Position numbers and translations under genes: made by a program. From Clostridia bacterium (lineage in GTDB: Bacteria > Bacillota > Clostridia > TANB77 > UBA1234), in the NCBI GenBank assembly GCA_017469545.1, contig JAFUGE010000012.1, positions 1-64,000 on the forward strand: a DNA stretch of 64,000 bases. Direction: 5' to 3'. Positions within the stretch are counted from its first letter, which is position 1; each line of letters begins with the position of its first letter. Of this stretch, positions 1 to 64,000 are shown piece by piece. Under the pieces are notes generated by a model. It was given only the letters and a program-made list of their open reading frames with translations, did not search any database and was not told the DNA's origin.

Positions 1-328
1 CGTCATTTGTCGCGTGAAGCGAAATGTTGATTTGTCTTAAATTTTTTGTGATAGATAAATGCTTTTCGAGAAGTGTGCCATTTGTTGTTAGGTTGACGTA
101 GAAACCATTTTCATAGGCGTACTCGATAAATTTGTCGACTTCGGGATGCATCAATGGTTCGCCTTTGACGTGTAAATAGATATATTTTGTGTATGGTTTT
201 ATTTTCTGCAAAATCGTATCGAACTCTTCGAAAGTCATGAATTTGTTTTCTCTGTGGTGTGGCAGGCAAAACTCACATTTTAAATTACATACATTTGTTA
301 TTTCAATATAAACTCTCTTAAATCTCAT
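1..328 (-). CDS. Radical SAM protein, N-terminal part (runs off the window)
   Basis: The reverse strand from 328 opens with ATG behind a TAGGAG ribosome binding site and stays open to the window edge, giving about 109 residues. It begins MRFKRVYIEITNVCNLKCEFC, so the CxxxCxxC cluster that binds the 4Fe-4S of radical SAM enzymes lies at about residues 14-21. A later GEP segment (HVKGEPLMHPEV) is the usual SAM-binding GGEP-like motif. This is the layout of small radical SAM/SPASM-type proteins, but the C-terminal half that would define the substrate is missing. The fold is clear; the function is unknown. Confidence 0.85.
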   Translation of the reverse strand, partial: MRFKRVYIEITNVCNLKCEFCLPHHRENKFMTFEEFDTILQKIKPYTKYIYLHVKGEPLMHPEVDKFIEYAYENGFYVNLTTNGTLLEKHLSITKNLRQINISLHATND

Positions 329-360
329 AAATGTCTCCTAAAAAATTAATATACAAATAT

Positions 361-440
361 GTAGGGTGCGGCGTAGTACGCCGCCCGTAAATATTCGATA
401 AAGTTTGGTGTTGCGGGCAGCGTGATACGCTGCCCCTACA
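361..440. repeat. Family-1 hairpin repeat, two facing units
   Basis: Two copies of the recurring GGGC(A/G)GCGT...ACGC(T/C)GCCC hairpin face each other, so the pair starts GTAGGG and ends CCCCTACA. It lies between the divergent radical SAM gene and the valS T-box promoter. This is the first of 19 loci of this family in the window. Confidence 0.85.
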
Positions 441-461
441 GTGAATTATATCACAAAATGG

Positions 462-491
462 TTGACAAATAAATACAATTTGTTGTATAAT
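462..491 (+). promoter_or_regulatory. Sigma-A promoter of the valS T-box transcript
   Basis: Perfect TTGACA at 462-467 and TATAAT at 486-491, with an 18-nt spacer. Transcription would start near 498, just before the T-box leader. Confidence 0.85.
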
Positions 492-497
492 ACTCCC

Positions 498-752
498 ATA
501 TTGAAAAAACTTGGAACAAGAGGAGTACGTTTTATCGGTTATGAGAGAGGAAAAGTCGGCGGCTGAAAGCTTTTCTTAATTTAGATGGAATGGAAGGTAG
601 CTTGGGAGTTGCAATGCTGAAATTTGGTAGTAGGTGTTGCCGTATACATGCGTTAAATGTTTGAGGTAATAGTGCAATAGCATTATTATGAATTAAGGTG
701 GTACAGCGTGTAAACGCCCTTATGGATAGGGCGTTTACACGCTTTGTTTTTT
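498..752 (+). promoter_or_regulatory. T-box riboswitch (probably tRNA-Val responsive)
   Basis: The leader contains a GAGAGAGGAAAAG/CTTTTC stem I region, and at 695-708 the T-box sequence AAGGTGGTACAGCG, which overlaps the 5' arm of a strong terminator. In this class, uncharged tRNA pairs with the T-box and stabilises an antiterminator. The next large gene is valS, so valine tRNA is the expected ligand. A GTA triplet after GTTGCC (about 650) is a possible specifier codon, but I could not fold the specifier loop reliably. The leader ends far upstream of valS: a repeat and a small ORF lie between. Confidence 0.9.
706..752 (+). terminator. T-box attenuator terminator
   Basis: A perfect 15-bp stem (706-720 with 728-742), a 7-nt loop and a T-rich tail (TTTGTTTTTT). 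Its 5' arm overlaps the 3' end of the T-box motif, as expected for mutually exclusive terminator and antiterminator. Confidence 0.92.
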
Positions 753-753
753 C

Positions 754-826
754 GGGCAGCGTGCTACGCTGCCCCTACAGTGTCATTGCAATTTACCTGT
801 AGGGGTGGCGTAGTACGCCACCCGTA
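754..826. repeat. Family-1 hairpin repeat, two facing units
   Basis: Starts GGGCAGCGTGCTACGCTGCCC with its CCCCTACA flank, then TGTAGGGGTGGCGT/ACGCCACCC. The second stem carries a T/A pair where the first has a C/G pair, so the change is compensated. It lies immediately after the T-box terminator. Confidence 0.85.
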
Positions 827-858
827 AAGAGATTTGTTATAAAGAATAGGTGATAATT

Positions 859-1041
859 ATGTGGTTAAGTATAATTGGCGCGGCGATTGCGCTCGTGGGA
901 CTCGTCTTAGTGTTTGATGCAAGGCGTATCATTAAGAAGAATTTTCCGTCGGGAGACGAGAATGCACTTGTTTTGGGTGCAAAAATTTTAGGGGCACTCG
1001 TCGCCATAGCTGGCGGATTGATGTGTGTAGTTTTTTTGTGA
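859..1041 (+). CDS. Small two-helix membrane protein of unknown function
   Basis: About 60 residues beginning MWLSIIGAAIALVG. I chose the ATG at 859 because AGGTG at 848-852 sits 6 nt upstream; a GTG at 850 in the same frame would overlap that site. Two hydrophobic segments (residues about 2-19 and 39-58) flank a basic and polar middle (FDARRIIKKNFPSGDEN). Small proteins of this shape are common in Clostridia, but I know of no assigned role. It is the first ORF after the valS T-box, so it may be part of the valine-regulated transcript. Its stop lies inside a palindromic repeat. Confidence 0.6.
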   Translation: MWLSIIGAAIALVGLVLVFDARRIIKKNFPSGDENALVLGAKILGALVAIAGGLMCVVFL

Positions 1042-1109
1042 CAGGGTGAAAAGGCGCAGCCACGGCTGGGCGCCCGAAGGGTGCACAACGGACAGCCTGC
1101 CACAAAAAA
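1031..1109. repeat. Family-3 palindromic element (AGCCACGGCTGG core)
   Basis: Outer arms TTTTTTGTGACAGG and CCTGCCACAAAAAA enclose the core GCGCAGCCACGGCTGGGCGC. The same core with different but still paired outer arms recurs at 19461-19524 and 22334-22404. This copy overlaps the stop codon of the small membrane ORF. Confidence 0.75.
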
Positions 1110-1149
1110 CGGATGTGGGGAGTTAACATTCAATAGGAGGAGATAAAAA

Positions 1150-3774
1150 ATGAATCTATTAGCAAAAAATTATGAACCAAAAGATTTTGAAGATAGAATT
1201 TATCAAAATTGGATGGAGAAGAGGTATTTTGAGGCAAATCCTCATAGTGAAAAGAAAGCGTTTAGTATTGTGATGCCACCGCCAAATATTACCGGTGTTT
1301 TGCATATGGGACATGGCATGGATAATACGCTTCAAGATATTATTGTTAGATATAAGAGAATGCAAGGCTTTGAAACGCTTTGGGTTCCTGGCATTGACCA
1401 TGCAAGTATTGCGACGGAAGCAAAGATTGTTGAGCAAATGAGGAAAGAGGGCCTTACGAAAGAGGATTTGGGAAGGGAGAAATTCCTAGAGAGAGCTTGG
1501 GCTTGGAAAGAAAAATATGGTGGCACGATTTTGAATCAATTAAAGAAGATGGGCGTTTCTTGCGATTGGAGTAGAGTGAGCTTTACGATGGACGAAAATT
1601 TGACGCGTGCGGTTAAGAAAGTTTTTGTGGATTTGTACAACAAGGGCTTGATTTATAAGGGCGAGAGGATGGTTAATTGGTGCCCTAACTGTAATACTTC
1701 GATTTCGGATGCCGAGGTTGAGTATGAGGAAGAGCCATCGCATTTGTGGCATATTCGCTATTCGGCTCCTGACGGAAGTTACAGCATTGTGGTTGCTACT
1801 ACGCGTCCTGAGACAATGCTTGGAGATACAGCAATTGCAGTACATCCAGACGACGAGAGATATAAAGATATTGTGGGGAAGACGGTTGTCCTTCCACTTA
1901 TGAATAAGGAAATTCCGATTGTTGCTGACGAGTATGTAGAAAAAGAGTTTGGTACAGGTGCGGTTAAGATTACGCCTGCGCATGACCCAAATGACTTTGA
2001 AGTAGGCTTAAGACACAATCTCGAAGTAATTAAAGTATTTGACGAGCAAGGCAAGATGTATGATTTGGTGCCTAAGTATCAAGGAATGGATAGGCTTGAC
2101 GCTAGAAAATATATTATTGAGGATTTGGAAAAAGAGGGCGTCTTAGTAAAGACAGAGAATTATTCTCACAATGTTGGCAAGTGCTATCGCTGCCACAAGA
2201 CAATCGAGCCATATGTTTCAAAGCAATGGTTTGTAAAGATGGAACCGCTTGCTAAACCTGCCAATGAAGCAGTAAGAAGAGGCGACACGAAATTTGTTCC
2301 GGAGAGATTTGATAAGACTTATTTCTCTTGGATGGATAATGTAAAAGACTGGTGCATTTCAAGACAGCTTTGGTGGGGCCATAGAATTCCTGCGTTTTAC
2401 TGTGACGATTGTGGAGAAGTAATCGTAAGCGCCGAAGAGCAAACAGTTTGTCCAAAGTGTGGAGGCAAATTAAGACAAGACGAGGATACGTTAGATACTT
2501 GGTTTAGCTCTGCTTTGTGGCCATTTGCTACGCTTGGCTGGCCAAATGAAACAGACGAACTTAAGAAGTTTTTCCCAACGGATGTATTGGTAACAGGCTA
2601 TGATATTATTTTCTTCTGGGTTGCAAGAATGATATTCTCTAGCGTAGAGAACATGGGCGAAGTGCCATTTAAAGATGTTTTGATTCACGGTTTGGTAAGA
2701 GATGCGCAAGGAAGAAAGATGTCAAAGTCTTTAGGAAATGGTGTTGACCCACTAGAAGTCATTGATAAGTATGGCGCTGACTCATTTAGATTTGCTTTGG
2801 TACACGGAACGTCAGCCGGCAATGATATGCGTTATTCGGACGAGAAGATTGAGGCCGGAAGAAACTTTGCAAATAAGCTTTGGAATGCTTCTCGATTTGT
2901 GCTTATGAATTTAGGAGAAGAGAAGTTTGACAATACAGTTGAAACACATTTTACCATTGAAGACAAGTGGATTATTTCGAAAGCGAATAAAGCGATTAAA
3001 GAAGTAACAGAAGCAATGGATAGATATGATTTTGGTATTGCACTTCAAAAAATTATGGAATTTACGAGAGACGAATTTTGTGACTGGTATATCGAGATGG
3101 TAAAACCGAGATTATATGATATGACTTGCGAAACGAGAACGACAGCGCTTGTTGTATTGAATGGTATTTTGACGGTTGCCCTTAGATTATTACATCCATT
3201 TATGCCGTTTATTACAGAAGAAATTTATACGAAATTGATTACAGAATCTGAGAGCATTATGATTGCAGAGTGGCCAAAAGAAAATCCGGAGGCTAATTTC
3301 GAGCTAGAGGAGAGCGAGATTGAGACTGTCAAAGAAATTATTAAGGGCATTCGAAATATGAGAGCTAATATGAATGTGGCTCCATCGAAGAAAGTAAGTA
3401 TGATTTTTGTGACGGAAAAGGAAGATGTCATTGAGGCTGGCAGAGGCTTTATTGAAAAATTAGCAGGGGCAGAGAGCATTACAATTCAAAAGGATAAAGT
3501 AGGAATTCCAGAAAATGCAGTGTCACTTGCTGTACCTGGCATTGAGATTTACATTCCGTTTAATGAATTAGTAGATATCGCTGCTGAAATGGAAAGACTT
3601 GAGAAAGAGAAATTGACGTACGAAAATGAGATTAAGAGAGTAGAAAAAATGTTAGCAAATGAGGGCTTTATTTCGAAAGCACCACAAGCTAAGATTGACG
3701 AAGAGAAAGCAAAGAAAGAGAAGTATACAGAACTTCTTGCAAAGACGGAAGAGAGATTAGCGTCTTTGAAATAG
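1150..3774 (+). CDS. valS: Valyl-tRNA synthetase
   Basis: Attaches valine to tRNA-Val in the cytosol; class I synthetase. At 874 residues it is the normal bacterial length. The HIGH motif appears as HMGH (about 52-55) after PPPNITGVL, and KMSKS is at about 523-527. Cys-pair knuckles (CPNC, CYRC, CDDC/CPKC) fit the zinc sites of this family, and the C-terminus ends in a lysine- and glutamate-rich coiled coil (tRNA arm). The ATG follows AGGAGGAGATAAAA. Regulation is likely by the T-box at 498-752, about 400 nt upstream. Confidence 0.97.
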   Translation: MNLLAKNYEPKDFEDRIYQNWMEKRYFEANPHSEKKAFSIVMPPPNITGVLHMGHGMDNTLQDIIVRYKRMQGFETLWVPGIDHASIATEAKIVEQMRKEGLTKEDLGREKFLERAWAWKEKYGGTILNQLKKMGVSCDWSRVSFTMDENLTRAVKKVFVDLYNKGLIYKGERMVNWCPNCNTSISDAEVEYEEEPSHLWHIRYSAPDGSYSIVVATTRPETMLGDTAIAVHPDDERYKDIVGKTVVLPLMNKEIPIVADEYVEKEFGTGAVKITPAHDPNDFEVGLRHNLEVIKVFDEQGKMYDLVPKYQGMDRLDARKYIIEDLEKEGVLVKTENYSHNVGKCYRCHKTIEPYVSKQWFVKMEPLAKPANEAVRRGDTKFVPERFDKTYFSWMDNVKDWCISRQLWWGHRIPAFYCDDCGEVIVSAEEQTVCPKCGGKLRQDEDTLDTWFSSALWPFATLGWPNETDELKKFFPTDVLVTGYDIIFFWVARMIFSSVENMGEVPFKDVLIHGLVRDAQGRKMSKSLGNGVDPLEVIDKYGADSFRFALVHGTSAGNDMRYSDEKIEAGRNFANKLWNASRFVLMNLGEEKFDNTVETHFTIEDKWIISKANKAIKEVTEAMDRYDFGIALQKIMEFTRDEFCDWYIEMVKPRLYDMTCETRTTALVVLNGILTVALRLLHPFMPFITEEIYTKLITESESIMIAEWPKENPEANFELEESEIETVKEIIKGIRNMRANMNVAPSKKVSMIFVTEKEDVIEAGRGFIEKLAGAESITIQKDKVGIPENAVSLAVPGIEIYIPFNELVDIAAEMERLEKEKLTYENEIKRVEKMLANEGFISKAPQAKIDEEKAKKEKYTELLAKTEERLASLK

Positions 3775-3783
3775 CCTGAAACA

Positions 3784-3835
3784 TCCACAGGGGACGGAGG
3801 AATTTGGATATCCAAATTCCTCCGTCCCCTCTGGA
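3784..3835. repeat. Family-2 palindrome (GGGGACGGAGGAA), variant copy
   Basis: Near-perfect inverted repeat with arms GGGGACGGAGGAATTTGGA and its complement, between the convergent valS and SPFH genes. It is related to the 60-bp copies at 50447, 51743 and 60347, but the inner arm reads AATTTGGA instead of AAAATGGAT. It could also serve as a two-way terminator. Confidence 0.8.
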
Positions 3836-3839
3836 TGAA

Positions 3840-4769
3840 TTAGTCTTTTGTGATTTCTTTTAAGCTTCCTAGGGCACCTAGTGCTTTTGTTGCATCGAAT
3901 GGAATGAATACCTTGTTTGCACTGCCGTCTGCAACTTTTTCTAGTGCTTCTAGTGTCTTGATTGCTACTAATTTATCGTCTGGATTTGAATTCTTAATTG
4001 CTCCATAAACTGACTCGATTTCTTTTGCTTTTGCTGCTGCAATTCTTTCGATAGCTTCAGCTTCACCAGTTGCTTCCAAAATTTTCGCTTGTTGAATACC
4101 TTCTGCTCTTCTGATATTTGTTTCTTTTTCAGCTTCTGCTTCAAGAATTCTAGCTTCTTTTTGACCTTCAGCGATACGAATGGCTGATTCTTTTTCACCT
4201 TCTGCTAGAAGGATAGAAGAACGTTTTGTTCTTTCTGCGTTCATTTGTTTTTCCATGGCATCACGAATATCCTTTGGAGGATTGATGTCTTTGATTTCTA
4301 CACGGTTGATCTTACAACCCCATTTGTCTGTAGCTACATCTAGGATTTCACGAAGTTGTGCGTTGATAGTTTCTCTTGAACTAAAGATACTATCCAAATC
4401 CATTTTACCAACGATATCACGGATTGTTGTGATGGCTAAGTATCTAATACCAGCTCTTAAATCTTCAATTTCATAAACAGCTTTTTGTGCGTCTGTAATT
4501 TGATAGAACACAACGTTATCAAGAGTAATGGTAACGTTATCTCTTGTGATAACGCCTTGTGGTGGAACGTCCATCGTGTTTTCTTTTAAGCTAACAGTAG
4601 CTCTTACACGGTCAACGAATGGAATAATGATGTTAACACCGGCTGTAGCTGTCTTGTAATACTTACCTAATCTTTCAATAATCAAAACATTTGCTTGATT
4701 AACAACTTTAATTGAAGCAAAAGCGATAATTGCAACAATTACTAAAAGAATAATTAAAAATGGTATCAT
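3840..4769 (-). CDS. SPFH/Band 7 membrane protein (paraslipin/QmcA type)
   Basis: At 309 residues, it has an N-terminal membrane helix (about 2-22) followed by an SPFH domain (VVNQANVLIIERLGKYYKT...GVNIIIPFVD), then an alanine/glutamate-rich coiled coil (about 180-260; AEGEKESAIRIAEGQKEA). Proteins of this family form large membrane-associated rings or microdomains and often pair with NfeD proteins. Here nfeD lies directly upstream on the same strand, 12 nt away, which supports a functional SPFH-NfeD pair. Start ATG follows AAGGAGG. Confidence 0.93.
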   Translation of the reverse strand: MIPFLIILLVIVAIIAFASIKVVNQANVLIIERLGKYYKTATAGVNIIIPFVDRVRATVSLKENTMDVPPQGVITRDNVTITLDNVVFYQITDAQKAVYEIEDLRAGIRYLAITTIRDIVGKMDLDSIFSSRETINAQLREILDVATDKWGCKINRVEIKDINPPKDIRDAMEKQMNAERTKRSSILLAEGEKESAIRIAEGQKEARILEAEAEKETNIRRAEGIQQAKILEATGEAEAIERIAAAKAKEIESVYGAIKNSNPDDKLVAIKTLEALEKVADGSANKVFIPFDATKALGALGSLKEITKD

Positions 4770-4781
4770 AGTAGAACCTCC

Positions 4782-5210
4782 TTAAATTTTTTTCACAATG
4801 GTTTTCACACCGTCAATGCTCAATATTTCAACAGATGCGCCTTCTGCGATAGGCTCTCCGTCTTCTGATTTGGCAGACCATATATCACCATCGATTTTTA
4901 TTTGTCCTTGTCCTTTTACATTATCAATTGCTTGAGAAACCAATGCTTTCTTTCCAAGAATGGTATAAACATTTGTTGGAACGTCTTTTGGCTTCACCTT
5001 TTCTGTAAGTTTTCTTGTTGAAAGAACTAAAATGATAGAGACCACAGCAAATACTACAACTTGTGTGATTGTGTTAGCCCCTGGAATAAAGCTTGTGCCT
5101 AAAGCTGCGACAGCCCCAACACCAAACCAGAAAACAAGGAAACCTTCTGTGGCAATTTCTAAAATGAAAAAGAAACCTGCTATTATTAGCCATATTGTCC
5201 ATGCTTCCAT
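4782..5210 (-). CDS. NfeD-like membrane protein
   Basis: 142 residues starting MEAWTIWLIIAGFFFILE. I chose the ATG at 5210 because AAAGGAG lies 8 nt upstream; an in-frame upstream extension lacks a site. Three or four hydrophobic segments fill residues 1-70, followed by a small beta-rich OB-fold domain (GKKALVSQAIDNVKGQGQIKIDGDIWSA), the usual short NfeD layout without the serine protease part. It lies between two SPFH-type genes in one leftward unit and probably partners the downstream paraslipin. Confidence 0.9.
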   Translation of the reverse strand: MEAWTIWLIIAGFFFILEIATEGFLVFWFGVGAVAALGTSFIPGANTITQVVVFAVVSIILVLSTRKLTEKVKPKDVPTNVYTILGKKALVSQAIDNVKGQGQIKIDGDIWSAKSEDGEPIAEGASVEILSIDGVKTIVKKI

Positions 5211-5292
5211 AAGATAAACTCCTTTCTTCAAATATAAACTCACATGTCAATTATACACTAAAATCGGCAAAAAATAAAGATATTTTGACAAA

Positions 5293-5853
5293 TTATTTGT
5301 ATTTTATCGATTTAATGCCTTCACTGATGTGAGGAGCGAAAATATTTTTTCTCTGTGCCACAGATACTTGAGATGGCCTTTGTAAATCAAAGGAAAGTAG
5401 CTCGATATCGAAAGAGTCAAGATTTACCGCAAGTCTTCTTTTAATCTCGGCAATTAGCTCATTTGGCCTTTCCATGTCAATCCTTTCAAAATTTCCAACA
5501 CTTGTATGGACACATGATTGAATAATGTCATTTACGCTTCGCCTGTTTGATTTTAGATTTTCAAGCACATTATTGATATTGGCTGCTTTATAAGTGACAG
5601 AATAATTCAAATTGTATAGTAGGCCATCGTGCGTTTCGGATATTTGTGTATAGGATTGTGTGTGTGGAAGCGTGGAGATTAGCGTTGTGACTTTGTCCGT
5701 CGCTGGATTAAATATGTACAATCCATGCTTCACGGTTTTACGATAATGATCTCGTCTGTCGATTATGATTGCCGTGTTTGTCGGCACGGACCTGATAAAA
5801 TTTGTGATAATAATAAAAAGAATAAATAGAAAAAATATAATAAGTCCTTCCAT
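5293..5853 (-). CDS. Short divergent SPFH-like membrane protein
   Basis: 186 residues starting MEGLIIFFLFILFIIITNFI, chosen because AAGGGGG precedes this ATG. One N-terminal membrane helix is followed by an SPFH-like region (VPTNTAIIIDRRDHYRKTVKHGLYIFNPATDK). It resembles the N-terminal two thirds of the paraslipin two genes downstream but lacks the coiled coil, so it may not assemble in the same way. It is the first gene of the SPFH-NfeD-SPFH unit; the gap to nfeD is 82 nt. The family call is moderate; the role is unknown. Confidence 0.65.
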   Translation of the reverse strand: MEGLIIFFLFILFIIITNFIRSVPTNTAIIIDRRDHYRKTVKHGLYIFNPATDKVTTLISTLPHTQSYTQISETHDGLLYNLNYSVTYKAANINNVLENLKSNRRSVNDIIQSCVHTSVGNFERIDMERPNELIAEIKRRLAVNLDSFDIELLSFDLQRPSQVSVAQRKNIFAPHISEGIKSIKYK

Positions 5854-5986
5854 CTTTTGTACCCCCTTAGATTTATTATAACATAATCCATCCAAAAACA
5901 ACACACTTGGAAATAATTTGTGTTGCATTTTTCGACTTTTTTTTGTATGATTATTATTGTAATACTTTTGCGAAGGAGAAAACATT

Positions 5987-7600
5987 ATGAAAAAAGTTTT
6001 AATAGCGATTATTTTTCTTGCAGTTGCGGCGTTTGTATGTAGTATCGCCCCTAATTATTTTATTGGAGATACATACACAAAGGACGAAGTAAGGGTGATT
6101 GTTAACAATATGGAAATAACACATAATGATAGAAAAATGCCCCAAGTTGCTAAAATTGTGGATGGAAAAGTAATGCTGTCACAAGATACAGTAGATATTT
6201 TATTTGACAAATGGCTTTATTATGACGAGAAGTATGATACATTGATTTCCACGACGGATACGAATGTGGCGAAGTTAAAATTGGGCGAGAATAAAATTCA
6301 AATAGGGGAAGAGGATTTTGAAATAGAGGTTCCTGCTCAAGAAATAGATGGCGTGAAATATATTCCGATTGAAGATTTGCAGGATTTTTATGCTATCACG
6401 GTAGTCAACAATGAAAAGATAGTTATCACTACAGAAGATGCAGATTATGTGAGTGCAGTACTAGGCAAAAAACTTAGGATTCGCGCCTATAAAAAGAATT
6501 TTAGCAGAACGGTGGCTACTGCTAAAGTTGGGGAAAAAATTGAGGTATTTGATTATAAAGACCCGGAATGGGTTTTGGTAAGAACAAGTACAGGTGACCT
6601 GGGGTATGCGAGAATGAACGATATTTATGCAGAAGATATGGCAGGAAGCATGCCAAAGATAACATTGCCTACCCCTAAAGTGAATTTAATTTGGGAGTAT
6701 GCAGAAAACTATACGCCAAATAGATCGGGAGAGAGCAAGATTGATGTTATTGATGTAGTTGCTCCAACTTGGATTTATTTAAATGGCACGGAAGGTAACT
6801 TGAAAAATACGATTGATACAAGTTATATTACATGGGCACATAATAATCATTATCAAGTTTGGGCAACGTTTAAAAATGATAGTATGGGAATTGAAAATAC
6901 TTCGAAAGTTGTTACGGATATGAAGGTAAGAGAGAAGATAGTTAGTGGCCTAATTAATCTTTGCAAAACATACAACTTGGATGGAATCAACCTTGATTTT
7001 GAGAATATGAGAAAAGACGATAGCGAAGAATTTTCACAGTTTGTGAGAGAACTTTCTGCGATGCTTCGTCAAAATAATATCACGACTTCCGTTGATGTTA
7101 CTGTGCCAGATGGAAGTGATACATGGTCGTTATGTTACAATAGGTATGAGATTGCAGACGTGACGGATTATTTAGTAGTTATGACGTATGACCAGTATGG
7201 CTCTAGTAGCAGAGTGCCAGGCAGTACGGCGGAGCTAAGCTGGGTTGAAAGTAATATTAAAAAATTAGTAGAGCGCGATGGAATCAAAGCAGAAAAGATT
7301 GTACTAGGCATTCCTCTTTATTCAAGACTTTGGTGGGTTAGAAATGAGAAGCTTAGTACGAGTGCCATTTCTATGGATAGAGCGATTAGCTATTTAGAAA
7401 AAGGCGCCAAGTGGGACGACGAAGCTGGCCAATACTATGTGGAATATCAAGACGGAAACACGACTTATATGCTATGGGTAGAAGACGAAAATGCCATCAA
7501 TGAAAAATTAGGATTGATTGAAAAATATGATTTAGCCGGCGCCGCTTATTGGAGAATGGGTTACGAGACAGAAGATTTTTGGAAGAAGATTAAAGAATAA
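5987..7600 (+). CDS. Exported glycoside hydrolase family 18 protein
   Basis: 537 residues. An N-terminal hydrophobic segment (about 2-25) suggests export or membrane anchoring. Next comes a copper-amine-oxidase-like N-domain fold (about 35-155, ending VNNEKIVITTEDADYV), an SH3-like segment (about 160-215; KKLRIRAYKK...WVLVRTSTGDLGYARM) and a GH18 barrel (about 230-535). The catalytic signature DGINLDFE is at 332-339, with Glu339 as the proton donor. Related Firmicute proteins act on peptidoglycan or chitin-like sugars, including spore cortex. Substrate cannot be read from the sequence. Monocistronic, SD AAGGAG. Confidence 0.9.
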   Translation: MKKVLIAIIFLAVAAFVCSIAPNYFIGDTYTKDEVRVIVNNMEITHNDRKMPQVAKIVDGKVMLSQDTVDILFDKWLYYDEKYDTLISTTDTNVAKLKLGENKIQIGEEDFEIEVPAQEIDGVKYIPIEDLQDFYAITVVNNEKIVITTEDADYVSAVLGKKLRIRAYKKNFSRTVATAKVGEKIEVFDYKDPEWVLVRTSTGDLGYARMNDIYAEDMAGSMPKITLPTPKVNLIWEYAENYTPNRSGESKIDVIDVVAPTWIYLNGTEGNLKNTIDTSYITWAHNNHYQVWATFKNDSMGIENTSKVVTDMKVREKIVSGLINLCKTYNLDGINLDFENMRKDDSEEFSQFVRELSAMLRQNNITTSVDVTVPDGSDTWSLCYNRYEIADVTDYLVVMTYDQYGSSSRVPGSTAELSWVESNIKKLVERDGIKAEKIVLGIPLYSRLWWVRNEKLSTSAISMDRAISYLEKGAKWDDEAGQYYVEYQDGNTTYMLWVEDENAINEKLGLIEKYDLAGAAYWRMGYETEDFWKKIKE

Positions 7601-7655
7601 AGTCATATATTTATGAAGAAAGCATAAGATGTACAAGACCTTGGAGGTGACTTGT

Positions 7656-8534
7656 ATGTCTTATGCTTTAATTGAGTGTGAAAAAAAGAAATTTTTTCCG
7701 ATTACGGATGTGGAAGAAGTATTTGACGAAGTACATATCAAACTGCCTGAATTAAAAGAAAAGCAGTCACGAAGATATGGGAGAAAAATTAATAGAATTT
7801 TGAAAAAATATCAAGTAAGCAATGTCATTTTATCTGAAGCATTAGGGAAAAATGAAATCATTAGAAATACCATTTATATGCAGAATAATTATATTATTAC
7901 AGGGAATAAATTATATAAGGCACTTGCCAAAAGAATGATAAAAGATATCTGTAGTATTACGGAAGTTCCTATGGAAACAGTGTGCGTGGCGATATTTGCG
8001 CATGAATTTACGATTGAAAATTGGCACTTGGTAAAGCATGTTTCTAAAGAGGTTAGAGAAATCATGGTGATTAGCGAAAATAAGATGCGATTCGAAAAGC
8101 TATCGGACGACCTCATGGAAAAAGAGGGGATTGCGCTTACGACGTTTGATACATCCTATCAAAATCATTTGCGCTGCCATTTTGTAATTAATGTTGATTT
8201 TACGGAAGAAGAGCTAAAAAAGTTTGCTTTGCCAAAGGATGCTATTATTATTTCCGTGGAAGAAAACATTCGAGAATTAAGAAAAAATTTTAATGGCATC
8301 ATGATTAATGATGTGGAATTGTATTTGGATAGTGAGGTGCCTAACTTTCGAACACTTGCATTATGCGAGGCACGTTTTTTTGATTATCGAAGGAACTTTG
8401 AAGAGAACGATTACAGATTTGAAAAGTCTGGTAGTGGGATTAATGGGTATGTAGGAAACAATGGCTTCATTACGGCGGAAGATTTGAAACGTGTTGCAAA
8501 GACGTTCACAAAAAATTCAAAAAATACTACTTGA
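7656..8534 (+). CDS. Conserved-looking protein of unknown function
   Basis: 292 residues starting MSYALIECEKKKFFPITD. The start at 7656 has GGAGGTGA 5 nt upstream; a more distal ATG at 7629 has no site. No signal peptide or membrane helix. The protein is charged, with a repeated VILSEALG/EIMVISENKMRFEKLSDDLMEKEGI style of alternating strands and helices. I do not recognise the family. It follows the GH18 gene by 55 nt and may be co-transcribed; the greA promoter overlaps its stop codon. Confidence 0.75.
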   Translation: MSYALIECEKKKFFPITDVEEVFDEVHIKLPELKEKQSRRYGRKINRILKKYQVSNVILSEALGKNEIIRNTIYMQNNYIITGNKLYKALAKRMIKDICSITEVPMETVCVAIFAHEFTIENWHLVKHVSKEVREIMVISENKMRFEKLSDDLMEKEGIALTTFDTSYQNHLRCHFVINVDFTEEELKKFALPKDAIIISVEENIRELRKNFNGIMINDVELYLDSEVPNFRTLALCEARFFDYRRNFEENDYRFEKSGSGINGYVGNNGFITAEDLKRVAKTFTKNSKNTT

Positions 8535-8559
8535 CATTTGAAAGAATAACATTTATCAT
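8531..8559 (+). promoter_or_regulatory. Sigma-A promoter of greA
   Basis: TTGACA at 8531-8536, a 17-nt spacer and TATCAT at 8554-8559. The -35 box overlaps the TGA stop of the preceding gene. Confidence 0.7.
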
Positions 8560-8610
8560 TATGCATTGTGTAGTACATTACACATATGACGAAAAAGGAG
8601 ATTGATGGAT

Positions 8611-9093
8611 ATGCCACAAAAAGAAGTTTTATTGACTTATGAAGGTATGAAAAAAATGGAGGAAGAACTAGAATTTCTAAAGACGGTAAAGAGAAGAGAA
8701 GTTGCTGAGAGAATAAAGGTTGCTTTGGGCTTTGGAGATCTTTCTGAGAATTCAGAGTACGACGAAGCAAAGAACGAGCAAGCGCAAGTAGAAATGAAAA
8801 TATTAGATTTAGAAAATAAACTAAGAAATGTGAAGATTATTGACGAAGACGAAATTGACACGAAGACTGTTCAAGTAGGCAACAAAGTACAAGTGCTTGA
8901 TATGGAATTTGACGACAAGCTAGAGTATACAATTGTTGGTTCTACAGAAGTTGATTTGGCTGAGAATAAGATTTCTAACGAATCACCAATTGGTGCAGCT
9001 TTACTTGGAAAGAAGAAGAATGAAGTCGTAGAAGTTCAGACTCCGGGAGGAATTGTGAATTTCAAGGTTTTAAAGATTACAAGAGGTTTATAA
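8611..9093 (+). CDS. greA: Transcription elongation factor GreA
   Basis: 160 residues, the standard size. GreA enters the RNA polymerase secondary channel and stimulates cleavage of backtracked transcripts. The N-terminal coiled coil ([47 protein letters not shown]) carries the acidic [12 protein letters not shown] tip that coordinates the catalytic Mg2+, followed by the C-terminal FKBP-like domain. An in-frame ATG at 8605 is closer to AAGGAG (4 nt); 8611 gives a 10-nt spacing and the usual N-terminus. Monocistronic, with promoter and terminator. Confidence 0.95.
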
Positions 9094-9106
9094 TTTTGAC
9101 TTTATA

Positions 9107-9132
9107 GTGGAGCACATTGTGCCCCGCTTTTT
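9107..9132 (+). terminator. Terminator after greA
   Basis: Stem GTGGAGCAC/GTGCCCCGC (one mismatch), ATT loop, then TTTTTC. A similar GGAGCAC hairpin lies at the end of the germination gene at 47 kb. Confidence 0.7.
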
Positions 9133-9179
9133 CGTTATGATTTGGTATCTATGGATACGCAAAAATGATAGGCTAACTA

Positions 9180-9208
9180 TTGTAAACGGAATTAATTTGT
9201 GGTATGAT
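9180..9208 (+). promoter_or_regulatory. Probable promoter of the site-2 protease/tsaD unit
   Basis: TTGTAA at 9180-9185, a 17-nt spacer and TATGAT at 9203-9208. A family-1 hairpin lies in the resulting leader. Confidence 0.55.
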
Positions 9209-9217
9209 GTCATGAGA

Positions 9218-9240
9218 GCGGGCAGCGTCATACGCTGCCT
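9218..9240. repeat. Family-1 hairpin repeat, single partial unit
   Basis: GCGGGCAGCGTCATACGCTGCC without the CCCTACA flank. It lies in the 5' leader of the site-2 protease gene, 27 nt before the start codon. Confidence 0.75.
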
Positions 9241-9267
9241 AAGCAAATTCTGGCAAGGAGGAGAGTT

Positions 9268-10005
9268 ATGTACGGAAATAATGTGATTTGGATTGCGGCG
9301 ATTGCAATTCTTTTGGTGAGTCGTATTATGAGTGGTAGCTTTGATTTGATGGGAACATTATTAATGCTTCCAGGCCTTATTTTGGCGCTTACGTTGCACG
9401 AATATGCGCATGCAAAAGCTTCGGATAGGCTAGGAGACCCGACGCCTGAGGCAGAAGGAAGGCTTACGTTAAATCCACTTGCACATATGGATCCGTTTGG
9501 TACGATCTGCCTTTTGTTTGCTGGATTTGGCTGGGGAAAACCGGTTAGCATTAATCCAACGTATTATCGAAATCCGGTAAGAGATAGCGCTATTGTGGCG
9601 GCAGCGGGGCCACTTATGAATTTGGTGCTAGCGTTTGTGTTTTTTATTTTATATGCGGTGGTAGCCGTTTTGAATCCGGAGGCTTATATAGAAATGCTCA
9701 TGGGCTCGACTTCTAGCGTAGCAGCAATTGCCATTACCATGCTTTTGGAAGGGGCATATTTAAATCTTGGCCTTTGTGTGTTTAATTTGTTACCATTCCC
9801 GCCATTAGATGGTTCGAAAATATTTGCTTATTTCTTAAAAGGAAAGGCAAGAACGTTTTTATATAATTTGGAGAAATATTCATGGATTATTATTATCATT
9901 TTATTTGTGACAGAGATACCGTCTTATATTATTACGCCAGTTGTGAATTGGCTTGCTAATGGAATGATGAGTGTGATTGTATGGATTATGAATTTATTTG
10001 TTTAA
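9268..10005 (+). CDS. Site-2 protease family (M50) membrane metallopeptidase
   Basis: 245 residues with about five or six membrane helices. The zinc motif HEYAH (LALTLHEYAHAKASDRLGD, about residues 44-48) and the second signature NLLPFPPLDGSK (about 170-181; Asp is the third ligand) are both present, so it should be active. This compact, PDZ-free form resembles the YwhC-type proteases of Firmicutes that cut within membranes; the substrate is unknown. AAGGAGGAG precedes the ATG. A family-1 repeat separates it from tsaD. Confidence 0.92.
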   Translation: MYGNNVIWIAAIAILLVSRIMSGSFDLMGTLLMLPGLILALTLHEYAHAKASDRLGDPTPEAEGRLTLNPLAHMDPFGTICLLFAGFGWGKPVSINPTYYRNPVRDSAIVAAAGPLMNLVLAFVFFILYAVVAVLNPEAYIEMLMGSTSSVAAIAITMLLEGAYLNLGLCVFNLLPFPPLDGSKIFAYFLKGKARTFLYNLEKYSWIIIIILFVTEIPSYIITPVVNWLANGMMSVIVWIMNLFV

Positions 10006-10008
10006 AAT

Positions 10009-10036
10009 TGTAGGGGCGGCGTAGCACGCCGCCCGT
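10009..10036. repeat. Family-1 hairpin repeat, single unit
   Basis: TTGTAGGGGCGGCGT followed by AGC and ACGCCGCCCG, directly after the site-2 protease stop. This copy has the G/C pair version of the stem. Confidence 0.85.
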
Positions 10037-10067
10037 GCAAATATCATACCATTCAGGAGGAGCATTT

Positions 10068-11069
10068 ATGCAAAAAGATATTTTGTGCCTTGCCATTGAA
10101 ACGAGTTGTGACGAGACTTCAGTAGCGATTGTGAAAAATGGCAGAGAAGTTTTGTCTAATATTATTTCTACGCAGATTGATATACACAAGAAATATGGCG
10201 GCGTTGTGCCAGAAATTGCGTCCAGAAATCACGTGGAGAATATTACGTATGTCATTGACGAGGCTTTGGAAAAAGCGAATGTAACATTAGAAGAAATCGA
10301 TTTTATTGCTTGCACTTATGGGCCAGGATTAGTTGGTGCACTTTTGGTAGGCGTTTCTACGGCGAAAGCGATGGCGTATGCTTTGCATAAGCCTTTGGTT
10401 GGCGTGCACCATATTGAGGGACATATTGCGGCTAACTATATTACACACCAAGAGCTTACTCCACCGTACTTGTGCTTAGTTGTATCTGGTGGACATTCGC
10501 ATTTGGTGTATGTGAAAGACTATACCGAGTTTGAAATTTTGGGAAAGACGAGAGACGACGCGGTTGGCGAGGCTTTTGATAAAGTGGCTAGAGTGGTTGG
10601 CCTTGGCTATCCTGGAGGACCAAAGATCGATAAATTGGCGAAAGAAGGCAAAGTGACTTACCATTTGCCGAAAACATTTTTTGAAAATTTAGATTTTAGT
10701 TTTAGTGGCATAAAAACGGCAGTGATAAATTTGGTACATAAGGAAAAAGAGATTTCTGTGCCGGACTTGTGTGCAAGTTTTGAAGATGCGGTGACGGATG
10801 TTTTAATTCAAAATACACTGAAAGCTGCGGAATTAGTGAAGACAGATAAAATTGCAATAGCAGGCGGCGTTTCGGCAAATAGTTATTTGAGGAGCCATAT
10901 GGAAAGTGCCGCAGAAACGCTGGGATTAAAAGTGTACTATCCGGAGCTTGTTTTGTGCACGGATAATGCTGCCATGATTGGCGCTGCGGCCTATTACAAT
11001 TATCTGAAAGGAAAAGTATCACCTTTAGACTTGAATGCGGTGCCGAATTTGAAGATTGGAGAGAATTAA
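10068..11069 (+). CDS. tsaD: tRNA N6-threonylcarbamoyladenosine transferase
   Basis: 333 residues, full length. Transfers threonylcarbamoyl to A37 of ANN-decoding tRNAs together with TsaB and TsaE. It starts [20 protein letters not shown] (ATP-grasp-like ASKHA fold) and carries the metal-binding [12 protein letters not shown] motif (His-x3-His) and the SGGHSHLV and AGGVSAN nucleotide motifs. The ATG at 10068 has AGGAGGAG 6 nt upstream. Its TAA shares an A with the ATG of the next gene, so the two are translationally coupled. tsaB and tsaE are not in the window. Confidence 0.97.
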
Positions 11070-11743
11070 TGAAAATTTATACGATTTCCGATTTGCATCT
11101 TTCTTTTGGAACGGATAAGCCTATGAACATATTCGGGAAAAAGTGGGATCATTATGAGGAAAAAATAGAACAAAATTGGAGAAGTAAAGTCAAAGAAGAA
11201 GATGTGGTAATTTTGGCGGGCGATTTTTCTTGGGCAATGTATCTAGACGAGGCTATCCAGGATTTTGCGTATTTGGATAGGCTTCCGGGGAAAAAGATTA
11301 TGCTTAAGGGAAACCATGATTATTGGTGGGAGACGCTTTCAAAGTTAAATCAATTTGTGGAAGCAAATGGATTCCACAATATTCACTTTTTATATAATAA
11401 TTTCTACGATGTTGGAGATTTTGTGATTTGTGGCGCCAAGTATTGGCAATATGAGGAAGGGCAAGATAACGATAAAATATTTAATCGAGAGCTACAAAGG
11501 GCAAAACTATCGCTGGAAGCGGCAAAAAATGCTGTGCCAGATAAGCCAGTGATTATGGTGACACATTATCCACCCGACGAAAAACTGATAAATCTTGCAA
11601 GGGAATACAATGTAAAAAAGTGGATTTATGGCCACATTCATAGCAATTACGAGAACTCACTTGTCGAGATTGAGGGGATAGAGACTTACTTAACTTCGTG
11701 CGATTATCTTGATTTTGATTTGATTGCACTAAATGTCGAATGA
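11069..11743 (+). CDS. Calcineurin-like metallophosphoesterase
   Basis: 224 residues with the complete two-metal signature: DLHLSF (8-13), GDFSW, GNHDYWW (about 81-87), THYPP and GHIHS. Probably a cytosolic phosphodiesterase or phosphatase; the substrate is unknown. The start codon overlaps the tsaD stop (TAATG), so the gene is coupled to tsaD. Confidence 0.9.
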   Translation: MKIYTISDLHLSFGTDKPMNIFGKKWDHYEEKIEQNWRSKVKEEDVVILAGDFSWAMYLDEAIQDFAYLDRLPGKKIMLKGNHDYWWETLSKLNQFVEANGFHNIHFLYNNFYDVGDFVICGAKYWQYEEGQDNDKIFNRELQRAKLSLEAAKNAVPDKPVIMVTHYPPDEKLINLAREYNVKKWIYGHIHSNYENSLVEIEGIETYLTSCDYLDFDLIALNVE

Positions 11744-11759
11744 AAATCGTAAAAAATGC

Positions 11760-11788
11760 TTGGAAAATTAGCAAAGCTGTGATATAAT
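11760..11788 (+). promoter_or_regulatory. Sigma-A promoter of tig
   Basis: TTGGAA at 11760-11765, a 17-nt spacer and TATAAT at 11783-11788. Confidence 0.75.
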
Positions 11789-11831
11789 GCATAGCTGTAC
11801 ATTATACAAAGAAAAGGAAGGATTTAGTAAA

Positions 11832-13115
11832 ATGAATGCAAAAGTAGAAAAATTGGAAAATAGTCAAGTAAAACTAGAGATAACAATTGAGGCGGAAAAA
11901 TTTGAGGAAGGAATGCAAAAGGCTTTCTTTAGAAATGCAAAACATTTTAATGTTCCTGGCTTTAGAAAAGGCAAGGCGCCTAGAAATATTGTAGAGAGAT
12001 ATTATGGCGAGTCTGTTCTTTATGAAGAGGCGTTTAACATTATTGTTCCTGAAATTTACGACGAAGTGATTAAAGAAAATAACATAGAGGCTGTTTCTAA
12101 TCCGGATATTGATATTACGCAAATCGGAAGTGGAAAAGACCTTATCTTTACTGCAATAGTTACGGTAAAACCAGAAGTAAAATTAGGAAAATATAAGGGT
12201 ATTAAAGTAGACAAAAAGGAGTATCCAGTGACAGAAGAGCATGTGCAAGAGCACTTAAATGAAATGGCTGAGAAGAATGCTAGAATTATTACAGCGGACG
12301 AGAAAGCAAAAGCTAAAAAGGGCAACATTGCTGTGATTGATTTTGAAGGTAGCGTGGATGGCGTTCCATTCGAAGGCGGTAAGGCTGAAAATTATTCATT
12401 AGAGCTTGGCAGCAATTCTTTTATTCCTGGCTTTGAAGACCAAGTCATTGGCATGAAAACGGGCGAGGAGAAAGATATTAACGTTACATTCCCAGAGAAT
12501 TATTTCTCTACGGATTTAGCTGGTAAAGATGCTGTATTTAAGGTAAAAGTTCATGAGATAAAGGTAAAAGAATTGCCAACATTGGACGACGAATTTGCGA
12601 AAGATGTTAGTGAATATGATACTTTGGAAGAGCTAAAGCAAGACATTGTAGAGCATATCGAAGAAGAAAACGCTAGAAGAGCAAAGTATGAAGAGGAAGA
12701 AGAAGCTATTCAAAAAGTTCTTGAAAAATCAGAAGTAGAAATTCCAAGAGCTATGATTGATAACGAAATCGACGAGTACGTAAGAGACTTCGAAAATAGA
12801 TTATCTTATCAAGGCATGAATCTTGATACTTATATGCAACTTATGGGTAAGGACATTGTTGAGATTAGAAAAGAGTACGAAGAGCGTGCGGAAAAGAATG
12901 TAAAGACAAGATTAGTACTAGAGGCTATTTTTAAGGCGGAAGAGTTAGAAGTAACGGACGAAATGGTGAAGGAAAAATTAGCTGAGACAGCAAAAGCATA
13001 TGGCAGAGACGCAGAGGAATTTGTGGCAAAAGCTACAGAGCAAATGAAAGACTATGTAAGAGAAGAAAGCAAGTATGATGTTGCTGTGAAATTCATTATG
13101 GCAAATGCAAAATAA
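11832..13115 (+). CDS. tig: Trigger factor
   Basis: 427 residues, normal length. Ribosome-bound chaperone and peptidyl-prolyl isomerase. The N-terminal ribosome-binding domain includes GFRKGKAPRNIVERYYG, the signature loop that contacts L23; an FKBP-type domain follows (about 150-245; GNIAVIDFEGSVDGVPFEGG), then the helical C-terminal arms. The ATG at 11832 has AAGGAAGG upstream; an earlier in-frame ATG at 11787 overlaps the -10 box and is excluded. First gene of a tig-clpP-clpX cluster. Confidence 0.97.
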   Translation: MNAKVEKLENSQVKLEITIEAEKFEEGMQKAFFRNAKHFNVPGFRKGKAPRNIVERYYGESVLYEEAFNIIVPEIYDEVIKENNIEAVSNPDIDITQIGSGKDLIFTAIVTVKPEVKLGKYKGIKVDKKEYPVTEEHVQEHLNEMAEKNARIITADEKAKAKKGNIAVIDFEGSVDGVPFEGGKAENYSLELGSNSFIPGFEDQVIGMKTGEEKDINVTFPENYFSTDLAGKDAVFKVKVHEIKVKELPTLDDEFAKDVSEYDTLEELKQDIVEHIEEENARRAKYEEEEEAIQKVLEKSEVEIPRAMIDNEIDEYVRDFENRLSYQGMNLDTYMQLMGKDIVEIRKEYEERAEKNVKTRLVLEAIFKAEELEVTDEMVKEKLAETAKAYGRDAEEFVAKATEQMKDYVREESKYDVAVKFIMANAK

Positions 13116-13119
13116 AACG

Positions 13120-13152
13120 GTAGGGGCAGCGTATCACGCTGCCCGCTGCCCG
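13120..13152. repeat. Family-1 hairpin repeat between tig and clpP
   Basis: GTAGGGGCAGCGTATCACGCTGCCC, followed by a second GCTGCCCG, five nt after the tig stop. It has no T-tract, so it is not a standard terminator. Confidence 0.85.
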
Positions 13153-13180
13153 CAAAACAAAACAACGAAGGAGGAAAAAT

Positions 13181-13774
13181 ATGAGCGAAATTAAAAACGA
13201 TTTAGTACCTTATGTGGTAGAGCAAACTAGCCGTGGAGAAAGATCTTACGATATTTTCTCAAGATTATTGAAAGATAGAATTATCTTTATCGGTGACGAG
13301 ATTACAGACGCGACAGCAAGTTTAGTAGTAGCACAGCTACTATTCTTAGAGTCTGAAGACCCAGAAAAAGATATTCATATCTACATCAATAGCCCTGGAG
13401 GAAGTGTGACAGCTGGTATGGCTATCTATGATACTATGAATTATATTAAGCCAGACGTTTCTACGATTTGTGTGGGAATGGCTGCAAGTATGGGAGCTTT
13501 CTTGCTTGCTGCAGGAAAGAAAGGCAAGAGATTTGCTCTTCCAAACTCTGAAATTATGATCCATCAACCTCTTGGCGGGGCAAAGGGGCAAGCTTCTGAT
13601 GTAAAAATTCATGCAGAATTTTTATTGAAGACGAGGGATAAGTTAAACAAAATTCTAAGTGAAAATACTGGAAAACCATTGGAACAAATCGAGCGTGATA
13701 CCGATAGAGACAACTTTATGACAGCAGACGAAGCAGCTGAGTATGGCTTGATTGACCAAGTAATGAAGAGATAA
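13181..13774 (+). CDS. clpP: ATP-dependent Clp protease proteolytic subunit
   Basis: 197 residues, standard size. Forms the tetradecameric barrel that degrades substrates unfolded by ClpX or ClpC. The catalytic serine is in GMAASMGAF (Ser103) and the histidine in [15 protein letters not shown] (His128). The start [21 protein letters not shown] with AAGGAGG upstream fits the processed N-terminus of the family. Lies between tig and clpX, the common Clostridia order. Confidence 0.98.
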
Positions 13775-13792
13775 TATAGGTAATGCAAAACC

Positions 13793-13844
13793 GTAGGGGC
13801 GGTGTAGCACGCCGCCCAAGGGCAGCGTATTACGCGCCCCTACA
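13793..13844. repeat. Family-1 hairpin repeat, two units, one degenerate
   Basis: GTAGGGGCGGTGTAGCACGCCGCCC followed by GGGCAGCGTATTACG-CGCCCCTACA. The second unit has lost two stem bases. Located between clpP and clpX. Confidence 0.8.
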
Positions 13845-13880
13845 ATTTGTTTGAAAAATATTTGAGAAAGGGTGAATCAT

Positions 13881-15203
13881 TTGGCTCGTTATGAAGATAA
13901 GAAAACAATAAAATGTTCTTTTTGTGGAAAACCTCAGGAGGCGGTAAGAAGGATTGTAGCAGGGCCTGGTGTGTATATTTGCGACGAGTGCGTTGGATTA
14001 TGTAGCAATATTGTGGAAGAGGGCTATGACGAAGAGAACGAACTTATTGAACAAGGCGAATATATGACAATTCCAAAGCCAAAGGAAATTAAGGAATTGT
14101 TAGACGAATATGTGATTGGCCAGGACGAAGCGAAAAAGTCACTTTCTGTTGCCGTTTACAATCACTATAAGAGAATTAACAATATAGAAGCCGGCAATGA
14201 CGACGATATCGAAATACAAAAAAGTAATATTTTAATGCTAGGCCCTACGGGATGTGGCAAAACATATTTGGCACAAACACTTGCTAAATTATTGAATGTA
14301 CCTTTTGCGATTGCAGACGCTACAGCATTGACAGAGGCTGGCTATGTGGGCGAAGATGTAGAAAATATATTGCTTAAGCTTATTCAGGCAGCTGATTATG
14401 ATGTCGAGAGGGCACAAAAAGGAATTATTTATATAGACGAAATTGACAAGATTTCTAGAAAATCAGAGAATGTTTCCATCACGAGAGATGTCAGTGGTGA
14501 GGGCGTTCAACAAGCACTGCTAAAAATCATTGAAGGGACGACTGCTTCTGTTCCACCGCAAGGGGGACGTAAGCATCCACATCAAGAGTTTATTCAAATT
14601 GATACGACGAATATCTTATTTATTTGCGCGGGAGCATTTGAAGGATTAGAGAAGACAATCCAAAGCAGAATTGGTAATAAAAATATTGGCTTTGGAGCAG
14701 ATGTAGAGACACCAAAGGACGAACTTCAAAGTGAGTTATTTAAAAAGCTTTTGCCTCAAGATTTGGTGAAATTTGGCTTAATTCCTGAGTTTGTCGGCAG
14801 ACTTCCTGTCATTACGACGGTAGATCCGCTTACTAGAGAAGCTTTCATTGATATTATGACAAAACCAAAGAATGCTTTAATCAAGCAATACAAGAAATTG
14901 TTTGAATTAGATGGCGTTAAGTTAGAGCTTGAGGACGAGGCAATCAATGCGATTGTGGATAAAGCGATTGAAAGAAAGACTGGCGCAAGAGGCTTGAGGG
15001 CGATTTTGGAAGAAACCATGAGAGATATTATGTTTGAGATTCCGACGAACAAAGATATCGTAGAGTGTATTATCACGAAAGAAACGGTTACAGACAAGAC
15101 TACGCCTAAGCTTATTATGGGCGACGGAAAGCAGCATATGCCTTTGCCTGGTAAGAAAGCAAGAAGGTCTAAGAAAGTTGAAGAAATAACACCAGCATCT
15201 TAA
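13881..15203 (+). CDS. clpX: ATP-dependent Clp protease ATP-binding subunit ClpX
   Basis: 440 residues. Unfoldase that feeds ClpP. The zinc-binding domain has CSFC (12-15) and CDEC (about 35-38); Walker A GPTGCGKT is at 121-128, followed by the AAA+ signature IYIDEIDKI and the RGLR sensor-2 region (GARGLRAI). I chose the TTG at 13881, which gives MARYEDKK as in other ClpX proteins and has AAAGGGTG 6 nt upstream; an in-frame GTG at 13872 lies inside that site. Confidence 0.96.
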
Positions 15204-15223
15204 AATAATGATGTGCGTTGCAC

Positions 15224-15277
15224 TGTAGGGGCGGCGTACCACGCTGCCCGCGGGTGGCATGGTATGCCACCCCTACA
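15224..15277. repeat. Family-1 hairpin repeat, two facing units
   Basis: TGTAGGGGCGGCGTACCACGCTGCCC then GGGTGGCATGGTATGCCACCCCTACA. The second stem has two compensated pair changes (T/A and A/T) against the consensus. Lies between clpX and the DUF951 gene. Confidence 0.85.
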
Positions 15278-15296
15278 ATTGTATGGAGGAATAAAA

Positions 15297-15470
15297 ATGG
15301 ATTATCAAATCGGCGATATTGTGGAATTAAAGAAGCAACATCCTTGTGGAAGCAAAATTTGGAAAATAACACGTGTTGGTGTGGATTTTAAGCTGGAATG
15401 TCAAGGATGTAAACATGTTATCATGGTGGAGAGAGAAAAGGCTTTAAAAATGATAAAAAAGAAGATGTAA
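15297..15470 (+). CDS. DUF951 family small protein
   Basis: 57 residues starting MDYQIGDIVELKKQHPCGSK. The pattern GDIVELKKxHPCG...W.I.R.G.D..L.C.GC..V.M.R is the DUF951 signature, with three cysteines (CG, CQGC) that could bind a metal. The ATG at 15297 follows GGAGGAATAAAA; the upstream reading frame merely translates the repeat. The function of the family is unknown. It is flanked by family-1 repeats on both sides. Confidence 0.9.
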   Translation: MDYQIGDIVELKKQHPCGSKIWKITRVGVDFKLECQGCKHVIMVEREKALKMIKKKM

Positions 15471-15493
15471 GGGCAGCGCAATACGCTGCCCTT
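15471..15493. repeat. Family-1 hairpin repeat, single unit
   Basis: GGGCAGCGCAATACGCTGCCC immediately after the TAA stop of the DUF951 gene, without the TGTAG flank. Confidence 0.75.
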
Positions 15494-15530
15494 AAGGCAT
15501 TTATAAATATTGAAAGAATGCTTGAAATTA

Positions 15531-15559
15531 TTGACAAATCGGGGCTAAAAGTATAAAAT
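15531..15559 (+). promoter_or_regulatory. Sigma-A promoter of gdpP-rplI-dnaB
   Basis: TTGACA at 15531-15536, a 17-nt spacer and TAAAAT at 15554-15559, 21 nt before the gdpP start. Confidence 0.7.
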
Positions 15560-15579
15560 TATCGCATAAGGAGGGTGCT

Positions 15580-17562
15580 ATGCGAAAAGTAAAATTTAGT
15601 GAAGTTTTCGTACCAAAATATAGGGTTTATTTGATATTAATTTTATTACTTTTAATTGCTTTTTCTATTTTTAAGCCGCTGTTTATTCCGATTGCCATTA
15701 TTTTATATGCAGGGATATTGTTCTTTACGTATAAAAGAAATTTGAATAAAAAAGAGAGGCTAATCAAGCATATTAATAGCTTTTTAATCAAGTTAAATAC
15801 AGACGAATCCATTTTGGAGTTCCCTATCCCGTCTACGATTGTAACACATACAGGGGATATTTTGTGGAGTAATAAGGGATTTGAGAACCTTTTCAAGGGA
15901 ATTAATAAAGAAAGTTATGTGGAGAATATCATTAAAGAGTTAGACGAAGAGTATGATAGTGATTTCTCAGCGATTGATAAAGAAATTAGCGTTCACGATA
16001 AACATTATAGGCTACTTGGTAATTTAGTGAATGTGAAAAGAAGAGGCAATAAAGAGCCTGTCATTATGCTGTATTTTATCGACAGAACGGATTACTATCG
16101 TTTGTATAGGATGTATGAGGATTCTAAGGATTGTGTTGGTTTAATCGTAATTGATAATTATGACGAAGTAATGAGTGATATGACAGACACGGATAAGCCG
16201 CAGTTACTTGCTGTCGTTGAAAAACAATTAAGAGAATGGTTTGCATTTACAGGGGGGATTTTTACCAGACTTGAGAGAAATAGATTTTTGATTGTCTTTG
16301 AGAAGAAGTATATTAAGGCTTTTACAGATTCTAAATTTGAAATCTTAGATTCTATCAAAGAAATTACTTATAGCAATAAAATTCCGGTAACACTTAGCAT
16401 TGGTATTATTGCGGACGATGTAACTAAAGTTGAGAGTTTTCAAAATGCAATGGCTGCCATTGATATTGCTTTGGGAAGAGGCGGGGACCAGGCCGTGATT
16501 CGAAAGAATAACAAGTATGAATTCTTTGGTGGCAAGAGCAAAGAAATTGAGAAGCGTACGAGAGTCAAAGCGAGAGTGGTTGCGCAGGCGATGCAGGAAT
16601 TAATGACAGAAGCCAAGGATGTTATGATTATGGGGCATAAGAATATGGATGCCGATGCACTTGGCGCAGCGATTGGTGTATATCGTATTGCAAAGACGAT
16701 GGATAAAGAAGTTCATATTATTTATAACAATTCTGGAATGGCGATAGATGGCTTAATTAAGAGACTTGGAAAGCCTTATGAAGAAGTGTTTATGCCGACA
16801 GAAACTGCTTTATCAAAAGTAACAGACAAGACTTTATTGGTTGTGGTTGACACGCATAAGAAAGATTTTGTGGAGGCACCAGAGCTATTAACAAAAACAA
16901 ATAAGATTGTGTTAATTGATCACCATAGAAAGAGCACGGAAGCAATCGAAGATGCAACGCTTACATTCCACGAAGTTTATGCATCGTCTGCTAGTGAGCT
17001 AGTAACAGAAATTTTACAATACATAGAAGGCGACTTTGAACTTCCCGTTGTGGAAGCAGAGTGCTTGTATGCCGGCATTTTGACAGATACGAAAAACTTT
17101 ATGTACAAGACTGGTGTCAGAACGTTTGAAGCAGCAGCTTATTTGAAGAAGATTGGCGTTGACGTTTCGGCGATTAAGAAGATGTTCCAAAACGATGTAG
17201 ATACTTATGTGGCAATCGCGGACGTTATTCGTAGTTCGGACATTATTAGAAATAGTATCGCTATTGCAGTATGTCCAAGTGAAGTAGAGAATCACGCGCA
17301 AATTGCTGCACAAGCTGCGGACGAACTTTTGAATTTAAATGGTATCGAAACTTCTTTTGTTTTGGTGGATATGGGCGACTATATTAATATTAGTGGACGT
17401 TCGAATGGAAGCCTTAATGTGCAGATGGTTCTGGAGAAATTGGGCGGTGGCGGCCATATGATGATGGCTGGTGCACAAGTGCAAAATGCGACAATGGAAG
17501 AAGCAAAGAAAATATTGATTGACGCAATTGAAGACGTAATCAGTGCAGAAAACACGAAATAA
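15580..17562 (+). CDS. gdpP: Cyclic-di-AMP phosphodiesterase GdpP
   Basis: 660 residues. Hydrolyses c-di-AMP to pApA at the membrane. Domain order: two membrane helices (about 15-55), a PAS-like domain (about 80-150), a degenerate GGDEF domain (about 180-310, lacking the GGDEF signature), then DHH (HKNMDADALG, about 353; DHHRKS, about 447-452) and DHHA1 (GGGGHMMMAGAQV near the C-terminus). All DHH metal ligands look intact. The order gdpP-rplI-dnaB matches Bacillus yybT-rplI-dnaC. Confidence 0.96.
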   Translation: MRKVKFSEVFVPKYRVYLILILLLLIAFSIFKPLFIPIAIILYAGILFFTYKRNLNKKERLIKHINSFLIKLNTDESILEFPIPSTIVTHTGDILWSNKGFENLFKGINKESYVENIIKELDEEYDSDFSAIDKEISVHDKHYRLLGNLVNVKRRGNKEPVIMLYFIDRTDYYRLYRMYEDSKDCVGLIVIDNYDEVMSDMTDTDKPQLLAVVEKQLREWFAFTGGIFTRLERNRFLIVFEKKYIKAFTDSKFEILDSIKEITYSNKIPVTLSIGIIADDVTKVESFQNAMAAIDIALGRGGDQAVIRKNNKYEFFGGKSKEIEKRTRVKARVVAQAMQELMTEAKDVMIMGHKNMDADALGAAIGVYRIAKTMDKEVHIIYNNSGMAIDGLIKRLGKPYEEVFMPTETALSKVTDKTLLVVVDTHKKDFVEAPELLTKTNKIVLIDHHRKSTEAIEDATLTFHEVYASSASELVTEILQYIEGDFELPVVEAECLYAGILTDTKNFMYKTGVRTFEAAAYLKKIGVDVSAIKKMFQNDVDTYVAIADVIRSSDIIRNSIAIAVCPSEVENHAQIAAQAADELLNLNGIETSFVLVDMGDYINISGRSNGSLNVQMVLEKLGGGGHMMMAGAQVQNATMEEAKKILIDAIEDVISAENTK

Positions 17563-17564
17563 TC

Positions 17565-17628
17565 CGTAGGGGCAGCGTTATCTAAGCTGCCCGAGAAAAC
17601 GGTAGGGGGTGACGTCCTCGGCACCCCG
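17565..17628. repeat. Family-1 hairpin repeats, two variant units
   Basis: CGTAGGGGCAGCGTTATCTAAGCTGCCCG, with a longer loop, then GTAGGGGGTGACGTCCTCGGCACCCCG. The second unit has the CGTCCTCG centre also found at 32547-32573, so this may be a subfamily. Confidence 0.75.
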
Positions 17629-17661
17629 GATAAAAGATGTAATATAAAAGGAGGAAAAAAC

Positions 17662-18105
17662 ATGAAGGTCATTTTAACACAGGACATTAAATCAGTTGGA
17701 AAAAAAGGACAAATACTAGATGCAGCAGACGGGTATGCAAGAAATTATTTATTACCAAAGAAACTGGCTGTGGTGGCGGATGCTTCTAATTTGAACGAAT
17801 TAAAGACAAAGCAAGAAGCGAACAAATACAAGAAAGATATGAGCATGGCAAGCGCCAAAGAATTATCAGAGAAAATGAAAGATTACGAACTTGTATTTAA
17901 AATTAAGGCCGGCGAAAACGGAAAAACGTTTGGCAGCGTGACTGCAAAAGATATTGCAGACGAATTAAACAAAAAATATTTTGTAGAGGTAGATAAGAAA
18001 AAGGTTTGTTTGTCAGAGGCGATTAAGACGTTGGGCGTTTATAATATTGAAATAAAATTATTTGAAGGCATTTCAGGAACCATTAAAGTTGTTGTTGAAG
18101 GTTAA
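17662..18105 (+). CDS. rplI: 50S ribosomal protein L9
   Basis: 147 residues. It starts MKVILTQDIKSVGKKGQILD, the N-terminal rRNA-binding domain with the DGYARNYLLPKKLA signature; a long connecting helix (about 42-75) and a C-terminal domain (EITVKVGENGKTFGSVT-like: KAGENGKTFGSVT) follow. Start preceded by AAAGGAGG. dnaB follows after 17 nt. Confidence 0.98.
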   Translation: MKVILTQDIKSVGKKGQILDAADGYARNYLLPKKLAVVADASNLNELKTKQEANKYKKDMSMASAKELSEKMKDYELVFKIKAGENGKTFGSVTAKDIADELNKKYFVEVDKKKVCLSEAIKTLGVYNIEIKLFEGISGTIKVVVEG

Positions 18106-18122
18106 ATGTTAGGAGAATAGAA

Positions 18123-19454
18123 ATGGAGAATGTCATTAGTCGTATTCCGCCAAACGATATTCAGGCAGAGCAAGCAGTGCTTGGATCAATGCTGGTGGAT
18201 AAGGATGCCGTTTTGAATGTGGTTGAAATATTAAAACCAGAAGATTTTTACAGAAATGAAAATGCCGAAATCTATAGTGCGATTTTGGATTTGTATGAAA
18301 AAAGTAAAGTGATAGATTTGCTTACGGTAAAAGACCAGTTAAGTATCAGAGGTAAGTATGATGTAGTGAATGGCTTTGAATATTTGGCTTCGCTTGCCAA
18401 TCCGATGTATGCGATTTCTAATGTTACAAGTTATGCTAAGATTGTAGAAGAAAAATCTGTTTTAAGAAAACTAATTAAGGCTTCAAGTGAAATTAGTTCT
18501 TCTAGTTATGAAGCTGCTGACGAAGTTAGCAACATTATGGAGCAGGCGGAGAAGAAAATCTTTGATGTAGCCAAGGGAAAGAGCGCGAAAACATATAGTC
18601 ACATTAGTAATGTGCTAGTAGATACTTTTGATAAATTAGAAAAAATGGCAGCCGAAGGGAATAACGTTGTTGGTACGCCGAGCGGTTTTACAGATTTGGA
18701 TGCCAAGACACTTGGATTTACACCTGGACAGCTTGTTGTTGTTGCTGCAAGGCCTGCTATGGGTAAATCGGCATTTGCACTAAACATTGCTGTAAATGCG
18801 GCTTTGAAAGCGGAAAAATCTGTCGTTTATTTTAGTTTGGAGATGTCAAAAGAAGAGCTTGTCAATAGAATTTTAGCGAGTGAAGCGATGGTGGATAGCT
18901 CTAAAATTAGAACGGCACAATTGGAAGATAATGACTGGATTAGCTTAACGAATGCTTCTGGAACTTTATCAGAAGCAAAAATTTATTTGGATGATTCTTC
19001 TGGATATACACCGATGGAGCTTCGTGCCAAGTGTAGAAAAATGAAGATGGAACACGATATTGGCCTAATTGTCATTGACTATTTGCAGCTTATGGATGCG
19101 AATAAATCCAATGCAAGTAGGCAGGCCGATATTTCCGAAATCAGCCGTTCACTTAAAGTCTTGGCAAGAGAAATTGAAGTGCCAATTATTGCATTGTCAC
19201 AGCTAAGCCGTGCGCCTGAGCAAAGGCCAGACCATAGACCAATGCTTAGTGACCTAAGAGAATCTGGTTCTATCGAGCAGGACGCGGATATGGTTATGTT
19301 TTTATATCGTGACGATTATTATAATCCAGAGACAGAAAAGAAAAATGTGGCAGAAGTAATCCTTGCTAAAAACAGAGGCGGTTCGACTGGTACAGTGGAA
19401 TTGTTATGGTTGGGGCAGTTTACGAAGTTTGTAAACTTAGATAAGTACAGGTAG
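18123..19454 (+). CDS. dnaB: Replicative DNA helicase
   Basis: 443 residues. Hexameric 5'-3' helicase of the replication fork. The N-terminal helical domain (IPPNDIQAEQAVLGSMLVD) is followed by the RecA-like domain with Walker A in RPAMGKSAFALNI (about 208-216; most relatives have RPSMGKT), Walker B IVIDYLQLM, and the conserved LSQLSR and DLRESGSIEQDADMV segments. No intein. AGGAGAATAGAA precedes the ATG. Confidence 0.97.
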   Translation: MENVISRIPPNDIQAEQAVLGSMLVDKDAVLNVVEILKPEDFYRNENAEIYSAILDLYEKSKVIDLLTVKDQLSIRGKYDVVNGFEYLASLANPMYAISNVTSYAKIVEEKSVLRKLIKASSEISSSSYEAADEVSNIMEQAEKKIFDVAKGKSAKTYSHISNVLVDTFDKLEKMAAEGNNVVGTPSGFTDLDAKTLGFTPGQLVVVAARPAMGKSAFALNIAVNAALKAEKSVVYFSLEMSKEELVNRILASEAMVDSSKIRTAQLEDNDWISLTNASGTLSEAKIYLDDSSGYTPMELRAKCRKMKMEHDIGLIVIDYLQLMDANKSNASRQADISEISRSLKVLAREIEVPIIALSQLSRAPEQRPDHRPMLSDLRESGSIEQDADMVMFLYRDDYYNPETEKKNVAEVILAKNRGGSTGTVELLWLGQFTKFVNLDKYR

Positions 19455-19460
19455 ATTATA

Positions 19461-19524
19461 CGCCCTGCCCGAAATGGCAAAGCCACGGCTGGTCAGCTCA
19501 GCTGACCAACGGACGGGCTGGGCG
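19461..19524. repeat. Family-3 palindromic element
   Basis: Outer arms CGCCCTGCCCG and CGGGCTGGGCG surround AAAGCCACGGCTGG and an inner GGTCAGCT/AGCTGACC palindrome. The core matches the copies at 1031 and 22334, while the arm sequence differs but remains complementary. Located between dnaB and tilS. Confidence 0.75.
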
Positions 19525-19540
19525 AAATATAAGGAGTAAA

Positions 19541-20504
19541 ATGAAAAACAAAGTACTAAACACAATCAATAAATATAATTTGATAGAGGAAGACGATAAG
19601 GTTCTTGTTGGGGTTTCTGGCGGGCCGGATTCCATGGCTTTGCTACACGTATTAAAAGAGTTAGGGTATTCACTTTGTGTGGCACATATTAATCATGGCT
19701 TACGTGAAAATGCGTTGCTAGAAGAACAATATGTCGCGGAGTACTGCGCAGAAAATCATATTCCTTTCTTCGTAAAGAGAGTAAAACTGAAAGAGATTGC
19801 TTCTGGAATGACGATAGAAGAGGCTGGCAGAAAAGTGAGATATGATTTCTTTTATGAAGTAATGCAGCAAGAAAATTGTACGAAAATTGCGACAGCGCAT
19901 AATAGTAATGATAATGCGGAGACAGTTATTATGAACATGGTTCGCGGAAGTGGACTAAAGCGGTCTTACAGGGATTGAGCCAAAACGTGATAAGATAGTT
20001 AGGCCACTAATTGAGTGCACGCGAGAAGAGATTGAAGCGTATTGTGTAAATAATCATATCAAAACAATGCACGACGAATCCAATGACGAGCTATTATACA
20101 CGCGAAATAAAGTGAGATTGGAATTGATTCCCTATATTGAAAAAAATATTAATACAAACGTGATTAATAATATTAATCGAATGTCAAAAATCGTATTAGA
20201 AGAGGAAAATTATTTAGAACAATTAGTGGAAGAAGCATACGAGGAATGTGAGACAGCGATAGAAGACGAAAAGTTGGTATGTAATTTGAAAAAGTTTAAT
20301 AAACTAGATATTGTACTGAGACGAAGATTAATTTTGAATTTTATCATAAAAATATTGGGAAATGCAAAAGATATAGAGAAAGTCCATATTGACGATATAG
20401 TGAAATTGTGCGAAAATAATGTAGGCGGAAAATACTTGAAGCCGAATAAACATATCATGGTATCAGTATTAAGAGGCAAAATAAAATTTGAGAAAGTAAT
20501 ATAA
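19541..20504 (+). pseudogene. tilS: tRNA(Ile)-lysidine synthase, interrupted by a single-base frameshift
   Basis: Converts C34 of tRNA-Ile(CAU) to lysidine so that AUA is read as isoleucine. Frame one (19541-19978) has the PP-loop SGGPDSM (about 29-35), HINHGLRE and TAHNSNDNAETV, and reads into RGSGLKRSYRD and a stop. If C19961 is skipped, translation continues in the other frame as GLTGIEPKRDKIVRPLIECTREEI..., exactly the expected sequence, to 20504. The joined product is about 320 residues, a short-form TilS. TilS is normally essential, so a sequencing or assembly error is as likely as a real lesion. The usual hpt gene between tilS and ftsH is absent. Confidence 0.9.
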
Positions 20505-20514
20505 GGAGGTTCTA

Positions 20515-22323
20515 ATGAAAAAATCTTTTAGAGGAATAGCACCATTAATCATATCAGTAATATTAATATTTTTTGTTGCTGCGTTAGTAGCAGAAAAAGG
20601 CGAGAGCGGAGAACTTGCTTATTCAGATTTAATTACGAATATAGAAAATAATAATGTGGATTCGATTACTCTATCCAGTGAGGGAAATAGTGCTACAGTG
20701 AAATTAAAAGACGATAGAGCGGAAAAGAAAGTCAATATTCCGGATAGAAATGCATTTATGCTTTCTGTGCAAGAAGATATTTCTACAAAGAATATTAAGT
20801 TTAAAGAGGAATCTCCATCCGCGATATTAAAGTTGTTAGACTACATTACACCAATTAGTATTGTGATTCTTTTTATCTTGTTCTGGGTGTTTATGATGCA
20901 GACAATGAATGGTGGAAAAGGCGCGATGTCCTTTACACGAAATAGAGCTAGACTTAGCAATCCTGAAGATAAGCATAAAATTACATTTAAAGATGTAGCA
21001 GGGCTTGCTGAAGAGAGAGAAGAGTTACAAGAAATTGTAGAATTTTTAAAATATCCAAAGAAATTTACAGAGATGGGCGCCAGAATTCCAAAAGGATTGC
21101 TTTTGGTTGGTCAGCCAGGTACGGGTAAAACATTACTTGCAAAAGCTGTTGCCGGCGAAGCGGGAGTACCTTTCTATTCGATTAGTGGTTCTGATTTCGT
21201 GGAGATGTATGTTGGTGTTGGTGCTTCAAGAGTAAGAGGATTATTTGAAGAAGCAAAAGCGAAAGCACCTTGTATCGTGTTTATCGACGAGATTGATGCC
21301 GTAGGACGTCAAAGAGGCGCAGGCCTTGGCGGTGGCCATGACGAGAGAGAGCAAACATTAAACCAATTATTGGTTGAGATGGACGGATTTGGAACGAATA
21401 GTGGCGTTATCGTTTTAGCTGCCACAAACAGACCAGACATCTTAGACCCAGCGTTACTTAGACCAGGAAGATTTGACAGACAAATTGTAGTACCTGCTCC
21501 TGATGTGAAAGCAAGAGAAGAAATTTTATCACTATATGCAAAGAAGAAAAAATTATCTGGCGAAATTGATATTGGCGTATTAGCGAAGAATACAGCAGGA
21601 TTTACGGGTGCTGATTTGGAAAATATGATGAATGAGGCAGCGCTTCTTGCGGCAAGACAAAACAAGCAATCAATTACAATGCAAGACTTAGAAGACGCGA
21701 TGGTAAAAGTCTTGATGGGACCTGAGAAGAAGAGCAAAGTCATTTCTGATAAAGATAAAAAGTTAGTAGCTTATCATGAAGGCGGCCACGCAGTGGTAAG
21801 TAGGTTCTTGGAAAATGCAGAGCCGGTACATCAAATTTCAATTGTTCCTAGAGGAACGGCTGGCGGATTTACGATGTATAAAAATACTGAGGATAAATCC
21901 TTTATGTCGAAATCCGAAATGGAAGATAAGATTGTATCATTACTTGGTGGAAGAGTGGCGGAGCAATTAATTTTAAACGATATTAGTACCGGTGCTTCTA
22001 ATGATATTGAAAGAGCAAGTAAGATTGCAAGAAGCATGGTTATGAAATATGGTATGAGTGAAAAGCTTGGCACGATTACTTTTGGCAATGATCAAGAGGA
22101 AGTGTTCCTTGGCAGAGATATCAACAACGTAAGAAATTATAGTGAAGATATTGCGGCAGTGATTGACTTGGAAATCAAGAGAATCATTGACACAGGCTAT
22201 AACAGAGCAAAAACAATCTTGGAGCAAAATATTGATAAATTGCACAGAGTAGCTGCTGTGTTGCTAGAAAAAGAGAAAATTGAAGGCGAAGAATTCGAAA
22301 GAATTATGAGAGGCGAAGAATAA
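20515..22323 (+). CDS. ftsH: ATP-dependent zinc metalloprotease FtsH
   Basis: 602 residues. Membrane-bound AAA+ protease for quality control. Two N-terminal membrane helices (about 5-24 and 108-127) flank an external domain. Walker A GQPGTGKT is at 199-206, the second region of homology [20 protein letters not shown] is complete, and the zinc motif HEGGH is at 421-425 (HEAGH in most relatives; zinc ligands unchanged). AAGGAGG is 4-5 nt upstream of the ATG. It follows tilS by 10 nt. Confidence 0.97.
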
Positions 22324-22333
22324 ATGTTAGTAT

Positions 22334-22404
22334 TTTGTGGCGGGTCGAAAAGGCGAAGCCACGGCTGGGCGCCAGAAGGGTGACCGACGGACAACCCGCC
22401 ACAA
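22334..22404. repeat. Family-3 palindromic element
   Basis: Outer arms TTTGTGGCGGGT and ACCCGCCACAA, core GCGAAGCCACGGCTGGGCGCC. Located between ftsH and serS. There is no T-box or other leader in this gap. Confidence 0.75.
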
Positions 22405-22432
22405 GTGAATTTTGATGCAAGGAGTGAAATTA

Positions 22433-23719
22433 ATGTTAGATATTAAATTCGTACGTGAAAATCCAGAAATTGTAAAAGAAAATATTAAGAAAAAATTCCA
22501 AGATAGGAAGTTACCGTTAGTAGACGAAGTATTGGAACTAGACAAAAGAGTAAGAGAGTTAAAGCAAGAGGGAGACAAGCTTCGTTCTGAAAGAAAGACG
22601 GCAAGTGATGCTATTGGCGCTTTAATGAGAGAGAAAAAAGTAGAAGAAGCAAATGAGAAAAAAGCAAAAGTAACTGTGATTAACGATAGAATTGCAGCTT
22701 TAGAAAAAGAAGAGGAAGAAGTGGCAGCAAAGTTAAAACAAAATATGATGACCATTCCAAACATCATAGACGACTCTGTTCCTATTGGTAAAGACGATAG
22801 CGAAAATGTAGAAGTACAAAGATTTTTAGAGCCAAAGGTTCCAGATTTCGAAATTCCATATCACGTAGATATTTTAGAAAAGTTAGGTGGCATTGATTTA
22901 GATAGTGCTAGAAAAGTTGCTGGAAACGGATTCTATTATTTGATGGGAGATGTGGCAAGACTTCATTCTGCTGTGCTAACGTATGCGAGAGACTTTATGA
23001 TTAATAAAGGATTTACATACTGCATTCCACCATTTATGATTCGTAGTAATGTGGTAACAGGCGTTATGAGCTTTGACGAGATGGACCAAATGATGTATAA
23101 AATTGAAGGCGAAGACTTATACTTAATAGGCACAAGTGAGCATTCTATGATTGGTAAATTTATCGATACGATTCTTGACAAAAAAGAATTGCCATATACT
23201 TTAACAAGTTATTCTCCTTGCTTTAGAAAAGAAAAGGGTGCCCACGGTATTGAGGAAAGAGGTATTTATCGTATTCACCAATTTGAAAAGCAAGAAATGA
23301 TTGTTGTTTGCGAACCAGAAGACTCTATGGATTGGTTTAACAAGATGTGGAGCTATACGGTAGAGTTATTTACTAGTATGGATATTCCAGTAAGAACTTT
23401 GGAATGCTGCAGTGGAGACTTGGCTGACTTGAAAGTAAAATCGGTTGATGTGGAAGCTTGGAGCCCAAGGCAGAAAAAATATTTTGAAGTAGGAAGCTGC
23501 TCAACACTTGGTGATGCACAGGCAAGAAGATTAGGCATCAGAGTGAAAGGCGAAAACGGAAATTATTATGCACATACGCTAAATAATACGGTTTCTGCGC
23601 CTCCTAGAATGTTAATTGCTTTGGTAGAGAATAACCTAAATGAAGATGGTAGTGTGAACATACCAAAGGTTTTACAGCCGTATATGGGTGGATTGACTAA
23701 AATAGAAGTTAAAAAATAA
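22433..23719 (+). CDS. serS: Seryl-tRNA synthetase
   Basis: 428 residues; class II synthetase charging tRNA-Ser (and tRNA-Sec where present). It begins MLDIKFVRENPEIVKENIKKK, followed by the antiparallel coiled-coil arm (about 28-105), motif 2 (PCFRKEKGAHG...RIHQFEKQE) and motif 3 (NNTVSAPPRMLIALVEN). The ATG at 22433 has AAGGAG 8 nt upstream; the earlier in-frame ATG at 22412 lacks one. Confidence 0.97.
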   Translation: MLDIKFVRENPEIVKENIKKKFQDRKLPLVDEVLELDKRVRELKQEGDKLRSERKTASDAIGALMREKKVEEANEKKAKVTVINDRIAALEKEEEEVAAKLKQNMMTIPNIIDDSVPIGKDDSENVEVQRFLEPKVPDFEIPYHVDILEKLGGIDLDSARKVAGNGFYYLMGDVARLHSAVLTYARDFMINKGFTYCIPPFMIRSNVVTGVMSFDEMDQMMYKIEGEDLYLIGTSEHSMIGKFIDTILDKKELPYTLTSYSPCFRKEKGAHGIEERGIYRIHQFEKQEMIVVCEPEDSMDWFNKMWSYTVELFTSMDIPVRTLECCSGDLADLKVKSVDVEAWSPRQKKYFEVGSCSTLGDAQARRLGIRVKGENGNYYAHTLNNTVSAPPRMLIALVENNLNEDGSVNIPKVLQPYMGGLTKIEVKK

Positions 23720-23721
23720 AA

Positions 23722-23818
23722 CTGTAGGGGCAGCGTATCACGCTGCCCGCACGCTGTATGATATTGGGCGGCGTATTGCGCTGTATGATATCGGGCGGCG
23801 TAATACGCCGCCCCTACA
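23722..23818. repeat. Family-1 hairpin repeat cluster, about three units
   Basis: TGTAGGGGCAGCGTATCACGCTGCCCG, then two units with GGGCGGCGTATTGCG and GGGCGGCGTAATACGCCGCCCCTACA, separated by a tandem GCTGTATGATAT(T/C)GGGCGGCGTA. This is the longest cluster of the family in the window. Confidence 0.85.
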
Positions 23819-23840
23819 AATTCGAATTAGGAGAATGCAT

Positions 23841-24935
23841 ATGGAAAACAAACAAAGGACAGTGAAAATATTAAAGCGTGTTGCCATATTTGTTGGTACG
23901 CTTGTACTTTTATATTTGCTTTATAAATTTGCTACTTACTTTATGCCGTTTTTAATTGCGGGGATTATTGCAATTCTGATTGAGCCAGTGATTAAGTTTT
24001 GCATGAATAAGCTAAAACTTAGTAGAAGAGTTAGTTCTATCTTAGTAGTGGGTATTACGATTATATTGATTGCACTTGGCGTTGTGTTTGGCTCTATTGC
24101 ACTTGCAGACGAAGCAATCAAACTTACTTCAAATATTGGGCCATATGTTGCTAATGTAATTACGGATATTCAAGATTTTGTTTCAACGATTGGAGAAAGG
24201 TATCCAGATATTCCAGAAGAAGTAATTCAGGCAGCAGAAACCTCTATTATTAGCTTTGTGAATAGTATTAGAGAAGTAATTGTTAGTTGGGCTACCAACG
24301 TATTAAAGTGGGTATTTTCAGTGCCGAGGCTTATCACAACGGTAGTAATAACAATATTGGCGTTAATCTTTTTTGCAAAAGATAGAATATACGTTATTGA
24401 TATGATGGAATATCATTTTCCAAAAGCGTGGATTAAGAAAATTTCAGAAGTGACAAAAGAAACTTTCACTACGATTGGAGGCTATATCCGTGTTTATGGA
24501 AAAATAATCATTATTACATTTGTAGAATTATATATTGCATTTACGATATGCAGATTGATAGGATTTAATATTAATTATCCATTCTTGCTTGCGGTTCTTA
24601 TTGCAATTGTAGATATCCTTCCTATTTTGGGCGTTGGTACCGTTTTAATCCCTTGGGCAATATGGTTATTTGCGACTGGCCAAGTGGCATTTGGTTTTGC
24701 AATATTAATTACACATATTGTTATATTTGTTATTAGACAGTTCATAGAGCCGAAGCTTGTGAGCAAGCAATTTGGTATCCATCCATTAATTACTTTATTT
24801 GCGATGTATGCTGGTTTTAAAGCAGCCGGAGTATTTGGATTAATCCTTGGGCCAGTGACGCTTATGGTATTAAAATGTATCTTTGCAAAGCAATTGGATA
24901 GGGGATTGTTTAAAGATTTGTTTGACGAAAAATAG
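23841..24935 (+). CDS. AI-2E family membrane permease
   Basis: 364 residues with about eight hydrophobic helices, including an N-terminal pair (about 14-50), a polar amphipathic middle and a C-terminal cluster with PFLLAVLIAIVDILPILGVG and HPLITLFAMYAGFKAAGVFG, the signature segments of the AI-2E (YdiK/YtvI/PerM) family. Members export small molecules or ions, and the family name does not establish autoinducer transport. I chose the ATG at 23841, 6 nt from AGGAGA. Confidence 0.9.
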   Translation: MENKQRTVKILKRVAIFVGTLVLLYLLYKFATYFMPFLIAGIIAILIEPVIKFCMNKLKLSRRVSSILVVGITIILIALGVVFGSIALADEAIKLTSNIGPYVANVITDIQDFVSTIGERYPDIPEEVIQAAETSIISFVNSIREVIVSWATNVLKWVFSVPRLITTVVITILALIFFAKDRIYVIDMMEYHFPKAWIKKISEVTKETFTTIGGYIRVYGKIIIITFVELYIAFTICRLIGFNINYPFLLAVLIAIVDILPILGVGTVLIPWAIWLFATGQVAFGFAILITHIVIFVIRQFIEPKLVSKQFGIHPLITLFAMYAGFKAAGVFGLILGPVTLMVLKCIFAKQLDRGLFKDLFDEK

Positions 24936-24962
24936 GCAATTGTATCTTGAAAAAAGTTAGGA

Positions 24963-24993
24963 GTGAATAATTGTTTTAATTATTCACTTTTTT
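24963..24993 (+). terminator. Terminator after the AI-2E permease gene
   Basis: Perfect 10-bp stem GTGAATAATT/AATTATTCAC with a 5-nt loop and TTTTTT. Confidence 0.85.
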
Positions 24994-24996
24994 ATT

Positions 24997-25084
24997 TAAT
25001 AGGAAAGTTATAGAAATTTTTGATTGTAGCTTGCGAGTAGCAAGCGTTACAAGCAAAAATTATTACTTAAATTCTTTCCTATTA
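24997..25084. repeat. 88-bp imperfect inverted repeat, single copy
   Basis: Ends TAATAGGAAAG and CTTTCCTATTA, with further matching inside (AAATTTTTGATTGTAGCTTGC against the complement of GCAAGCGTTACAAGC). Termini and size resemble a miniature inverted-repeat element. A second small hairpin GTCGAG/CTCGAC follows at about 25108-25124. No other copy in this window. Confidence 0.6.
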
Positions 25085-25133
25085 AACAAGAATAATTACA
25101 ATAAACAGTCGAGCGAAGCTCGACATATGAAAA

Positions 25134-25640
25134 TCAAAAATCTTTGATTTTTAGATTTTCATTTTTCTTATTAGGAGGATAGACGAAGATGTCTTCGGGA
25201 GTTGTTATTTTTTTGATGGTTTTGATTTCTATGACGGGGATTTCCCCCTTGTAATCGCCTTTTGCAATTCTACCACGTACTTCTACCCAGACGTTGTCTT
25301 CAAATTCATTGGCACCTTCAAAGCTTGCTAAAAATCCTACGATTTGTGCTTCTGTTTGATTGATTAACATATCTCTTGCAATCACAATTTCATTTTCTTT
25401 AAAATCTTCATTTCGAAAAACGTATCCGATGGTATATATTTTTTTACCAAGATATTGATCGATATTCTGATGGCAATCTTTTAAAATTTCGGTGTAATTT
25501 TCGTTCGTCATTACTATTTCCTCATTTGTAGTAAAATCAAGAAAGCGGGAAAGTGCGTACATAATAAGAATGACAAAAATAGCAATCAGTAATGTTAATA
25601 TTATCTTAGGAATACTCACTTTAAAATTGATAATTTTCAT
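25134..25640 (-). CDS. Membrane-anchored protein with a DUF1980/YcgQ-like C-terminal domain
   Basis: 168 residues starting MKIINFKVSIPKIILTLLIA, with GAGGTGG 10 nt upstream. One membrane helix (about 10-32) precedes a soluble domain: TIGYVFRNEDFKENEIVIARDMLIN...AQIVGFLASFEGANEFEDNVWVEVRGRIAKGDYKGEIPVIEIKTIKKITTPEDIFVYPP. This follows the C-terminal pattern of TIGR03943 proteins, which usually pair with a DUF318 permease. Here the cysteines typical of that domain are absent and no permease is next to it. The family assignment comes from pattern memory and needs a profile search. Confidence 0.6.
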   Translation of the reverse strand: MKIINFKVSIPKIILTLLIAIFVILIMYALSRFLDFTTNEEIVMTNENYTEILKDCHQNIDQYLGKKIYTIGYVFRNEDFKENEIVIARDMLINQTEAQIVGFLASFEGANEFEDNVWVEVRGRIAKGDYKGEIPVIEIKTIKKITTPEDIFVYPPNKKNENLKIKDF

Positions 25641-25776
25641 ATGATTTACCACCTCAAGATAACGTATGTTATAAAAATGCAAAATATTACTACAACATTT
25701 TGTTGCAAATAAGTGATATAATTGATAAAATAGAGACGTAGAAAGTGTAAATTTCTATTGCAAAGGACGAAGACGA

Positions 25777-26712
25777 ATGAATCTTTTAAATAATTTTCAT
25801 GAGTATTATGATAAAAAGATGAAAGCATATGAAAAACTATATACACAAAAGCGTTATCACTATAAGCAAAGAGAGGAAGAGAAGGTTTTTATATCACTGC
25901 TAGTCATTGTAATAGCCTTGGCTATTATGTGTTTTTGGCGAGGCGCGATTCCTTTCATGGTTTGTGTGATTATCCTTAATATTTTGTTTTCTGTTTTCAA
26001 TTGGTCAAACAATCAAAAAGATTACATTGAAGGAATAAAGAAAGAAGTTATTTTTCCGGCTATTATAGCTTGTTTTTCTGAGTATCGTTATTCGACAGCT
26101 GGTGTTTCGGAGTCGATTTATCGTGAGTCCAACATGTATTATAGCTATGATAAATTTAGCTCTTCGAATATGATTAAAGGAATGATAGATGGCAGAGAAC
26201 TAATATTGTCGGAAGTAGGGCTAAAAGAGGAAGCTGAAGCGTTTGGAAGAAACATGGGATATGAAACTTCTTTTGAAGGAACGTTTTTGAAATTGGAGGC
26301 AAACTATTTTGTTGGAAATCCAATTTATATAGAACCAATTGTGAAAAGTAAAGTAATTACTTCTGCGACGGTTGTGCTAGAAAAAGCGTTTGGGCTAACT
26401 AAAAGTACCGTAAAGTTTGATACTCCAGATTTTGAAAGATTCTTTGAAGTGTTTTCGCAAGATCACGAAGAAGCACGAAGAGTATTGACACCTAACTTTT
26501 TGGAACTTCTTTTGGAGTTAAGAAATCGATATAATGCTAAAATATATTGTACTTTTAAAGAGAATAATGTATATATGTTAATCAGTAATCTCAAAATAGT
26601 GGATGTCGAAGATGTTTATGCAAAGGGCCTTTCTAAGGGAACTTTGTATGGTAATCTGAAGATAATACAAGATATTGTCGATGTTGCGGAATTGATAGCA
26701 AATAAAAAATAG
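25777..26712 (+). CDS. DUF3137-like membrane protein
   Basis: 311 residues. Two adjacent membrane helices (about 36-72) are followed by a soluble domain with FEGTFLKLEANYF and FERFFEVFSQDHEEARRVLTPNFLELLLELRNRY...IYCTFKENNVYMLI, the pattern of DUF3137 proteins. Function unknown. It is the first gene of a unit with cmk 11 nt downstream. Confidence 0.75.
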   Translation: MNLLNNFHEYYDKKMKAYEKLYTQKRYHYKQREEEKVFISLLVIVIALAIMCFWRGAIPFMVCVIILNILFSVFNWSNNQKDYIEGIKKEVIFPAIIACFSEYRYSTAGVSESIYRESNMYYSYDKFSSSNMIKGMIDGRELILSEVGLKEEAEAFGRNMGYETSFEGTFLKLEANYFVGNPIYIEPIVKSKVITSATVVLEKAFGLTKSTVKFDTPDFERFFEVFSQDHEEARRVLTPNFLELLLELRNRYNAKIYCTFKENNVYMLISNLKIVDVEDVYAKGLSKGTLYGNLKIIQDIVDVAELIANKK

Positions 26713-26723
26713 CGAGGTGTGAT

Positions 26724-27377
26724 ATGATTATAGCGATTGATGGCCCTGCTGGAACGGGCAAGGGCACAATCAGTAAATTGATTGCAGATAGGCTTGGATT
26801 TGGTAATATTGATACGGGCGCGATGTATCGAGCTGTTACTTTGAAAATTTTAAGAGAAAAGATTCCACTGGACGATTTAGAAAGCATTCAAAAATTACTG
26901 GAGAATACGAGGCTTAGCTTTAATGAGGACGAAGAAATTTTGCTGGATGGAGAAAATGTTTCTCACTTAATTAGGACGCAAGAAATCAATCGTGTTGTGT
27001 CGCAGGTTTCAGCAATCAGGTTTATTAGAGAAAAGTTGGTGCTAGAGCAGCGAAATTTTGCAAAAGGCAGAGATATCGTCATGGAAGGCAGAGACATTAC
27101 GACTGTTGTGTTTCCGGATGCTGATTTGAAAATATATCTTACAGCGGACGTGGAAGAAAGGGCGCAGAGAAGATATAAGGAAATGCTTGACAAAGGGGTA
27201 TCCACTACGTATCAGGAAGTGTTGGAAGGAATTAAAGAACGAGACTATCAAGATATGCACAAAGAGTATGGTGCTTTAATGATTGCGCCAGACGCGATTG
27301 TGGTTGATACTACGGGAAAATCGATTGAAGAAGTTTATAATGAAGTAACCAATTATATCAAAAGAGAGGAGAATTAA
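26724..27377 (+). CDS. cmk: Cytidylate kinase
   Basis: 217 residues. Phosphorylates CMP and dCMP. Walker A is GPAGTGKGT (7-15); DTGAMYR (about 32-38) and the LID segment GRDITTVVFPDADLKIYLTA are typical. SD GAGGTG. ylbF follows after 1 nt. Confidence 0.96.
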   Translation: MIIAIDGPAGTGKGTISKLIADRLGFGNIDTGAMYRAVTLKILREKIPLDDLESIQKLLENTRLSFNEDEEILLDGENVSHLIRTQEINRVVSQVSAIRFIREKLVLEQRNFAKGRDIVMEGRDITTVVFPDADLKIYLTADVEERAQRRYKEMLDKGVSTTYQEVLEGIKERDYQDMHKEYGALMIAPDAIVVDTTGKSIEEVYNEVTNYIKREEN

Positions 27378-27378
27378 T

Positions 27379-27714
27379 ATGAACCCATATGATAAAGTTC
27401 ATGAATTAGTAAGAGCAATTAAGGACAGCGACGAGGTAAAACAGTATATGCAAATTAAAGAGGAGCTATATGCTGACGACAAGAACAAAGAAATGATTAA
27501 AAATTTTAGAGATATGCAGACGGAAGTACAATCTTTGTTAATGCAGGGAAAAGAAGCAGACGAAGAGAAAATGGAGAAGCTACAAAGCTTATACCAAATC
27601 CTTGTGGCTAATCCAAAAATCAAAGAATTTTTTGATAAAGAAGTACAATTTGATGTAATGCTATCGGATATTTATAAAATCATAGGCGAAGGATTGAAAG
27701 ATATCTTGGAATAA
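27379..27714 (+). CDS. YlbF/YmcA family protein
   Basis: 111 residues, almost entirely helical, charged and without cysteine-based motifs (DKVHELVRAIKDSDEVKQYMQIKEEL). This matches the YlbF/YmcA family; in Bacillus subtilis YlbF, YmcA and YaaT form a complex that affects RNase Y activity, competence and sporulation. I cannot tell which paralogue this is. Overlap-level spacing to cmk implies co-transcription. Confidence 0.85.
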   Translation: MNPYDKVHELVRAIKDSDEVKQYMQIKEELYADDKNKEMIKNFRDMQTEVQSLLMQGKEADEEKMEKLQSLYQILVANPKIKEFFDKEVQFDVMLSDIYKIIGEGLKDILE

Positions 27715-27716
27715 AC

Positions 27717-27743
27717 TGTAGGGGCAGCGTATCACGCTGCCCG
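27717..27743. repeat. Family-1 hairpin repeat, single unit
   Basis: TGTAGGGGCAGCGTATCACGCTGCCCG, two nt after the ylbF-family stop. Confidence 0.85.
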
Positions 27744-27776
27744 TAATCATTAGAAAAACAAGAGAGGAAATGAGAT

Positions 27777-28451
27777 ATGGCAATATTCATTCTATTGGTT
27801 GTTGTAATGCTTGCTTTATATTTGTTAAACGCTAAATTGTTAAAAGAGACTCAAAGACTGGCATCAGACGAAGAACTAGATAAAGTGACGGAAAGTTTGC
27901 CGGATAATGAAGAGATATGCACAGAGATACAAAAAGATTTAGGAAGTAAGTGTAAGATAGAGTTAGACGACAAGGCAAAATCAAGTGCGTATATTTTCTT
28001 TTTAAACAAAATCATATTAAGCAATACGGAAAGTAGCAAGAAGAATTATAGTAGAGTGTTGTTTATTGCGCATGAATGCGTGCACTCCGTGCAGGATAGG
28101 CTAACGCATCAAATGAATTTTGGGCTCGCTAATATCAAAAATTTGTATGATATTATTTTGCTTGTACTTTTGTTACTTAGAAAAGGTTCGTTAGAACTCA
28201 TTATGATTTCTTTCTTGATTTCGTTTGTTAGTTTTTATTATCGTATGATTTTAGAAGCGGATGCGGTGTATCGCAGCGTAATGGTTTCACGAAAGTATTT
28301 GAAAAAGCGCGATTTGGAATACATTGCGGATAAATATGAAGAAATCGTTCCGAAAACAATTCAAAGCATGTATTTTTCGTATATCATGCCTATCTTAGCA
28401 AGGCAGAGCGCCTTTGTCTTTCTACTTCTAGTAGGGAGAGTATTTTCGTAA
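27777..28451 (+). CDS. Membrane zinc metallopeptidase-like protein (HExxH)
   Basis: 224 residues. An N-terminal helix (about 2-20) is followed by LFIAHECVHSVQD, an HExxH zinc motif (about residues 99-103), two central hydrophobic segments (about 122-158) and ILEADAVYRSV, where the Glu could be the third ligand. The layout recalls the small YugP/M48-like membrane peptidases of Firmicutes, with cysteine and valine inside the motif (HECVH). Substrate unknown. SD GAGAGGAAATGAG. Confidence 0.7.
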   Translation: MAIFILLVVVMLALYLLNAKLLKETQRLASDEELDKVTESLPDNEEICTEIQKDLGSKCKIELDDKAKSSAYIFFLNKIILSNTESSKKNYSRVLFIAHECVHSVQDRLTHQMNFGLANIKNLYDIILLVLLLLRKGSLELIMISFLISFVSFYYRMILEADAVYRSVMVSRKYLKKRDLEYIADKYEEIVPKTIQSMYFSYIMPILARQSAFVFLLLVGRVFS

Positions 28452-28455
28452 ACAG

Positions 28456-28543
28456 ATGCACACTTTTGGGCGACACCGAAAACGCGCATCTTTCCAGTTT
28501 CTTCCAAGATGCGCGTTTTCGGGGTGGCGGAAAAGTGCGCATG
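28456..28543. repeat. Family-4 palindrome (GCGCAT...TTTTCGG), long hairpin
   Basis: Two arms, each made of GCGCA-TTTT and CCGAAAACGCGCAT parts, face each other around an 18-nt centre. The same sequence parts occur as two short palindromes at 58605-58687. Lies in the gap before recJ. Confidence 0.75.
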
Positions 28544-28564
28544 ATTTATATTATTTTTTATCTT

Positions 28565-28591
28565 AAAAAGACTTTTAAAAAGTCTTTTTTT
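28565..28591 (+). terminator. Terminator upstream of recJ
   Basis: Stem AAAAAGACTT/AAGTCTTTTT followed by more T residues; it ends the metallopeptidase transcript. Confidence 0.7.
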
Positions 28592-28633
28592 GTTATAAAA
28601 TATAGGCAAAATAATTAATAAAGGTGGAGGAAT

Positions 28634-30322
28634 ATGATTAAAAAATGGGAAAGTTATCAAATTGACGAAGAAAAAATGAAAGATATTGCTATTAGAAATA
28701 ATCTTTCTTTGTTACTGGCTAGAATTTTGCTGAATAGAGGGATTGACACGAGCGAAAAAGTGAAAAAGTTTTTGTATCCGGAACTAAGTGATTTGTATGA
28801 TCCGTTTTTGTTTCAGGATATGGGGATTGCCGTGGATAGCATTATGGAGGCAATTGAAAAGCAAGAGCACATTACGATTTATGGCGATTATGATGTGGAC
28901 GGAATTACGAGTATTTCGGTACTTGTGAAGTTTTTTAAGAGTATAGGCGTGGAGGTTTCGTATTATTTGCCGAATAGACTCACAGAGGGGTATGGCCTTA
29001 ATAAGGAGGCGATTGATAAGTTAAAAGAGCGCGGCACGAATCTTATGATTACGGTGGATTGTGGTATTTCTGGCTATGAGGAAGTGGAATATGCGAAGAG
29101 CTTGGGGATGAAAGTGATTGTGACAGACCATCACGAGTGTCCGGAAAAATTACCCGATACGTTTGCTGTGGTTGATCACAAGAGGAAAGATAACACGTAT
29201 CCTTGCAATGTGTTGGCAGGCGTAGGTGTTGCTTTTAAGCTTGTACAGGCACTTTGTATGCGCATGAATTTACCGAAGGAAAGATATTTGCAGTATTTGG
29301 ATATTGTTTGCTTGGGGACGGTTGCGGATATTGTGCCGCTGATTGACGAAAACCGTGTGATTGTGAAATATGGATTGGAGGCCGTGAAGAATACGGCGAA
29401 TATTGGTTTAAAGGAATTAATCAAACTTTCCGGCTATACTACGATTAATTCTACGGCGATTTCTTTTGGCTTAGCACCAAGGATTAATGCTTGTGGTAGA
29501 ATGGGAAAGGCGGAGTTAGCGCTTAGGTTATTACTAACAGATAATGAACTGGAAGCGACGGAAATTGCGGGGCAGCTTCAAGAAATGAATCGTGAAAGAC
29601 AAGATATTGAAAAGAGAATTATGCAGGAAGCAATTGAGATTATTGAGAGAGACAAGTTGTATGAGGATAGTGCCATTGTGGTGGGAAATGAAAATTGGCA
29701 CAGTGGCGTGATTGGAATTGTGGCTTCGAAGATTACGGAGATGTATTATAAACCGTCAATTCTTGTATGCTTTGAGGGCGACGAGGCAAAGGGTTCTGGC
29801 AGAAGTATTGATGGATTTGATTTGCACGGGGCGCTAAGCAAATGCAGTGACTCTATTTTGCGATATGGCGGACACGAAATGGCGATTGGAATCACTTTAG
29901 AGAGAAATAAGCTTGAAGAATTTAGAGAGAAATTAAACGCCATTGCAAGAGAGATTATTCCGGCGGATTCGATGCCTGTGATTAAAGTGGACGCGGAAAT
30001 TAGTGCTAGAGAAATATCGCTAGAGACGATTAAGAGTTTGGAGCTTTTGGAGCCTTATGGCGAGAGCAATGCGTCACCAATTTTTGTTTATAGAAATATC
30101 AAAGTGGATAGCATTCGAACCTTGTCTGAGGGCAAGCATTTGAAGCTGAATGTGAAAGATGGAAATGCTGTTTTTGACGCGATTGCTTTTAATATGGGGG
30201 ATAGAAAAGACAGTATTCATATGGGTGATAAGGTTGATGTTTTACATTATTTAGAGATTAATAAATATAATGGATTGGAGAAAGTCCAATTGAATGTGAA
30301 AGACATCAAGAAGAGCCTGTAG
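28634..30322 (+). CDS. recJ: Single-stranded-DNA-specific exonuclease RecJ
   Basis: 562 residues, the core RecJ length. 5'-3' exonuclease in recombination and repair. The DHH-family motifs are present: YGDYDVDGITS (about 80-90), VTDHHE (about 157-162), and the DHHA1 segment with RYGGHEMAIGITLER. The C-terminal OB-fold is short. The stop TAG at 30320-30322 lies within the TGTAGGGG end of a family-1 repeat. Confidence 0.95.
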   Translation: MIKKWESYQIDEEKMKDIAIRNNLSLLLARILLNRGIDTSEKVKKFLYPELSDLYDPFLFQDMGIAVDSIMEAIEKQEHITIYGDYDVDGITSISVLVKFFKSIGVEVSYYLPNRLTEGYGLNKEAIDKLKERGTNLMITVDCGISGYEEVEYAKSLGMKVIVTDHHECPEKLPDTFAVVDHKRKDNTYPCNVLAGVGVAFKLVQALCMRMNLPKERYLQYLDIVCLGTVADIVPLIDENRVIVKYGLEAVKNTANIGLKELIKLSGYTTINSTAISFGLAPRINACGRMGKAELALRLLLTDNELEATEIAGQLQEMNRERQDIEKRIMQEAIEIIERDKLYEDSAIVVGNENWHSGVIGIVASKITEMYYKPSILVCFEGDEAKGSGRSIDGFDLHGALSKCSDSILRYGGHEMAIGITLERNKLEEFREKLNAIAREIIPADSMPVIKVDAEISAREISLETIKSLELLEPYGESNASPIFVYRNIKVDSIRTLSEGKHLKLNVKDGNAVFDAIAFNMGDRKDSIHMGDKVDVLHYLEINKYNGLEKVQLNVKDIKKSL

Positions 30323-30353
30323 GGGTTGTAGGGGCAACGTATCACGTTGCCCG
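30319..30353. repeat. Family-1 hairpin repeat with a compensated stem; supplies the recJ stop
   Basis: TGTAGGGGT then TGTAGGGGCAACGTATCACGTTGCCCG. The stem reads CAACGT/ACGTTG instead of CAGCGT/ACGCTG, a two-sided change. The first TGTAG contains the recJ stop codon. Confidence 0.85.
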
Positions 30354-30378
30354 CAGAACGACGTTAGGAGTGATAGAA

Positions 30379-32550
30379 ATGGTCACAATTGAAGAGATTA
30401 TTGCGAATGCAAAAAAATATAATAAAAAGTCAGACAGCAAATTAATTCGAAAAGCGTATGAATTTGCTGTGAAAGCGCACGGAGACCAAAAGAGAATGTC
30501 TGGCGAGCCATATATTATTCACCCGCTAGAAGTGGCGTATATTATTACGACGCTAGAGCTTGACGACGAGTCGATTTGTGCGGCTTTGCTTCACGATGTG
30601 GTGGAAGATACGGATGTAACGCGAGAAGATATTGAGAAAGAATTTGGAAGCAATATCCTGGAACTAGTGGATGGCGTTACCAAGCTTGGCCATATCGCTT
30701 CCTATGTGGATAAAGAAGAAGTGCAAGTCGAAAATTATAGAAGATTTTTTATGGCGATGGCGAAAGATATTAGAGTATTAATGATTAAGCTTGCTGACAG
30801 ACTTCATAATATGAGAACGCTAAAGCATTTGACAGACGATAGAAAAATTGCGAATGCGAAAGAGACGATGCAGATTTATGCACCGCTTGCGAACCGACTT
30901 GGTATCTATTCTATCAAATGGGAGTTAGAGGATTTGAGCCTTTTGTACTTAGACCCTAAGGCTTATTTTGATTTGGTAGAGGGCATTAATGCGAAGAGAG
31001 AAGAACGCGAGAAATTTATTAACGCGATTATCGAAGAGATTCGAAAGAAATTAAAGGAAATGAAAATAGAGGCAGAGGTCTATGGCAGGCCAAAGCATTT
31101 GTATAGCATTCACAGAAAAATGGTAAGGGATAACAAAACGCTGGACCAGATTTATGATTTGTTTGCGCTTAGAATTTTAGTGAATTCTGTGAAAGACTGT
31201 TATGCGGCGCTTGGCTTGGTGCACGAGATGTACAAGCCTATGCCTGGAAGAATTAAGGACTATATTGCGATGCCGAAGCCGAATATGTATCAGTCGCTTC
31301 ATACGACTCTGATTGGCACGAATGGCACACCTTTTGAAGTGCAGATTAGAACGTGGGATATGCATCGAGTAGCTGAGTATGGTATCGCGGCGCACTGGGC
31401 TTACAAGGAAAAGGGTGCGAGCGTTACCGTTTCGGACGATAAACTTTCGTGGCTTCGTGAGACGATTGAGTGGCAAAAAGAGACGAACGACGACAAGGAC
31501 TTTATGAGCAAATTAAAGTTTGATTTGTTCGAAGACGAAGTGTTTGTGTTTACGCCACGAGGTGATATTAAGTCGCTTCCTGCAGGGAGTTTGCCAATTG
31601 ATTTTGCCTATGCGATTCACGAGCAAGTGGGGCACAGAATGGTTGGTGCGAAAGTCAACGGCAAGATGGTTCCGATTACGACAAAACTTAACAACGGCGA
31701 TATTGTCGAGATTATTACTTCGGATAATTCGAATGGGCCAAGTAGAGATTGGCTTAAAATTGTTAAGACCACTGCGGCAAAAAATAAAATTCAAAATTAT
31801 TTCAAGAAAGCGCAAAAAGAGGAAAATACAATTAAAGGCAAGGAAATGATGGAGAAAGAGCTAAAGCGTATTGGTATGACTTTTGCGGAGCTGTTTAAGC
31901 CGGAATGGGTTGAGAAAGCGCTTGCGAGATATAAGTATAATTCGCTTGACGATTGTTATGCAGCAATTGGGTTTGGTGCAATTTCGCCACTCAAAGTCAT
32001 TACAAGGTTACTAGAGGAATATAAGAAAGAGAATAAAGAAGTTGAGATTGAGGAGAAAATTGCTGAGTTAAAAGAAAATCCAGTAGCGAGAAAAGACAAG
32101 ATTTCTAAAACGGGTATTATTGTCAAAGGAATAGACAATTGCTTGGTAAAACTTGCGAAGTGCTGCAATCCACTGCCTGGCGACGATATTATAGGATATA
32201 TTACAAAGGGCAGAGGCGTTTCGGTTCATAGAGCGGACTGCGTTAACTGCAAGGATTTGATTTCTGACGAGCAAAGATTGATTGATGTATCTTGGTATAA
32301 AGAAGCGAAGGCGTCGTATGTAACTGACTTGGAGATTTATGCCAATGACAGGTCTGGATTGATTTCGGATATTACGATTGCGCTAAATGATGCCAAGGCA
32401 AGCATTATTTCGATTAATGCGAAGACGACAAATAATCGTATTGCGATTATTAATATTGGGCTTGAAATTGAGGATACGGATAAACTGAATAAGGTGTTGA
32501 AGGCAATCCGCAAGGTGGATAGTGTGTATGAGGTGCACCGTAGTAAGTAG
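30379..32550 (+). CDS. rel: Bifunctional (p)ppGpp synthetase/hydrolase
   Basis: 723 residues. HD hydrolase domain with LLHDVVEDTD (about 71-79), synthetase domain with the MPKPNMYQSLHT signature, TGS domain (VFTPRGDIKSLPAGSLPIDFAYAIH), a cysteine-containing helical/zinc region (KCCNPLPGDDIIGYIT) and a C-terminal ACT domain. The intact HD motif points to both making and degrading (p)ppGpp. The ATG at 30379 is 8 nt from AGGAG. The TAG stop lies in a family-1 repeat. Confidence 0.96.
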   Translation: MVTIEEIIANAKKYNKKSDSKLIRKAYEFAVKAHGDQKRMSGEPYIIHPLEVAYIITTLELDDESICAALLHDVVEDTDVTREDIEKEFGSNILELVDGVTKLGHIASYVDKEEVQVENYRRFFMAMAKDIRVLMIKLADRLHNMRTLKHLTDDRKIANAKETMQIYAPLANRLGIYSIKWELEDLSLLYLDPKAYFDLVEGINAKREEREKFINAIIEEIRKKLKEMKIEAEVYGRPKHLYSIHRKMVRDNKTLDQIYDLFALRILVNSVKDCYAALGLVHEMYKPMPGRIKDYIAMPKPNMYQSLHTTLIGTNGTPFEVQIRTWDMHRVAEYGIAAHWAYKEKGASVTVSDDKLSWLRETIEWQKETNDDKDFMSKLKFDLFEDEVFVFTPRGDIKSLPAGSLPIDFAYAIHEQVGHRMVGAKVNGKMVPITTKLNNGDIVEIITSDNSNGPSRDWLKIVKTTAAKNKIQNYFKKAQKEENTIKGKEMMEKELKRIGMTFAELFKPEWVEKALARYKYNSLDDCYAAIGFGAISPLKVITRLLEEYKKENKEVEIEEKIAELKENPVARKDKISKTGIIVKGIDNCLVKLAKCCNPLPGDDIIGYITKGRGVSVHRADCVNCKDLISDEQRLIDVSWYKEAKASYVTDLEIYANDRSGLISDITIALNDAKASIISINAKTTNNRIAIINIGLEIEDTDKLNKVLKAIRKVDSVYEVHRSK

Positions 32551-32573
32551 GGGGCGGCGTCCTCGACGCCCCG
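32547..32573. repeat. Family-1-like hairpin repeat; supplies the rel stop
   Basis: AGTAGGGGGCGGCGTCCTCGACGCCCCG. The TAG inside is the stop of rel. Same CGTCCTCG centre as the second unit at 17565-17628. Confidence 0.75.
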
Positions 32574-32595
32574 AAAAAGGAAGGGGATATAATAA

Positions 32596-33207
32596 ATGCT
32601 ACTTAAGACGTTTAAGGGTTTGGTTGGCGCGATGGATACTTATACGAATACGTATGTGGTTTATGACGAGAAGACGAATGAGGGGATACTCATTGATGTG
32701 GCGGATAATGTGGATAAGATTTATAATTTTACTGAGAATTCTCGAATTACGCTTAAGTATGTTGTTTTGACGCACTGCCACGGCGATCATACGTTAGGCA
32801 TTAAAGAATTAAAAAGGCTTTATCCGAAAGTGAAAATTATTATTCATAAAGAAGACGCGAGAGGACTTACTGACGACGAAATTAATAGATGTTCTTCTAT
32901 TGGGAGAGAGCCGAATTTTACGGAAGCGGATTTGGTTGTGAGGGATGGCGATGTATTGGAATTTGGCGAGACGAAGGCACAGATTATTCACACGCCTGGC
33001 CATACGAAAGGCGGAATATGTTTGCTAATTGAAGATGCTTTGTTTTCGGGAGATACGCTATTTAAGGGGACTACTGGTAGAACGGATTTGCCGACTGGCA
33101 GCAGATGGGAGATGGCGGATTCCGTTAAGAAGCTTTTACAATTGCCGGAGAATACGATTGTGTATCCTGGGCACGGGGCTACTACGATTATTGGGGAAGA
33201 GAAATAA
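32596..33207 (+). CDS. MBL-fold metallo-hydrolase (YcbL/glyoxalase II type)
   Basis: 203 residues with the zinc signature THCHGDH (59-65), the second ligand region HTPGHTKGG, SGDTLF and PGHG. All metal ligands of the family are present. Small single-domain members act on thioesters such as S-lactoylglutathione in other bacteria; the substrate here is unknown. It directly follows rel (46 nt). Confidence 0.93.
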   Translation: MLLKTFKGLVGAMDTYTNTYVVYDEKTNEGILIDVADNVDKIYNFTENSRITLKYVVLTHCHGDHTLGIKELKRLYPKVKIIIHKEDARGLTDDEINRCSSIGREPNFTEADLVVRDGDVLEFGETKAQIIHTPGHTKGGICLLIEDALFSGDTLFKGTTGRTDLPTGSRWEMADSVKKLLQLPENTIVYPGHGATTIIGEEK

Positions 33208-33225
33208 AAATAATTGAAAAAAGGA

Positions 33226-33254
33226 TTGTAAAGAAAAGAAGTTTGGCATAAAAT
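33226..33254 (+). promoter_or_regulatory. Probable sigma-A promoter of gap
   Basis: TTGTAA at 33226-33231, a 17-nt spacer and TAAAAT at 33249-33254; about 49 nt of leader before the gap ribosome binding site. I see no CggR operator. Confidence 0.6.
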
Positions 33255-33309
33255 AGGTTTGAAAAACTAATACTAAATTTTAGTTAAAAATATAAAAGGA
33301 GGAAATATT

Positions 33310-34326
33310 ATGGCAGTAAAGGTAGCAATTAATGGTTTTGGCCGTATTGGTCGTTTAGCATTTAGGCAAATGTTTGGTGCAGAGGGATATGAGATTGTAG
33401 CAATCAATGATTTGACAAGTCCTGAGATGTTGGCACATTTGTTAAAGTATGATTCTGCACAAAAGGTTTATGAAAAATCAGATACAGTCAAAGCTGGTGA
33501 GAATTCTATTATTGTAGAGGGAAAAGAAATTCCTATCTATGCACAGGCAGACGCAAGAAATCTTCCTTGGGGCGAGCTTGGCGTAGATGTTGTACTAGAG
33601 TGCACAGGATTCTATACTTCCAAAGAAAAGGCACAAGCACATATTGACGCCGGTGCCAAGAAAGTAGTTATTTCAGCTCCAGCAGGAGACAATCTTCCAA
33701 CAGTCGTTTATAGTGTTAACGAAGGCATTTTGACGAAAGAAGATACGATTATTTCTGCAGCTTCTTGTACGACAAACTGCTTAGCACCAATGGCAAAGGC
33801 ACTAAATGATTATGCACCAATTCAATCTGGAATTATGACGACGGTTCACGCATACACAGGAGACCAGATGTTATTAGATGGCCCACATAGAAAAGGCGAT
33901 TTGAGAAGAGCAAGAGCAGCAGCTGCTAATATTGTTCCAAATTCAACGGGTGCAGCAAAAGCAATTGGTCTAGTTATTCCAGAATTAAAAGGAAAATTAA
34001 TTGGCTCTGCACAAAGAGTGCCAGTAGTAACAGGTTCTACGACAATTTTAGTAGCTGTTGTGAAAGGCGAAGACATTACAAAAGAATCAATCAATGCCGC
34101 TATGAAAGCAGCTGCCAATGAGAGCTATGGCTACACAGAGGAGCTTTTAGTTTCTTCTGATATCATTGGAATGAAATATGGTTCTTTGTTTGATGCGACA
34201 CAAACAATGGTAACGAAAATCGAGGATGGTTTATATCAAGTGCAAGTAGTGGCTTGGTATGATAACGAGTATTCTTATACTAGCCAAATGGTTAGAACAA
34301 TCAAATATTTTGCTGAATTAGGATAA
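33310..34326 (+). CDS. gap: Glyceraldehyde-3-phosphate dehydrogenase
   Basis: 338 residues. NAD-linked glycolytic enzyme. The N-terminal [18 protein letters not shown] Rossmann motif and the active-site [10 protein letters not shown] with Cys153 are canonical. SD AAAGGAGG. Unlike most Firmicutes, pgk does not follow directly: tRNA-Leu and an unrelated one-gene unit lie between. Confidence 0.98.
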
Positions 34327-34339
34327 GATGGTGTATGGG

Positions 34340-34366
34340 CGGGCAGCGTAATACGCTGCCCCTACC
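34340..34366. repeat. Family-1 hairpin repeat, reverse orientation
   Basis: CGGGCAGCGTAATACGCTGCCCCTACC, 13 nt after the gap stop, with the CCCTAC flank on the downstream side. Confidence 0.85.
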
Positions 34367-34418
34367 ATTTTATGATGGCACTTAGTAGTCACAATTTCGT
34401 GAAAAGTTTAATTTTTAC

Positions 34419-34447
34419 TTGCATAATGGAATGGTTGATGTTATAAT
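34419..34447 (+). promoter_or_regulatory. Sigma-A promoter of tRNA-Leu
   Basis: TTGCAT at 34419-34424, a 17-nt spacer and TATAAT at 34442-34447; start near 34454, seven nt before the mature tRNA. Confidence 0.8.
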
Positions 34448-34460
34448 ATTCAAGTAACGT

Positions 34461-34542
34461 GCCTGAGTGGCGGAATGGCAGACGCACACGACTCAAAATC
34501 GTGCGGGAAACCGTGTGGGTTCAAGTCCCACCTTGGGCACCA
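34461..34542 (+). tRNA. tRNA-Leu (anticodon CAA)
   Basis: 82 nt with encoded CCA. The acceptor GCCTGAG pairs with CTTGGGC; the anticodon stem CACGA/TCGTG carries the loop CTCAAAA, so the anticodon is CAA and it reads UUG. A class-II variable arm (GCGGGAAACCGT) and a GTGGG-TTCAAGT-CCCAC T-arm are present. Single-gene unit with its own promoter and terminator. Confidence 0.95.
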
Positions 34543-34546
34543 TGTC

Positions 34547-34579
34547 GGAGCAAGCTTGTTTGGCTTGCTCCATTTTTTT
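34547..34579 (+). terminator. Terminator after tRNA-Leu
   Basis: Perfect 9-bp stem GGAGCAAGC/GCTTGCTCC, 7-nt loop, then ATTTTTTT. Confidence 0.88.
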
Positions 34580-34763
34580 GTCAAAAATGGAGCGAACGCC
34601 AAATCGCTGCTCCTCCTTGTTTCGAAAAAAGTATCATTCGCATTCGCTAAGCCCTTGCAAGCGCGGGCTTTTTACGCTCATTTACTCATTAACAACTTTT
34701 TTCGATTTGGGTCCCGTCCCACAAATCTTACGATTTGCTATTTTGGATTTACGCATTAGGGGC
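34580..34763. other. Gene-free stretch between tRNA-Leu and the orphan unit
   Basis: I see no convincing coding region here. It holds a weak hairpin AAGCCC/GGGCTT followed by TTTT at about 34649-34673, which could be a second terminator or a degenerate remnant. Confidence 0.5.
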
Positions 34764-34792
34764 TTGCAGATTATTTTAAAGTGTGGTAGAAT
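34764..34792 (+). promoter_or_regulatory. Sigma-A-type promoter of the orphan gene at 34856
   Basis: TTGCAG at 34764-34769, a 17-nt spacer and TAGAAT at 34787-34792. Confidence 0.65.
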
Positions 34793-34855
34793 AAACACGC
34801 ATTGCGAGAAACGTTGGTTTACTTCACGTTAGTAATTACTAAAGGAGGTACGTTT

Positions 34856-35794
34856 ATGAAACCCGTCAATCTTTTTAGTCGCCGGAAAGGGTCGGAGCCG
34901 TTTAAGGACAGAATTATTTGCGAAAATGAGGAAATCGAGGAGTTTATTTCGGACTGGCTGTACTGGTGCAACAAGGAATGGAAGCTGGCAGACTTTGCTT
35001 CTATTCTGGCTCAGATTGGTGTGCAGCTTCCCGTTATGCTTAGCAAGTATAATGTGGCGGAGCGGTCGTTTCAATGTCGTGAGACCATGAATGGCAGAGA
35101 ATTTGAAATTGCGCTAATTACGCATAGCCGCGAATCGTATGATCAAATTTGGCTGACAAGTGAGGACGAGAGGTATCGCTATGATTTGCCGACTCGCTCT
35201 CGTTCCGTTGTGCAGCTTGCTGGCAAAGATATGGTTTGTGGTCAAAAGCAGCTTGTTTGCACGTATGCTAAATACGACTACTATCGCACCTTGAGGATCG
35301 ACAACACGCATACCCTGGAAGTAAAAATCTCTAATCCTAATAGTCGAAATGACGATTTATATTATCGTAATTTCGAGGAAGTCGAGAACTACCTGCTGAG
35401 CCTTGACAATTCGCTTCTGGCGTATGATGTCTGTAATACGATGCTGAATCTTTTGCATTTTTCATATAAGGACATCTATGCAAGCAACAGGATTTTGGTT
35501 TCGCACTATGAGACAATCGGAGAAGAGAAAAGGGTGCTGAACAAAGTTCTGCTCATTAATGGCGAGATGCAGGAATACGCTGTTTTAGAAGAGGGAAATG
35601 CGTACCATCTCTACCGAAATGGTGACTGGAGATATTCTTCTAATCAGGCGCTCATTAGCTATGTGAAGAGGAATGATCAGTATGTATTTTCCATGAAAGG
35701 CAGTTGGAAAACTGTCTCTGGCATTGATGTCAAAAGCTTAATTGCCGACGTCGAGAAAAAGATTTTTAAACTGAATAAGTTTGTAGAGGACTAA
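34856..35794 (+). CDS. Orphan protein of unknown function, one-gene unit
   Basis: 312 residues starting MKPVNLFSRRKGSEPFKDRI; the ATG has AAAGGAGGTACG 5-6 nt upstream. No signal peptide or membrane helix. Aromatic-rich acidic stretches (EEIEEFISDWLYWCNKEWKLADFASIL) and a run of short strands in the middle (QLVCTYAKYDYYRTLRIDNTHTLEV), but I recognise no domain. Codon use stands out: many CTG, GTC and CGG codons that the flanking core genes avoid. Promoter and terminator are its own. Lies between tRNA-Leu and pgk. Confidence 0.8.
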   Translation: MKPVNLFSRRKGSEPFKDRIICENEEIEEFISDWLYWCNKEWKLADFASILAQIGVQLPVMLSKYNVAERSFQCRETMNGREFEIALITHSRESYDQIWLTSEDERYRYDLPTRSRSVVQLAGKDMVCGQKQLVCTYAKYDYYRTLRIDNTHTLEVKISNPNSRNDDLYYRNFEEVENYLLSLDNSLLAYDVCNTMLNLLHFSYKDIYASNRILVSHYETIGEEKRVLNKVLLINGEMQEYAVLEEGNAYHLYRNGDWRYSSNQALISYVKRNDQYVFSMKGSWKTVSGIDVKSLIADVEKKIFKLNKFVED

Positions 35795-35800
35795 CACAAA

Positions 35801-35834
35801 AAAAACCTTCTGGCATTTTGCTGGAAGGTTTTTT
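35801..35834 (+). terminator. Terminator of the orphan unit at 34856
   Basis: Stem AACCTTCTGGC/GCTGGAAGGTT (two G-U pairs) with an ATTTT loop and a T-tract. Confidence 0.85.
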
Positions 35835-35934
35835 GCTGACTTATCTAAGTAAGTTTGTTGGATTTTGTGAAATAAAATAGGAAAATTTGGAAATGCTAAC
35901 TTTAGCAGAATTGCTAGAAAATCACGTTTTCTTA

Positions 35935-35963
35935 TTGCAAAAAGTTTGCAATTGATATAAAAT
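35935..35963 (+). promoter_or_regulatory. Probable sigma-A promoter of pgk-tpiA-gpmI
   Basis: TTGCAA at 35935-35940, a 17-nt spacer and TAAAAT at 35958-35963. Confidence 0.6.
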
Positions 35964-35999
35964 TTTAATGTTAATAAAGTAGAAAATAAGGAGGATATT

Positions 36000-37184
36000 A
36001 TGCTAAATAAAAAGACGATTGAAGATATTGAAGTAAAAGGAAAGAGAGTTTTGGTAAGATGTGATTTTAATGTACCTCTTGATGTGGAGACAAAAACACA
36101 AATTACAGACGATAGAAGAATTAGAGAGGCTTTGCCGACGATTCAGTATTTAATGGAACATGGCGCTAGAGTGATTTTGTGCTCTCATATTGGGAAAACG
36201 AAAAATAAACAAACGCTTGCACCTGTTGCCAAGAGACTTTCTGAATTATTAGGAAGAGAGGTTCCATTTGCCTCAGATGTGATTGGAGAGGATGCACATG
36301 CAAAAGCAGACGCTTTGCAGGATGGCGATGTAATGCTTCTTGAAAATGTTCGTCTACATCCAGAGGAAGAAGAAAATGACCCAACATTTGCTAAAGAGCT
36401 TGCTTCTCTTGCAGAAGTTTATGTGAATGACGCTTTTGGCACAGCACATAGAGCCCACGCTTCTACGGCCGGCGTAGCAGACTATTTGCCAGCGGTTTGC
36501 GGTTATTTAATTCAAAAAGAAATTGGCATTATGGGAGAGGCACTAAATGAGCCAAAGAGACCATTTTTAGCTATTTTAGGCGGAGCAAAGGTTTCTACAA
36601 AAATTGGTGTGATTGAGAATTTATTAGATAAAGTAGATGGATTAATGATTGGTGGCGGAATGACTTATACGTTTGCGAAAGCGCAAGGCGGAAATGTAGG
36701 TAATTCTATTTGTGAATTAGACAAATTAGACTTAGCGAATGCCATTTTAGAAAAGGCCAAAGAGAAGAATGTTAAATTATATTTCCCAGTAGATACGCTT
36801 TGTGCAGCTAGCCCAGCGGAAGATGCCGAGGTTTCGGTACATCCATCTAATGACATTCCTGATGGATTAGAGGGACTAGATATTGGGCCAGAGTCGATTC
36901 AGTTATTTACAGAAGCTATCAAGGAATACAAGACGATTATTTGGAACGGACCAGTTGGCTTTTTTGAATTAGATAAATTTGCCAATGGAACCAATGCGAT
37001 TGCCAAAGCACTTGCAGAAAATGAGGACGCTATCACGATTATTGGTGGCGGCGATAGTGCGGCAGCTGTAGAAAAAGGCGGCTTTGCTGATAAAATGACG
37101 CATATTTCTACGGGCGGTGGCGCCTCGCTAGAGTTTTTGGAAGGAAAGACATTGCCAGGGATTGCTTGTCTAATGAATAAATAA
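36000..37184 (+). CDS. pgk: Phosphoglycerate kinase
   Basis: 394 residues. Makes ATP from 1,3-bisphosphoglycerate. The [13 protein letters not shown] substrate motif (about 17-29; usually VDFNVP, here CDFNVP), [27 protein letters not shown] and the nucleotide loop [13 protein letters not shown] are present. SD AAGGAGG. First gene of pgk-tpiA-gpmI. Confidence 0.98.
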
Positions 37185-37187
37185 GAT

Positions 37188-37253
37188 TGTAGGGGCAGCG
37201 TAATACGCTGCCCGCGGGTCTGAAACAAATAGGGGTGTCCCTAAATGTTTCAG
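37188..37253. repeat. Family-1 hairpin followed by a TGAAACA/TGTTTCA hairpin
   Basis: 37188-37214 is a standard unit, TGTAGGGGCAGCGTAATACGCTGCCCG. 37220-37253 is a separate palindrome CTGAAACAAATAGGGG/CCCTAAATGTTTCAG. Both lie between pgk and tpiA, inside an apparent operon. Confidence 0.8.
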
Positions 37254-37273
37254 CCAAGAAAGAGGGGAGCATT

Positions 37274-38038
37274 ATGAGACGAAAGGTGATTGCAGGGAAT
37301 TGGAAGATGTACCATAATCCTGCAGAGACAAAGGAATTTTTTGAGAAATTTACGGAATTAGTAAAAGATACACCAAACGAAGTGATTATTTGTGTGCCAT
37401 ATATTGATGTGGCTGCGGCTCTTGAAAGCACGGCGGGAACGAATATTAAGATTGGAACACAAAATTTGAATCACGAGGAAGCAGGGGCGCTTACCGGAGA
37501 TGTTTCTTGTAAGATGCTTCAGGATATTGGGATTAAGTATTCGATTATCGGCCACTCAGAAAGAAGACAATACCACCACGAGACAGACGATTTTATTAAT
37601 TTAAAAATCAAGGCGGCTTTTGCGCACGATATTGTTCCCATTCTTTGTGTAGGGGAATCCTTATTGGAAAGAGAAAAAGGAATTGCGAAATACAAAATTT
37701 GCACACAAATCGTGATGGACTTTGATGGCTTAACAGCGGAGCAAGCGAAAAAAGTAGTTATTGCGTATGAGCCAATTTGGGCGATTGGCACAGGAAAGAC
37801 GGCTTCTGCAGAGGATGCGAATGAGGCTTGCAAATGGATTAGAGAAGAAATTCGCTCGCTTTATGGCGACGAAGTGGCAGATGCCATTATTATTCAATAT
37901 GGTGGAAGTGTAAAACCTACGAATGCGAAAGAGTTATTTAGTATGTCAGACATCGACGGCGGATTAGTTGGTGGCGCAAGCTTGAAACCAGAAGATTTTG
38001 CCGAGATTGTAAATTTTGAAAGGAATGAAAATATATGA
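37274..38038 (+). CDS. tpiA: Triosephosphate isomerase
   Basis: 254 residues. Starts MRRKVIAGNWKMYHNP, contains IIGHSERRQYHHE (catalytic His) and IAYEPIWAIGTGKTA (catalytic Glu, loop 6), and the phosphate-binding YGGSVKPTN and GGLVGGASL. The ATG at 37274 follows AGAGGGGAGC. Its stop overlaps the gpmI start (ATGA). Confidence 0.98.
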   Translation: MRRKVIAGNWKMYHNPAETKEFFEKFTELVKDTPNEVIICVPYIDVAAALESTAGTNIKIGTQNLNHEEAGALTGDVSCKMLQDIGIKYSIIGHSERRQYHHETDDFINLKIKAAFAHDIVPILCVGESLLEREKGIAKYKICTQIVMDFDGLTAEQAKKVVIAYEPIWAIGTGKTASAEDANEACKWIREEIRSLYGDEVADAIIIQYGGSVKPTNAKELFSMSDIDGGLVGGASLKPEDFAEIVNFERNENI

Positions 38039-39570
38039 ATAAAAGACTCGTTATGCTAGCTATTATAGACGGCTGGGGAATTAATGAAAGAGAAGAAGGA
38101 AATGCTGTAAAACTTGCCAAAACACCTAATTTAGACGCCATTATGAAGCAGTATCCTAATACAAAAATAAAAACTAGCGGTTTAGATGTAGGGCTTCCTG
38201 ACGGACAGATGGGAAATTCGGAAGTTGGTCATACCAATATCGGAGCAGGAAGAATTGTTTATCAAGAATTGACAAGAATCACGAAGTCAATTGAAGATGG
38301 CGATTTCTTCGAGAAAAAAGAATTTCTAGATGCTATCAAATATTGCAAAAAGCAAAATAGCGATTTGCATTTATATGGCTTGCTTTCAGACGGCGGAGTA
38401 CATAGCCATAATTCTCATTTGTATGCTTTGTTAGAATTATGCAAACGAGAGGATTTTAAAAATGTATATGTTCACTGCTTCTTAGATGGCAGGGATACGC
38501 CTCCGGCTTCTGGTGAGGGCTATATTACAGAATTGGAAGAGAAAATGAAAGAGCTTGGCGTAGGCAAAATTGCTTCGATTATGGGCAGATATTATGCAAT
38601 GGATAGAGATAAGAGATGGGAGAGAGTTGAGCTTGCCTATAACGCTTTGGCAAAAGGCGAGGGCTTAACAGCCAATTCAGCAATAGACGCCATTGAGGGG
38701 GCTTACCAAAGAGAAGAATTTGACGAATTTGTGAAGCCAACGGTGATCCTTGAAAATGGAAAACCTGTGGCTACTATCAAACAAAACGATTCGATTATTT
38801 TCTTTAATTTCAGGCCTGATAGAGCAAGAGAAATTACAAGAGTATTTGTGGATAAGAATTTTGATGGTTTTGAGAAGAAGTTTTTGTATGTGAATTACGT
38901 TTGTATGACTCAATACGACGAGACGATGCCGAACGTGGAAGTTGCTTTTAAACCGGAAAAAATCGAAAATACTTTTGGTGAATATATTAGTAAATTAGGA
39001 TATACGCAATTAAGAATTGCGGAGACAGAAAAATATGCGCACGTAACGTTTTTCTTCAATGGTGGAAATGAAGTAAAATACGAGGGAGAAGATAGAATTC
39101 TTGTTAATTCACCAAAGGTTGCTACTTATGATTTGCAGCCAGAAATGAGCGCGTATGAAGTGACAGATAAAGTTGTTGATGTCATTCGTAAGAGGACAGA
39201 CGACGTGATTATTTTAAACTTTGCAAATTCGGATATGGTTGGCCATACGGGCGTACTAGAAGCGGCAATCAAGGCTGTAGAAACTGTCGACGAGTGCATT
39301 GGAAAAATTGTAGACGAAGTATTAAGACAAGATGGCGTGATTTTGATTACGGCAGATCACGGAAATTCAGAGCAAATGATAGACTACACGACTGGCGAGC
39401 CTCATACGGCGCATACGACATTCCCTGTACCGCTAATTATTGCAGGGCTAGAGGGAAAAGTAGAGCTAAAAGAGGGTAAGCTTGCCGACTTAGCGCCTAC
39501 GATGTTAGATATCATGGGAGAAGAAAAACCGGCAGAAATGACGGGCGAATCATTAATTATAAAGAATTAA
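38035..39570 (+). CDS. gpmI: 2,3-Bisphosphoglycerate-independent phosphoglycerate mutase
   Basis: 511 residues. Mn-dependent alkaline-phosphatase superfamily enzyme interconverting 3- and 2-phosphoglycerate. AIIDGWGINE (metal Asp), the phospho-acceptor serine in GQMGNSEVGHTNIGAGR (about residue 62) and ITADHGNSEQM are all intact. Translationally coupled to tpiA by an ATGA overlap. Confidence 0.97.
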   Translation: MNKRLVMLAIIDGWGINEREEGNAVKLAKTPNLDAIMKQYPNTKIKTSGLDVGLPDGQMGNSEVGHTNIGAGRIVYQELTRITKSIEDGDFFEKKEFLDAIKYCKKQNSDLHLYGLLSDGGVHSHNSHLYALLELCKREDFKNVYVHCFLDGRDTPPASGEGYITELEEKMKELGVGKIASIMGRYYAMDRDKRWERVELAYNALAKGEGLTANSAIDAIEGAYQREEFDEFVKPTVILENGKPVATIKQNDSIIFFNFRPDRAREITRVFVDKNFDGFEKKFLYVNYVCMTQYDETMPNVEVAFKPEKIENTFGEYISKLGYTQLRIAETEKYAHVTFFFNGGNEVKYEGEDRILVNSPKVATYDLQPEMSAYEVTDKVVDVIRKRTDDVIILNFANSDMVGHTGVLEAAIKAVETVDECIGKIVDEVLRQDGVILITADHGNSEQMIDYTTGEPHTAHTTFPVPLIIAGLEGKVELKEGKLADLAPTMLDIMGEEKPAEMTGESLIIKN

Positions 39571-39572
39571 TC

Positions 39573-39600
39573 TGTAGGGGCAGCGTATAACGCTGCCCGC
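39573..39600. repeat. Family-1 hairpin repeat, single unit
   Basis: TGTAGGGGCAGCGTATAACGCTGCCCGC, two nt after the gpmI stop. Confidence 0.85.
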
Positions 39601-39652
39601 AACACGTTTGATGGCATATCAATGAATCGTGTGGAGCGCCACACATTGCATG

Positions 39653-39682
39653 TTGACAAAATATCCTAATTTGTTGTATAAT
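39653..39682 (+). promoter_or_regulatory. Sigma-A promoter of the orphan gene at 39744
   Basis: Perfect TTGACA at 39653-39658, an 18-nt spacer and perfect TATAAT at 39677-39682; leader of about 50 nt. A small GTGTGGAGCGCCACAC hairpin lies just upstream. Confidence 0.85.
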
Positions 39683-39743
39683 AAGTGCGTTTCTAAACAT
39701 TACTATATCGACCACCTACAATTAAAGGAGGAGGTACGAAACC

Positions 39744-40634
39744 ATGTCTCGGAGTTCGCTTTTCAAGAGCTTTAAGAGTGAGTCGAGGAATTCTTCGGCA
39801 GGGAGTGAACGGTTTGGTGATTTCCTAGAGGAAAAAGCGGTGTTGCAAGAGAAACTGCAGGATAACCTTTATGACTTCATGATGGAATCCAGTGCGGATA
39901 AGCTGGAATTTATCAAGGAAGCTGGACGGTTATCTTCTGATTTACCAGGCAGAAATCGTGAGGCGTTTGACAAGGTTCTTAATTTTTTCTGGACGGAAGT
40001 GTATGAGTGCGTTTATTCTTTTGAAGAAGTGCTTGATGCATTGTGTGATGCCTTTCCATCATATGAAAGGCTTATCTTGAAGGAAGCGTATTTAGCTTTC
40101 ATTGATGGAGAAATGCGCTACGATTCCGATTTTGTGTTACTTCTCGAGAGAATGGCGGACTATGACGAACTGGACGAGGCCAATCATTTTTCGACGGATC
40201 TTGACTTGATTTTGCCGTGTAGCCTTGAGGAACCGGTAATTAACGTCTATGATAGACTTGACGAGATTTTTGCTTCGATGTATCCGTTCTCGCCGATGGC
40301 AGACATTATTTCGGTGCTGGCGGATAGGTTCGGTGTAGACAGGGAAACGCTGGAACGTCTGGCGTTTGACAAACTTTGCACCTTGTATGCTGTCAATACG
40401 ATAAGCGATTTGATTTACAACGAATGCTTAAATGAGCTTTTCAAACTTCCCGAGGGCTATGATTTGTTCTTTGTATATGCACCAAACATCATGGCTGGGT
40501 ATGACGGCGTGCTTCTTAATAAGCTCCTGGACGACTATCAAATTCATGCGGACGTTAGGTTTCGAGCGCTAAGGGATAACGACGGGAATATTGACACGTC
40601 GCGCTATTTTGAGTACATTAAACACAAAAAGTAA
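39744..40634 (+). CDS. Orphan protein of unknown function, one-gene unit
   Basis: 296 residues starting MSRSSLFKSFKSESRNSSAG, with AAAGGAGGAGGTACG upstream. The N-terminal 20 residues are serine- and lysine-rich; the rest is acidic and helical (LEEKAVLQEKLQDNLYDFMMES, LADRFGVDRETLERLAFDKL), soluble and without cysteine clusters. I recognise no domain. Codon use (CTG, GTC, CGG, CCG) differs from gpmI and tetR on either side. The unit has a consensus promoter and a strong terminator, like those at 34856 and 56021. Confidence 0.8.
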   Translation: MSRSSLFKSFKSESRNSSAGSERFGDFLEEKAVLQEKLQDNLYDFMMESSADKLEFIKEAGRLSSDLPGRNREAFDKVLNFFWTEVYECVYSFEEVLDALCDAFPSYERLILKEAYLAFIDGEMRYDSDFVLLLERMADYDELDEANHFSTDLDLILPCSLEEPVINVYDRLDEIFASMYPFSPMADIISVLADRFGVDRETLERLAFDKLCTLYAVNTISDLIYNECLNELFKLPEGYDLFFVYAPNIMAGYDGVLLNKLLDDYQIHADVRFRALRDNDGNIDTSRYFEYIKHKK

Positions 40635-40640
40635 TTTTAC

Positions 40641-40670
40641 AAAAAGCTACTGATAATTCAGTAGCTTTTT
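40641..40670 (+). terminator. Terminator of the orphan unit at 39744
   Basis: Perfect 13-bp stem AAAAAGCTACTGA/TCAGTAGCTTTTT with a 4-nt loop. Confidence 0.9.
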
Positions 40671-40694
40671 GCATTAATAAATCACAATTCACTA

Positions 40695-40724
40695 TTGACA
40701 AAATAAAACTACATAATATATAAT
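40695..40724 (+). promoter_or_regulatory. Sigma-A promoter of the tetR-type gene
   Basis: Perfect TTGACA at 40695-40700, an 18-nt spacer and TATAAT at 40719-40724. Confidence 0.8.
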
Positions 40725-40725
40725 T

Positions 40726-40743
40726 AATTTATCATGATAAGTT
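40726..40743. promoter_or_regulatory. Palindromic operator candidate before the tetR-type gene
   Basis: AATTTATCATGATAAGTT: a perfect 12-bp palindrome TTATCATGATAA extended to 18 bp with one mismatched pair. It covers the expected transcription start, between the -10 box and the ribosome binding site, where a regulator could block its own promoter. Confidence 0.6.
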
Positions 40744-40757
40744 AGGGTGTGGAGAAT

Positions 40758-41324
40758 ATGCAGATTTTAAAGGACGATATTAAGCAAAAAATCATAGAAG
40801 TTAGCAAGAGACATTTCCATAAACGTGGATTTGAGCATACCTCTATGAATGATATTGCAAGTGATGTAGGAATTAGCACGGGAAATATTTACCGATATTT
40901 TAAGACGAAAAACCAAATTTTGAATGATATTTTAAAAAAGATTGAAGATAGAATGGAGAATGTTTTAAAAGCGATTACGGAGTCTTCCATTAAAGAAAAT
41001 TATGAGACGATATTTCACACGCTTTCAGAGGAAATTGTAAAGCTTGCTAGTGAAGAAGGAGAGTCTTTGCAGGTGTTATTTCATTGTGGGGAAATGAAGC
41101 AATTCAATGATTTTAGAGAACGAATTGTTTCGACGATTGCTAGTGCAATAGAGAAAAATTCGAAAAACGAAAAGATTAATGCACCAGTAAGAGAGGCCCT
41201 TGCCCTGTCTTTATTTGATGGATTTGCTAACATCGTGAAGGATGCGAATAACAATATTGAAGAGTTAAGAAATAATTTGAAAACATATTCGGATGTTATG
41301 GTAAAGAATATCAATTTAGAGTAA
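40758..41324 (+). CDS. TetR/AcrR family transcriptional regulator
   Basis: 188 residues from the ATG at 40758 (a GTG at 40749 is an alternative). The N-terminal helix-turn-helix reads RHFHKRGFEHTSMNDIASDVGISTGNIYRYFKTKNQILNDIL (about 15-56), typical of the family. The C-terminal helical ligand and dimer domain is not diagnostic. No efflux pump or other obvious target adjoins it; convergent trmL is next. Probably autoregulated through the palindrome at 40726. Confidence 0.92.
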   Translation: MQILKDDIKQKIIEVSKRHFHKRGFEHTSMNDIASDVGISTGNIYRYFKTKNQILNDILKKIEDRMENVLKAITESSIKENYETIFHTLSEEIVKLASEEGESLQVLFHCGEMKQFNDFRERIVSTIASAIEKNSKNEKINAPVREALALSLFDGFANIVKDANNNIEELRNNLKTYSDVMVKNINLE

Positions 41325-41363
41325 AAATATCCCCGTCATAGCTAGTTTATGACGGGGTAATAT
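41325..41363. terminator. Two-way terminator between tetR-type gene and trmL
   Basis: Stem AATATCCCCGTCATA/TATGACGGGGTAATATT with a 7-nt loop, flanked by A-rich and T-rich sides, so it can act on both convergent transcripts. Confidence 0.85.
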
Positions 41364-41864
41364 TTAATTTAAGAAATACTGACTAGTTTCTTCTAAGTTT
41401 TCAAAGTTGTGTTGACGAAGTACCTCGTACACGACAATGGCCACAGAATTAGAGAGATTAAGAGAACGAAGAGTAGGCCTCATAGGCACTCTCACGGCTT
41501 TATCAATGTATTTTAAAAGAATATCTTCTGGAAGACCTTTTGTCTCTTTACCAAAAAGAAGGAATACTTCGTCCATTTCAGAATAATCAACATCAGAATA
41601 ACATTTTTGTCCTTTGGTAGTCAAAAAGAACATATTATTTGTTTCTGGCGGATATTTTTCTAAAAAATCCTGAAAAGAATCGTGTTCTTCAATTTCTAAT
41701 TTATCCCAATAGTCAAGCCCAGCTCTTTTTACTTGTTTTTCAGAAATACTAAAAGCAAGTGGGTGCACCAAGTGGAGTTTTCCACCAGTGGCTGCGCAAG
41801 TTCTGGCAATATTTCCTGTATTTTGCGGTATTTCTGGCTCAACTAATACAACGTTTAATTTCAT
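41364..41864 (-). CDS. trmL: tRNA (cytidine(34)-2'-O)-methyltransferase
   Basis: 166 residues, SPOUT superfamily (trefoil knot). MKLNVVLVEPEIPQNTGNIARTCAATG is the signature N-terminus with motif 1, LLFGKETKGLPEDIL is motif 2 and RVPMRPTLRSLNLSNSVAIVVYE is motif 3 with the knot. Methylates the wobble base of tRNA-Leu isoacceptors in characterised species. SD GGAGGC. Confidence 0.95.
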   Translation of the reverse strand: MKLNVVLVEPEIPQNTGNIARTCAATGGKLHLVHPLAFSISEKQVKRAGLDYWDKLEIEEHDSFQDFLEKYPPETNNMFFLTTKGQKCYSDVDYSEMDEVFLLFGKETKGLPEDILLKYIDKAVRVPMRPTLRSLNLSNSVAIVVYEVLRQHNFENLEETSQYFLN

Positions 41865-41936
41865 ATATAAGCCTCCTTACAAAACAAAAATATACCATAA
41901 AATTGGGGAATATTCAATAAAAATTGATTTTTTCTA

Positions 41937-41965
41937 TTGTCAAGACGGAAATAATATGATAATAT
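41937..41965 (+). promoter_or_regulatory. Probable sigma-A promoter of secG
   Basis: TTGTCA at 41937-41942, a 17-nt spacer and TAATAT at 41960-41965. Confidence 0.6.
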
Positions 41966-41996
41966 ACTATTGTTCATTTATAGGGAGGAATAGAAA

Positions 41997-42236
41997 ATGA
42001 TAATTTTAGAAAGAATATTAGCAATATTACAAATAATTTCAGCAGTTATTGTTATGTTATTAGTTTTGTTACAATCAAATAACGAGGATGGCAGTATTGT
42101 TACTGGTGCTACGGAAAACAATAGTATGGGTATGAGCAGAGATAAAAAGCTTGCTAGACTTACAGCATATGTTGGGGCTGCATTTGTTATTCTTACGATT
42201 GCATCGTCTACAATAATGCTTGTGAATGTTAAATAA
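41997..42236 (+). CDS. secG: Preprotein translocase subunit SecG
   Basis: 79 residues. Two membrane helices (about 4-24 and 53-76) flank a hydrophilic loop with LLQSNNEDGSIVTGATENNSMG, the SecG pattern. Part of the SecYEG channel. In many Firmicutes secG is followed by rnr and smpB; here rnr follows, smpB does not. Confidence 0.93.
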   Translation: MIILERILAILQIISAVIVMLLVLLQSNNEDGSIVTGATENNSMGMSRDKKLARLTAYVGAAFVILTIASSTIMLVNVK

Positions 42237-42248
42237 TAATGACATATG

Positions 42249-42292
42249 AAGCTTGATTAGGTATTTGTAACTTAATCAAGCTTTTTGTTTTT
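42249..42292 (+). terminator. Terminator after secG
   Basis: Perfect 11-bp stem AAGCTTGATTA/TAATCAAGCTT, then TTTTTGTTTTT. Confidence 0.85.
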
Positions 42293-42296
42293 GCGT

Positions 42297-42323
42297 TGTA
42301 GGGGCAGCGTATTACGCTGCCCG
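42297..42323. repeat. Family-1 hairpin repeat, single unit
   Basis: TGTAGGGGCAGCGTATTACGCTGCCCG, directly after the secG terminator and 27 nt before rnr. Confidence 0.85.
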
Positions 42324-42349
42324 CAATAAATTTGATAAAAGGAGATAAA

Positions 42350-44284
42350 ATGGCGAAACAAACGAAAAAAGAAAAAATATATAGAGATTTATTGATTGGC
42401 ACTTTTGTTGCAAACGAAAGAGGCTTTGGTTTTGTGGAGCTTGAAAACGAAGAAGACGATATTTTTATTGCTGCAGAATATACGAAAAGTGCTATGAATG
42501 GCGATACGGTTTCGGTGAGAATTACAAAAGCTAAAGAGGGTGACAGACGCGCTGAGGGTAAGATTATCGATATTTTGAAGCGTAATGTGAAAGTCATTGT
42601 GGGAACGTATAAAAAGTCGAAAAATTTTGGTTTTGTACTACCAGACGATAGGAAAGTATTAGAAGATATCTATATTCCCAAAAATAATAGAAATAAGGCA
42701 AAGTCAAATGATAGAGTGGTTGTTGAGATTACGAAGTACCCGGACGAGCAGAAGAAAGCAGAGGGAAAAGTCATAGAAATTCTAGGAAAAACAGACGATA
42801 CGAATGTGGACCTGCTTTCGATTCTAAGGGCATACGATTATAAGCCAAAATTCCCAAAGCCTGTACAAAAAGAGGCATCACAAATCCCACAAGTCATTCA
42901 CGAACTAGAGGGAAGAGTGGACTTAAGAGAAAAAGAAATTTTTACAATTGATGGCGACGATACCAAAGATATCGATGACGCTGTGTCACTAGAAAAAATT
43001 GGAGAGAATTATTTGCTTGGCGTGCATATTGCTGACGTTAGCACATATGTCAGAGAGGGAACGCCGCTCGATAATGAAGCAATCAAGCGTGGGACAAGCG
43101 TATACCTAATTGACGCTGTCATTCCAATGCTTCCGAAAGAGCTTTCGAACGGCATTTGCAGTTTGAATCCGAGGGAGGACCGCTATGCGTTATCGATTGA
43201 TATCAAATTGGATAAAGAAGGAAATGTTTTAGAGAAGAAAATATATAAGAGTGTGATTTGTTCGCAAATACAAATGACGTACAATAAAGTATATCAAGTG
43301 ATCGAAAATGGCGAAGTGCCTGCTGGTTATGAGCCACACGTAGAGACACTTAAACGAATGAAAGAGCTAGCGACTATTTTAATTCGCAAAAGAGAGAGCA
43401 AGGGTGCCATTGATTTTGACATTCCAGAGACCAAAATTGTTTTGGACGAAAATGATAAAGTAGTAAGCATTGGTGAGCGCGAAGTCACAATTGCCAATAG
43501 AATCATTGAGCAATTTATGGTTCTTGCGAATGAATGCATTGCAGAGTTTTTCTTTGAGAAAGAAATTCCTTTTATCTATCGTGTGCACGAAAATCCTGAC
43601 GAAGATAAAGTGCAAAAGTTAAAAGTATTTTTGAACAATATGAATTGTGAAGTAGTGCTTCCGGAAAAGGTTTCGCCTAGTGATATCCAACAAGTAATGA
43701 AGGCATATCAGGGAAAAGAAGAGGAGAAGATTGTTTCCACGATGCTTTTGAGAAGTATGAGACTCGCAAAATACAGCAATGAGAATTTAGGGCATTTTGG
43801 ATTAGCACTGAAAAACTATTGTCACTTCACGTCGCCGATTAGAAGATATCCGGATTTGTTTATTCATAGAGTAATATCAGATTATTTAGCGAAAAATTTA
43901 AGTGAGAAGAAAAAGGAAAAGTACAAAAGACTTGCTGCAAGGTACGCCGAAAGTTCTTCAGATAGAGAGCGAGATGCCGAAGAAGCAGAAAGAGACTTAG
44001 AGAAGATAAAAATGTGTGAGTATATGGAAGAGCACATAGGAGAAGAATTTGAGGGTATTATTTCAAGTGTGACTGCCTTTGGATTTTTTGTAGAATTACC
44101 AAATACGATTGAAGGATTAGTGCACGTGGAAAATATGCAAGACGACTATTATTATTTTGACGAAATAAATGTAGTGCTTACAGGAAAGCACGGCAAGAAA
44201 AGCTATAAAATTGGCGATAAAGTAACGGTAAAAGCCATCAGCAGTGATCGATTTTTAAGAAGAATTGATTTTAGCATTGCATAG
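42350..44284 (+). CDS. rnr: Ribonuclease R
   Basis: 644 residues. 3'-5' exoribonuclease of the RNB family. N-terminal cold-shock-like domains (GTFVANERGFGFVELENEEDDIFI), RNB domain with TIDGDDTKDIDDAVSLE (about 200-216, catalytic Asp cluster), and a C-terminal S1 domain (GEEFEGIISSVTAFGFFVELPNTIEGLVHV). It ends soon after S1 and lacks the basic tail seen in E. coli, which accounts for the short length. SD AAGGAGAT. Confidence 0.96.
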   Translation: MAKQTKKEKIYRDLLIGTFVANERGFGFVELENEEDDIFIAAEYTKSAMNGDTVSVRITKAKEGDRRAEGKIIDILKRNVKVIVGTYKKSKNFGFVLPDDRKVLEDIYIPKNNRNKAKSNDRVVVEITKYPDEQKKAEGKVIEILGKTDDTNVDLLSILRAYDYKPKFPKPVQKEASQIPQVIHELEGRVDLREKEIFTIDGDDTKDIDDAVSLEKIGENYLLGVHIADVSTYVREGTPLDNEAIKRGTSVYLIDAVIPMLPKELSNGICSLNPREDRYALSIDIKLDKEGNVLEKKIYKSVICSQIQMTYNKVYQVIENGEVPAGYEPHVETLKRMKELATILIRKRESKGAIDFDIPETKIVLDENDKVVSIGEREVTIANRIIEQFMVLANECIAEFFFEKEIPFIYRVHENPDEDKVQKLKVFLNNMNCEVVLPEKVSPSDIQQVMKAYQGKEEEKIVSTMLLRSMRLAKYSNENLGHFGLALKNYCHFTSPIRRYPDLFIHRVISDYLAKNLSEKKKEKYKRLAARYAESSSDRERDAEEAERDLEKIKMCEYMEEHIGEEFEGIISSVTAFGFFVELPNTIEGLVHVENMQDDYYYFDEINVVLTGKHGKKSYKIGDKVTVKAISSDRFLRRIDFSIA

Positions 44285-44296
44285 CCGGAGACAAAA

Positions 44297-44325
44297 TGTA
44301 GGGGCAGCGTAAATAACGCTGCCCG
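44297..44325. repeat. Family-1 hairpin repeat, single unit
   Basis: TGTAGGGGCAGCGTAAATAACGCTGCCCG, with a 4-5 nt loop. Located between convergent rnr and the germination operon. Confidence 0.85.
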
Positions 44326-44348
44326 CACCCTACAATATGCAATCCTGA

Positions 44349-44510
44349 TTACTCTATCCAGAAGTTTGAAATAGCGAGGGCGACACAGAGGGCGGCAATC
44401 ACGATGCAAGTGATGCCGCCTATTTTGTTGCCGTCTTTTAGTTCCCATATACCATATGGTAAGGCGTAGATGGCGGATAAAATACTCATAATAAGCGTAA
44501 TGGTATGCAT
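44349..44510 (-). CDS. Small two-helix membrane protein, candidate germinant-receptor D subunit
   Basis: 53 residues starting MHTITLIMSILSAIYALPYG, with GGAGGAAGATAA before the ATG. Two hydrophobic helices (about 3-20 and 30-48) are joined by a short loop WELKDGNKIGG. It lies 12 nt downstream of gerC on the same strand, so it is very likely the last gene of the germination operon. Some Bacillus germinant-receptor operons carry a small two-helix D-subunit gene of this sort that modulates receptor function; the match here rests on size, topology and position, not on sequence comparison. Confidence 0.65.
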   Translation of the reverse strand: MHTITLIMSILSAIYALPYGIWELKDGNKIGGITCIVIAALCVALAISNFWIE

Positions 44511-44522
44511 TTATCTTCCTCC

Positions 44523-45764
44523 TTATTTTGCTTCTGTTTCTTCTGTGTAAGAGACAATTTGAGAAGCATCCAGATTTACATTGACTGTGATATCAAATTC
44601 GGCATTGGGATATATTTCGTGCCAGTCTATTTTTTCTAATTCTTCGATAGTCCAGTATTGTGGTTTTAACAATTTTCCAAAGCCAGTGATATCTGTTTTG
44701 AATTCTTTTGTTTTTTCCAGATAGTCGTTAATTAATGTTTTTAATTTCTCTTCAATTTCTTTGGCGAGCTTATACCTTGTTTCGGCTTCAAAGAAGTTGG
44801 CAGGAGTGCCTGTTGTCAAAAGTTGGGCGTAAACATTGGAGACAATCTTTATTTTGGGAATATCGTTTTCTAATGTTAGTTCGATTTGTGGCCTTTTCTT
44901 TTGCGAAATGGTGACGGTGGTTGTTTTGGTTTCGTCGTTAATGTCTGGCACTTCAAAGTTGGCAGGAGATAGCGTATTCGTTAGAATCAGATGGGGAATG
45001 ACTTCCTCGTCGAGGAGTTCTCCTACCATTGTCGTTCCAGAAAATGCAGCAATACCAATGAAGACAGGAGTGGAGTTCTCGGCTACTGTGCTTTCTTCAG
45101 CGTCGGCAGGGCCACCGCCGCCACCACCGCTATTCCCAGAAGAGCTATCTTGTTTTTTGCTATTTTCTTTTGGTTTGGCAAGTATGGCAATCGGCTGAGT
45201 ATATTTTGATTGCACATTCCAATAAAAGTCGACTAATTCTGTGCCTACATTAAAGCCACTATACGAGTGTGAAGATAGCATTAAGTCTAGATATCTCGCC
45301 GGATTTGGCTCTAGGATGGGCGTGATGGTAGTAAGAAATTCTTTGGCAGTAGACTTACAAATTACAATCGATGTCCTTGGCCTGATTTCTTTGTTAGTTA
45401 CAAAGGGATTGATATATCCTTCCAAACCTTCTTTCGCAAGTTCCTCTGAAAAAACAATCATTTTGTTTTGGGATAAATTAATTTCTTTACTGATTTCCGT
45501 ATTTGCCTGAGATACAGCTCCATACACGGAATTGGAGTCAACCGTAAGGAGCGTAGATGTTTCTTGTCCCGTGGAACTGCCCTCGCCAGAAATATTGACG
45601 GGTATGGCAATTTGAAACGTTACTTTTAAATCTTTCTCGTCGCCTTTATCGATTCCGATGGCAATGACGTATGCCAAGTCGTCTAGCTCTCTTGGATCAT
45701 AGCATCCAGCAAGCAAATAGATAAGGCAACAAGCAATAATTAGGGTACGAACTATTTTAGCCAT
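44523..45764 (-). CDS. gerC: Ger(x)C family germinant-receptor lipoprotein
   Basis: 413 residues. Starts MAKIVRTLIIACCLIYLLAGCYDPREL: a lipoprotein signal with the lipobox LLAGC, so it is anchored outside the spore inner membrane. LDDLAYVIAIGIDKGDEKDLKVTFQIAIP and the C-terminal NAEFDITVNVNLD are typical of the family. A Ser/Gly-rich insertion (about 205-222, SSSGNSGGGGGGPADAEE) is unusual. The start overlaps the gerB stop by 8 nt. Confidence 0.93.
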   Translation of the reverse strand: MAKIVRTLIIACCLIYLLAGCYDPRELDDLAYVIAIGIDKGDEKDLKVTFQIAIPVNISGEGSSTGQETSTLLTVDSNSVYGAVSQANTEISKEINLSQNKMIVFSEELAKEGLEGYINPFVTNKEIRPRTSIVICKSTAKEFLTTITPILEPNPARYLDLMLSSHSYSGFNVGTELVDFYWNVQSKYTQPIAILAKPKENSKKQDSSSGNSGGGGGGPADAEESTVAENSTPVFIGIAAFSGTTMVGELLDEEVIPHLILTNTLSPANFEVPDINDETKTTTVTISQKKRPQIELTLENDIPKIKIVSNVYAQLLTTGTPANFFEAETRYKLAKEIEEKLKTLINDYLEKTKEFKTDITGFGKLLKPQYWTIEELEKIDWHEIYPNAEFDITVNVNLDASQIVSYTEETEAK

Positions 45765-46845
45765 CTTGTTTTTTCCTCCCTGATACTTTTAATCTTGCAA
45801 GTAGGAGCAAAATTAAAGGATATAAAAATAATGAATATGGCGAAAGTGATACATACATAAAATCTCGCGCAATGCTAGAGACTGCATTACTTGGAACGAG
45901 ATTGCATGAAGTAAAAATAATGAGTGATACACAGGGAATGAGTCTTCCTGGGTACTTCAAATTAAACGCTTTTTTCAGCATAATGAAATTCACAATGAGC
46001 AAAACTCCTAAAAATACAAAGCACGTCATAATCCAGAAGAAAGTAAATACGGCATCCAGCCTTTGAAAAAATCTGCCAAAGCCAATGTATCTCGTGAGTT
46101 CGAAGATGGCAAAATTCTTTTGGTTTAATGATGGATAAGGGATAATGGTGGCTAATAAAAATAAACTTAAAATAATCACAAGCGATGTACTAAGCACAGA
46201 AAAGAGTGTTGCTTTTTTAAAGTGCTTTGCAAGTGGCGCAATGACTAACATAATGGAAAGGGAATTGTAAATTCCTACTTGTGTTAGTCCTTTTAAGAAT
46301 ACGGTGCTTGCGCCTGTGCCAAGCACGGGCGTTAAATTAATAAAGTCTATTTTGGAAGATAAGGAGTAGAACATTAATCCAAATCCAATGACAATGGCAG
46401 GGAATAGATAGGTGCCTAATCGAAAGACACCTCGTATTCCAAAGTAGCCCAAAAAAGCCATTCCAATGGTAAATAAAATATTGATTTCCGCGTTGGTGGA
46501 ATGATTAAACATTACATCCTTGATATCTTCGCCAAATTCTTGCATGGTAAATATCATCATTGCAAATGTATATAAAATAACGGCGATACTCATGATAATT
46601 TTTAGCGGCTTTCCTCCAACGATTTCGGCGATGTCCATAATATCTTTTCCGGCAAAGGGTTCATATAATTTTAGAATGATAAGGTAAAAAATAAATACGA
46701 CAATTGCTAAATATACCGAGTGCAGTACGGCCGCATTTCCAAATTCTCGAGAAGAGTATTGTGGAAATGAAATGAGCACAGGCGTTAATGTAATTAAAGA
46801 TAGGGTGCAGACGACTTCCCAGGTGCTTAAGTGTTCTCTTCCCAT
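45757..46845 (-). CDS. gerB: GerB family spore germination permease
   Basis: 362 residues starting MGREHLSTWEVVCTLSLITL, chosen for AGGAGGA just upstream; an earlier in-frame ATG has none. About ten membrane helices with the GerAB/amino-acid-permease pattern (EFGEDIKDVMFNHS, LDAVFTFFWIMTCFV). Binds or senses germinants in the spore inner membrane together with GerA and GerC. Overlaps gerC. Confidence 0.94.
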   Translation of the reverse strand: MGREHLSTWEVVCTLSLITLTPVLISFPQYSSREFGNAAVLHSVYLAIVVFIFYLIILKLYEPFAGKDIMDIAEIVGGKPLKIIMSIAVILYTFAMMIFTMQEFGEDIKDVMFNHSTNAEINILFTIGMAFLGYFGIRGVFRLGTYLFPAIVIGFGLMFYSLSSKIDFINLTPVLGTGASTVFLKGLTQVGIYNSLSIMLVIAPLAKHFKKATLFSVLSTSLVIILSLFLLATIIPYPSLNQKNFAIFELTRYIGFGRFFQRLDAVFTFFWIMTCFVFLGVLLIVNFIMLKKAFNLKYPGRLIPCVSLIIFTSCNLVPSNAVSSIARDFMYVSLSPYSLFLYPLILLLLARLKVSGRKKQDG

Positions 46846-46858
46846 AAATTTCCTCCTC

Positions 46859-46979
46859 TTTTCAAAATATTTGGGTAATTTCTGTGTTAAACTTCGCATC
46901 GCCAATCCTCAACGTACCATCGTACGCCTCCGGTTGGCTCACTCGTTTGCCTTGAAATTACCTCAACTATTTTGAAAAA
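46859..46979. repeat. About 120-bp inverted-repeat element between gerA and gerB
   Basis: Ends TTTTCAAAATATTTGGGTAA and its near complement (TTACCTCAACTATTTTGAAAA). The centre holds an inner palindrome-like CAACGTACCATCGTACG. GC content of the centre is higher than around it. It resembles a non-coding miniature element inserted in the operon; gerB keeps its own ribosome binding site outside it. Confidence 0.65.
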
Positions 46980-46998
46980 ATTTTTAAAATTATTTTGT

Positions 46999-47032
46999 AT
47001 AGTGTATGGAGCACGCTGTGCTCCGCTACGAC
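46999..47032. repeat. GTAGCGGAGCAC hairpin at the end of gerA
   Basis: Read on the minus strand: GTAGCGGAGCACAGCGTGCTCC. The TAG is the stop of gerA. The design resembles family 1 (GTAG plus hairpin), with a different stem sequence. Confidence 0.65.
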
Positions 47033-48630
47033 TGACGACGATTTATTACCCACTTTCTTGCAATCCTTGGCTGTCTTCTTTCTTTTTTTGGTTTTAAGAA
47101 AGTAGGGCGTTCTTCTTGTTTCCAGATTGGTACGTTTGATAAATCTGTACTAAAGAATGACGAGCTAAGTGGCATATACGGACTTAGATATGGTACGCCA
47201 AATGAAGTAGCTGTGGATAGTACACAGGCGTGAACTAGCAGCCCTATGGAGATTCCGAAGAATCCCGCGATGGCTCCCAAGAAAATATAAACAAATCGCA
47301 AAATACGAAACGTAAGGTTAAGCGAAAAGTTAGCAACAGCAAAGGAACTAATGCCTGTTAACGCCACGATAATTACGAGTATAGGGCTTACCACATTTGC
47401 ACTAACAATGGCTTGGCCTAAAATCAGTGTGCCAACAATGCCAAGCGTAGGACCCATTGGCGTAGGGGTTCGAAGACTTGCTTCTCTAATAATTTCAAAA
47501 GCCATCTCCATAATTAGGAGTTCCACCAGAAGCGGGAAGGGGACTTTTTCTCTTGTTGCTGCGATAGAGAAAAGTAAATCTGTCGGCAGCATTTCTTGGT
47601 GAAATGTAACAATGGCAATATAGATTCCAGGGAGCAACACAGAAATGAGCGCCGCCGGAAATCTAAAAAATCGAAGCAATATCGAATACGGAAATCTCGT
47701 ATACGCATCTTCTGCCGTATGCATAAAATCCACAAGGACGGCCGGGACAATCAAAGCATTGGGGCTTCCCGCAAGTAGAATAGCGACTCTTCCTTCGAAA
47801 AGATGTTCCGCCACTTTGTCTGGCCTTTCTGTGGAAAGAATGAGTGGAGAAGTCATATACGTTTTATCCTCAATTAGTTGTTCTAGTTGACCTACATCTA
47901 AAATATAATCCACGTCAATACTAGAAATTCTTCTTTTGACTTCGCCAACGATAGAGTCGTTTGCAATGTTAGAAATATAAGCGATACTACAAGCGGTTTG
48001 TGCATTTCTTCCGATAGGAATGTCTTCAAAAATTAAATTTTCATCCTTTACGTATTTCCTGACTAATCCAGTGTTTTGCCTAAGACTTTCTACAAAAGAT
48101 TCACAAGGGCCTCTGGTAGACATTTCGTTTTCTGATTTACTGATAGAACGAACAGGAAGTTTTTTGGTATCACAAATAAAAGCAACATCCAATGTATCGA
48201 TAAAAAGTACACAATTTCCAATCAAGGTTTTATCAATAGTTTTATCAAAAACTTCTTCTGTTTCTACCTGGTTTTGCGCGAGCACGTTATCTAAGATGCA
48301 TTCCTTTAAGTCGCTACCGGAAGTATTTTCTGTATTCTTCATTAGTTGCCTTAAAATATAGTTATTAATAAGATCACTATCCACAAGTCCATCGTAGAAA
48401 ATCAATGCAGAGGGATAGTTTTCATTATCAATTCTCGTATCGAAAGTTCTTATTTTCACATCACTATTATCAGGGTAATGCAAAAAGTATTGCATCCTTT
48501 TTAAATTATCTTCTAATGATTTTGTGATGTTTGCAGATTTGTCAAACAAATCCTCTCTTTGTAGTTTTGGCCTTTTTATCTTAAATACATTCGTAGGATT
48601 TGGTGGTGTAAATTTAAAAATGTTTTTCAT
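47026..48630 (-). CDS. gerA: GerA family spore germination protein
   Basis: 534 residues. A hydrophilic N-terminal half (about 1-300) with the family motifs ALIFYDGLVDSDLIN, GRNAQTACSIAYISNIA and DVDYILDVGQLEQLIED is followed by four or five membrane helices and SLRTPTPMGPTLGIVGTLILGQAIV, the best-conserved GerA block. Receptor A subunit in the spore inner membrane, acting with gerB and gerC downstream. SD AAGGAG; upstream lies a sigma-G-like promoter. Confidence 0.95.
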   Translation of the reverse strand: MKNIFKFTPPNPTNVFKIKRPKLQREDLFDKSANITKSLEDNLKRMQYFLHYPDNSDVKIRTFDTRIDNENYPSALIFYDGLVDSDLINNYILRQLMKNTENTSGSDLKECILDNVLAQNQVETEEVFDKTIDKTLIGNCVLFIDTLDVAFICDTKKLPVRSISKSENEMSTRGPCESFVESLRQNTGLVRKYVKDENLIFEDIPIGRNAQTACSIAYISNIANDSIVGEVKRRISSIDVDYILDVGQLEQLIEDKTYMTSPLILSTERPDKVAEHLFEGRVAILLAGSPNALIVPAVLVDFMHTAEDAYTRFPYSILLRFFRFPAALISVLLPGIYIAIVTFHQEMLPTDLLFSIAATREKVPFPLLVELLIMEMAFEIIREASLRTPTPMGPTLGIVGTLILGQAIVSANVVSPILVIIVALTGISSFAVANFSLNLTFRILRFVYIFLGAIAGFFGISIGLLVHACVLSTATSFGVPYLSPYMPLSSSFFSTDLSNVPIWKQEERPTFLKPKKERRQPRIARKWVINRRQS

Positions 48631-48649
48631 ATCAATTCTCCTTAGAATA

Positions 48650-48679
48650 TATTTTGCCTTGAAAATTATGGTTTATACA
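48650..48679 (-). promoter_or_regulatory. Sigma-G-like promoter of the ger operon
   Basis: On the minus strand: TGTATA, a 17-nt spacer and CAAAATA, close to the forespore consensus TGNATA/CATACTA (five of six and five of seven). A near-identical arrangement precedes the spoVA operon. Confidence 0.5.
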
Positions 48680-48693
48680 CTTGGGTCAAAAAT

Positions 48694-48722
48694 TTGACTA
48701 TGATCATAGAAAACGATATAAT
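48694..48722 (+). promoter_or_regulatory. Sigma-A promoter of the acyl-CoA synthetase gene
   Basis: TTGACT at 48694-48699, a 17-nt spacer and TATAAT at 48717-48722. It rules out the longer upstream reading frame as coding. Confidence 0.82.
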
Positions 48723-48743
48723 CTAGGCAAAGGAGAGGTGCGT

Positions 48744-50429
48744 ATGAAAAATCAAGAAATAAAGTACAATGAGGTCACAAAAATAAACACCATCAAAGAA
48801 ATCTTAGAGATAGCAGTGAAAGAAGATGGTGACAAGCACGCATTTGAATTTAAGAATGCCAAAAATGAAGTAGTGGGTATAACGTACAAAGAGTTTTTGA
48901 ATATGACCAATCATTTGGGAACGGCACTATCAACAATCGAAATGACAGATAAGCATGTTGCAGTGATAGGAGAGAATAGTTTTGATTGGATAACAGTTTA
49001 TCTAACAGTACTTCAAAGTAATGGCGTTATCGTTCCGATAGATAAAGAGCTTACGTGTGACGAGATTATTAATGTGCTAAATAGTAGTGATAGTGAAGTG
49101 CTATTTTATTCTGGTAAATATGCGGAATATATTGAAAAGATAAAAGAAAAAGCTCCTAATGTCAAATATTTTATCGGCTTTCAAAATGAAAAAGACGAGG
49201 GCAATGTTTTATCTTACAAGAATTTTTTAGAGAAAGGTAAAATCGAATACGAAAAAGGAAATAAAACTTTTTCTGATATCAAACATACTGATGCCGATAC
49301 CTATCAATTAAAATTATTAGTGTACACGTCTGGTACAACGGATAGGCCAAAAGGAGTTATGCTTACAGAGCACAACTTGGTAAGCAGTGTATATTATGCT
49401 TTAAGAGTAACAACGGTATATACAAAATGTTTATCGGTTCTTCCGTACCATCATACTTATGAAGCGGTATGTGGCTTGCTAGTTGCACTTCATAAACACG
49501 TAACAATCTGTATTAATGACAGTTTGAAAAATGTACTAAAGAATTTGCAACTTTACAAGCCAGACTATATCTTTTTGGTGCCTGCGTTTGCAGAAGTGTT
49601 CTATAAAAATATTTGGAACAATGCTAAGAAGACGGGGAAAGAAAAAGGATTGAAATTCCTAATTGTTCTAAGTAACTTGTTAAGAAAAATAGGAATCGAT
49701 AAAAGAAAAGTATTCTTCAAATCCATTCACGAAGCGTTTGGCGGAAACTTAAGAAAAATAGTTGTTGGCGGAGCGCCATTAAGAGCAGAGCTTGGCGACT
49801 TCTTTGATTCGATAGGCATTATGCTGACGAATGGGTATGGCATTACAGAGTGCTCGCCGCTTGTCAGTGTCAATACAGAAACTTTAAACGACCCTATGAC
49901 CGTCGGCATCGTATTACCTTGCTGCGAAATCAAATTTGAAAATGTTACGCCAGACGGAGACGGAGAGATTTGTGTCAAGGGTGATGTCGTTATGTCGGGC
50001 TATTATAAGGATAAAGAGCGCACGGAGAGAGTACTAAAAGACGGATGGTTTAATACGGAGGACTATGGTAGATTTAATGAGAAGCATCAATTGATTATCA
50101 ATGGTCGAAAGAAAAATATTATTGTATTAGATAACGGAAAGAATGTTTATCCAGAAGAGATAGAAAATTATATTTTGGGCATTCCGTATGTCACGGAAGT
50201 AGTAGTAAAGGGCATTAAGAATGACATTGGGCAAGAAGTAGGATTGTGCGCAGAAGTATTTCCGAATAAAGACAAAATCAAAGAGTTGGGAATTACGGAT
50301 ATAGAGGAAGCACTAAAATTAGACATTTCTAAAATCACCAAAGACTTGCCAACTTATAAGAAAATTTCTGAAGTGGAAGTAAGGGAGACCGAGTTTAACA
50401 AGACAACGACGAATAAGATTAAGAGATAA
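48744..50429 (+). CDS. AMP-forming acyl-CoA synthetase/ligase
   Basis: 561 residues from the ATG at 48744 (AGGAGAGGTG upstream). ANL superfamily: the adenylate-forming P-loop reads VYTSGTTDRPKGVML (about 193-207), with Asp where the family has Gly; further motifs are NGYGITECSPLVSVN, GWFNTEDYGRF and NGRKKNIIVLDNGKNVYPEEIE. It resembles long-chain fatty acyl-CoA synthetases, but substrate is not certain. Monocistronic; followed by a 60-bp palindrome. Confidence 0.9.
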   Translation: MKNQEIKYNEVTKINTIKEILEIAVKEDGDKHAFEFKNAKNEVVGITYKEFLNMTNHLGTALSTIEMTDKHVAVIGENSFDWITVYLTVLQSNGVIVPIDKELTCDEIINVLNSSDSEVLFYSGKYAEYIEKIKEKAPNVKYFIGFQNEKDEGNVLSYKNFLEKGKIEYEKGNKTFSDIKHTDADTYQLKLLVYTSGTTDRPKGVMLTEHNLVSSVYYALRVTTVYTKCLSVLPYHHTYEAVCGLLVALHKHVTICINDSLKNVLKNLQLYKPDYIFLVPAFAEVFYKNIWNNAKKTGKEKGLKFLIVLSNLLRKIGIDKRKVFFKSIHEAFGGNLRKIVVGGAPLRAELGDFFDSIGIMLTNGYGITECSPLVSVNTETLNDPMTVGIVLPCCEIKFENVTPDGDGEICVKGDVVMSGYYKDKERTERVLKDGWFNTEDYGRFNEKHQLIINGRKKNIIVLDNGKNVYPEEIENYILGIPYVTEVVVKGIKNDIGQEVGLCAEVFPNKDKIKELGITDIEEALKLDISKITKDLPTYKKISEVEVRETEFNKTTTNKIKR

Positions 50430-50446
50430 CATTGTCCAAAGGGGAA

Positions 50447-50506
50447 TCCAAGGGGGACGGAGGAAAATGGATAAGGTTTTATCCATTTTCCTCCGTCCCC
50501 CTTGGA
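50447..50506. repeat. Family-2 palindrome, 60 bp
   Basis: Arms TCCAAGGGGGACGGAGGAAA and complement; stem continues through ATGGATAA to a short GGT loop. Nearly identical to 51743-51802, on the other side of the transglutaminase gene, and to 60347-60396. Confidence 0.9.
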
Positions 50507-50536
50507 TAATAGAAGTAGACGAGAGGAGTGGATTCA

Positions 50537-51736
50537 TTGAAAAAAGTTGCACTTAGTAACATTATTATCTTATTATGCGTTATTGCCGTTGCTTATATGA
50601 TTTTTCATGATGGCAATCATTATGAAAAATCACAATATGACGAGCCATATGAATTTAAAGATATGATAGATTTTCCTCATAGTGATGTTGCTGAAAGTAA
50701 TGCGAGGTATTACTATGAGCAATTAAATGAAACACAAAAGAAGATATATGATTTGTTGGAAAGAGAGTGTATGAAATACCAATCTTCTATTAAATTAAAC
50801 AAGGCTAATCGTGAGGATGTAAGGGTTGCTTCTTATGCGCTTAGTATGGATTATCCTGAATTCTTTTGGATTGATCAATACACCTATAAAACATTAAATA
50901 ATAATTATGTTGTAGAAATTAATTATGAAGTACCTTACAATGTGAAAGACGTATTAGAAAATATCAATGTTGTAACCAATCAGATTTTTGAAGAAATGAA
51001 TGAGGCAAAAATTGAGAATGATTATGACGAGTTGAAATTTTTCTATGATTGGATTGTGAATCATACCGACTATGGTGATGTAAGAAATTCACAAGATATA
51101 AGAAGCGTCTTTCTTGAGCACACTTCTGTATGTGCTGGCTATTCAAGGGCTTTTCAATATCTGTGTAAGCTTAAAAACATAGAATGCACATATGTAGTGG
51201 GATATACTAAAAATAATGAAAACCATGGATGGAATTTAGTAAAATTATTTGGAAAGTATTATTGGGTTGATGTTACATGGGGAGACCCAGTATTTGCTGG
51301 TGAACAGGATAATGAAATCAATTATAATTTCTTTCTAGTTGATGATGACGAATTATTTCAAAATCATGTGATTGAAAAAGGAATTAAAATGGTATCGGAG
51401 TATCAGAACGCCAAAGAATTCTCTTATCCAAATTGCACAGATAAAAGTTTGAATTATTATCGATTGCATCATAGTTTATTTGAGGAATATGATAAAGACG
51501 CAGTATCACAATACTTTAGAGATAAATTTTATAACAATATTTATAGCGATATTGAATTGAAATTTGAGAATAAAGAAGACTATGATATGTTTTTGCATCA
51601 GTACATTACAGGAAAAAATGCACTTATCTATGAAGATATTAAGGCAGCTAACCGTTTCTTTTTTGGAACAATGCTAGTTGAGTATGTAACAATTGAAAGT
51701 GCCAATTACGTAAAAGTAAGCGTAGAACTAAGATAA
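50537..51736 (+). CDS. Membrane-anchored transglutaminase-like protein
   Basis: 399 residues from a TTG at 50537, which has AGGAG 8 nt upstream; an in-frame GTG at 50528 overlaps that site. An N-terminal helix (about 6-25) suggests membrane anchoring with the rest outside. The transglutaminase core shows a complete triad: Cys in TSVCAGYSRAFQYLC (about 198), His in NHGWNLV (about 230), Asp in WVDVTWGDP (about 245). Relatives are peptidases or amide-forming enzymes, often on cell-wall peptides. It is bracketed exactly by two 60-bp palindromes. Confidence 0.88.
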   Translation: MKKVALSNIIILLCVIAVAYMIFHDGNHYEKSQYDEPYEFKDMIDFPHSDVAESNARYYYEQLNETQKKIYDLLERECMKYQSSIKLNKANREDVRVASYALSMDYPEFFWIDQYTYKTLNNNYVVEINYEVPYNVKDVLENINVVTNQIFEEMNEAKIENDYDELKFFYDWIVNHTDYGDVRNSQDIRSVFLEHTSVCAGYSRAFQYLCKLKNIECTYVVGYTKNNENHGWNLVKLFGKYYWVDVTWGDPVFAGEQDNEINYNFFLVDDDELFQNHVIEKGIKMVSEYQNAKEFSYPNCTDKSLNYYRLHHSLFEEYDKDAVSQYFRDKFYNNIYSDIELKFENKEDYDMFLHQYITGKNALIYEDIKAANRFFFGTMLVEYVTIESANYVKVSVELR

Positions 51737-51742
51737 GACATA

Positions 51743-51802
51743 TCCAAGGGGGACGGAGGAAAATGGATAAGATTTTATCCATTTTCCTCCGTCCCCTTTG
51801 GA
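51743..51802. repeat. Family-2 palindrome, 60 bp
   Basis: TCCAAGGGGGACGGAGGAAA to TTTCCTCCGTCCCCTTTGGA, six nt after the transglutaminase stop. Same loop region as the copy at 50447 except one base. Confidence 0.9.
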
Positions 51803-51813
51803 TGCTAAATGTT

Positions 51814-52182
51814 TCATTGCTTTTTCATTTTGGGTTTGGCAATTAAGGCGGCTAGAAAGCCAAAGAGGATGGCTGCGGCTACGCCTCCGGCGGTGGCTTT
51901 GATGCCACCTGTGAATACGCCAAGTAGTCCTACTTCGTCTACTTCTTTCATTACTCCTTTTCCAAGGGAGTAGCCAAAGCCTGTTAGTGGAACGGTTGCG
52001 CCACTTCCCGCTAAGTCGACTAGTGGCTGGTATAAGCCTAAGCCTGTTAGAATGACTCCTACTGTGACAAAAAGTACCAGAATTCTGGCAGAAGTCAATT
52101 TTGTTTTATCGATTAAGATTTGTCCGACGACGCAGATGGCGCCGCCAATGACAAAACACCAAACATATTTCATAATATCCAT
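51814..52182 (-). CDS. spoVAE: Stage V sporulation protein AE
   Basis: 122 residues from the ATG at 52182 (AAGGA about 14 nt upstream; weak spacing, so the start is less certain). Four hydrophobic helices and GSGATVPLTGFGYSLGKGVMKEV, the SpoVAE signature. Part of the channel complex that moves dipicolinic acid into and out of the spore core. Last gene of the operon. Confidence 0.92.
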   Translation of the reverse strand: MDIMKYVWCFVIGGAICVVGQILIDKTKLTSARILVLFVTVGVILTGLGLYQPLVDLAGSGATVPLTGFGYSLGKGVMKEVDEVGLLGVFTGGIKATAGGVAAAILFGFLAALIAKPKMKKQ

Positions 52183-52204
52183 ATTGAAAATATCATTCCT
52201 TCCC

Positions 52205-53221
52205 CTACAAATTTGATTCAATTGATACAGCATGCGCAATCCCACAGATTGATTCTTTTTGCTGTGCTGTGGTTGGGCTCATTAGCGCACCTGTGGCAAT
52301 TAATAATACGCGCTTTAATTTTTTTGCTTGCATTTGATTGAAGATATATCCGCAGAATGTGGAAGCGCAGCAACCGCAGCCACTTCCGCCGGAATGCGTA
52401 TCTTGTTTTTCTTTATCGAAAATTAATACGCCGCAGTCATTGTAGTTATTTTTGATGTTATAGCCACGCGTTTCCATTAGTTCTGTAGTGATTTCTTTTC
52501 CGATATATCCTAAATCTCCCGTTAAGATTAAGTCGTAGTAGTTGGAACTCCTACCAGTATCCTTAAAGTGCATATACATTGTGTCGACTGCCGCTGGTGC
52601 CATTGCTGCGCCCATATTGTTGGCATCTTTGATGCCCATATCTACGATTTTACCAGTCGTAAGGCAAGTAATATATGGGCCATCTCCGTTTTTGGTAAGC
52701 ATAGCACTTCCTGTGCCCATTACAGTCCATTGCGCTGATGGTGGCCTTTGGTTTCCTAATTCTAGCGGAAATCTAAATTGCTTTTCAGCACTGCAAAAAT
52801 GGCTGGATGTGGCACATACGACGTTCGTGGCATAGCCACCATCAATTAGCATTGAGCCTAACGAAAGGCTTTCTGTAAATGTAGAGCACGCACCAAATAA
52901 GCCAAAGAATGGAATACTTGTCTCTCTACTACCAAAGCAGGAGGGAGTACACTGATTTATTAAATCACCAGCTAAAAGATAATCTATATCAGAATTGCTT
53001 AGTTGAACTTTAGCGATGCAATTGCCAATACATTCTTTTACCATTTTTGTTTCGGCCTTTTCCCAAGTGGATTCGCCCCAATATTCGTCGTCTAGAATCG
53101 CATCAAAATATTTTCCAAGCGGACCTTCGCCTTCTTTAGGGCCAACGATAGAGTAAGTCGCCGCAATGGAAGGCGGGTTGACTAGCTTGACGCTTTGTTT
53201 TCCTAATTTTTTCGTTTCCAT
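52205..53221 (-). CDS. spoVAD: Stage V sporulation protein AD
   Basis: 338 residues, thiolase-like fold without the active cysteine arrangement of true ketoacyl synthases. LVNPPSIAATYSIVGPKEGEGPLG and GLFGACSTFTESLSLG are typical. In Bacillus this protein binds dipicolinic acid. I chose the second ATG (53221), 8 nt from AAAGGAT; an ATG at 53227 is too close. A cysteine-rich GSGCGCCASTFCG segment (about 290) is characteristic. Confidence 0.95.
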   Translation of the reverse strand: METKKLGKQSVKLVNPPSIAATYSIVGPKEGEGPLGKYFDAILDDEYWGESTWEKAETKMVKECIGNCIAKVQLSNSDIDYLLAGDLINQCTPSCFGSRETSIPFFGLFGACSTFTESLSLGSMLIDGGYATNVVCATSSHFCSAEKQFRFPLELGNQRPPSAQWTVMGTGSAMLTKNGDGPYITCLTTGKIVDMGIKDANNMGAAMAPAAVDTMYMHFKDTGRSSNYYDLILTGDLGYIGKEITTELMETRGYNIKNNYNDCGVLIFDKEKQDTHSGGSGCGCCASTFCGYIFNQMQAKKLKRVLLIATGALMSPTTAQQKESICGIAHAVSIESNL

Positions 53222-53273
53222 TTTCATATCCTTTCTAAATGATAATAATTGTCAAATTATTTTTCAAACCCAT

Positions 53274-53720
53274 TTATTTTAATAGATAGTATATAAGTCC
53301 CACTGCAATGGACGTGCTAATTCCGTATACTAGCACAGGGCCTGCTACTTGGAACAGTTTGGCGCCTACGCCAAGGACTAATCCTTCACTTTTAAATTCA
53401 ATGGCAGGCGAGGCAATGGAATTGGCAAAACCTGTAATTGGCACGATGGAGCCAGCTCCTGCAAATTTACCGATACGGTTATATACATTAATTGCTGTCA
53501 AGAAAATGCCTATAAAAACAAGTGTAATACTTGTGACAGAAGATGCAGTATCTTTGTCTAGGCCGACTCCCGTGGTTAGGTAATCCATAATGAATTGGCC
53601 CATTAAACAAATGGCTCCGCCTACAATAAATGCCTTGAATAAATTCCCCCAAATAGGCGAGTTTGGCGTTTTTTCGTCAACATATTTTTGATAATCTGCT
53701 TTCGTTTCAATTGCTTTCAT
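53274..53720 (-). CDS. spoVAC: Stage V sporulation protein AC
   Basis: 148 residues from the ATG at 53720 (AAAGGAG 9 nt upstream). About four or five helices and GAGSIVPITGFANSIASPAIEFKSEG, the motif shared with SpoVAE. In Bacillus SpoVAC is a mechanosensitive channel of the dipicolinic acid complex. One nt separates it from the dodecin-like gene upstream. Confidence 0.95.
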   Translation of the reverse strand: MKAIETKADYQKYVDEKTPNSPIWGNLFKAFIVGGAICLMGQFIMDYLTTGVGLDKDTASSVTSITLVFIGIFLTAINVYNRIGKFAGAGSIVPITGFANSIASPAIEFKSEGLVLGVGAKLFQVAGPVLVYGISTSIAVGLIYYLLK

Positions 53721-53721
53721 T

Positions 53722-53940
53722 CTATTGCTCCTTTCTTTCTGTATCAATTTTGAATGAAATCTTTGTATCTGCAATGTATTCGCGTATTTGATTGTCAGAA
53801 ATATTGCAAGATAGCGATACTACTTCCAATTTAAAAATATGGTCGATGGTTCTGCTAGTTTCGGCGAATGCTACTCGGATAGCGTCGTCGAAAGATATAT
53901 TTGATACTCCTTGAATACATAACGTTTTTGTAACAGCCAT
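53722..53940 (-). CDS. Dodecin-like small protein leading the spoVA operon
   Basis: 72 residues: MAVTKTLCIQGVSNISFDDAIR..., continuing with a helix and strands ending TKISFKID. The pattern V-G-S-x-x-S-F-D/E-D-A-I-R-x-A-x-x-x-A-S-x-T-I and a final I-S-F strand is that of dodecins, flavin-storing dodecamers. The tryptophan that stacks on flavin in studied dodecins is absent, so flavin binding is open. SD GGAGGTG. It is the first gene before spoVAC, spoVAD and spoVAE, with a sigma-G-like promoter upstream. Confidence 0.8.
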   Translation of the reverse strand: MAVTKTLCIQGVSNISFDDAIRVAFAETSRTIDHIFKLEVVSLSCNISDNQIREYIADTKISFKIDTERKEQ

Positions 53941-53961
53941 AAAAACACCTCCGTTTAAAGG

Positions 53962-53991
53962 TATTTTTAACGAATTTACAAAAAGTATGCA
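53962..53991 (-). promoter_or_regulatory. Sigma-G-like promoter of the dodecin-spoVA operon
   Basis: On the minus strand: TGCATA, a 17-nt spacer and AAAAATA. The -35 fits TGNATA; the -10 is weaker (four of seven against CATACTA) but resembles the box before gerA. Confidence 0.4.
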
Positions 53992-54004
53992 AATATGTTA
54001 TAAT
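53975..54004 (+). promoter_or_regulatory. Probable sigma-A promoter of uvrC
   Basis: TTTACA at 53975-53980, an 18-nt spacer and TATAAT at 53999-54004. The start would fall near 54011, giving a leader of about 12 nt that begins at the GGTGAT ribosome binding site. It overlaps the divergent spoVA promoter. Confidence 0.55.
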
Positions 54005-54022
54005 AATTTTGGTGATTATTTT

Positions 54023-55843
54023 ATGTTTAATATTCCAGAAGAATTGAAGAAGCTGCCAGAAAAGCCTGGCGTGTATATTATGAAAGACAAAGAGGATAAT
54101 ATTCTTTACGTTGGTAAAGCAGTTGTCCTTAAAAATCGTGTGCGCCAATATTTTCAAAAAACAAATAAAACAGAGCGCATTAAGAAAATGGTTTCGCAAA
54201 TTGACCATTTCGAATATATTGTTGTGGATTCGGAGATGGAGGCGTTGATCTTAGAGTGCAATCTGATTAAATTGCATCGCCCGAAGTATAATGTTTTGCT
54301 AAAAGACGATAAGATGTATCCGTATATCAAAATTACGCTGAATGAGGATTATCCAACGCTTCGCATTGTGAGGAAAAAGTTCAATGATGGGGCGAAATAT
54401 TACGGGCCATACACGAATGCCTATGCGGCGCGCGAGACGGTAGACTATTTGAATAAAATATATTCTTTGAAGCAATGCCGTAAAATATTCAAAGATGGCA
54501 AGAGAGAGACGCCTTGTTTGAATTATCACATCAAGAAGTGCATGGGAATTTGCACGGGGAATGTTTCGAAAGAGGAGTATCGAAAAGTGATTCAGCAAGT
54601 AATGGCGGTTTTGGATGGCAAGTCGGAGGAGCTATTAAAGCAGATTAAAAGTGAGATGGAAGAGGCTTCGCAGAATTTGAATTTTGAAAAGGCGGCCACG
54701 CTCCGCGATAAAATGAACAGCATTCAAAATTTGATGCAAAAGCAGAAAATCGATATTTATACGGAAAATGATTTGGATGTTATTGGTATTGTGAAACACT
54801 TAGACAGGGCTTCGATTGAAGTCTTTAACATTCGCAATAGTAGAATGATTGGCGGCGAGAATTTCTTGCTAAAAGAGGTGGGAGAAGAGCCTGAAGAGGA
54901 GCTGGTTGCCACGTTTATCAAGCAGTATTATACGGGCGATAATGTGCCGAGTAAGATTATGTTTAAGCAGGAATTGCCAGAGCAGGAGTTAATTAGAGAG
55001 TGGTTACTAGCAACAAGTGGCCGAAAGAGTATCGAGTTTAAGATACCGAAGAAAGGCGAAAAGCTGAAGCTGATTGAGATGGCGGAGCAGAATGCAACGA
55101 TTGCCATTAAAAATAAAACGGACGCTTTGGAGAATGAGAGTATTTTGCTGGAATTGATGGAAGTGCTAAATTTAGAAAAATTGCCAAAGCGCATTGAGAG
55201 CTATGATATTTCGAATATTTCAGGCACGGATACGGTTGCGGGCATGGTTGTTTTTGAGAATGGAAAGCCAAAGCGAAGTGACTATCGAAGACTGAAAATT
55301 AAGACGGTTGAGGGACAAAACGATGTGGCTTGTATGAAAGAGGCACTTACGAGAAGATTAAAATATGTGGTGGATAAGACGCTAGAGAAAAATCCTTTTG
55401 GGCCTGCGCCAGACCTTATCTTGATGGATGGCGGTATTACGCAAATCAGGGCGGCGCAAGAGATTAATGATTTTTATGGCTTATCCATTCCGATATATGG
55501 AATGGTAAAAAACGATAAGCATAGAACGAGGGCCTTGATGGATATTGACGGAAGAGAAATTTCGATTGCAGGAAGAGCGCAATTATTCAATTTTGTGACC
55601 TTTTTGCAGGACGAAGTGCACAATACAGCGATAGAATACCATCGAAAATTAAGGGAGAAGAATATTCGTAAGTCGGCATTGGACGAAGTAGAGGGCATTG
55701 GCGAGAAGAAGAAACAGGCGTTATTAAAGCATTTTAAGAGTGTGGAAAAGATAAAAGAGGCAAGTATCGAAGAACTATGCGAGGTAGACGGGATTTCGGA
55801 GAAAATTGCTCAAAAAATCAAAGAGACTCTTTTGTCGTCATAG
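54023..55843 (+). CDS. uvrC: Excinuclease ABC subunit C
   Basis: 606 residues. Makes both incisions in nucleotide excision repair. N-terminal GIY-YIG nuclease (KPGVYIMKDKEDNILYVGKA, about 12-31), a cysteine cluster CLNYHIKKCMGICTG, UVR domain (about 200-235), RNase H-like C-terminal nuclease (ESYDISNISGTDTVAGMVVFENG, LILMDGG) and tandem helix-hairpin-helix at the end. Start ATG at 54023, 6 nt from GGTGAT. UvrA and UvrB are not in the window. Confidence 0.97.
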   Translation: MFNIPEELKKLPEKPGVYIMKDKEDNILYVGKAVVLKNRVRQYFQKTNKTERIKKMVSQIDHFEYIVVDSEMEALILECNLIKLHRPKYNVLLKDDKMYPYIKITLNEDYPTLRIVRKKFNDGAKYYGPYTNAYAARETVDYLNKIYSLKQCRKIFKDGKRETPCLNYHIKKCMGICTGNVSKEEYRKVIQQVMAVLDGKSEELLKQIKSEMEEASQNLNFEKAATLRDKMNSIQNLMQKQKIDIYTENDLDVIGIVKHLDRASIEVFNIRNSRMIGGENFLLKEVGEEPEEELVATFIKQYYTGDNVPSKIMFKQELPEQELIREWLLATSGRKSIEFKIPKKGEKLKLIEMAEQNATIAIKNKTDALENESILLELMEVLNLEKLPKRIESYDISNISGTDTVAGMVVFENGKPKRSDYRRLKIKTVEGQNDVACMKEALTRRLKYVVDKTLEKNPFGPAPDLILMDGGITQIRAAQEINDFYGLSIPIYGMVKNDKHRTRALMDIDGREISIAGRAQLFNFVTFLQDEVHNTAIEYHRKLREKNIRKSALDEVEGIGEKKKQALLKHFKSVEKIKEASIEELCEVDGISEKIAQKIKETLLSS

Positions 55844-55929
55844 TGTGGCAGAAAGTTAAGGTGAGCATTAGCAAATGTGCTTACTTTTGGTGAGGTGGGA
55901 AATTATTTTAACAAATTGTGGAAAAATAC

Positions 55930-55958
55930 TTGACTGTTAAGTAGACATAATGTAAAAT
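55930..55958 (+). promoter_or_regulatory. Sigma-A-type promoter of the PIN-domain gene
   Basis: TTGACT at 55930-55935, a 17-nt spacer and TAAAAT at 55953-55958. Between uvrC and this promoter I see only a weak hairpin (GTGAGCATT/AATGTGCTTAC, about 55860-55895). Confidence 0.65.
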
Positions 55959-56020
55959 GGGAATGTGAGGTTTATCACTTTTATATAAAGAATCAGACTT
56001 GAATAAGGAGGATTTGCACA

Positions 56021-56431
56021 ATGCGGTTGAAGGAACAGATTGCAGTTATTCCGGAGGATAAGTTACTCTTATTGGATACGTCCGCTGTGTTGGCGGACGA
56101 AGATGTTCTCAGTTACCCCAACGAAAAGTTCATTACGAGTGGGGTATTTAAAGAATTGTACTCTCTCCAATTTGACGGAGAGGAACTGCGAGGTCAGCTA
56201 GCACGTGAGCGCTATAAAGCCGTCGATTCTAGAATTCGGCGGGATTTATGGTATTACAAATCTGAATGTACGCCGCCCACAATTCCCGGTTTAAGCGCCG
56301 TGGACGAGAATTTGCTCCACGTGGCATCACGGCTGCACAATGTGGTATTGTTGTCATGCGACAGCACACTGTGCCATGTTGCACGTATGCGGGGCATTGA
56401 TGTTAGGAGCATTCGGACAAATGCTTCGTAA
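56021..56431 (+). CDS. PIN-domain protein, one-gene unit
   Basis: 136 residues. The acidic residues of a PIN ribonuclease are in place: Asp19 in LLLLDTSAVL, Glu45, Asp95 in SAVDENLLHVASRL and Asp114 in LLSCDSTLCHVARMRGI. There is no adjacent antitoxin-like ORF, so it is not an obvious VapBC pair; it looks closer to stand-alone PIN or PhoH-linked PIN domains. AAGGAGG upstream of the ATG, own promoter and terminator, and codon use with CGG, CTG and GTC unlike its neighbours. Confidence 0.8.
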   Translation: MRLKEQIAVIPEDKLLLLDTSAVLADEDVLSYPNEKFITSGVFKELYSLQFDGEELRGQLARERYKAVDSRIRRDLWYYKSECTPPTIPGLSAVDENLLHVASRLHNVVLLSCDSTLCHVARMRGIDVRSIRTNAS

Positions 56432-56438
56432 TGACATG

Positions 56439-56473
56439 AAAAGGATAATGCGAATTTTGCATTATCCTTTTTT
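56439..56473. terminator. Terminator between the PIN gene and ylbJ
   Basis: Perfect stem AAAAGGATAATGC/GCATTATCCTTTT with a 7-nt loop and T-tract; A- and T-rich on both sides, so it may serve both convergent genes. It reaches into the last codons of ylbJ. Confidence 0.88.
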
Positions 56474-57703
56474 CGTTGTGTGGAAGAGTTGAAGGCCGAT
56501 TCCGGTGAGACAGAGGGTTGTTACTACGATTAGTAGTAGATTACTGCTGCTTGCAGCGGGGTAAGGCGTGGTGAAATGGTAGCTGAATGTTTCTACGACG
56601 TCCCAATTGAAAAATGTAGTGTATTTCATAAGCAAATAGGCGGAGACACTGGCGAAAATGCCGTGCAGCAATTTGGCGAATAAGTAAGGCTTTAGAGACA
56701 AATCGGTATCGGCAATGATACTTGCTGTTTGCATATGAACAGAAAATCCGCCAAAACCAAGCACAAAAGCAACTACGGATAAGAGCTTGAGATAGCTAAT
56801 GTTTTTAAGGGAAGAGAGTGCTTTTACGCCGCTGGTTACTTCTAAAATGCCTCTGGCAATACCATTTGACGCATCTAAAGGAACGTCAAAGAGCTTTAAA
56901 AATCTTTCAATCATGATTTGGAAAAAGTGCATGATTCCTGTGTTTTGGAGGATATCTCCTAATACTGCAAAGAACACAATATACCCACAAATGAGTAGCA
57001 ATGTATTAATAGCACTTTTAATCGATTCGCCCATCATTGCGCCTAAATTTCTGAGGCTAAATGAGGCGTTGTTATTGTAAACTTCAGGCTTTTGTGCTAC
57101 AATATCCGTATGAGAGCTATTTGCCTTATAATTACGGAAAATAACTCCGACCAGGAGGGCACTAAAAAAGTGGGTAAGTAGGAGCATCAGCCCTATTTTA
57201 GCGTCGCCAAACATACCAATCCCCACGGCACCAACGATAAAAATTGGACCAGAGGTATTGGTAAAGGAAAGCAACCTTTCGGCCTCTACTTTGGAGCACA
57301 GTTTTTCTTCGCGAAGACTAGCTACAATTTTAGATCCGACAGGATAGCCGGAGCTCATTCCCATTGCTAGCGCGAACGCACCACAGCCGGGAACATTAAA
57401 CACAGGACGCATTATTTTTTCGAGTAGTTTGCCAATGATTTGCATGAAATTCGTTCTTTTCATTAGCTCGATACCAATTAAAAATGGCAAAAGTGATGGC
57501 ACAACGTTATTTACCCATAGCATAAAACCTGTGTGAGCGCTTTCAAATGACGATTTAGAAAAAATTACGAGCAAAATGAGAAAGCAAAAAATGAGCATTG
57601 GCATTAGATAGCGTTTGAGTTTTACGACTTTCATTTCTACTTTGGAGCTCGGCAGCGTAATAAATATGATGCATAAAATCAAAAATAACAAAAGATAAAT
57701 CAA
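56462..57703 (-). CDS. ylbJ: Sporulation integral membrane protein YlbJ
   Basis: 413 residues from a TTG at 57703 (AGGT 7 nt upstream; a GTG at 57712 in frame overlaps that site). About eight membrane helices of the nucleoside-recognition/gate family: WVNNVVPSLLPFLIGIELM, AMGMSSGYPVGSKIVASLREEKLCSKVEAERLLSFTNTSGPIFIVG and its repeat near the C-terminus. In Bacillus YlbJ is needed for heat-resistant spores and is made in the mother cell. The promoter at 57721 fits that. Confidence 0.92.
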   Translation of the reverse strand: MIYLLLFLILCIIFITLPSSKVEMKVVKLKRYLMPMLIFCFLILLVIFSKSSFESAHTGFMLWVNNVVPSLLPFLIGIELMKRTNFMQIIGKLLEKIMRPVFNVPGCGAFALAMGMSSGYPVGSKIVASLREEKLCSKVEAERLLSFTNTSGPIFIVGAVGIGMFGDAKIGLMLLLTHFFSALLVGVIFRNYKANSSHTDIVAQKPEVYNNNASFSLRNLGAMMGESIKSAINTLLLICGYIVFFAVLGDILQNTGIMHFFQIMIERFLKLFDVPLDASNGIARGILEVTSGVKALSSLKNISYLKLLSVVAFVLGFGGFSVHMQTASIIADTDLSLKPYLFAKLLHGIFASVSAYLLMKYTTFFNWDVVETFSYHFTTPYPAASSSNLLLIVVTTLCLTGIGLQLFHTTKKG

Positions 57704-57720
57704 GAGTATCACCTAATTAA

Positions 57721-57748
57721 TGTATATGAAGAAAGGACAAAAGTATGA
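57721..57748 (-). promoter_or_regulatory. Sigma-E-like promoter candidate before ylbJ
   Basis: On the minus strand: TCATACT, a 13-nt spacer and CATATACA, similar to the mother-cell consensus (ATA-centred -35, CATACA-type -10). It overlaps the start codon of the divergent methyltransferase gene. Confidence 0.35.
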
Positions 57749-58605
57749 TTATTTCTAAGGATTGGAAAGATTACGAAATACTAGATATGGCAAATGGCGA
57801 AAAACTAGAAAGATGGGGCAATATTATCTTAATCAGGCCAGACCCTCAAATCATTTGGAAGAATAAATCGAAGCCTGAGCTTTGGAAAAAGGCGAATGCG
57901 CATTATCACAGGAGTAAGACTGGCGGCGGCGAGTGGGAGTATTTGAAGAATGTGCCGCAAAGCTGGCAAGTGAAGTATAAAGATTTGACGTTTAACTTAA
58001 AACCGATGGGGTTTAAGCATACAGGATTATTTCCGGAGCAGGCCACAAACTGGGATTTTATGATAGAGAAAATCAAAAATGCGGGGCGTGAAATCAGAGT
58101 GTTAAATCTTTTTGCCTATACAGGCGGAGCGACTTGCGCTTGTAGTTATGCCGGCGCTTCGGTTTGTCACGTGGATTCTTCTAAAGGAATGACGGCTTGG
58201 GCAAAAGAAAACGTAGAGAGCTGCGGGCTTAAGGATAGGCCTGTGAGATTTATTGTGGACGATGTGATTAAATTTGTGCAGAGAGAAATTAGACGTGGCA
58301 ATCAGTATGACGCGATTGTGATGGACCCGCCATCTTATGGAAGAGGCGCCAATGGCGAGGTTTGGAATATTGAGGAGAACCTTTATACATTAGTAGAGTT
58401 GTGCACGCAGGTGCTTTCAGAGAAACCGTTGTTTTTCCTAATTAATTCGTATACAACGGGGCTTTCGCCGACGATTTTGGCCAACATTTTGTCACTAACC
58501 ATGAAGAAAAAAGGTAAGATCACGAGTGGGGAAATTGGGCTTCCAATGAAAGACAGCAATCTCGTATTGCCGTGTGGAATCTACGGTCGCTGGGAAGAAA
58601 AATGA
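57745..58605 (+). CDS. Class I SAM-dependent methyltransferase (RlmI/RlmK-like)
   Basis: 286 residues. RVLNLFAYTGGATCACSYAGASVCHVDSSKGMTAWAKENVESCG contains the SAM-binding motifs I and II, and MDPPSYGRG is motif IV of the RlmI/RlmK-type RNA methyltransferases. The N-terminal 100 residues lack a PUA domain. rRNA is the likely substrate by family. SD GAAAGGA. The stop overlaps the first family-4 palindrome. Confidence 0.88.
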   Translation: MIISKDWKDYEILDMANGEKLERWGNIILIRPDPQIIWKNKSKPELWKKANAHYHRSKTGGGEWEYLKNVPQSWQVKYKDLTFNLKPMGFKHTGLFPEQATNWDFMIEKIKNAGREIRVLNLFAYTGGATCACSYAGASVCHVDSSKGMTAWAKENVESCGLKDRPVRFIVDDVIKFVQREIRRGNQYDAIVMDPPSYGRGANGEVWNIEENLYTLVELCTQVLSEKPLFFLINSYTTGLSPTILANILSLTMKKKGKITSGEIGLPMKDSNLVLPCGIYGRWEEK

Positions 58606-58687
58606 TGCATTTTCGGCGTCGCCGAAAATGCGCATGATGGGAAAAATTGGGAAAATGCGCATTTTGGGCGTCGCCGAAAACGCGCAT
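58605..58687. repeat. Family-4 palindromes, two tandem units
   Basis: Unit one (58605-58635) runs ATGCATTTTCGGCG to TCGCCGAAAATGCGCAT; unit two (58655-58687) runs ATGCGCATTTTGGGCG to TCGCCGAAAACGCGCAT. They share ATGGGAAAAATTGG-like linkers. Related to 28456-28543. Confidence 0.8.
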
Positions 58688-58732
58688 TATGGCAAAAATT
58701 GGAAGTGCACTGCGTTTTGGAGGAGAGGTATT

Positions 58733-59389
58733 ATGAACATTATTTATGAGGATAATCATATTATTGTGGTGGAAAAGCCTGTGAATGTGCCTTCTCAGGC
58801 GGATAGTACGGGCAACAAGGATATGCTTACATTAATCAAAGAATATTTGAAAGAAAAATACCAGAAGCCGGGGAATGTGTATTTAGGCTTGGTTCATAGG
58901 TTGGATAGACCGGTTGGTGGCATTATGGTGTTTGCTAAGACTTCCAAAGCCGCAAGCAGGCTTTCGGAAAGTGTACGCTCAAAAGAGTTTCAAAAGACGT
59001 ATTTAGCGGTTGTGAATGGGCACCTGGAGGATGGTGTTTTGGAGGATTATTTGTATAAAGACGAGGCACTTAATACCACGAAAGTCGTCGGCAAAGAAAA
59101 GCACAATGCGAAATTTGCCAAGCTTAGCTATGAGGTTTTGGAAGAAAAGGACGATTTGTCGCTTGTAAAAATTGCGCTTGAAACGGGGAGACACCATCAA
59201 ATCAGAGTGCAATTTGCAAGCAGAGGGCACGCATTATACGGGGACCAAAAGTATGGGAATGGCCCGAAAAATACGCAAATTGCGCTTTGGGCGTACAGAC
59301 TTGAATTTAAGCATCCGGTAAAAGATGAGGTAATGCATTTTGAATGCAAGCCAAAACAAGTAGGTATTTGGGAACAATTTTCAATATAA
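58733..59389 (+). CDS. RluA family pseudouridine synthase
   Basis: 218 residues from the ATG at 58733 (GGAGGAGAGG upstream). No S4 domain; goes straight into the catalytic domain (IIYEDNHIIVVEKPVNVPSQ). The active-site Asp is in VHRLDRPVGG (Asp58); ETGRHHQIRVQFA is the second conserved block. The upstream in-frame extension translates family-4 repeat and was excluded. It converges on a second RluA-type gene. Confidence 0.93.
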   Translation: MNIIYEDNHIIVVEKPVNVPSQADSTGNKDMLTLIKEYLKEKYQKPGNVYLGLVHRLDRPVGGIMVFAKTSKAASRLSESVRSKEFQKTYLAVVNGHLEDGVLEDYLYKDEALNTTKVVGKEKHNAKFAKLSYEVLEEKDDLSLVKIALETGRHHQIRVQFASRGHALYGDQKYGNGPKNTQIALWAYRLEFKHPVKDEVMHFECKPKQVGIWEQFSI

Positions 59390-59391
59390 AA

Positions 59392-59418
59392 TGTAGGGGC
59401 AGCGTAATACGCTGCCCG
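59392..59418. repeat. Family-1 hairpin repeat between two convergent RluA-type genes
   Basis: TGTAGGGGCAGCGTAATACGCTGCCCG, two nt after one stop and three nt before the stop of the convergent gene. No T-tract. Confidence 0.85.
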
Positions 59419-59421
59419 AAA

Positions 59422-60276
59422 TTATATTTTTATTTCTTTTCCTTTCAAATATTCCAGTGGTGCGTAGGCGCCTTCAAATACTAATTTATAGGCTTGTAGT
59501 TCTTGTTTGTTTTTTCCAAACTGTTTGTTAATTTGATTTACGCCGTATTTTCCATCGCCAATGATAGGATGGCCAATGTGCGCTAAGTGTGCCCTGATTT
59601 GATGGGTTCTTCCGGTAATGAGCTCTACTTCTAGAAGGGAAGTGCCATCGGGATTTTTCTTTAGCAATTGGTACTTCGTAATAATTTTTTGGTAGCCTTT
59701 TTTCGGTTCGTCGGAAATCAAAACGACACTTTTTTTCGCGTCTTTAAATAAATAAGCAGTAAGTGTTGCATCTTTTGCTTGAGGCACGCCGCATACCAAA
59801 GCGCGATAATATTTTTTGACCATTTTTTCTTTGATCATAGCGAGCATCGCTTTTTCTGACATTTCATTTTTGGCAAAAATCACAAGGCCGCTAGTATTTC
59901 TGTCTAAGCGGTGGCAAGGCCTTACGTAAGGTAGCTTACAGTATTCTTCGACTTGCTTGTCGATTCCCCTTTCATTTTTATCAGAAACAACAATAATCTC
60001 TTGAGGCTTATTCACAACGATAATATTTTCGTCTTCGTAAACCACATTTAGAGCATTGGCTGAAGAGCCATATAATAGCTCGTCCTTGATATATAGCGTA
60101 ATTTCGTCGCCGGCATGGATGGTTACGTTTTCCTTGATTTTCACATCGTTTACACGAATGTCTTTATTGCGAAGCGCCTTATAAATCGTGCCAGACGAAA
60201 GCGTATGAAATTGGTTTTGCAAATAAGAGACAATCTTTTTGTTATCTCCACTTTTTTCAACAATTATCTTAATCAT
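59422..60276 (-). CDS. RluA family pseudouridine synthase with S4 domain, probably leaderless
   Basis: 284 residues starting MIKIIVEKSGDNKKIVSYLQ. An N-terminal S4 domain (SSGTIYKALRNKDIRVNDVKIKENVTIHAGDEITLYI, about 23-60) precedes the catalytic domain with RPCHRLDRNTSGLVIFAKN (catalytic Asp) and ELITGRTHQIRAHLA. There is no ribosome binding site; a consensus promoter ends only 9 nt before the ATG. Upstream in-frame sequence belongs to the promoter and a palindrome. Paralogous to the gene at 58733. Confidence 0.92.
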   Translation of the reverse strand: MIKIIVEKSGDNKKIVSYLQNQFHTLSSGTIYKALRNKDIRVNDVKIKENVTIHAGDEITLYIKDELLYGSSANALNVVYEDENIIVVNKPQEIIVVSDKNERGIDKQVEEYCKLPYVRPCHRLDRNTSGLVIFAKNEMSEKAMLAMIKEKMVKKYYRALVCGVPQAKDATLTAYLFKDAKKSVVLISDEPKKGYQKIITKYQLLKKNPDGTSLLEVELITGRTHQIRAHLAHIGHPIIGDGKYGVNQINKQFGKNKQELQAYKLVFEGAYAPLEYLKGKEIKI

Positions 60277-60285
60277 AATGCTGCA

Positions 60286-60314
60286 ATTATATAACATAAT
60301 ACCCGAAAAGTCAA
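60286..60314 (-). promoter_or_regulatory. Sigma-A promoter giving a near-leaderless transcript
   Basis: On the minus strand: TTGACT (60309-60314), a 17-nt spacer and TATAAT (60286-60291). With the usual spacing the start is near 60279, about 3 nt before the ATG at 60276. Confidence 0.75.
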
Positions 60315-60346
60315 TCTGGCCTATCCATGGGGGATATCCCAGGGGG

Positions 60347-60396
60347 ACGGAGGAAAATGGATAAATTTTTATCCATTTTCCTCCGTCCCCCTTGGA
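60347..60396. repeat. Family-2 palindrome
   Basis: TCCCAGGGGGACGGAGGAAA with complement, AT-rich loop AATTTTTAT, ending CCCCCTTGGA. Third long copy in the window; located between the divergent RluA-type gene and eno. Confidence 0.9.
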
Positions 60397-60452
60397 CAAA
60401 AGCTAGTATAAATTTCCTTTTCGTGGAAATAATGGTTTTAGGAGGAATGTGT

Positions 60453-61697
60453 ATGAAAAAGTATGTGGAGATTGAGTATGTGCACGCGCGTGAGGTTTTG
60501 GATTCGAGAGGAAACCCTACTGTTGAAGTTGAAGTTCATACGGAGGAAGGCGATGTTGGTAGGGCGATTGTGCCGTCGGGGGCGTCTACGGGGAAGTACG
60601 AGGCGAAGGAGATTAGGGATGGCGATAAAAATCGCTACAATGGAAAAGGTGTTTTGAATGCCGTGAGCAACGTCAATTCCGTGATAGCACAGGAATTAGA
60701 AGGGCTAAATGTTTTAAATCAAACGGAGATTGACGAGACTTTGCTTGATTTGGATGGCACAGAAAACAAAGCAAAGCTAGGAGCAAATGCGATTTTGGGC
60801 GTTTCGATAGCTAGTGCAAAAGCGGCGGCTTGTAATTTGCAAATTCCGCTATTTCAGCATTTGGGCGGAATTTCTGGAAGAAATATTCCTTCGCCTATGG
60901 TAAATATTTTAAATGGGGGAAGGCATTCGGATAATAATGTGAATATTCAAGAATTTATGATTGTTCCGACGGGCATTGATTATTTCTCAGAGAGACTTAG
61001 GATGTGTACCGAAGTTTATTGGAAGCTTAAGAGTATTTTGAAAGAGAATCATTATGCAACAAGCGTTGGCGACGAAGGCGGGTTTGCTCCTAACTTGGAA
61101 AAAGACGAAGAGGCCTTAGCGCTTATTATGCAAGCGATAGAAGAGTGTGGCTATCAGGACCATTTTGGCCTGGCGCTTGATGTGGCGGCAAGTGAGATGT
61201 ACGAGGATGGTGAATATCATTTTTGGAAAACGGGCAATACAAAGACAACGGAAGAAATGATAAATTACTACGAAGAGTTAATTGAAAAATACCCTATTAT
61301 TTCGATTGAAGACGGCCTTGGCGAAGAGGATTGGGACGGCTGGCAAGATATGACGCGAAGACTTGGCGATAAAGTGCAGCTCGTTGGTGACGATTTGTTT
61401 ACAACGAATGTCAATAGATTGATTAAAGGGATTGATTGCAAAGCAGCCAATAGCATTTTAATTAAACCAAATCAAATTGGAACTATTACGGAAACGATTG
61501 ACGCGATTCGAATCGGCAAGTCGCATGGATACAGTGCTATCATTTCGCATCGCTCTGGCGACACAGAAGACCCATTTATCGCAGATTTAGCAGTGGGGTT
61601 AAATGCCAAGTATATCAAGGCCGGAGCTCCAACAAGAAGTGAACGTACGGCTAAGTACAATCGACTACTACGCATTGAAGAAATGATGGGTTATTGA
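60453..61697 (+). CDS. eno: Enolase
   Basis: 414 residues, slightly shorter than the usual 430. [19 protein letters not shown] (mobile loop 1), [45 protein letters not shown] (metal Glu/Asp), [15 protein letters not shown] and [17 protein letters not shown] are present, so it should be active. Several of these depart from the usual forms (RHSDN for xHADN, GDTEDPF for GETEDTT). ATG at 60453 with AGGAGG upstream. Separate from gap and pgk. Confidence 0.95.
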
Positions 61698-61710
61698 GGG
61701 AAATTAATTA

Positions 61711-62711
<1,001 letters not shown>

Positions 62712-62771
62712 CTAATAGCCAAAAGTGAAGAATACAAAATTTGCAAGACAAATTTTGAAAGGGGTAGTGGA

Positions 62772-64000
62772 ATGAAGAACTCAAAGGGTGTTTCAGTAAT
62801 ATCTGTTATCGTTACAGTAATCGTCATTATTATATTAGCTTCGATTACCATCTTTACAGGAAGAAATATGCTAAATCAGGCGAAAGAGGACAGAGCGAAA
62901 GAGCGATTGGAAGTCATTTATCAGGCACTTCGTGCCAATGAATCATTGCTTGGAATTGGCGAAACAGTGGACAACAGAGAATTAGAGGATAGCGACTATT
63001 TAAAAATCGGACTAGAATATTATATGAAGGGCAATGATGTGCCTACGATTACTTTTTCTAAAAGAATTGGTAGCATTGAAGATGCGACGGACACGACTAG
63101 AAGAACATACACGTTAAGTGATGGTACATATGAAAAGCAATTTGATTATGATGTTGGCACTAGCTCTCACTCTGTTGATATTGCGTTTGATTCAGTGGCG
63201 GGAGTTAATAGACCTCAGTTGACGGAGGAAATGCAAGCAATTAATTTTGCTAATTCTGCTGCTGGTGAAGAAGTGGAAGATATATATTTAGAACGCTGGT
63301 ATAGCTATGATAGTTCGGCGCCTAACTATGCAAACATGAAAATAGGAGATACCTATTATGTTTGGATTCCAAGATATGCCTATAAGATACAGACGTATTA
63401 TGCCGGAAAAACACTTCCTAATATTCCAAATTCGGCGATTGATATCATATTTTTAAAAGGGACAAGTAACTTAGATGCAGGCGGCAATTCTTTACCAAGC
63501 GACTATGAGGTACATCCAGCTTTTACGTATGGTGATACAGAGCTTGCAGGCATTTGGGTAGAAAAATATCATAATAGAACTTCAAGTTCTATTTCTGATG
63601 TGTATAGTTCGACACTGAATTCCTATGGAGGAGACCTTTATTCTCACTTGCTAAAGAATGTTGAATGGTCTGCGGTTGCGTATTTAGCACAGACTTGTGG
63701 CGCCGCTACGTCCGATAGTTCTACAAAGAACAATTCGGGCGTCATGGATATGAATGACGGTGTGCTAGAATATGTTGCTGCGTATGTGAATTATGATTCT
63801 GCGACGCTTAGCGGTAATGGCGCTTCTTTGAAAAATGGGGATAGTGAAAATGTTGATGTATATTTTGCCGCAGGCGGTTCAAACACATTGAATGCAATTA
63901 ATACGTATAAATATGGAGATGCTCTTGTAGAAACATCTTCCGGAGCTTCTGAGAATTCGGCTTGGTATAATAGCACTACAGTTGTACCGACGGCGGCAAA
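62772..64000 (+). CDS. Prepilin-like surface protein, N-terminal part (runs off the window)
   Basis: The frame from the ATG at 62772 stays open to the window end, 409 codons. AAGGGGTAGTGG lies upstream. The N-terminus MKNSKGVSVISVIVTVIVIIIL is a short basic head and a long hydrophobic helix (about 9-31), like type IV pilins or pseudopilins, though no classical G-F-T-L-x-E cleavage site is visible. The rest is Ser/Thr/Asn/Tyr-rich, with YYVWIPRYAYKIQTYY and ELAGIWVEKYHN motifs seen in large Firmicute surface and phage-like proteins. Probably exposed on the cell surface; role unknown. Confidence 0.75.
   Translation, partial: MKNSKGVSVISVIVTVIVIIILASITIFTGRNMLNQAKEDRAKERLEVIYQALRANESLLGIGETVDNRELEDSDYLKIGLEYYMKGNDVPTITFSKRIGSIEDATDTTRRTYTLSDGTYEKQFDYDVGTSSHSVDIAFDSVAGVNRPQLTEEMQAINFANSAAGEEVEDIYLERWYSYDSSAPNYANMKIGDTYYVWIPRYAYKIQTYYAGKTLPNIPNSAIDIIFLKGTSNLDAGGNSLPSDYEVHPAFTYGDTELAGIWVEKYHNRTSSSISDVYSSTLNSYGGDLYSHLLKNVEWSAVAYLAQTCGAATSDSSTKNNSGVMDMNDGVLEYVAAYVNYDSATLSGNGASLKNGDSENVDVYFAAGGSNTLNAINTYKYGDALVETSSGASENSAWYNSTTVVPTAA

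Follow-up and report, generated by a model that had tools for sequence, protein, structure and literature searches.

A dodecin-like gene lacking the flavin-binding residues precedes spoVAC across much of the Bacillota and is likely to have a forespore or spore role

What does a dodecin do at the head of a spoVA operon? The question is raised by a 64,000-nucleotide stretch of Clostridia DNA, referred to here as the window, in which a dodecin-like ORF lies immediately before spoVAC. A first-pass annotation had described a 72-aa dodecin-like protein encoded by the first gene of the spoVA operon, 1 nt before spoVAC, and both the coordinates and the profile match agree with this description. The Pfam Dodecin profile PF07311 is matched over its full length (positions 1-64 of 64; E value 2e-15; 57.3 bits, curated cut-off 22.5), which places the protein in the dodecin superfamily, and no profile placement outside the dodecins was seen. 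The ORF misses the cut-offs of the NCBIfam dodecin equivalogs (NF043052, 37.8 versus 75; NF041389, 35.5 versus 100). The TAG stop codon of the dodecin gene occupies positions 53724-53722 and the ATG of spoVAC begins at 53720. spoVAC has its Shine-Dalgarno sequence within the 3' end of the dodecin gene, which suggests that translation of the two genes is coupled. The genes, previously described as "fused in operon to spoVAC-AD-AE", do share an operon, and no gene fusion is present. Likewise, the interval 53722-53991 assigned to the feature contains the gene, which ends at 53940, and its remainder is the upstream promoter region.

Downstream of the dodecin gene, spoVAC, spoVAD and spoVAE are ordered on one strand and all three exceed the cut-offs of their TIGRFAM equivalogs, making this a spoVA operon of the C-D-E type (Table 1). 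A ylbJ/spoVV homologue is found in a separate operon close by, so that both steps of dipicolinic acid (DPA) transport are encoded near each other; SpoVV, formerly YlbJ, is described as the DPA transporter of the outer forespore membrane in B. subtilis (PMC5629000). The uvrC gene runs in the opposite direction, with a start probably at 54023. A transglutaminase-like gene (50528-51736, plus strand, PF01841) is convergent with the end of the spoVA operon, and a T-box leader scoring over the Rfam gathering score is located at 503-724 on the plus strand of the window. The genome measures 1.24 Mb, is 99.6% complete, and a single dodecin was detected in it. Within the window's family, the dodecin gene shows dN/dS values of about 0.13-0.35 (NG86; dS was usable in 7 of 15 pairs, the remaining pairs being saturated), which points to purifying selection.

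Table 1. Features of the dodecin-spoVA locus and its surroundings, in window coordinates.
Feature	Position	Strand	Evidence
Putative forespore (sigma-F/G type) promoter, GCATA-N15-TTAAAAATA	53962..53990	minus	Degenerate copy of order-wide motif
RBS GGAGG of dodecin gene, 7 nt before ATG	53948..53952	minus	Read in sequence
Dodecin-fold gene, 72 aa, ATG start	53722..53940	minus	PF07311 match and AlphaFold2 model
AAGGAG serving spoVAC, within 3' end of dodecin gene	53728..53733	minus	Sequence
spoVAC	53274..53720	minus	TIGR02838, 177.3 bits (cut-off 164)
spoVAD	52205..53227	minus	TIGR02845, 476.5 bits (cut-off 411.8)
spoVAE (AEb type), start approximate	about 51814..52185	minus	TIGR02839, 153.9 bits (cut-off 131.1)
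ylbJ/spoVV homologue, about 2.5 kb from dodecin-spoVA operon, separate operon	56462..57712	minus	TIGR02871, 330.1 bits (cut-off 304.65)

We examined the conservation of this gene order, a check proposed with the first-pass annotation, at two taxonomic ranks, and it held at both. Within the window's order, 111 of the 191 sampled genomes carry a dodecin, one copy each. All 111 loci were taken, and in 110 of them the dodecin lies directly upstream of spoVAC on the same strand; the sole exception (L274) is truncated where its contig stops. The median gap to spoVAC is 15 nt among the 103 of 111 loci in which it could be called. In one locus (L339, genome G156) the dodecin is split into two overlapping ORFs, reflecting either a frameshift or an assembly error. 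A match to the SpoVAC/SpoVAE family was found in 179 of the 191 genomes, and a dodecin in none of the 12 genomes lacking such a match. Conversely, 68 of the 179 SpoVAC-family genomes keep spoVA without a dodecin. Other orders of the same class seldom carry the gene: in a class-wide sample of 391 genomes it was present in only 18, eight of them from outside the window's order, and one of these eight is spoVA-linked. B. subtilis, taken as a control genome, gave no dodecin match.

A sample of 398 genomes from the phylum, which we take to be Bacillota, revealed a dodecin in 217, SpoVAD over its cut-off in 337, and both in 214. We examined 110 loci from 109 of the 217 genomes, comprising the 30 best-scoring ones and 80 picked among the matches listed before the SpoVAD results were known, the lowest-scoring matches being left out. 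In 87 of these 110 loci the dodecin is again directly upstream of spoVAC on the same strand, and a local or lineage-specific oddity was therefore rejected as an explanation. A sigF-like gene is present in the retrieved stretch of 74 of the 87 linked loci, and stands at most 400 nt upstream in 62; the call rests on a phmmer E value of 1e-20 and may count in other sigma factors. Four of these genes were scanned with the SigF equivalog (cut-off 321 bits), which two passed (L239 and L264) and two did not (L091, 193 bits; L227, 284 bits). The recurrence of the order sigF-dodecin-spoVAC-AD makes the arrangement look old. Among the 23 non-linked loci, 17 have a sigF-like, spoVAD, spoVAEa or GerA/SpoVAF-type gene in the retrieved stretch, a proportion for which the chance level was not computed, and the other six show none of the sporulation genes sought (sigF-like, SpoVAD, SpoVAEa, GerA/SpoVAF-type). 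In loci L083 and L225 the dodecin adjoins a gene of the membrane dipeptidase family (Peptidase M19), accompanied in L083 by a GerA-family gene.

Across the 398 phylum genomes, dodecin and SpoVAD co-occur in 214, dodecin is found alone in 3, SpoVAD alone in 123 and neither in 58, with four SpoVAD matches under the cut-off scored as absent; the Fisher value of 3.6e-19 is overstated because related genomes are treated as independent. The dodecin is dispensable for SpoVA as such, being missing from 123 of the 337 SpoVAD-bearing genomes.

Upstream regions were obtained for 106 of the 111 order loci and for 84 of the 110 phylum loci, only the linked ones having been tried in the latter sample. A loose sigma-G pattern, set after reading the upstream region of the window and before reading the others, is present in 88 of the 106 order regions, compared with 3.6 in shuffled sequences and 10 on the reverse strand. 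A refined motif, consisting of G[TC]ATA, 14-15 nt and GGAAA..AT and shaped after reading about 20 regions, precedes the dodecin in 78 of 106, with 0.84 in shuffles and 0 on the reverse strand. The strict sigma-G pattern was seen in 1 of the 106 order regions, against 1.14 expected. The phylum regions show the refined motif only weakly (7 of 84 versus 0.74), and the strict and loose sigma-G patterns occur in 11 (versus 0.3) and 32 (versus 1.48) of 84, respectively; all shuffles were first-order resamplings, 50 each. The window's own element, GCATA-N15-TTAAAAATA, fits only the looser pattern C and not the refined motif. These motifs suggest that the dodecin is expressed in the forespore. In order genomes without a dodecin, the refined pattern precedes spoVAC in 5 of 18 loci and the looser pattern C in 9 of 18; the 18 loci come from 16 genomes (G004 and G025 each twice), one has just 2 upstream bases and some starts appear miscalled. 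This placement would fit a dodecin gained or lost between promoter and spoVAC. As to the sigma factors of the window's own genome, the best match to the sigma-G model (C5:155830-156519) reaches 221 bits for a cut-off of 457, and the next one 122. This 1.24 Mb genome perhaps has a single forespore-type sigma factor.

An AlphaFold2 model of the monomer, built with 103 sequences (pLDDT 92.5, pTM 0.78), predicts the β-α-β-β fold of dodecins. The best 29 Foldseek rows and the best 18 VIA rows against the PDB are all dodecins, and no convincing non-dodecin match was found by Foldseek or VIA-align. The ten best VIA rows have Z scores of 11.3-12.2 and rmsd values of 0.9-1.2 over 66-68 residues, at 21-27% identity. 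The flavin dodecins of Halobacterium salinarum, T. thermophilus (TTHA1431) and M. tuberculosis (Rv1498A), all PF07311 members, resemble the window protein in fold and length. They possess Trp38 and Gln57 (residues are numbered as in the Thermus dodecin), whereas both are lost in the window copy, whose gene sits in a sporulation cluster. The calcium dodecin Rv0379 of M. tuberculosis (SecE2, PDB 3ONR; Z 10.9 and rmsd 2.0 to the window model) also lacks the flavin Trp and Gln, which are replaced by Val and Arg. It shares a Ser-Trp pair at the start of the helix with most spoVA-linked copies, whereas the window's own copy has Ser-Phe; Trp occupies this helix position in 84 of the 87 phylum-linked copies and in 104 of the 111 order ORFs.

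In flavin-binding dodecins the Trp stacks on the isoalloxazine ring and the Gln hydrogen-bonds the flavin. The window protein has Lys38 and Ile57 at these sites and, judged by both residues, would not be a flavin-binding dodecin. The first-pass annotation had rightly pointed out the missing Trp, and this loss is general: Trp is found in 0 of 87 phylum-linked copies, in 0 of 17 linked copies of the named set described below and in none of the order-linked copies. The Gln is likewise absent from every spoVA-linked copy examined, being replaced wherever the residue aligned. Classical flavin storage, one of the roles first proposed for the gene, is thus unlikely and was set aside as the main reading. 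Of the 87 phylum-linked copies, G38 is kept in 87, E40 in 85, N43 in 83, T45 in 86 and K57 in 85 (Arg in the other two), and residue 65 is variable. The same five residues are present in 8, 6, 6, 9 and 0 of the 111 order ORFs, respectively. Position 38 is mixed in the order, and never Trp; position 45 is Arg in 76 and Lys in 12 of the 111 ORFs, and Ser in the window. Position 57 is Phe in 56, Tyr in 40, Ile in 6, Leu in 5, Met in 2, Val in 1 and a gap in 1. With the ligand site changing in this way from the phylum-linked copies to those of the order, a single common ligand is doubtful, and the ligand may differ.

We then looked at relatives beyond the spoVA loci. A scan with a Trp-less query, keeping one genome per species, returned 80 named loci, of which 17 are spoVA-linked and 63 are not; the scan favors sequences of the query type, and it includes some short contigs. 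All 17 linked loci are titled Bacillota, Firmicutes or Clostridia. The 63 unlinked loci belong to Bacillota, archaea, Verrucomicrobia, Planctomycetes, Chloroflexi, Flavobacteriaceae and others. Dodecins without the flavin Trp therefore exist in groups not known for spores (Bathyarchaeota, Thorarchaeota, Verrucomicrobia and Flavobacteriaceae), which indicates that the activity of these proteins is not spore-specific. In a tree of 118 rows, whose details are weak because it rests on 66 columns only, a branch with an SH-aLRT support of 98% sets the linked rows, 66 in all, and 25 unlinked ones from their phylum apart from the remainder. This remainder consists of the archaeal rows, the rows of other bacteria, four flavin dodecins and seven more rows of the phylum that are unlinked. 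Linkage to spoVA requires at least 14 changes on this tree, with a mean of 38.8 when shuffled.

A forespore or spore role of the dodecin is likely in view of the gene order, the promoter motif and the co-occurrence with SpoVAD. The first-pass annotation had suggested a forespore role such as flavin storage or protein packing; the compartment is favored indirectly by these observations and by the sigF-like neighbours, flavin storage in it is not, and on packing the observations lean neither way. SpoVA proteins C, D and Eb are thought to carry DPA across the inner spore membrane, and SpoVAD is described as a cytoplasmic plug (PMC13059800). Small-molecule handling in the core during loading would thus be the most economical role. 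Transcription of the gene for this protein, which we name spo-dodecin, would start in the forespore at a sigma-F/G-type promoter, and its translation would be coupled to that of the SpoVA DPA transporter genes. Inside the spore core, the chains of spo-dodecin would probably assemble into a shell of 12 subunits, as is usual for dodecins. With Trp and Gln gone, this shell would not stack flavin in the known way, and would act as a core-side small-molecule binder while SpoVA loads the spore with DPA. It may buffer or sense some small ligand connected with DPA loading, or it may dock on the C/D/Eb complex and assist it without being essential. We give this reading, a non-flavin dodecin shell made in the forespore that handles a small ligand during DPA loading, about an even chance of being right. 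DPA itself, put forward speculatively as the ligand in the first-pass annotation, may conceivably be buffered, sensed or involved in docking in this way. A bulk store of DPA is implausible by quantity and was rejected, as DPA is reported to make up 10-15% of spore dry weight (PMC13059800).

Several observations weigh against the small-ligand reading. The dodecin is missing from the 123 SpoVAD genomes of the phylum, the 68 SpoVAC-family genomes of the order and B. subtilis mentioned above, and from most genomes of the class-wide sample. Trp-less homologues also turn up in groups not known for spores, the phylum and the window's order carry different residues in the ligand site, and in 6 of the 23 unlinked phylum loci no sporulation gene of those sought was seen. 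DPA synthesis in the window's family also counts against it. The window's own genome encodes Spo0A (381.7 bits), gave no match to the DpaB model and only 20.3 bits with the DpaA model. None of the 13 genomes of the family exceeds this DpaA score, and six of them carry the dodecin; 11 of 11 genomes from other families of the order reach 175-237 bits, which is also under the cut-off of 319.65. A bolder version is more tentative, and we regard it as possible and rather more doubtful than the small-ligand reading itself. It holds that the DPA machinery of endospores contains a component so far overlooked, of old standing in Bacillota and encoded between sigF and spoVAC: a dodecin shell that would have exchanged flavin for a DPA-related ligand (Ca2+, DPA or Ca-DPA) or would have been turned to the control of SpoVA.

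Could the dodecin instead be a subunit of the SpoVA channel itself, attached on the cytoplasmic face to SpoVAC or SpoVAD, where it would tune gating? A locus-specific SpoVA partner is on record in NJ2 of the B. anthracis spoVA2 locus (PMC13059800). Like NJ2, SpoVAEa and SpoVAF, the dodecin is lineage-specific and encoded beside the C-D-Eb core. NJ2, a lipoprotein, sits on the extracytoplasmic face, whereas the dodecin is a small soluble fold that would lie in the core, so its role would be like that of NJ2 on the other face. This idea is favored by the position of the gene, by its probable translational coupling with spoVAC, by the description of SpoVAD as a plug and by co-inheritance: dodecin and SpoVAC distances are correlated with a Mantel r of 0.77 (n = 198; 0.80 in the order, 0.50 in the phylum), the best of 999 permutations reaching 0.06. 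The co-inheritance and the NJ2 precedent favor the small-ligand reading as well. Against a subunit role, about one third of SpoVAD genomes manage without a dodecin, and its other neighbour, within 400 nt, is a sigF-like gene in most phylum-linked loci. Nor does the dodecin swap with SpoVAEa, found in 59 of 214 genomes with and 39 of 123 without it (p = 0.46); this lack of anti-correlation also led us to reject the dodecin as a replacement of SpoVAEa. Overall, we judge a direct channel subunit unlikely.

Somewhat less probable still is a cofactor store that supplies germination with FMN (or CoA) retained through dormancy, a function which dodecins are known to serve in growing cells. The fold and the family are those of cofactor-storing dodecins, and the T. 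thermophilus protein is reportedly called a bifunctional cofactor storage protein in the title of a paper cited by PMC7414021. The loss of the flavin Trp and Gln from the linked copies speaks against it, as do the unmatched NCBIfam equivalogs. According to their titles, PDB entries of the T. thermophilus dodecin carry mutations at Arg45 and Arg65. These two residues, which we take to contact CoA in that protein, are likewise not conserved among the phylum-linked copies, and the window lacks Arg45, although Arg or Lys does occur at position 45 in the order.

A housekeeping dodecin that came to lie in the spoIIA-spoVA cluster by history, with no tie to DPA or spores, would account for family members outside spore-formers, for the Bacillota copies located elsewhere and for the order genomes that retain spoVA alone. 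It would not account for the forespore-type motif ahead of the dodecin, the near-invariant gene order within the order or the near absence of the dodecin from SpoVAD-less genomes, and we consider it improbable. Equally improbable is an abundant heat-stable shell that has no specific ligand and serves to pack the dehydrated core or keep it stable: dodecins are described as very heat-stable (PMC7414021) and their ligand-site residues vary between lineages here, but the strong conservation of G38, E40, N43, T45 and K57 in the phylum-linked set argues for a specific contact there.

The titles and abstract openings of the open-licence literature yielded no link between dodecins and spores, and reports may exist elsewhere. 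A small soluble protein is encoded beside spoVAC across a large part of the Bacillota, and because B. subtilis has no match to it, the model organism cannot reveal it. The spoVA-linked copies mark a branch of the dodecins for which "flavin-binding" is a doubtful label.
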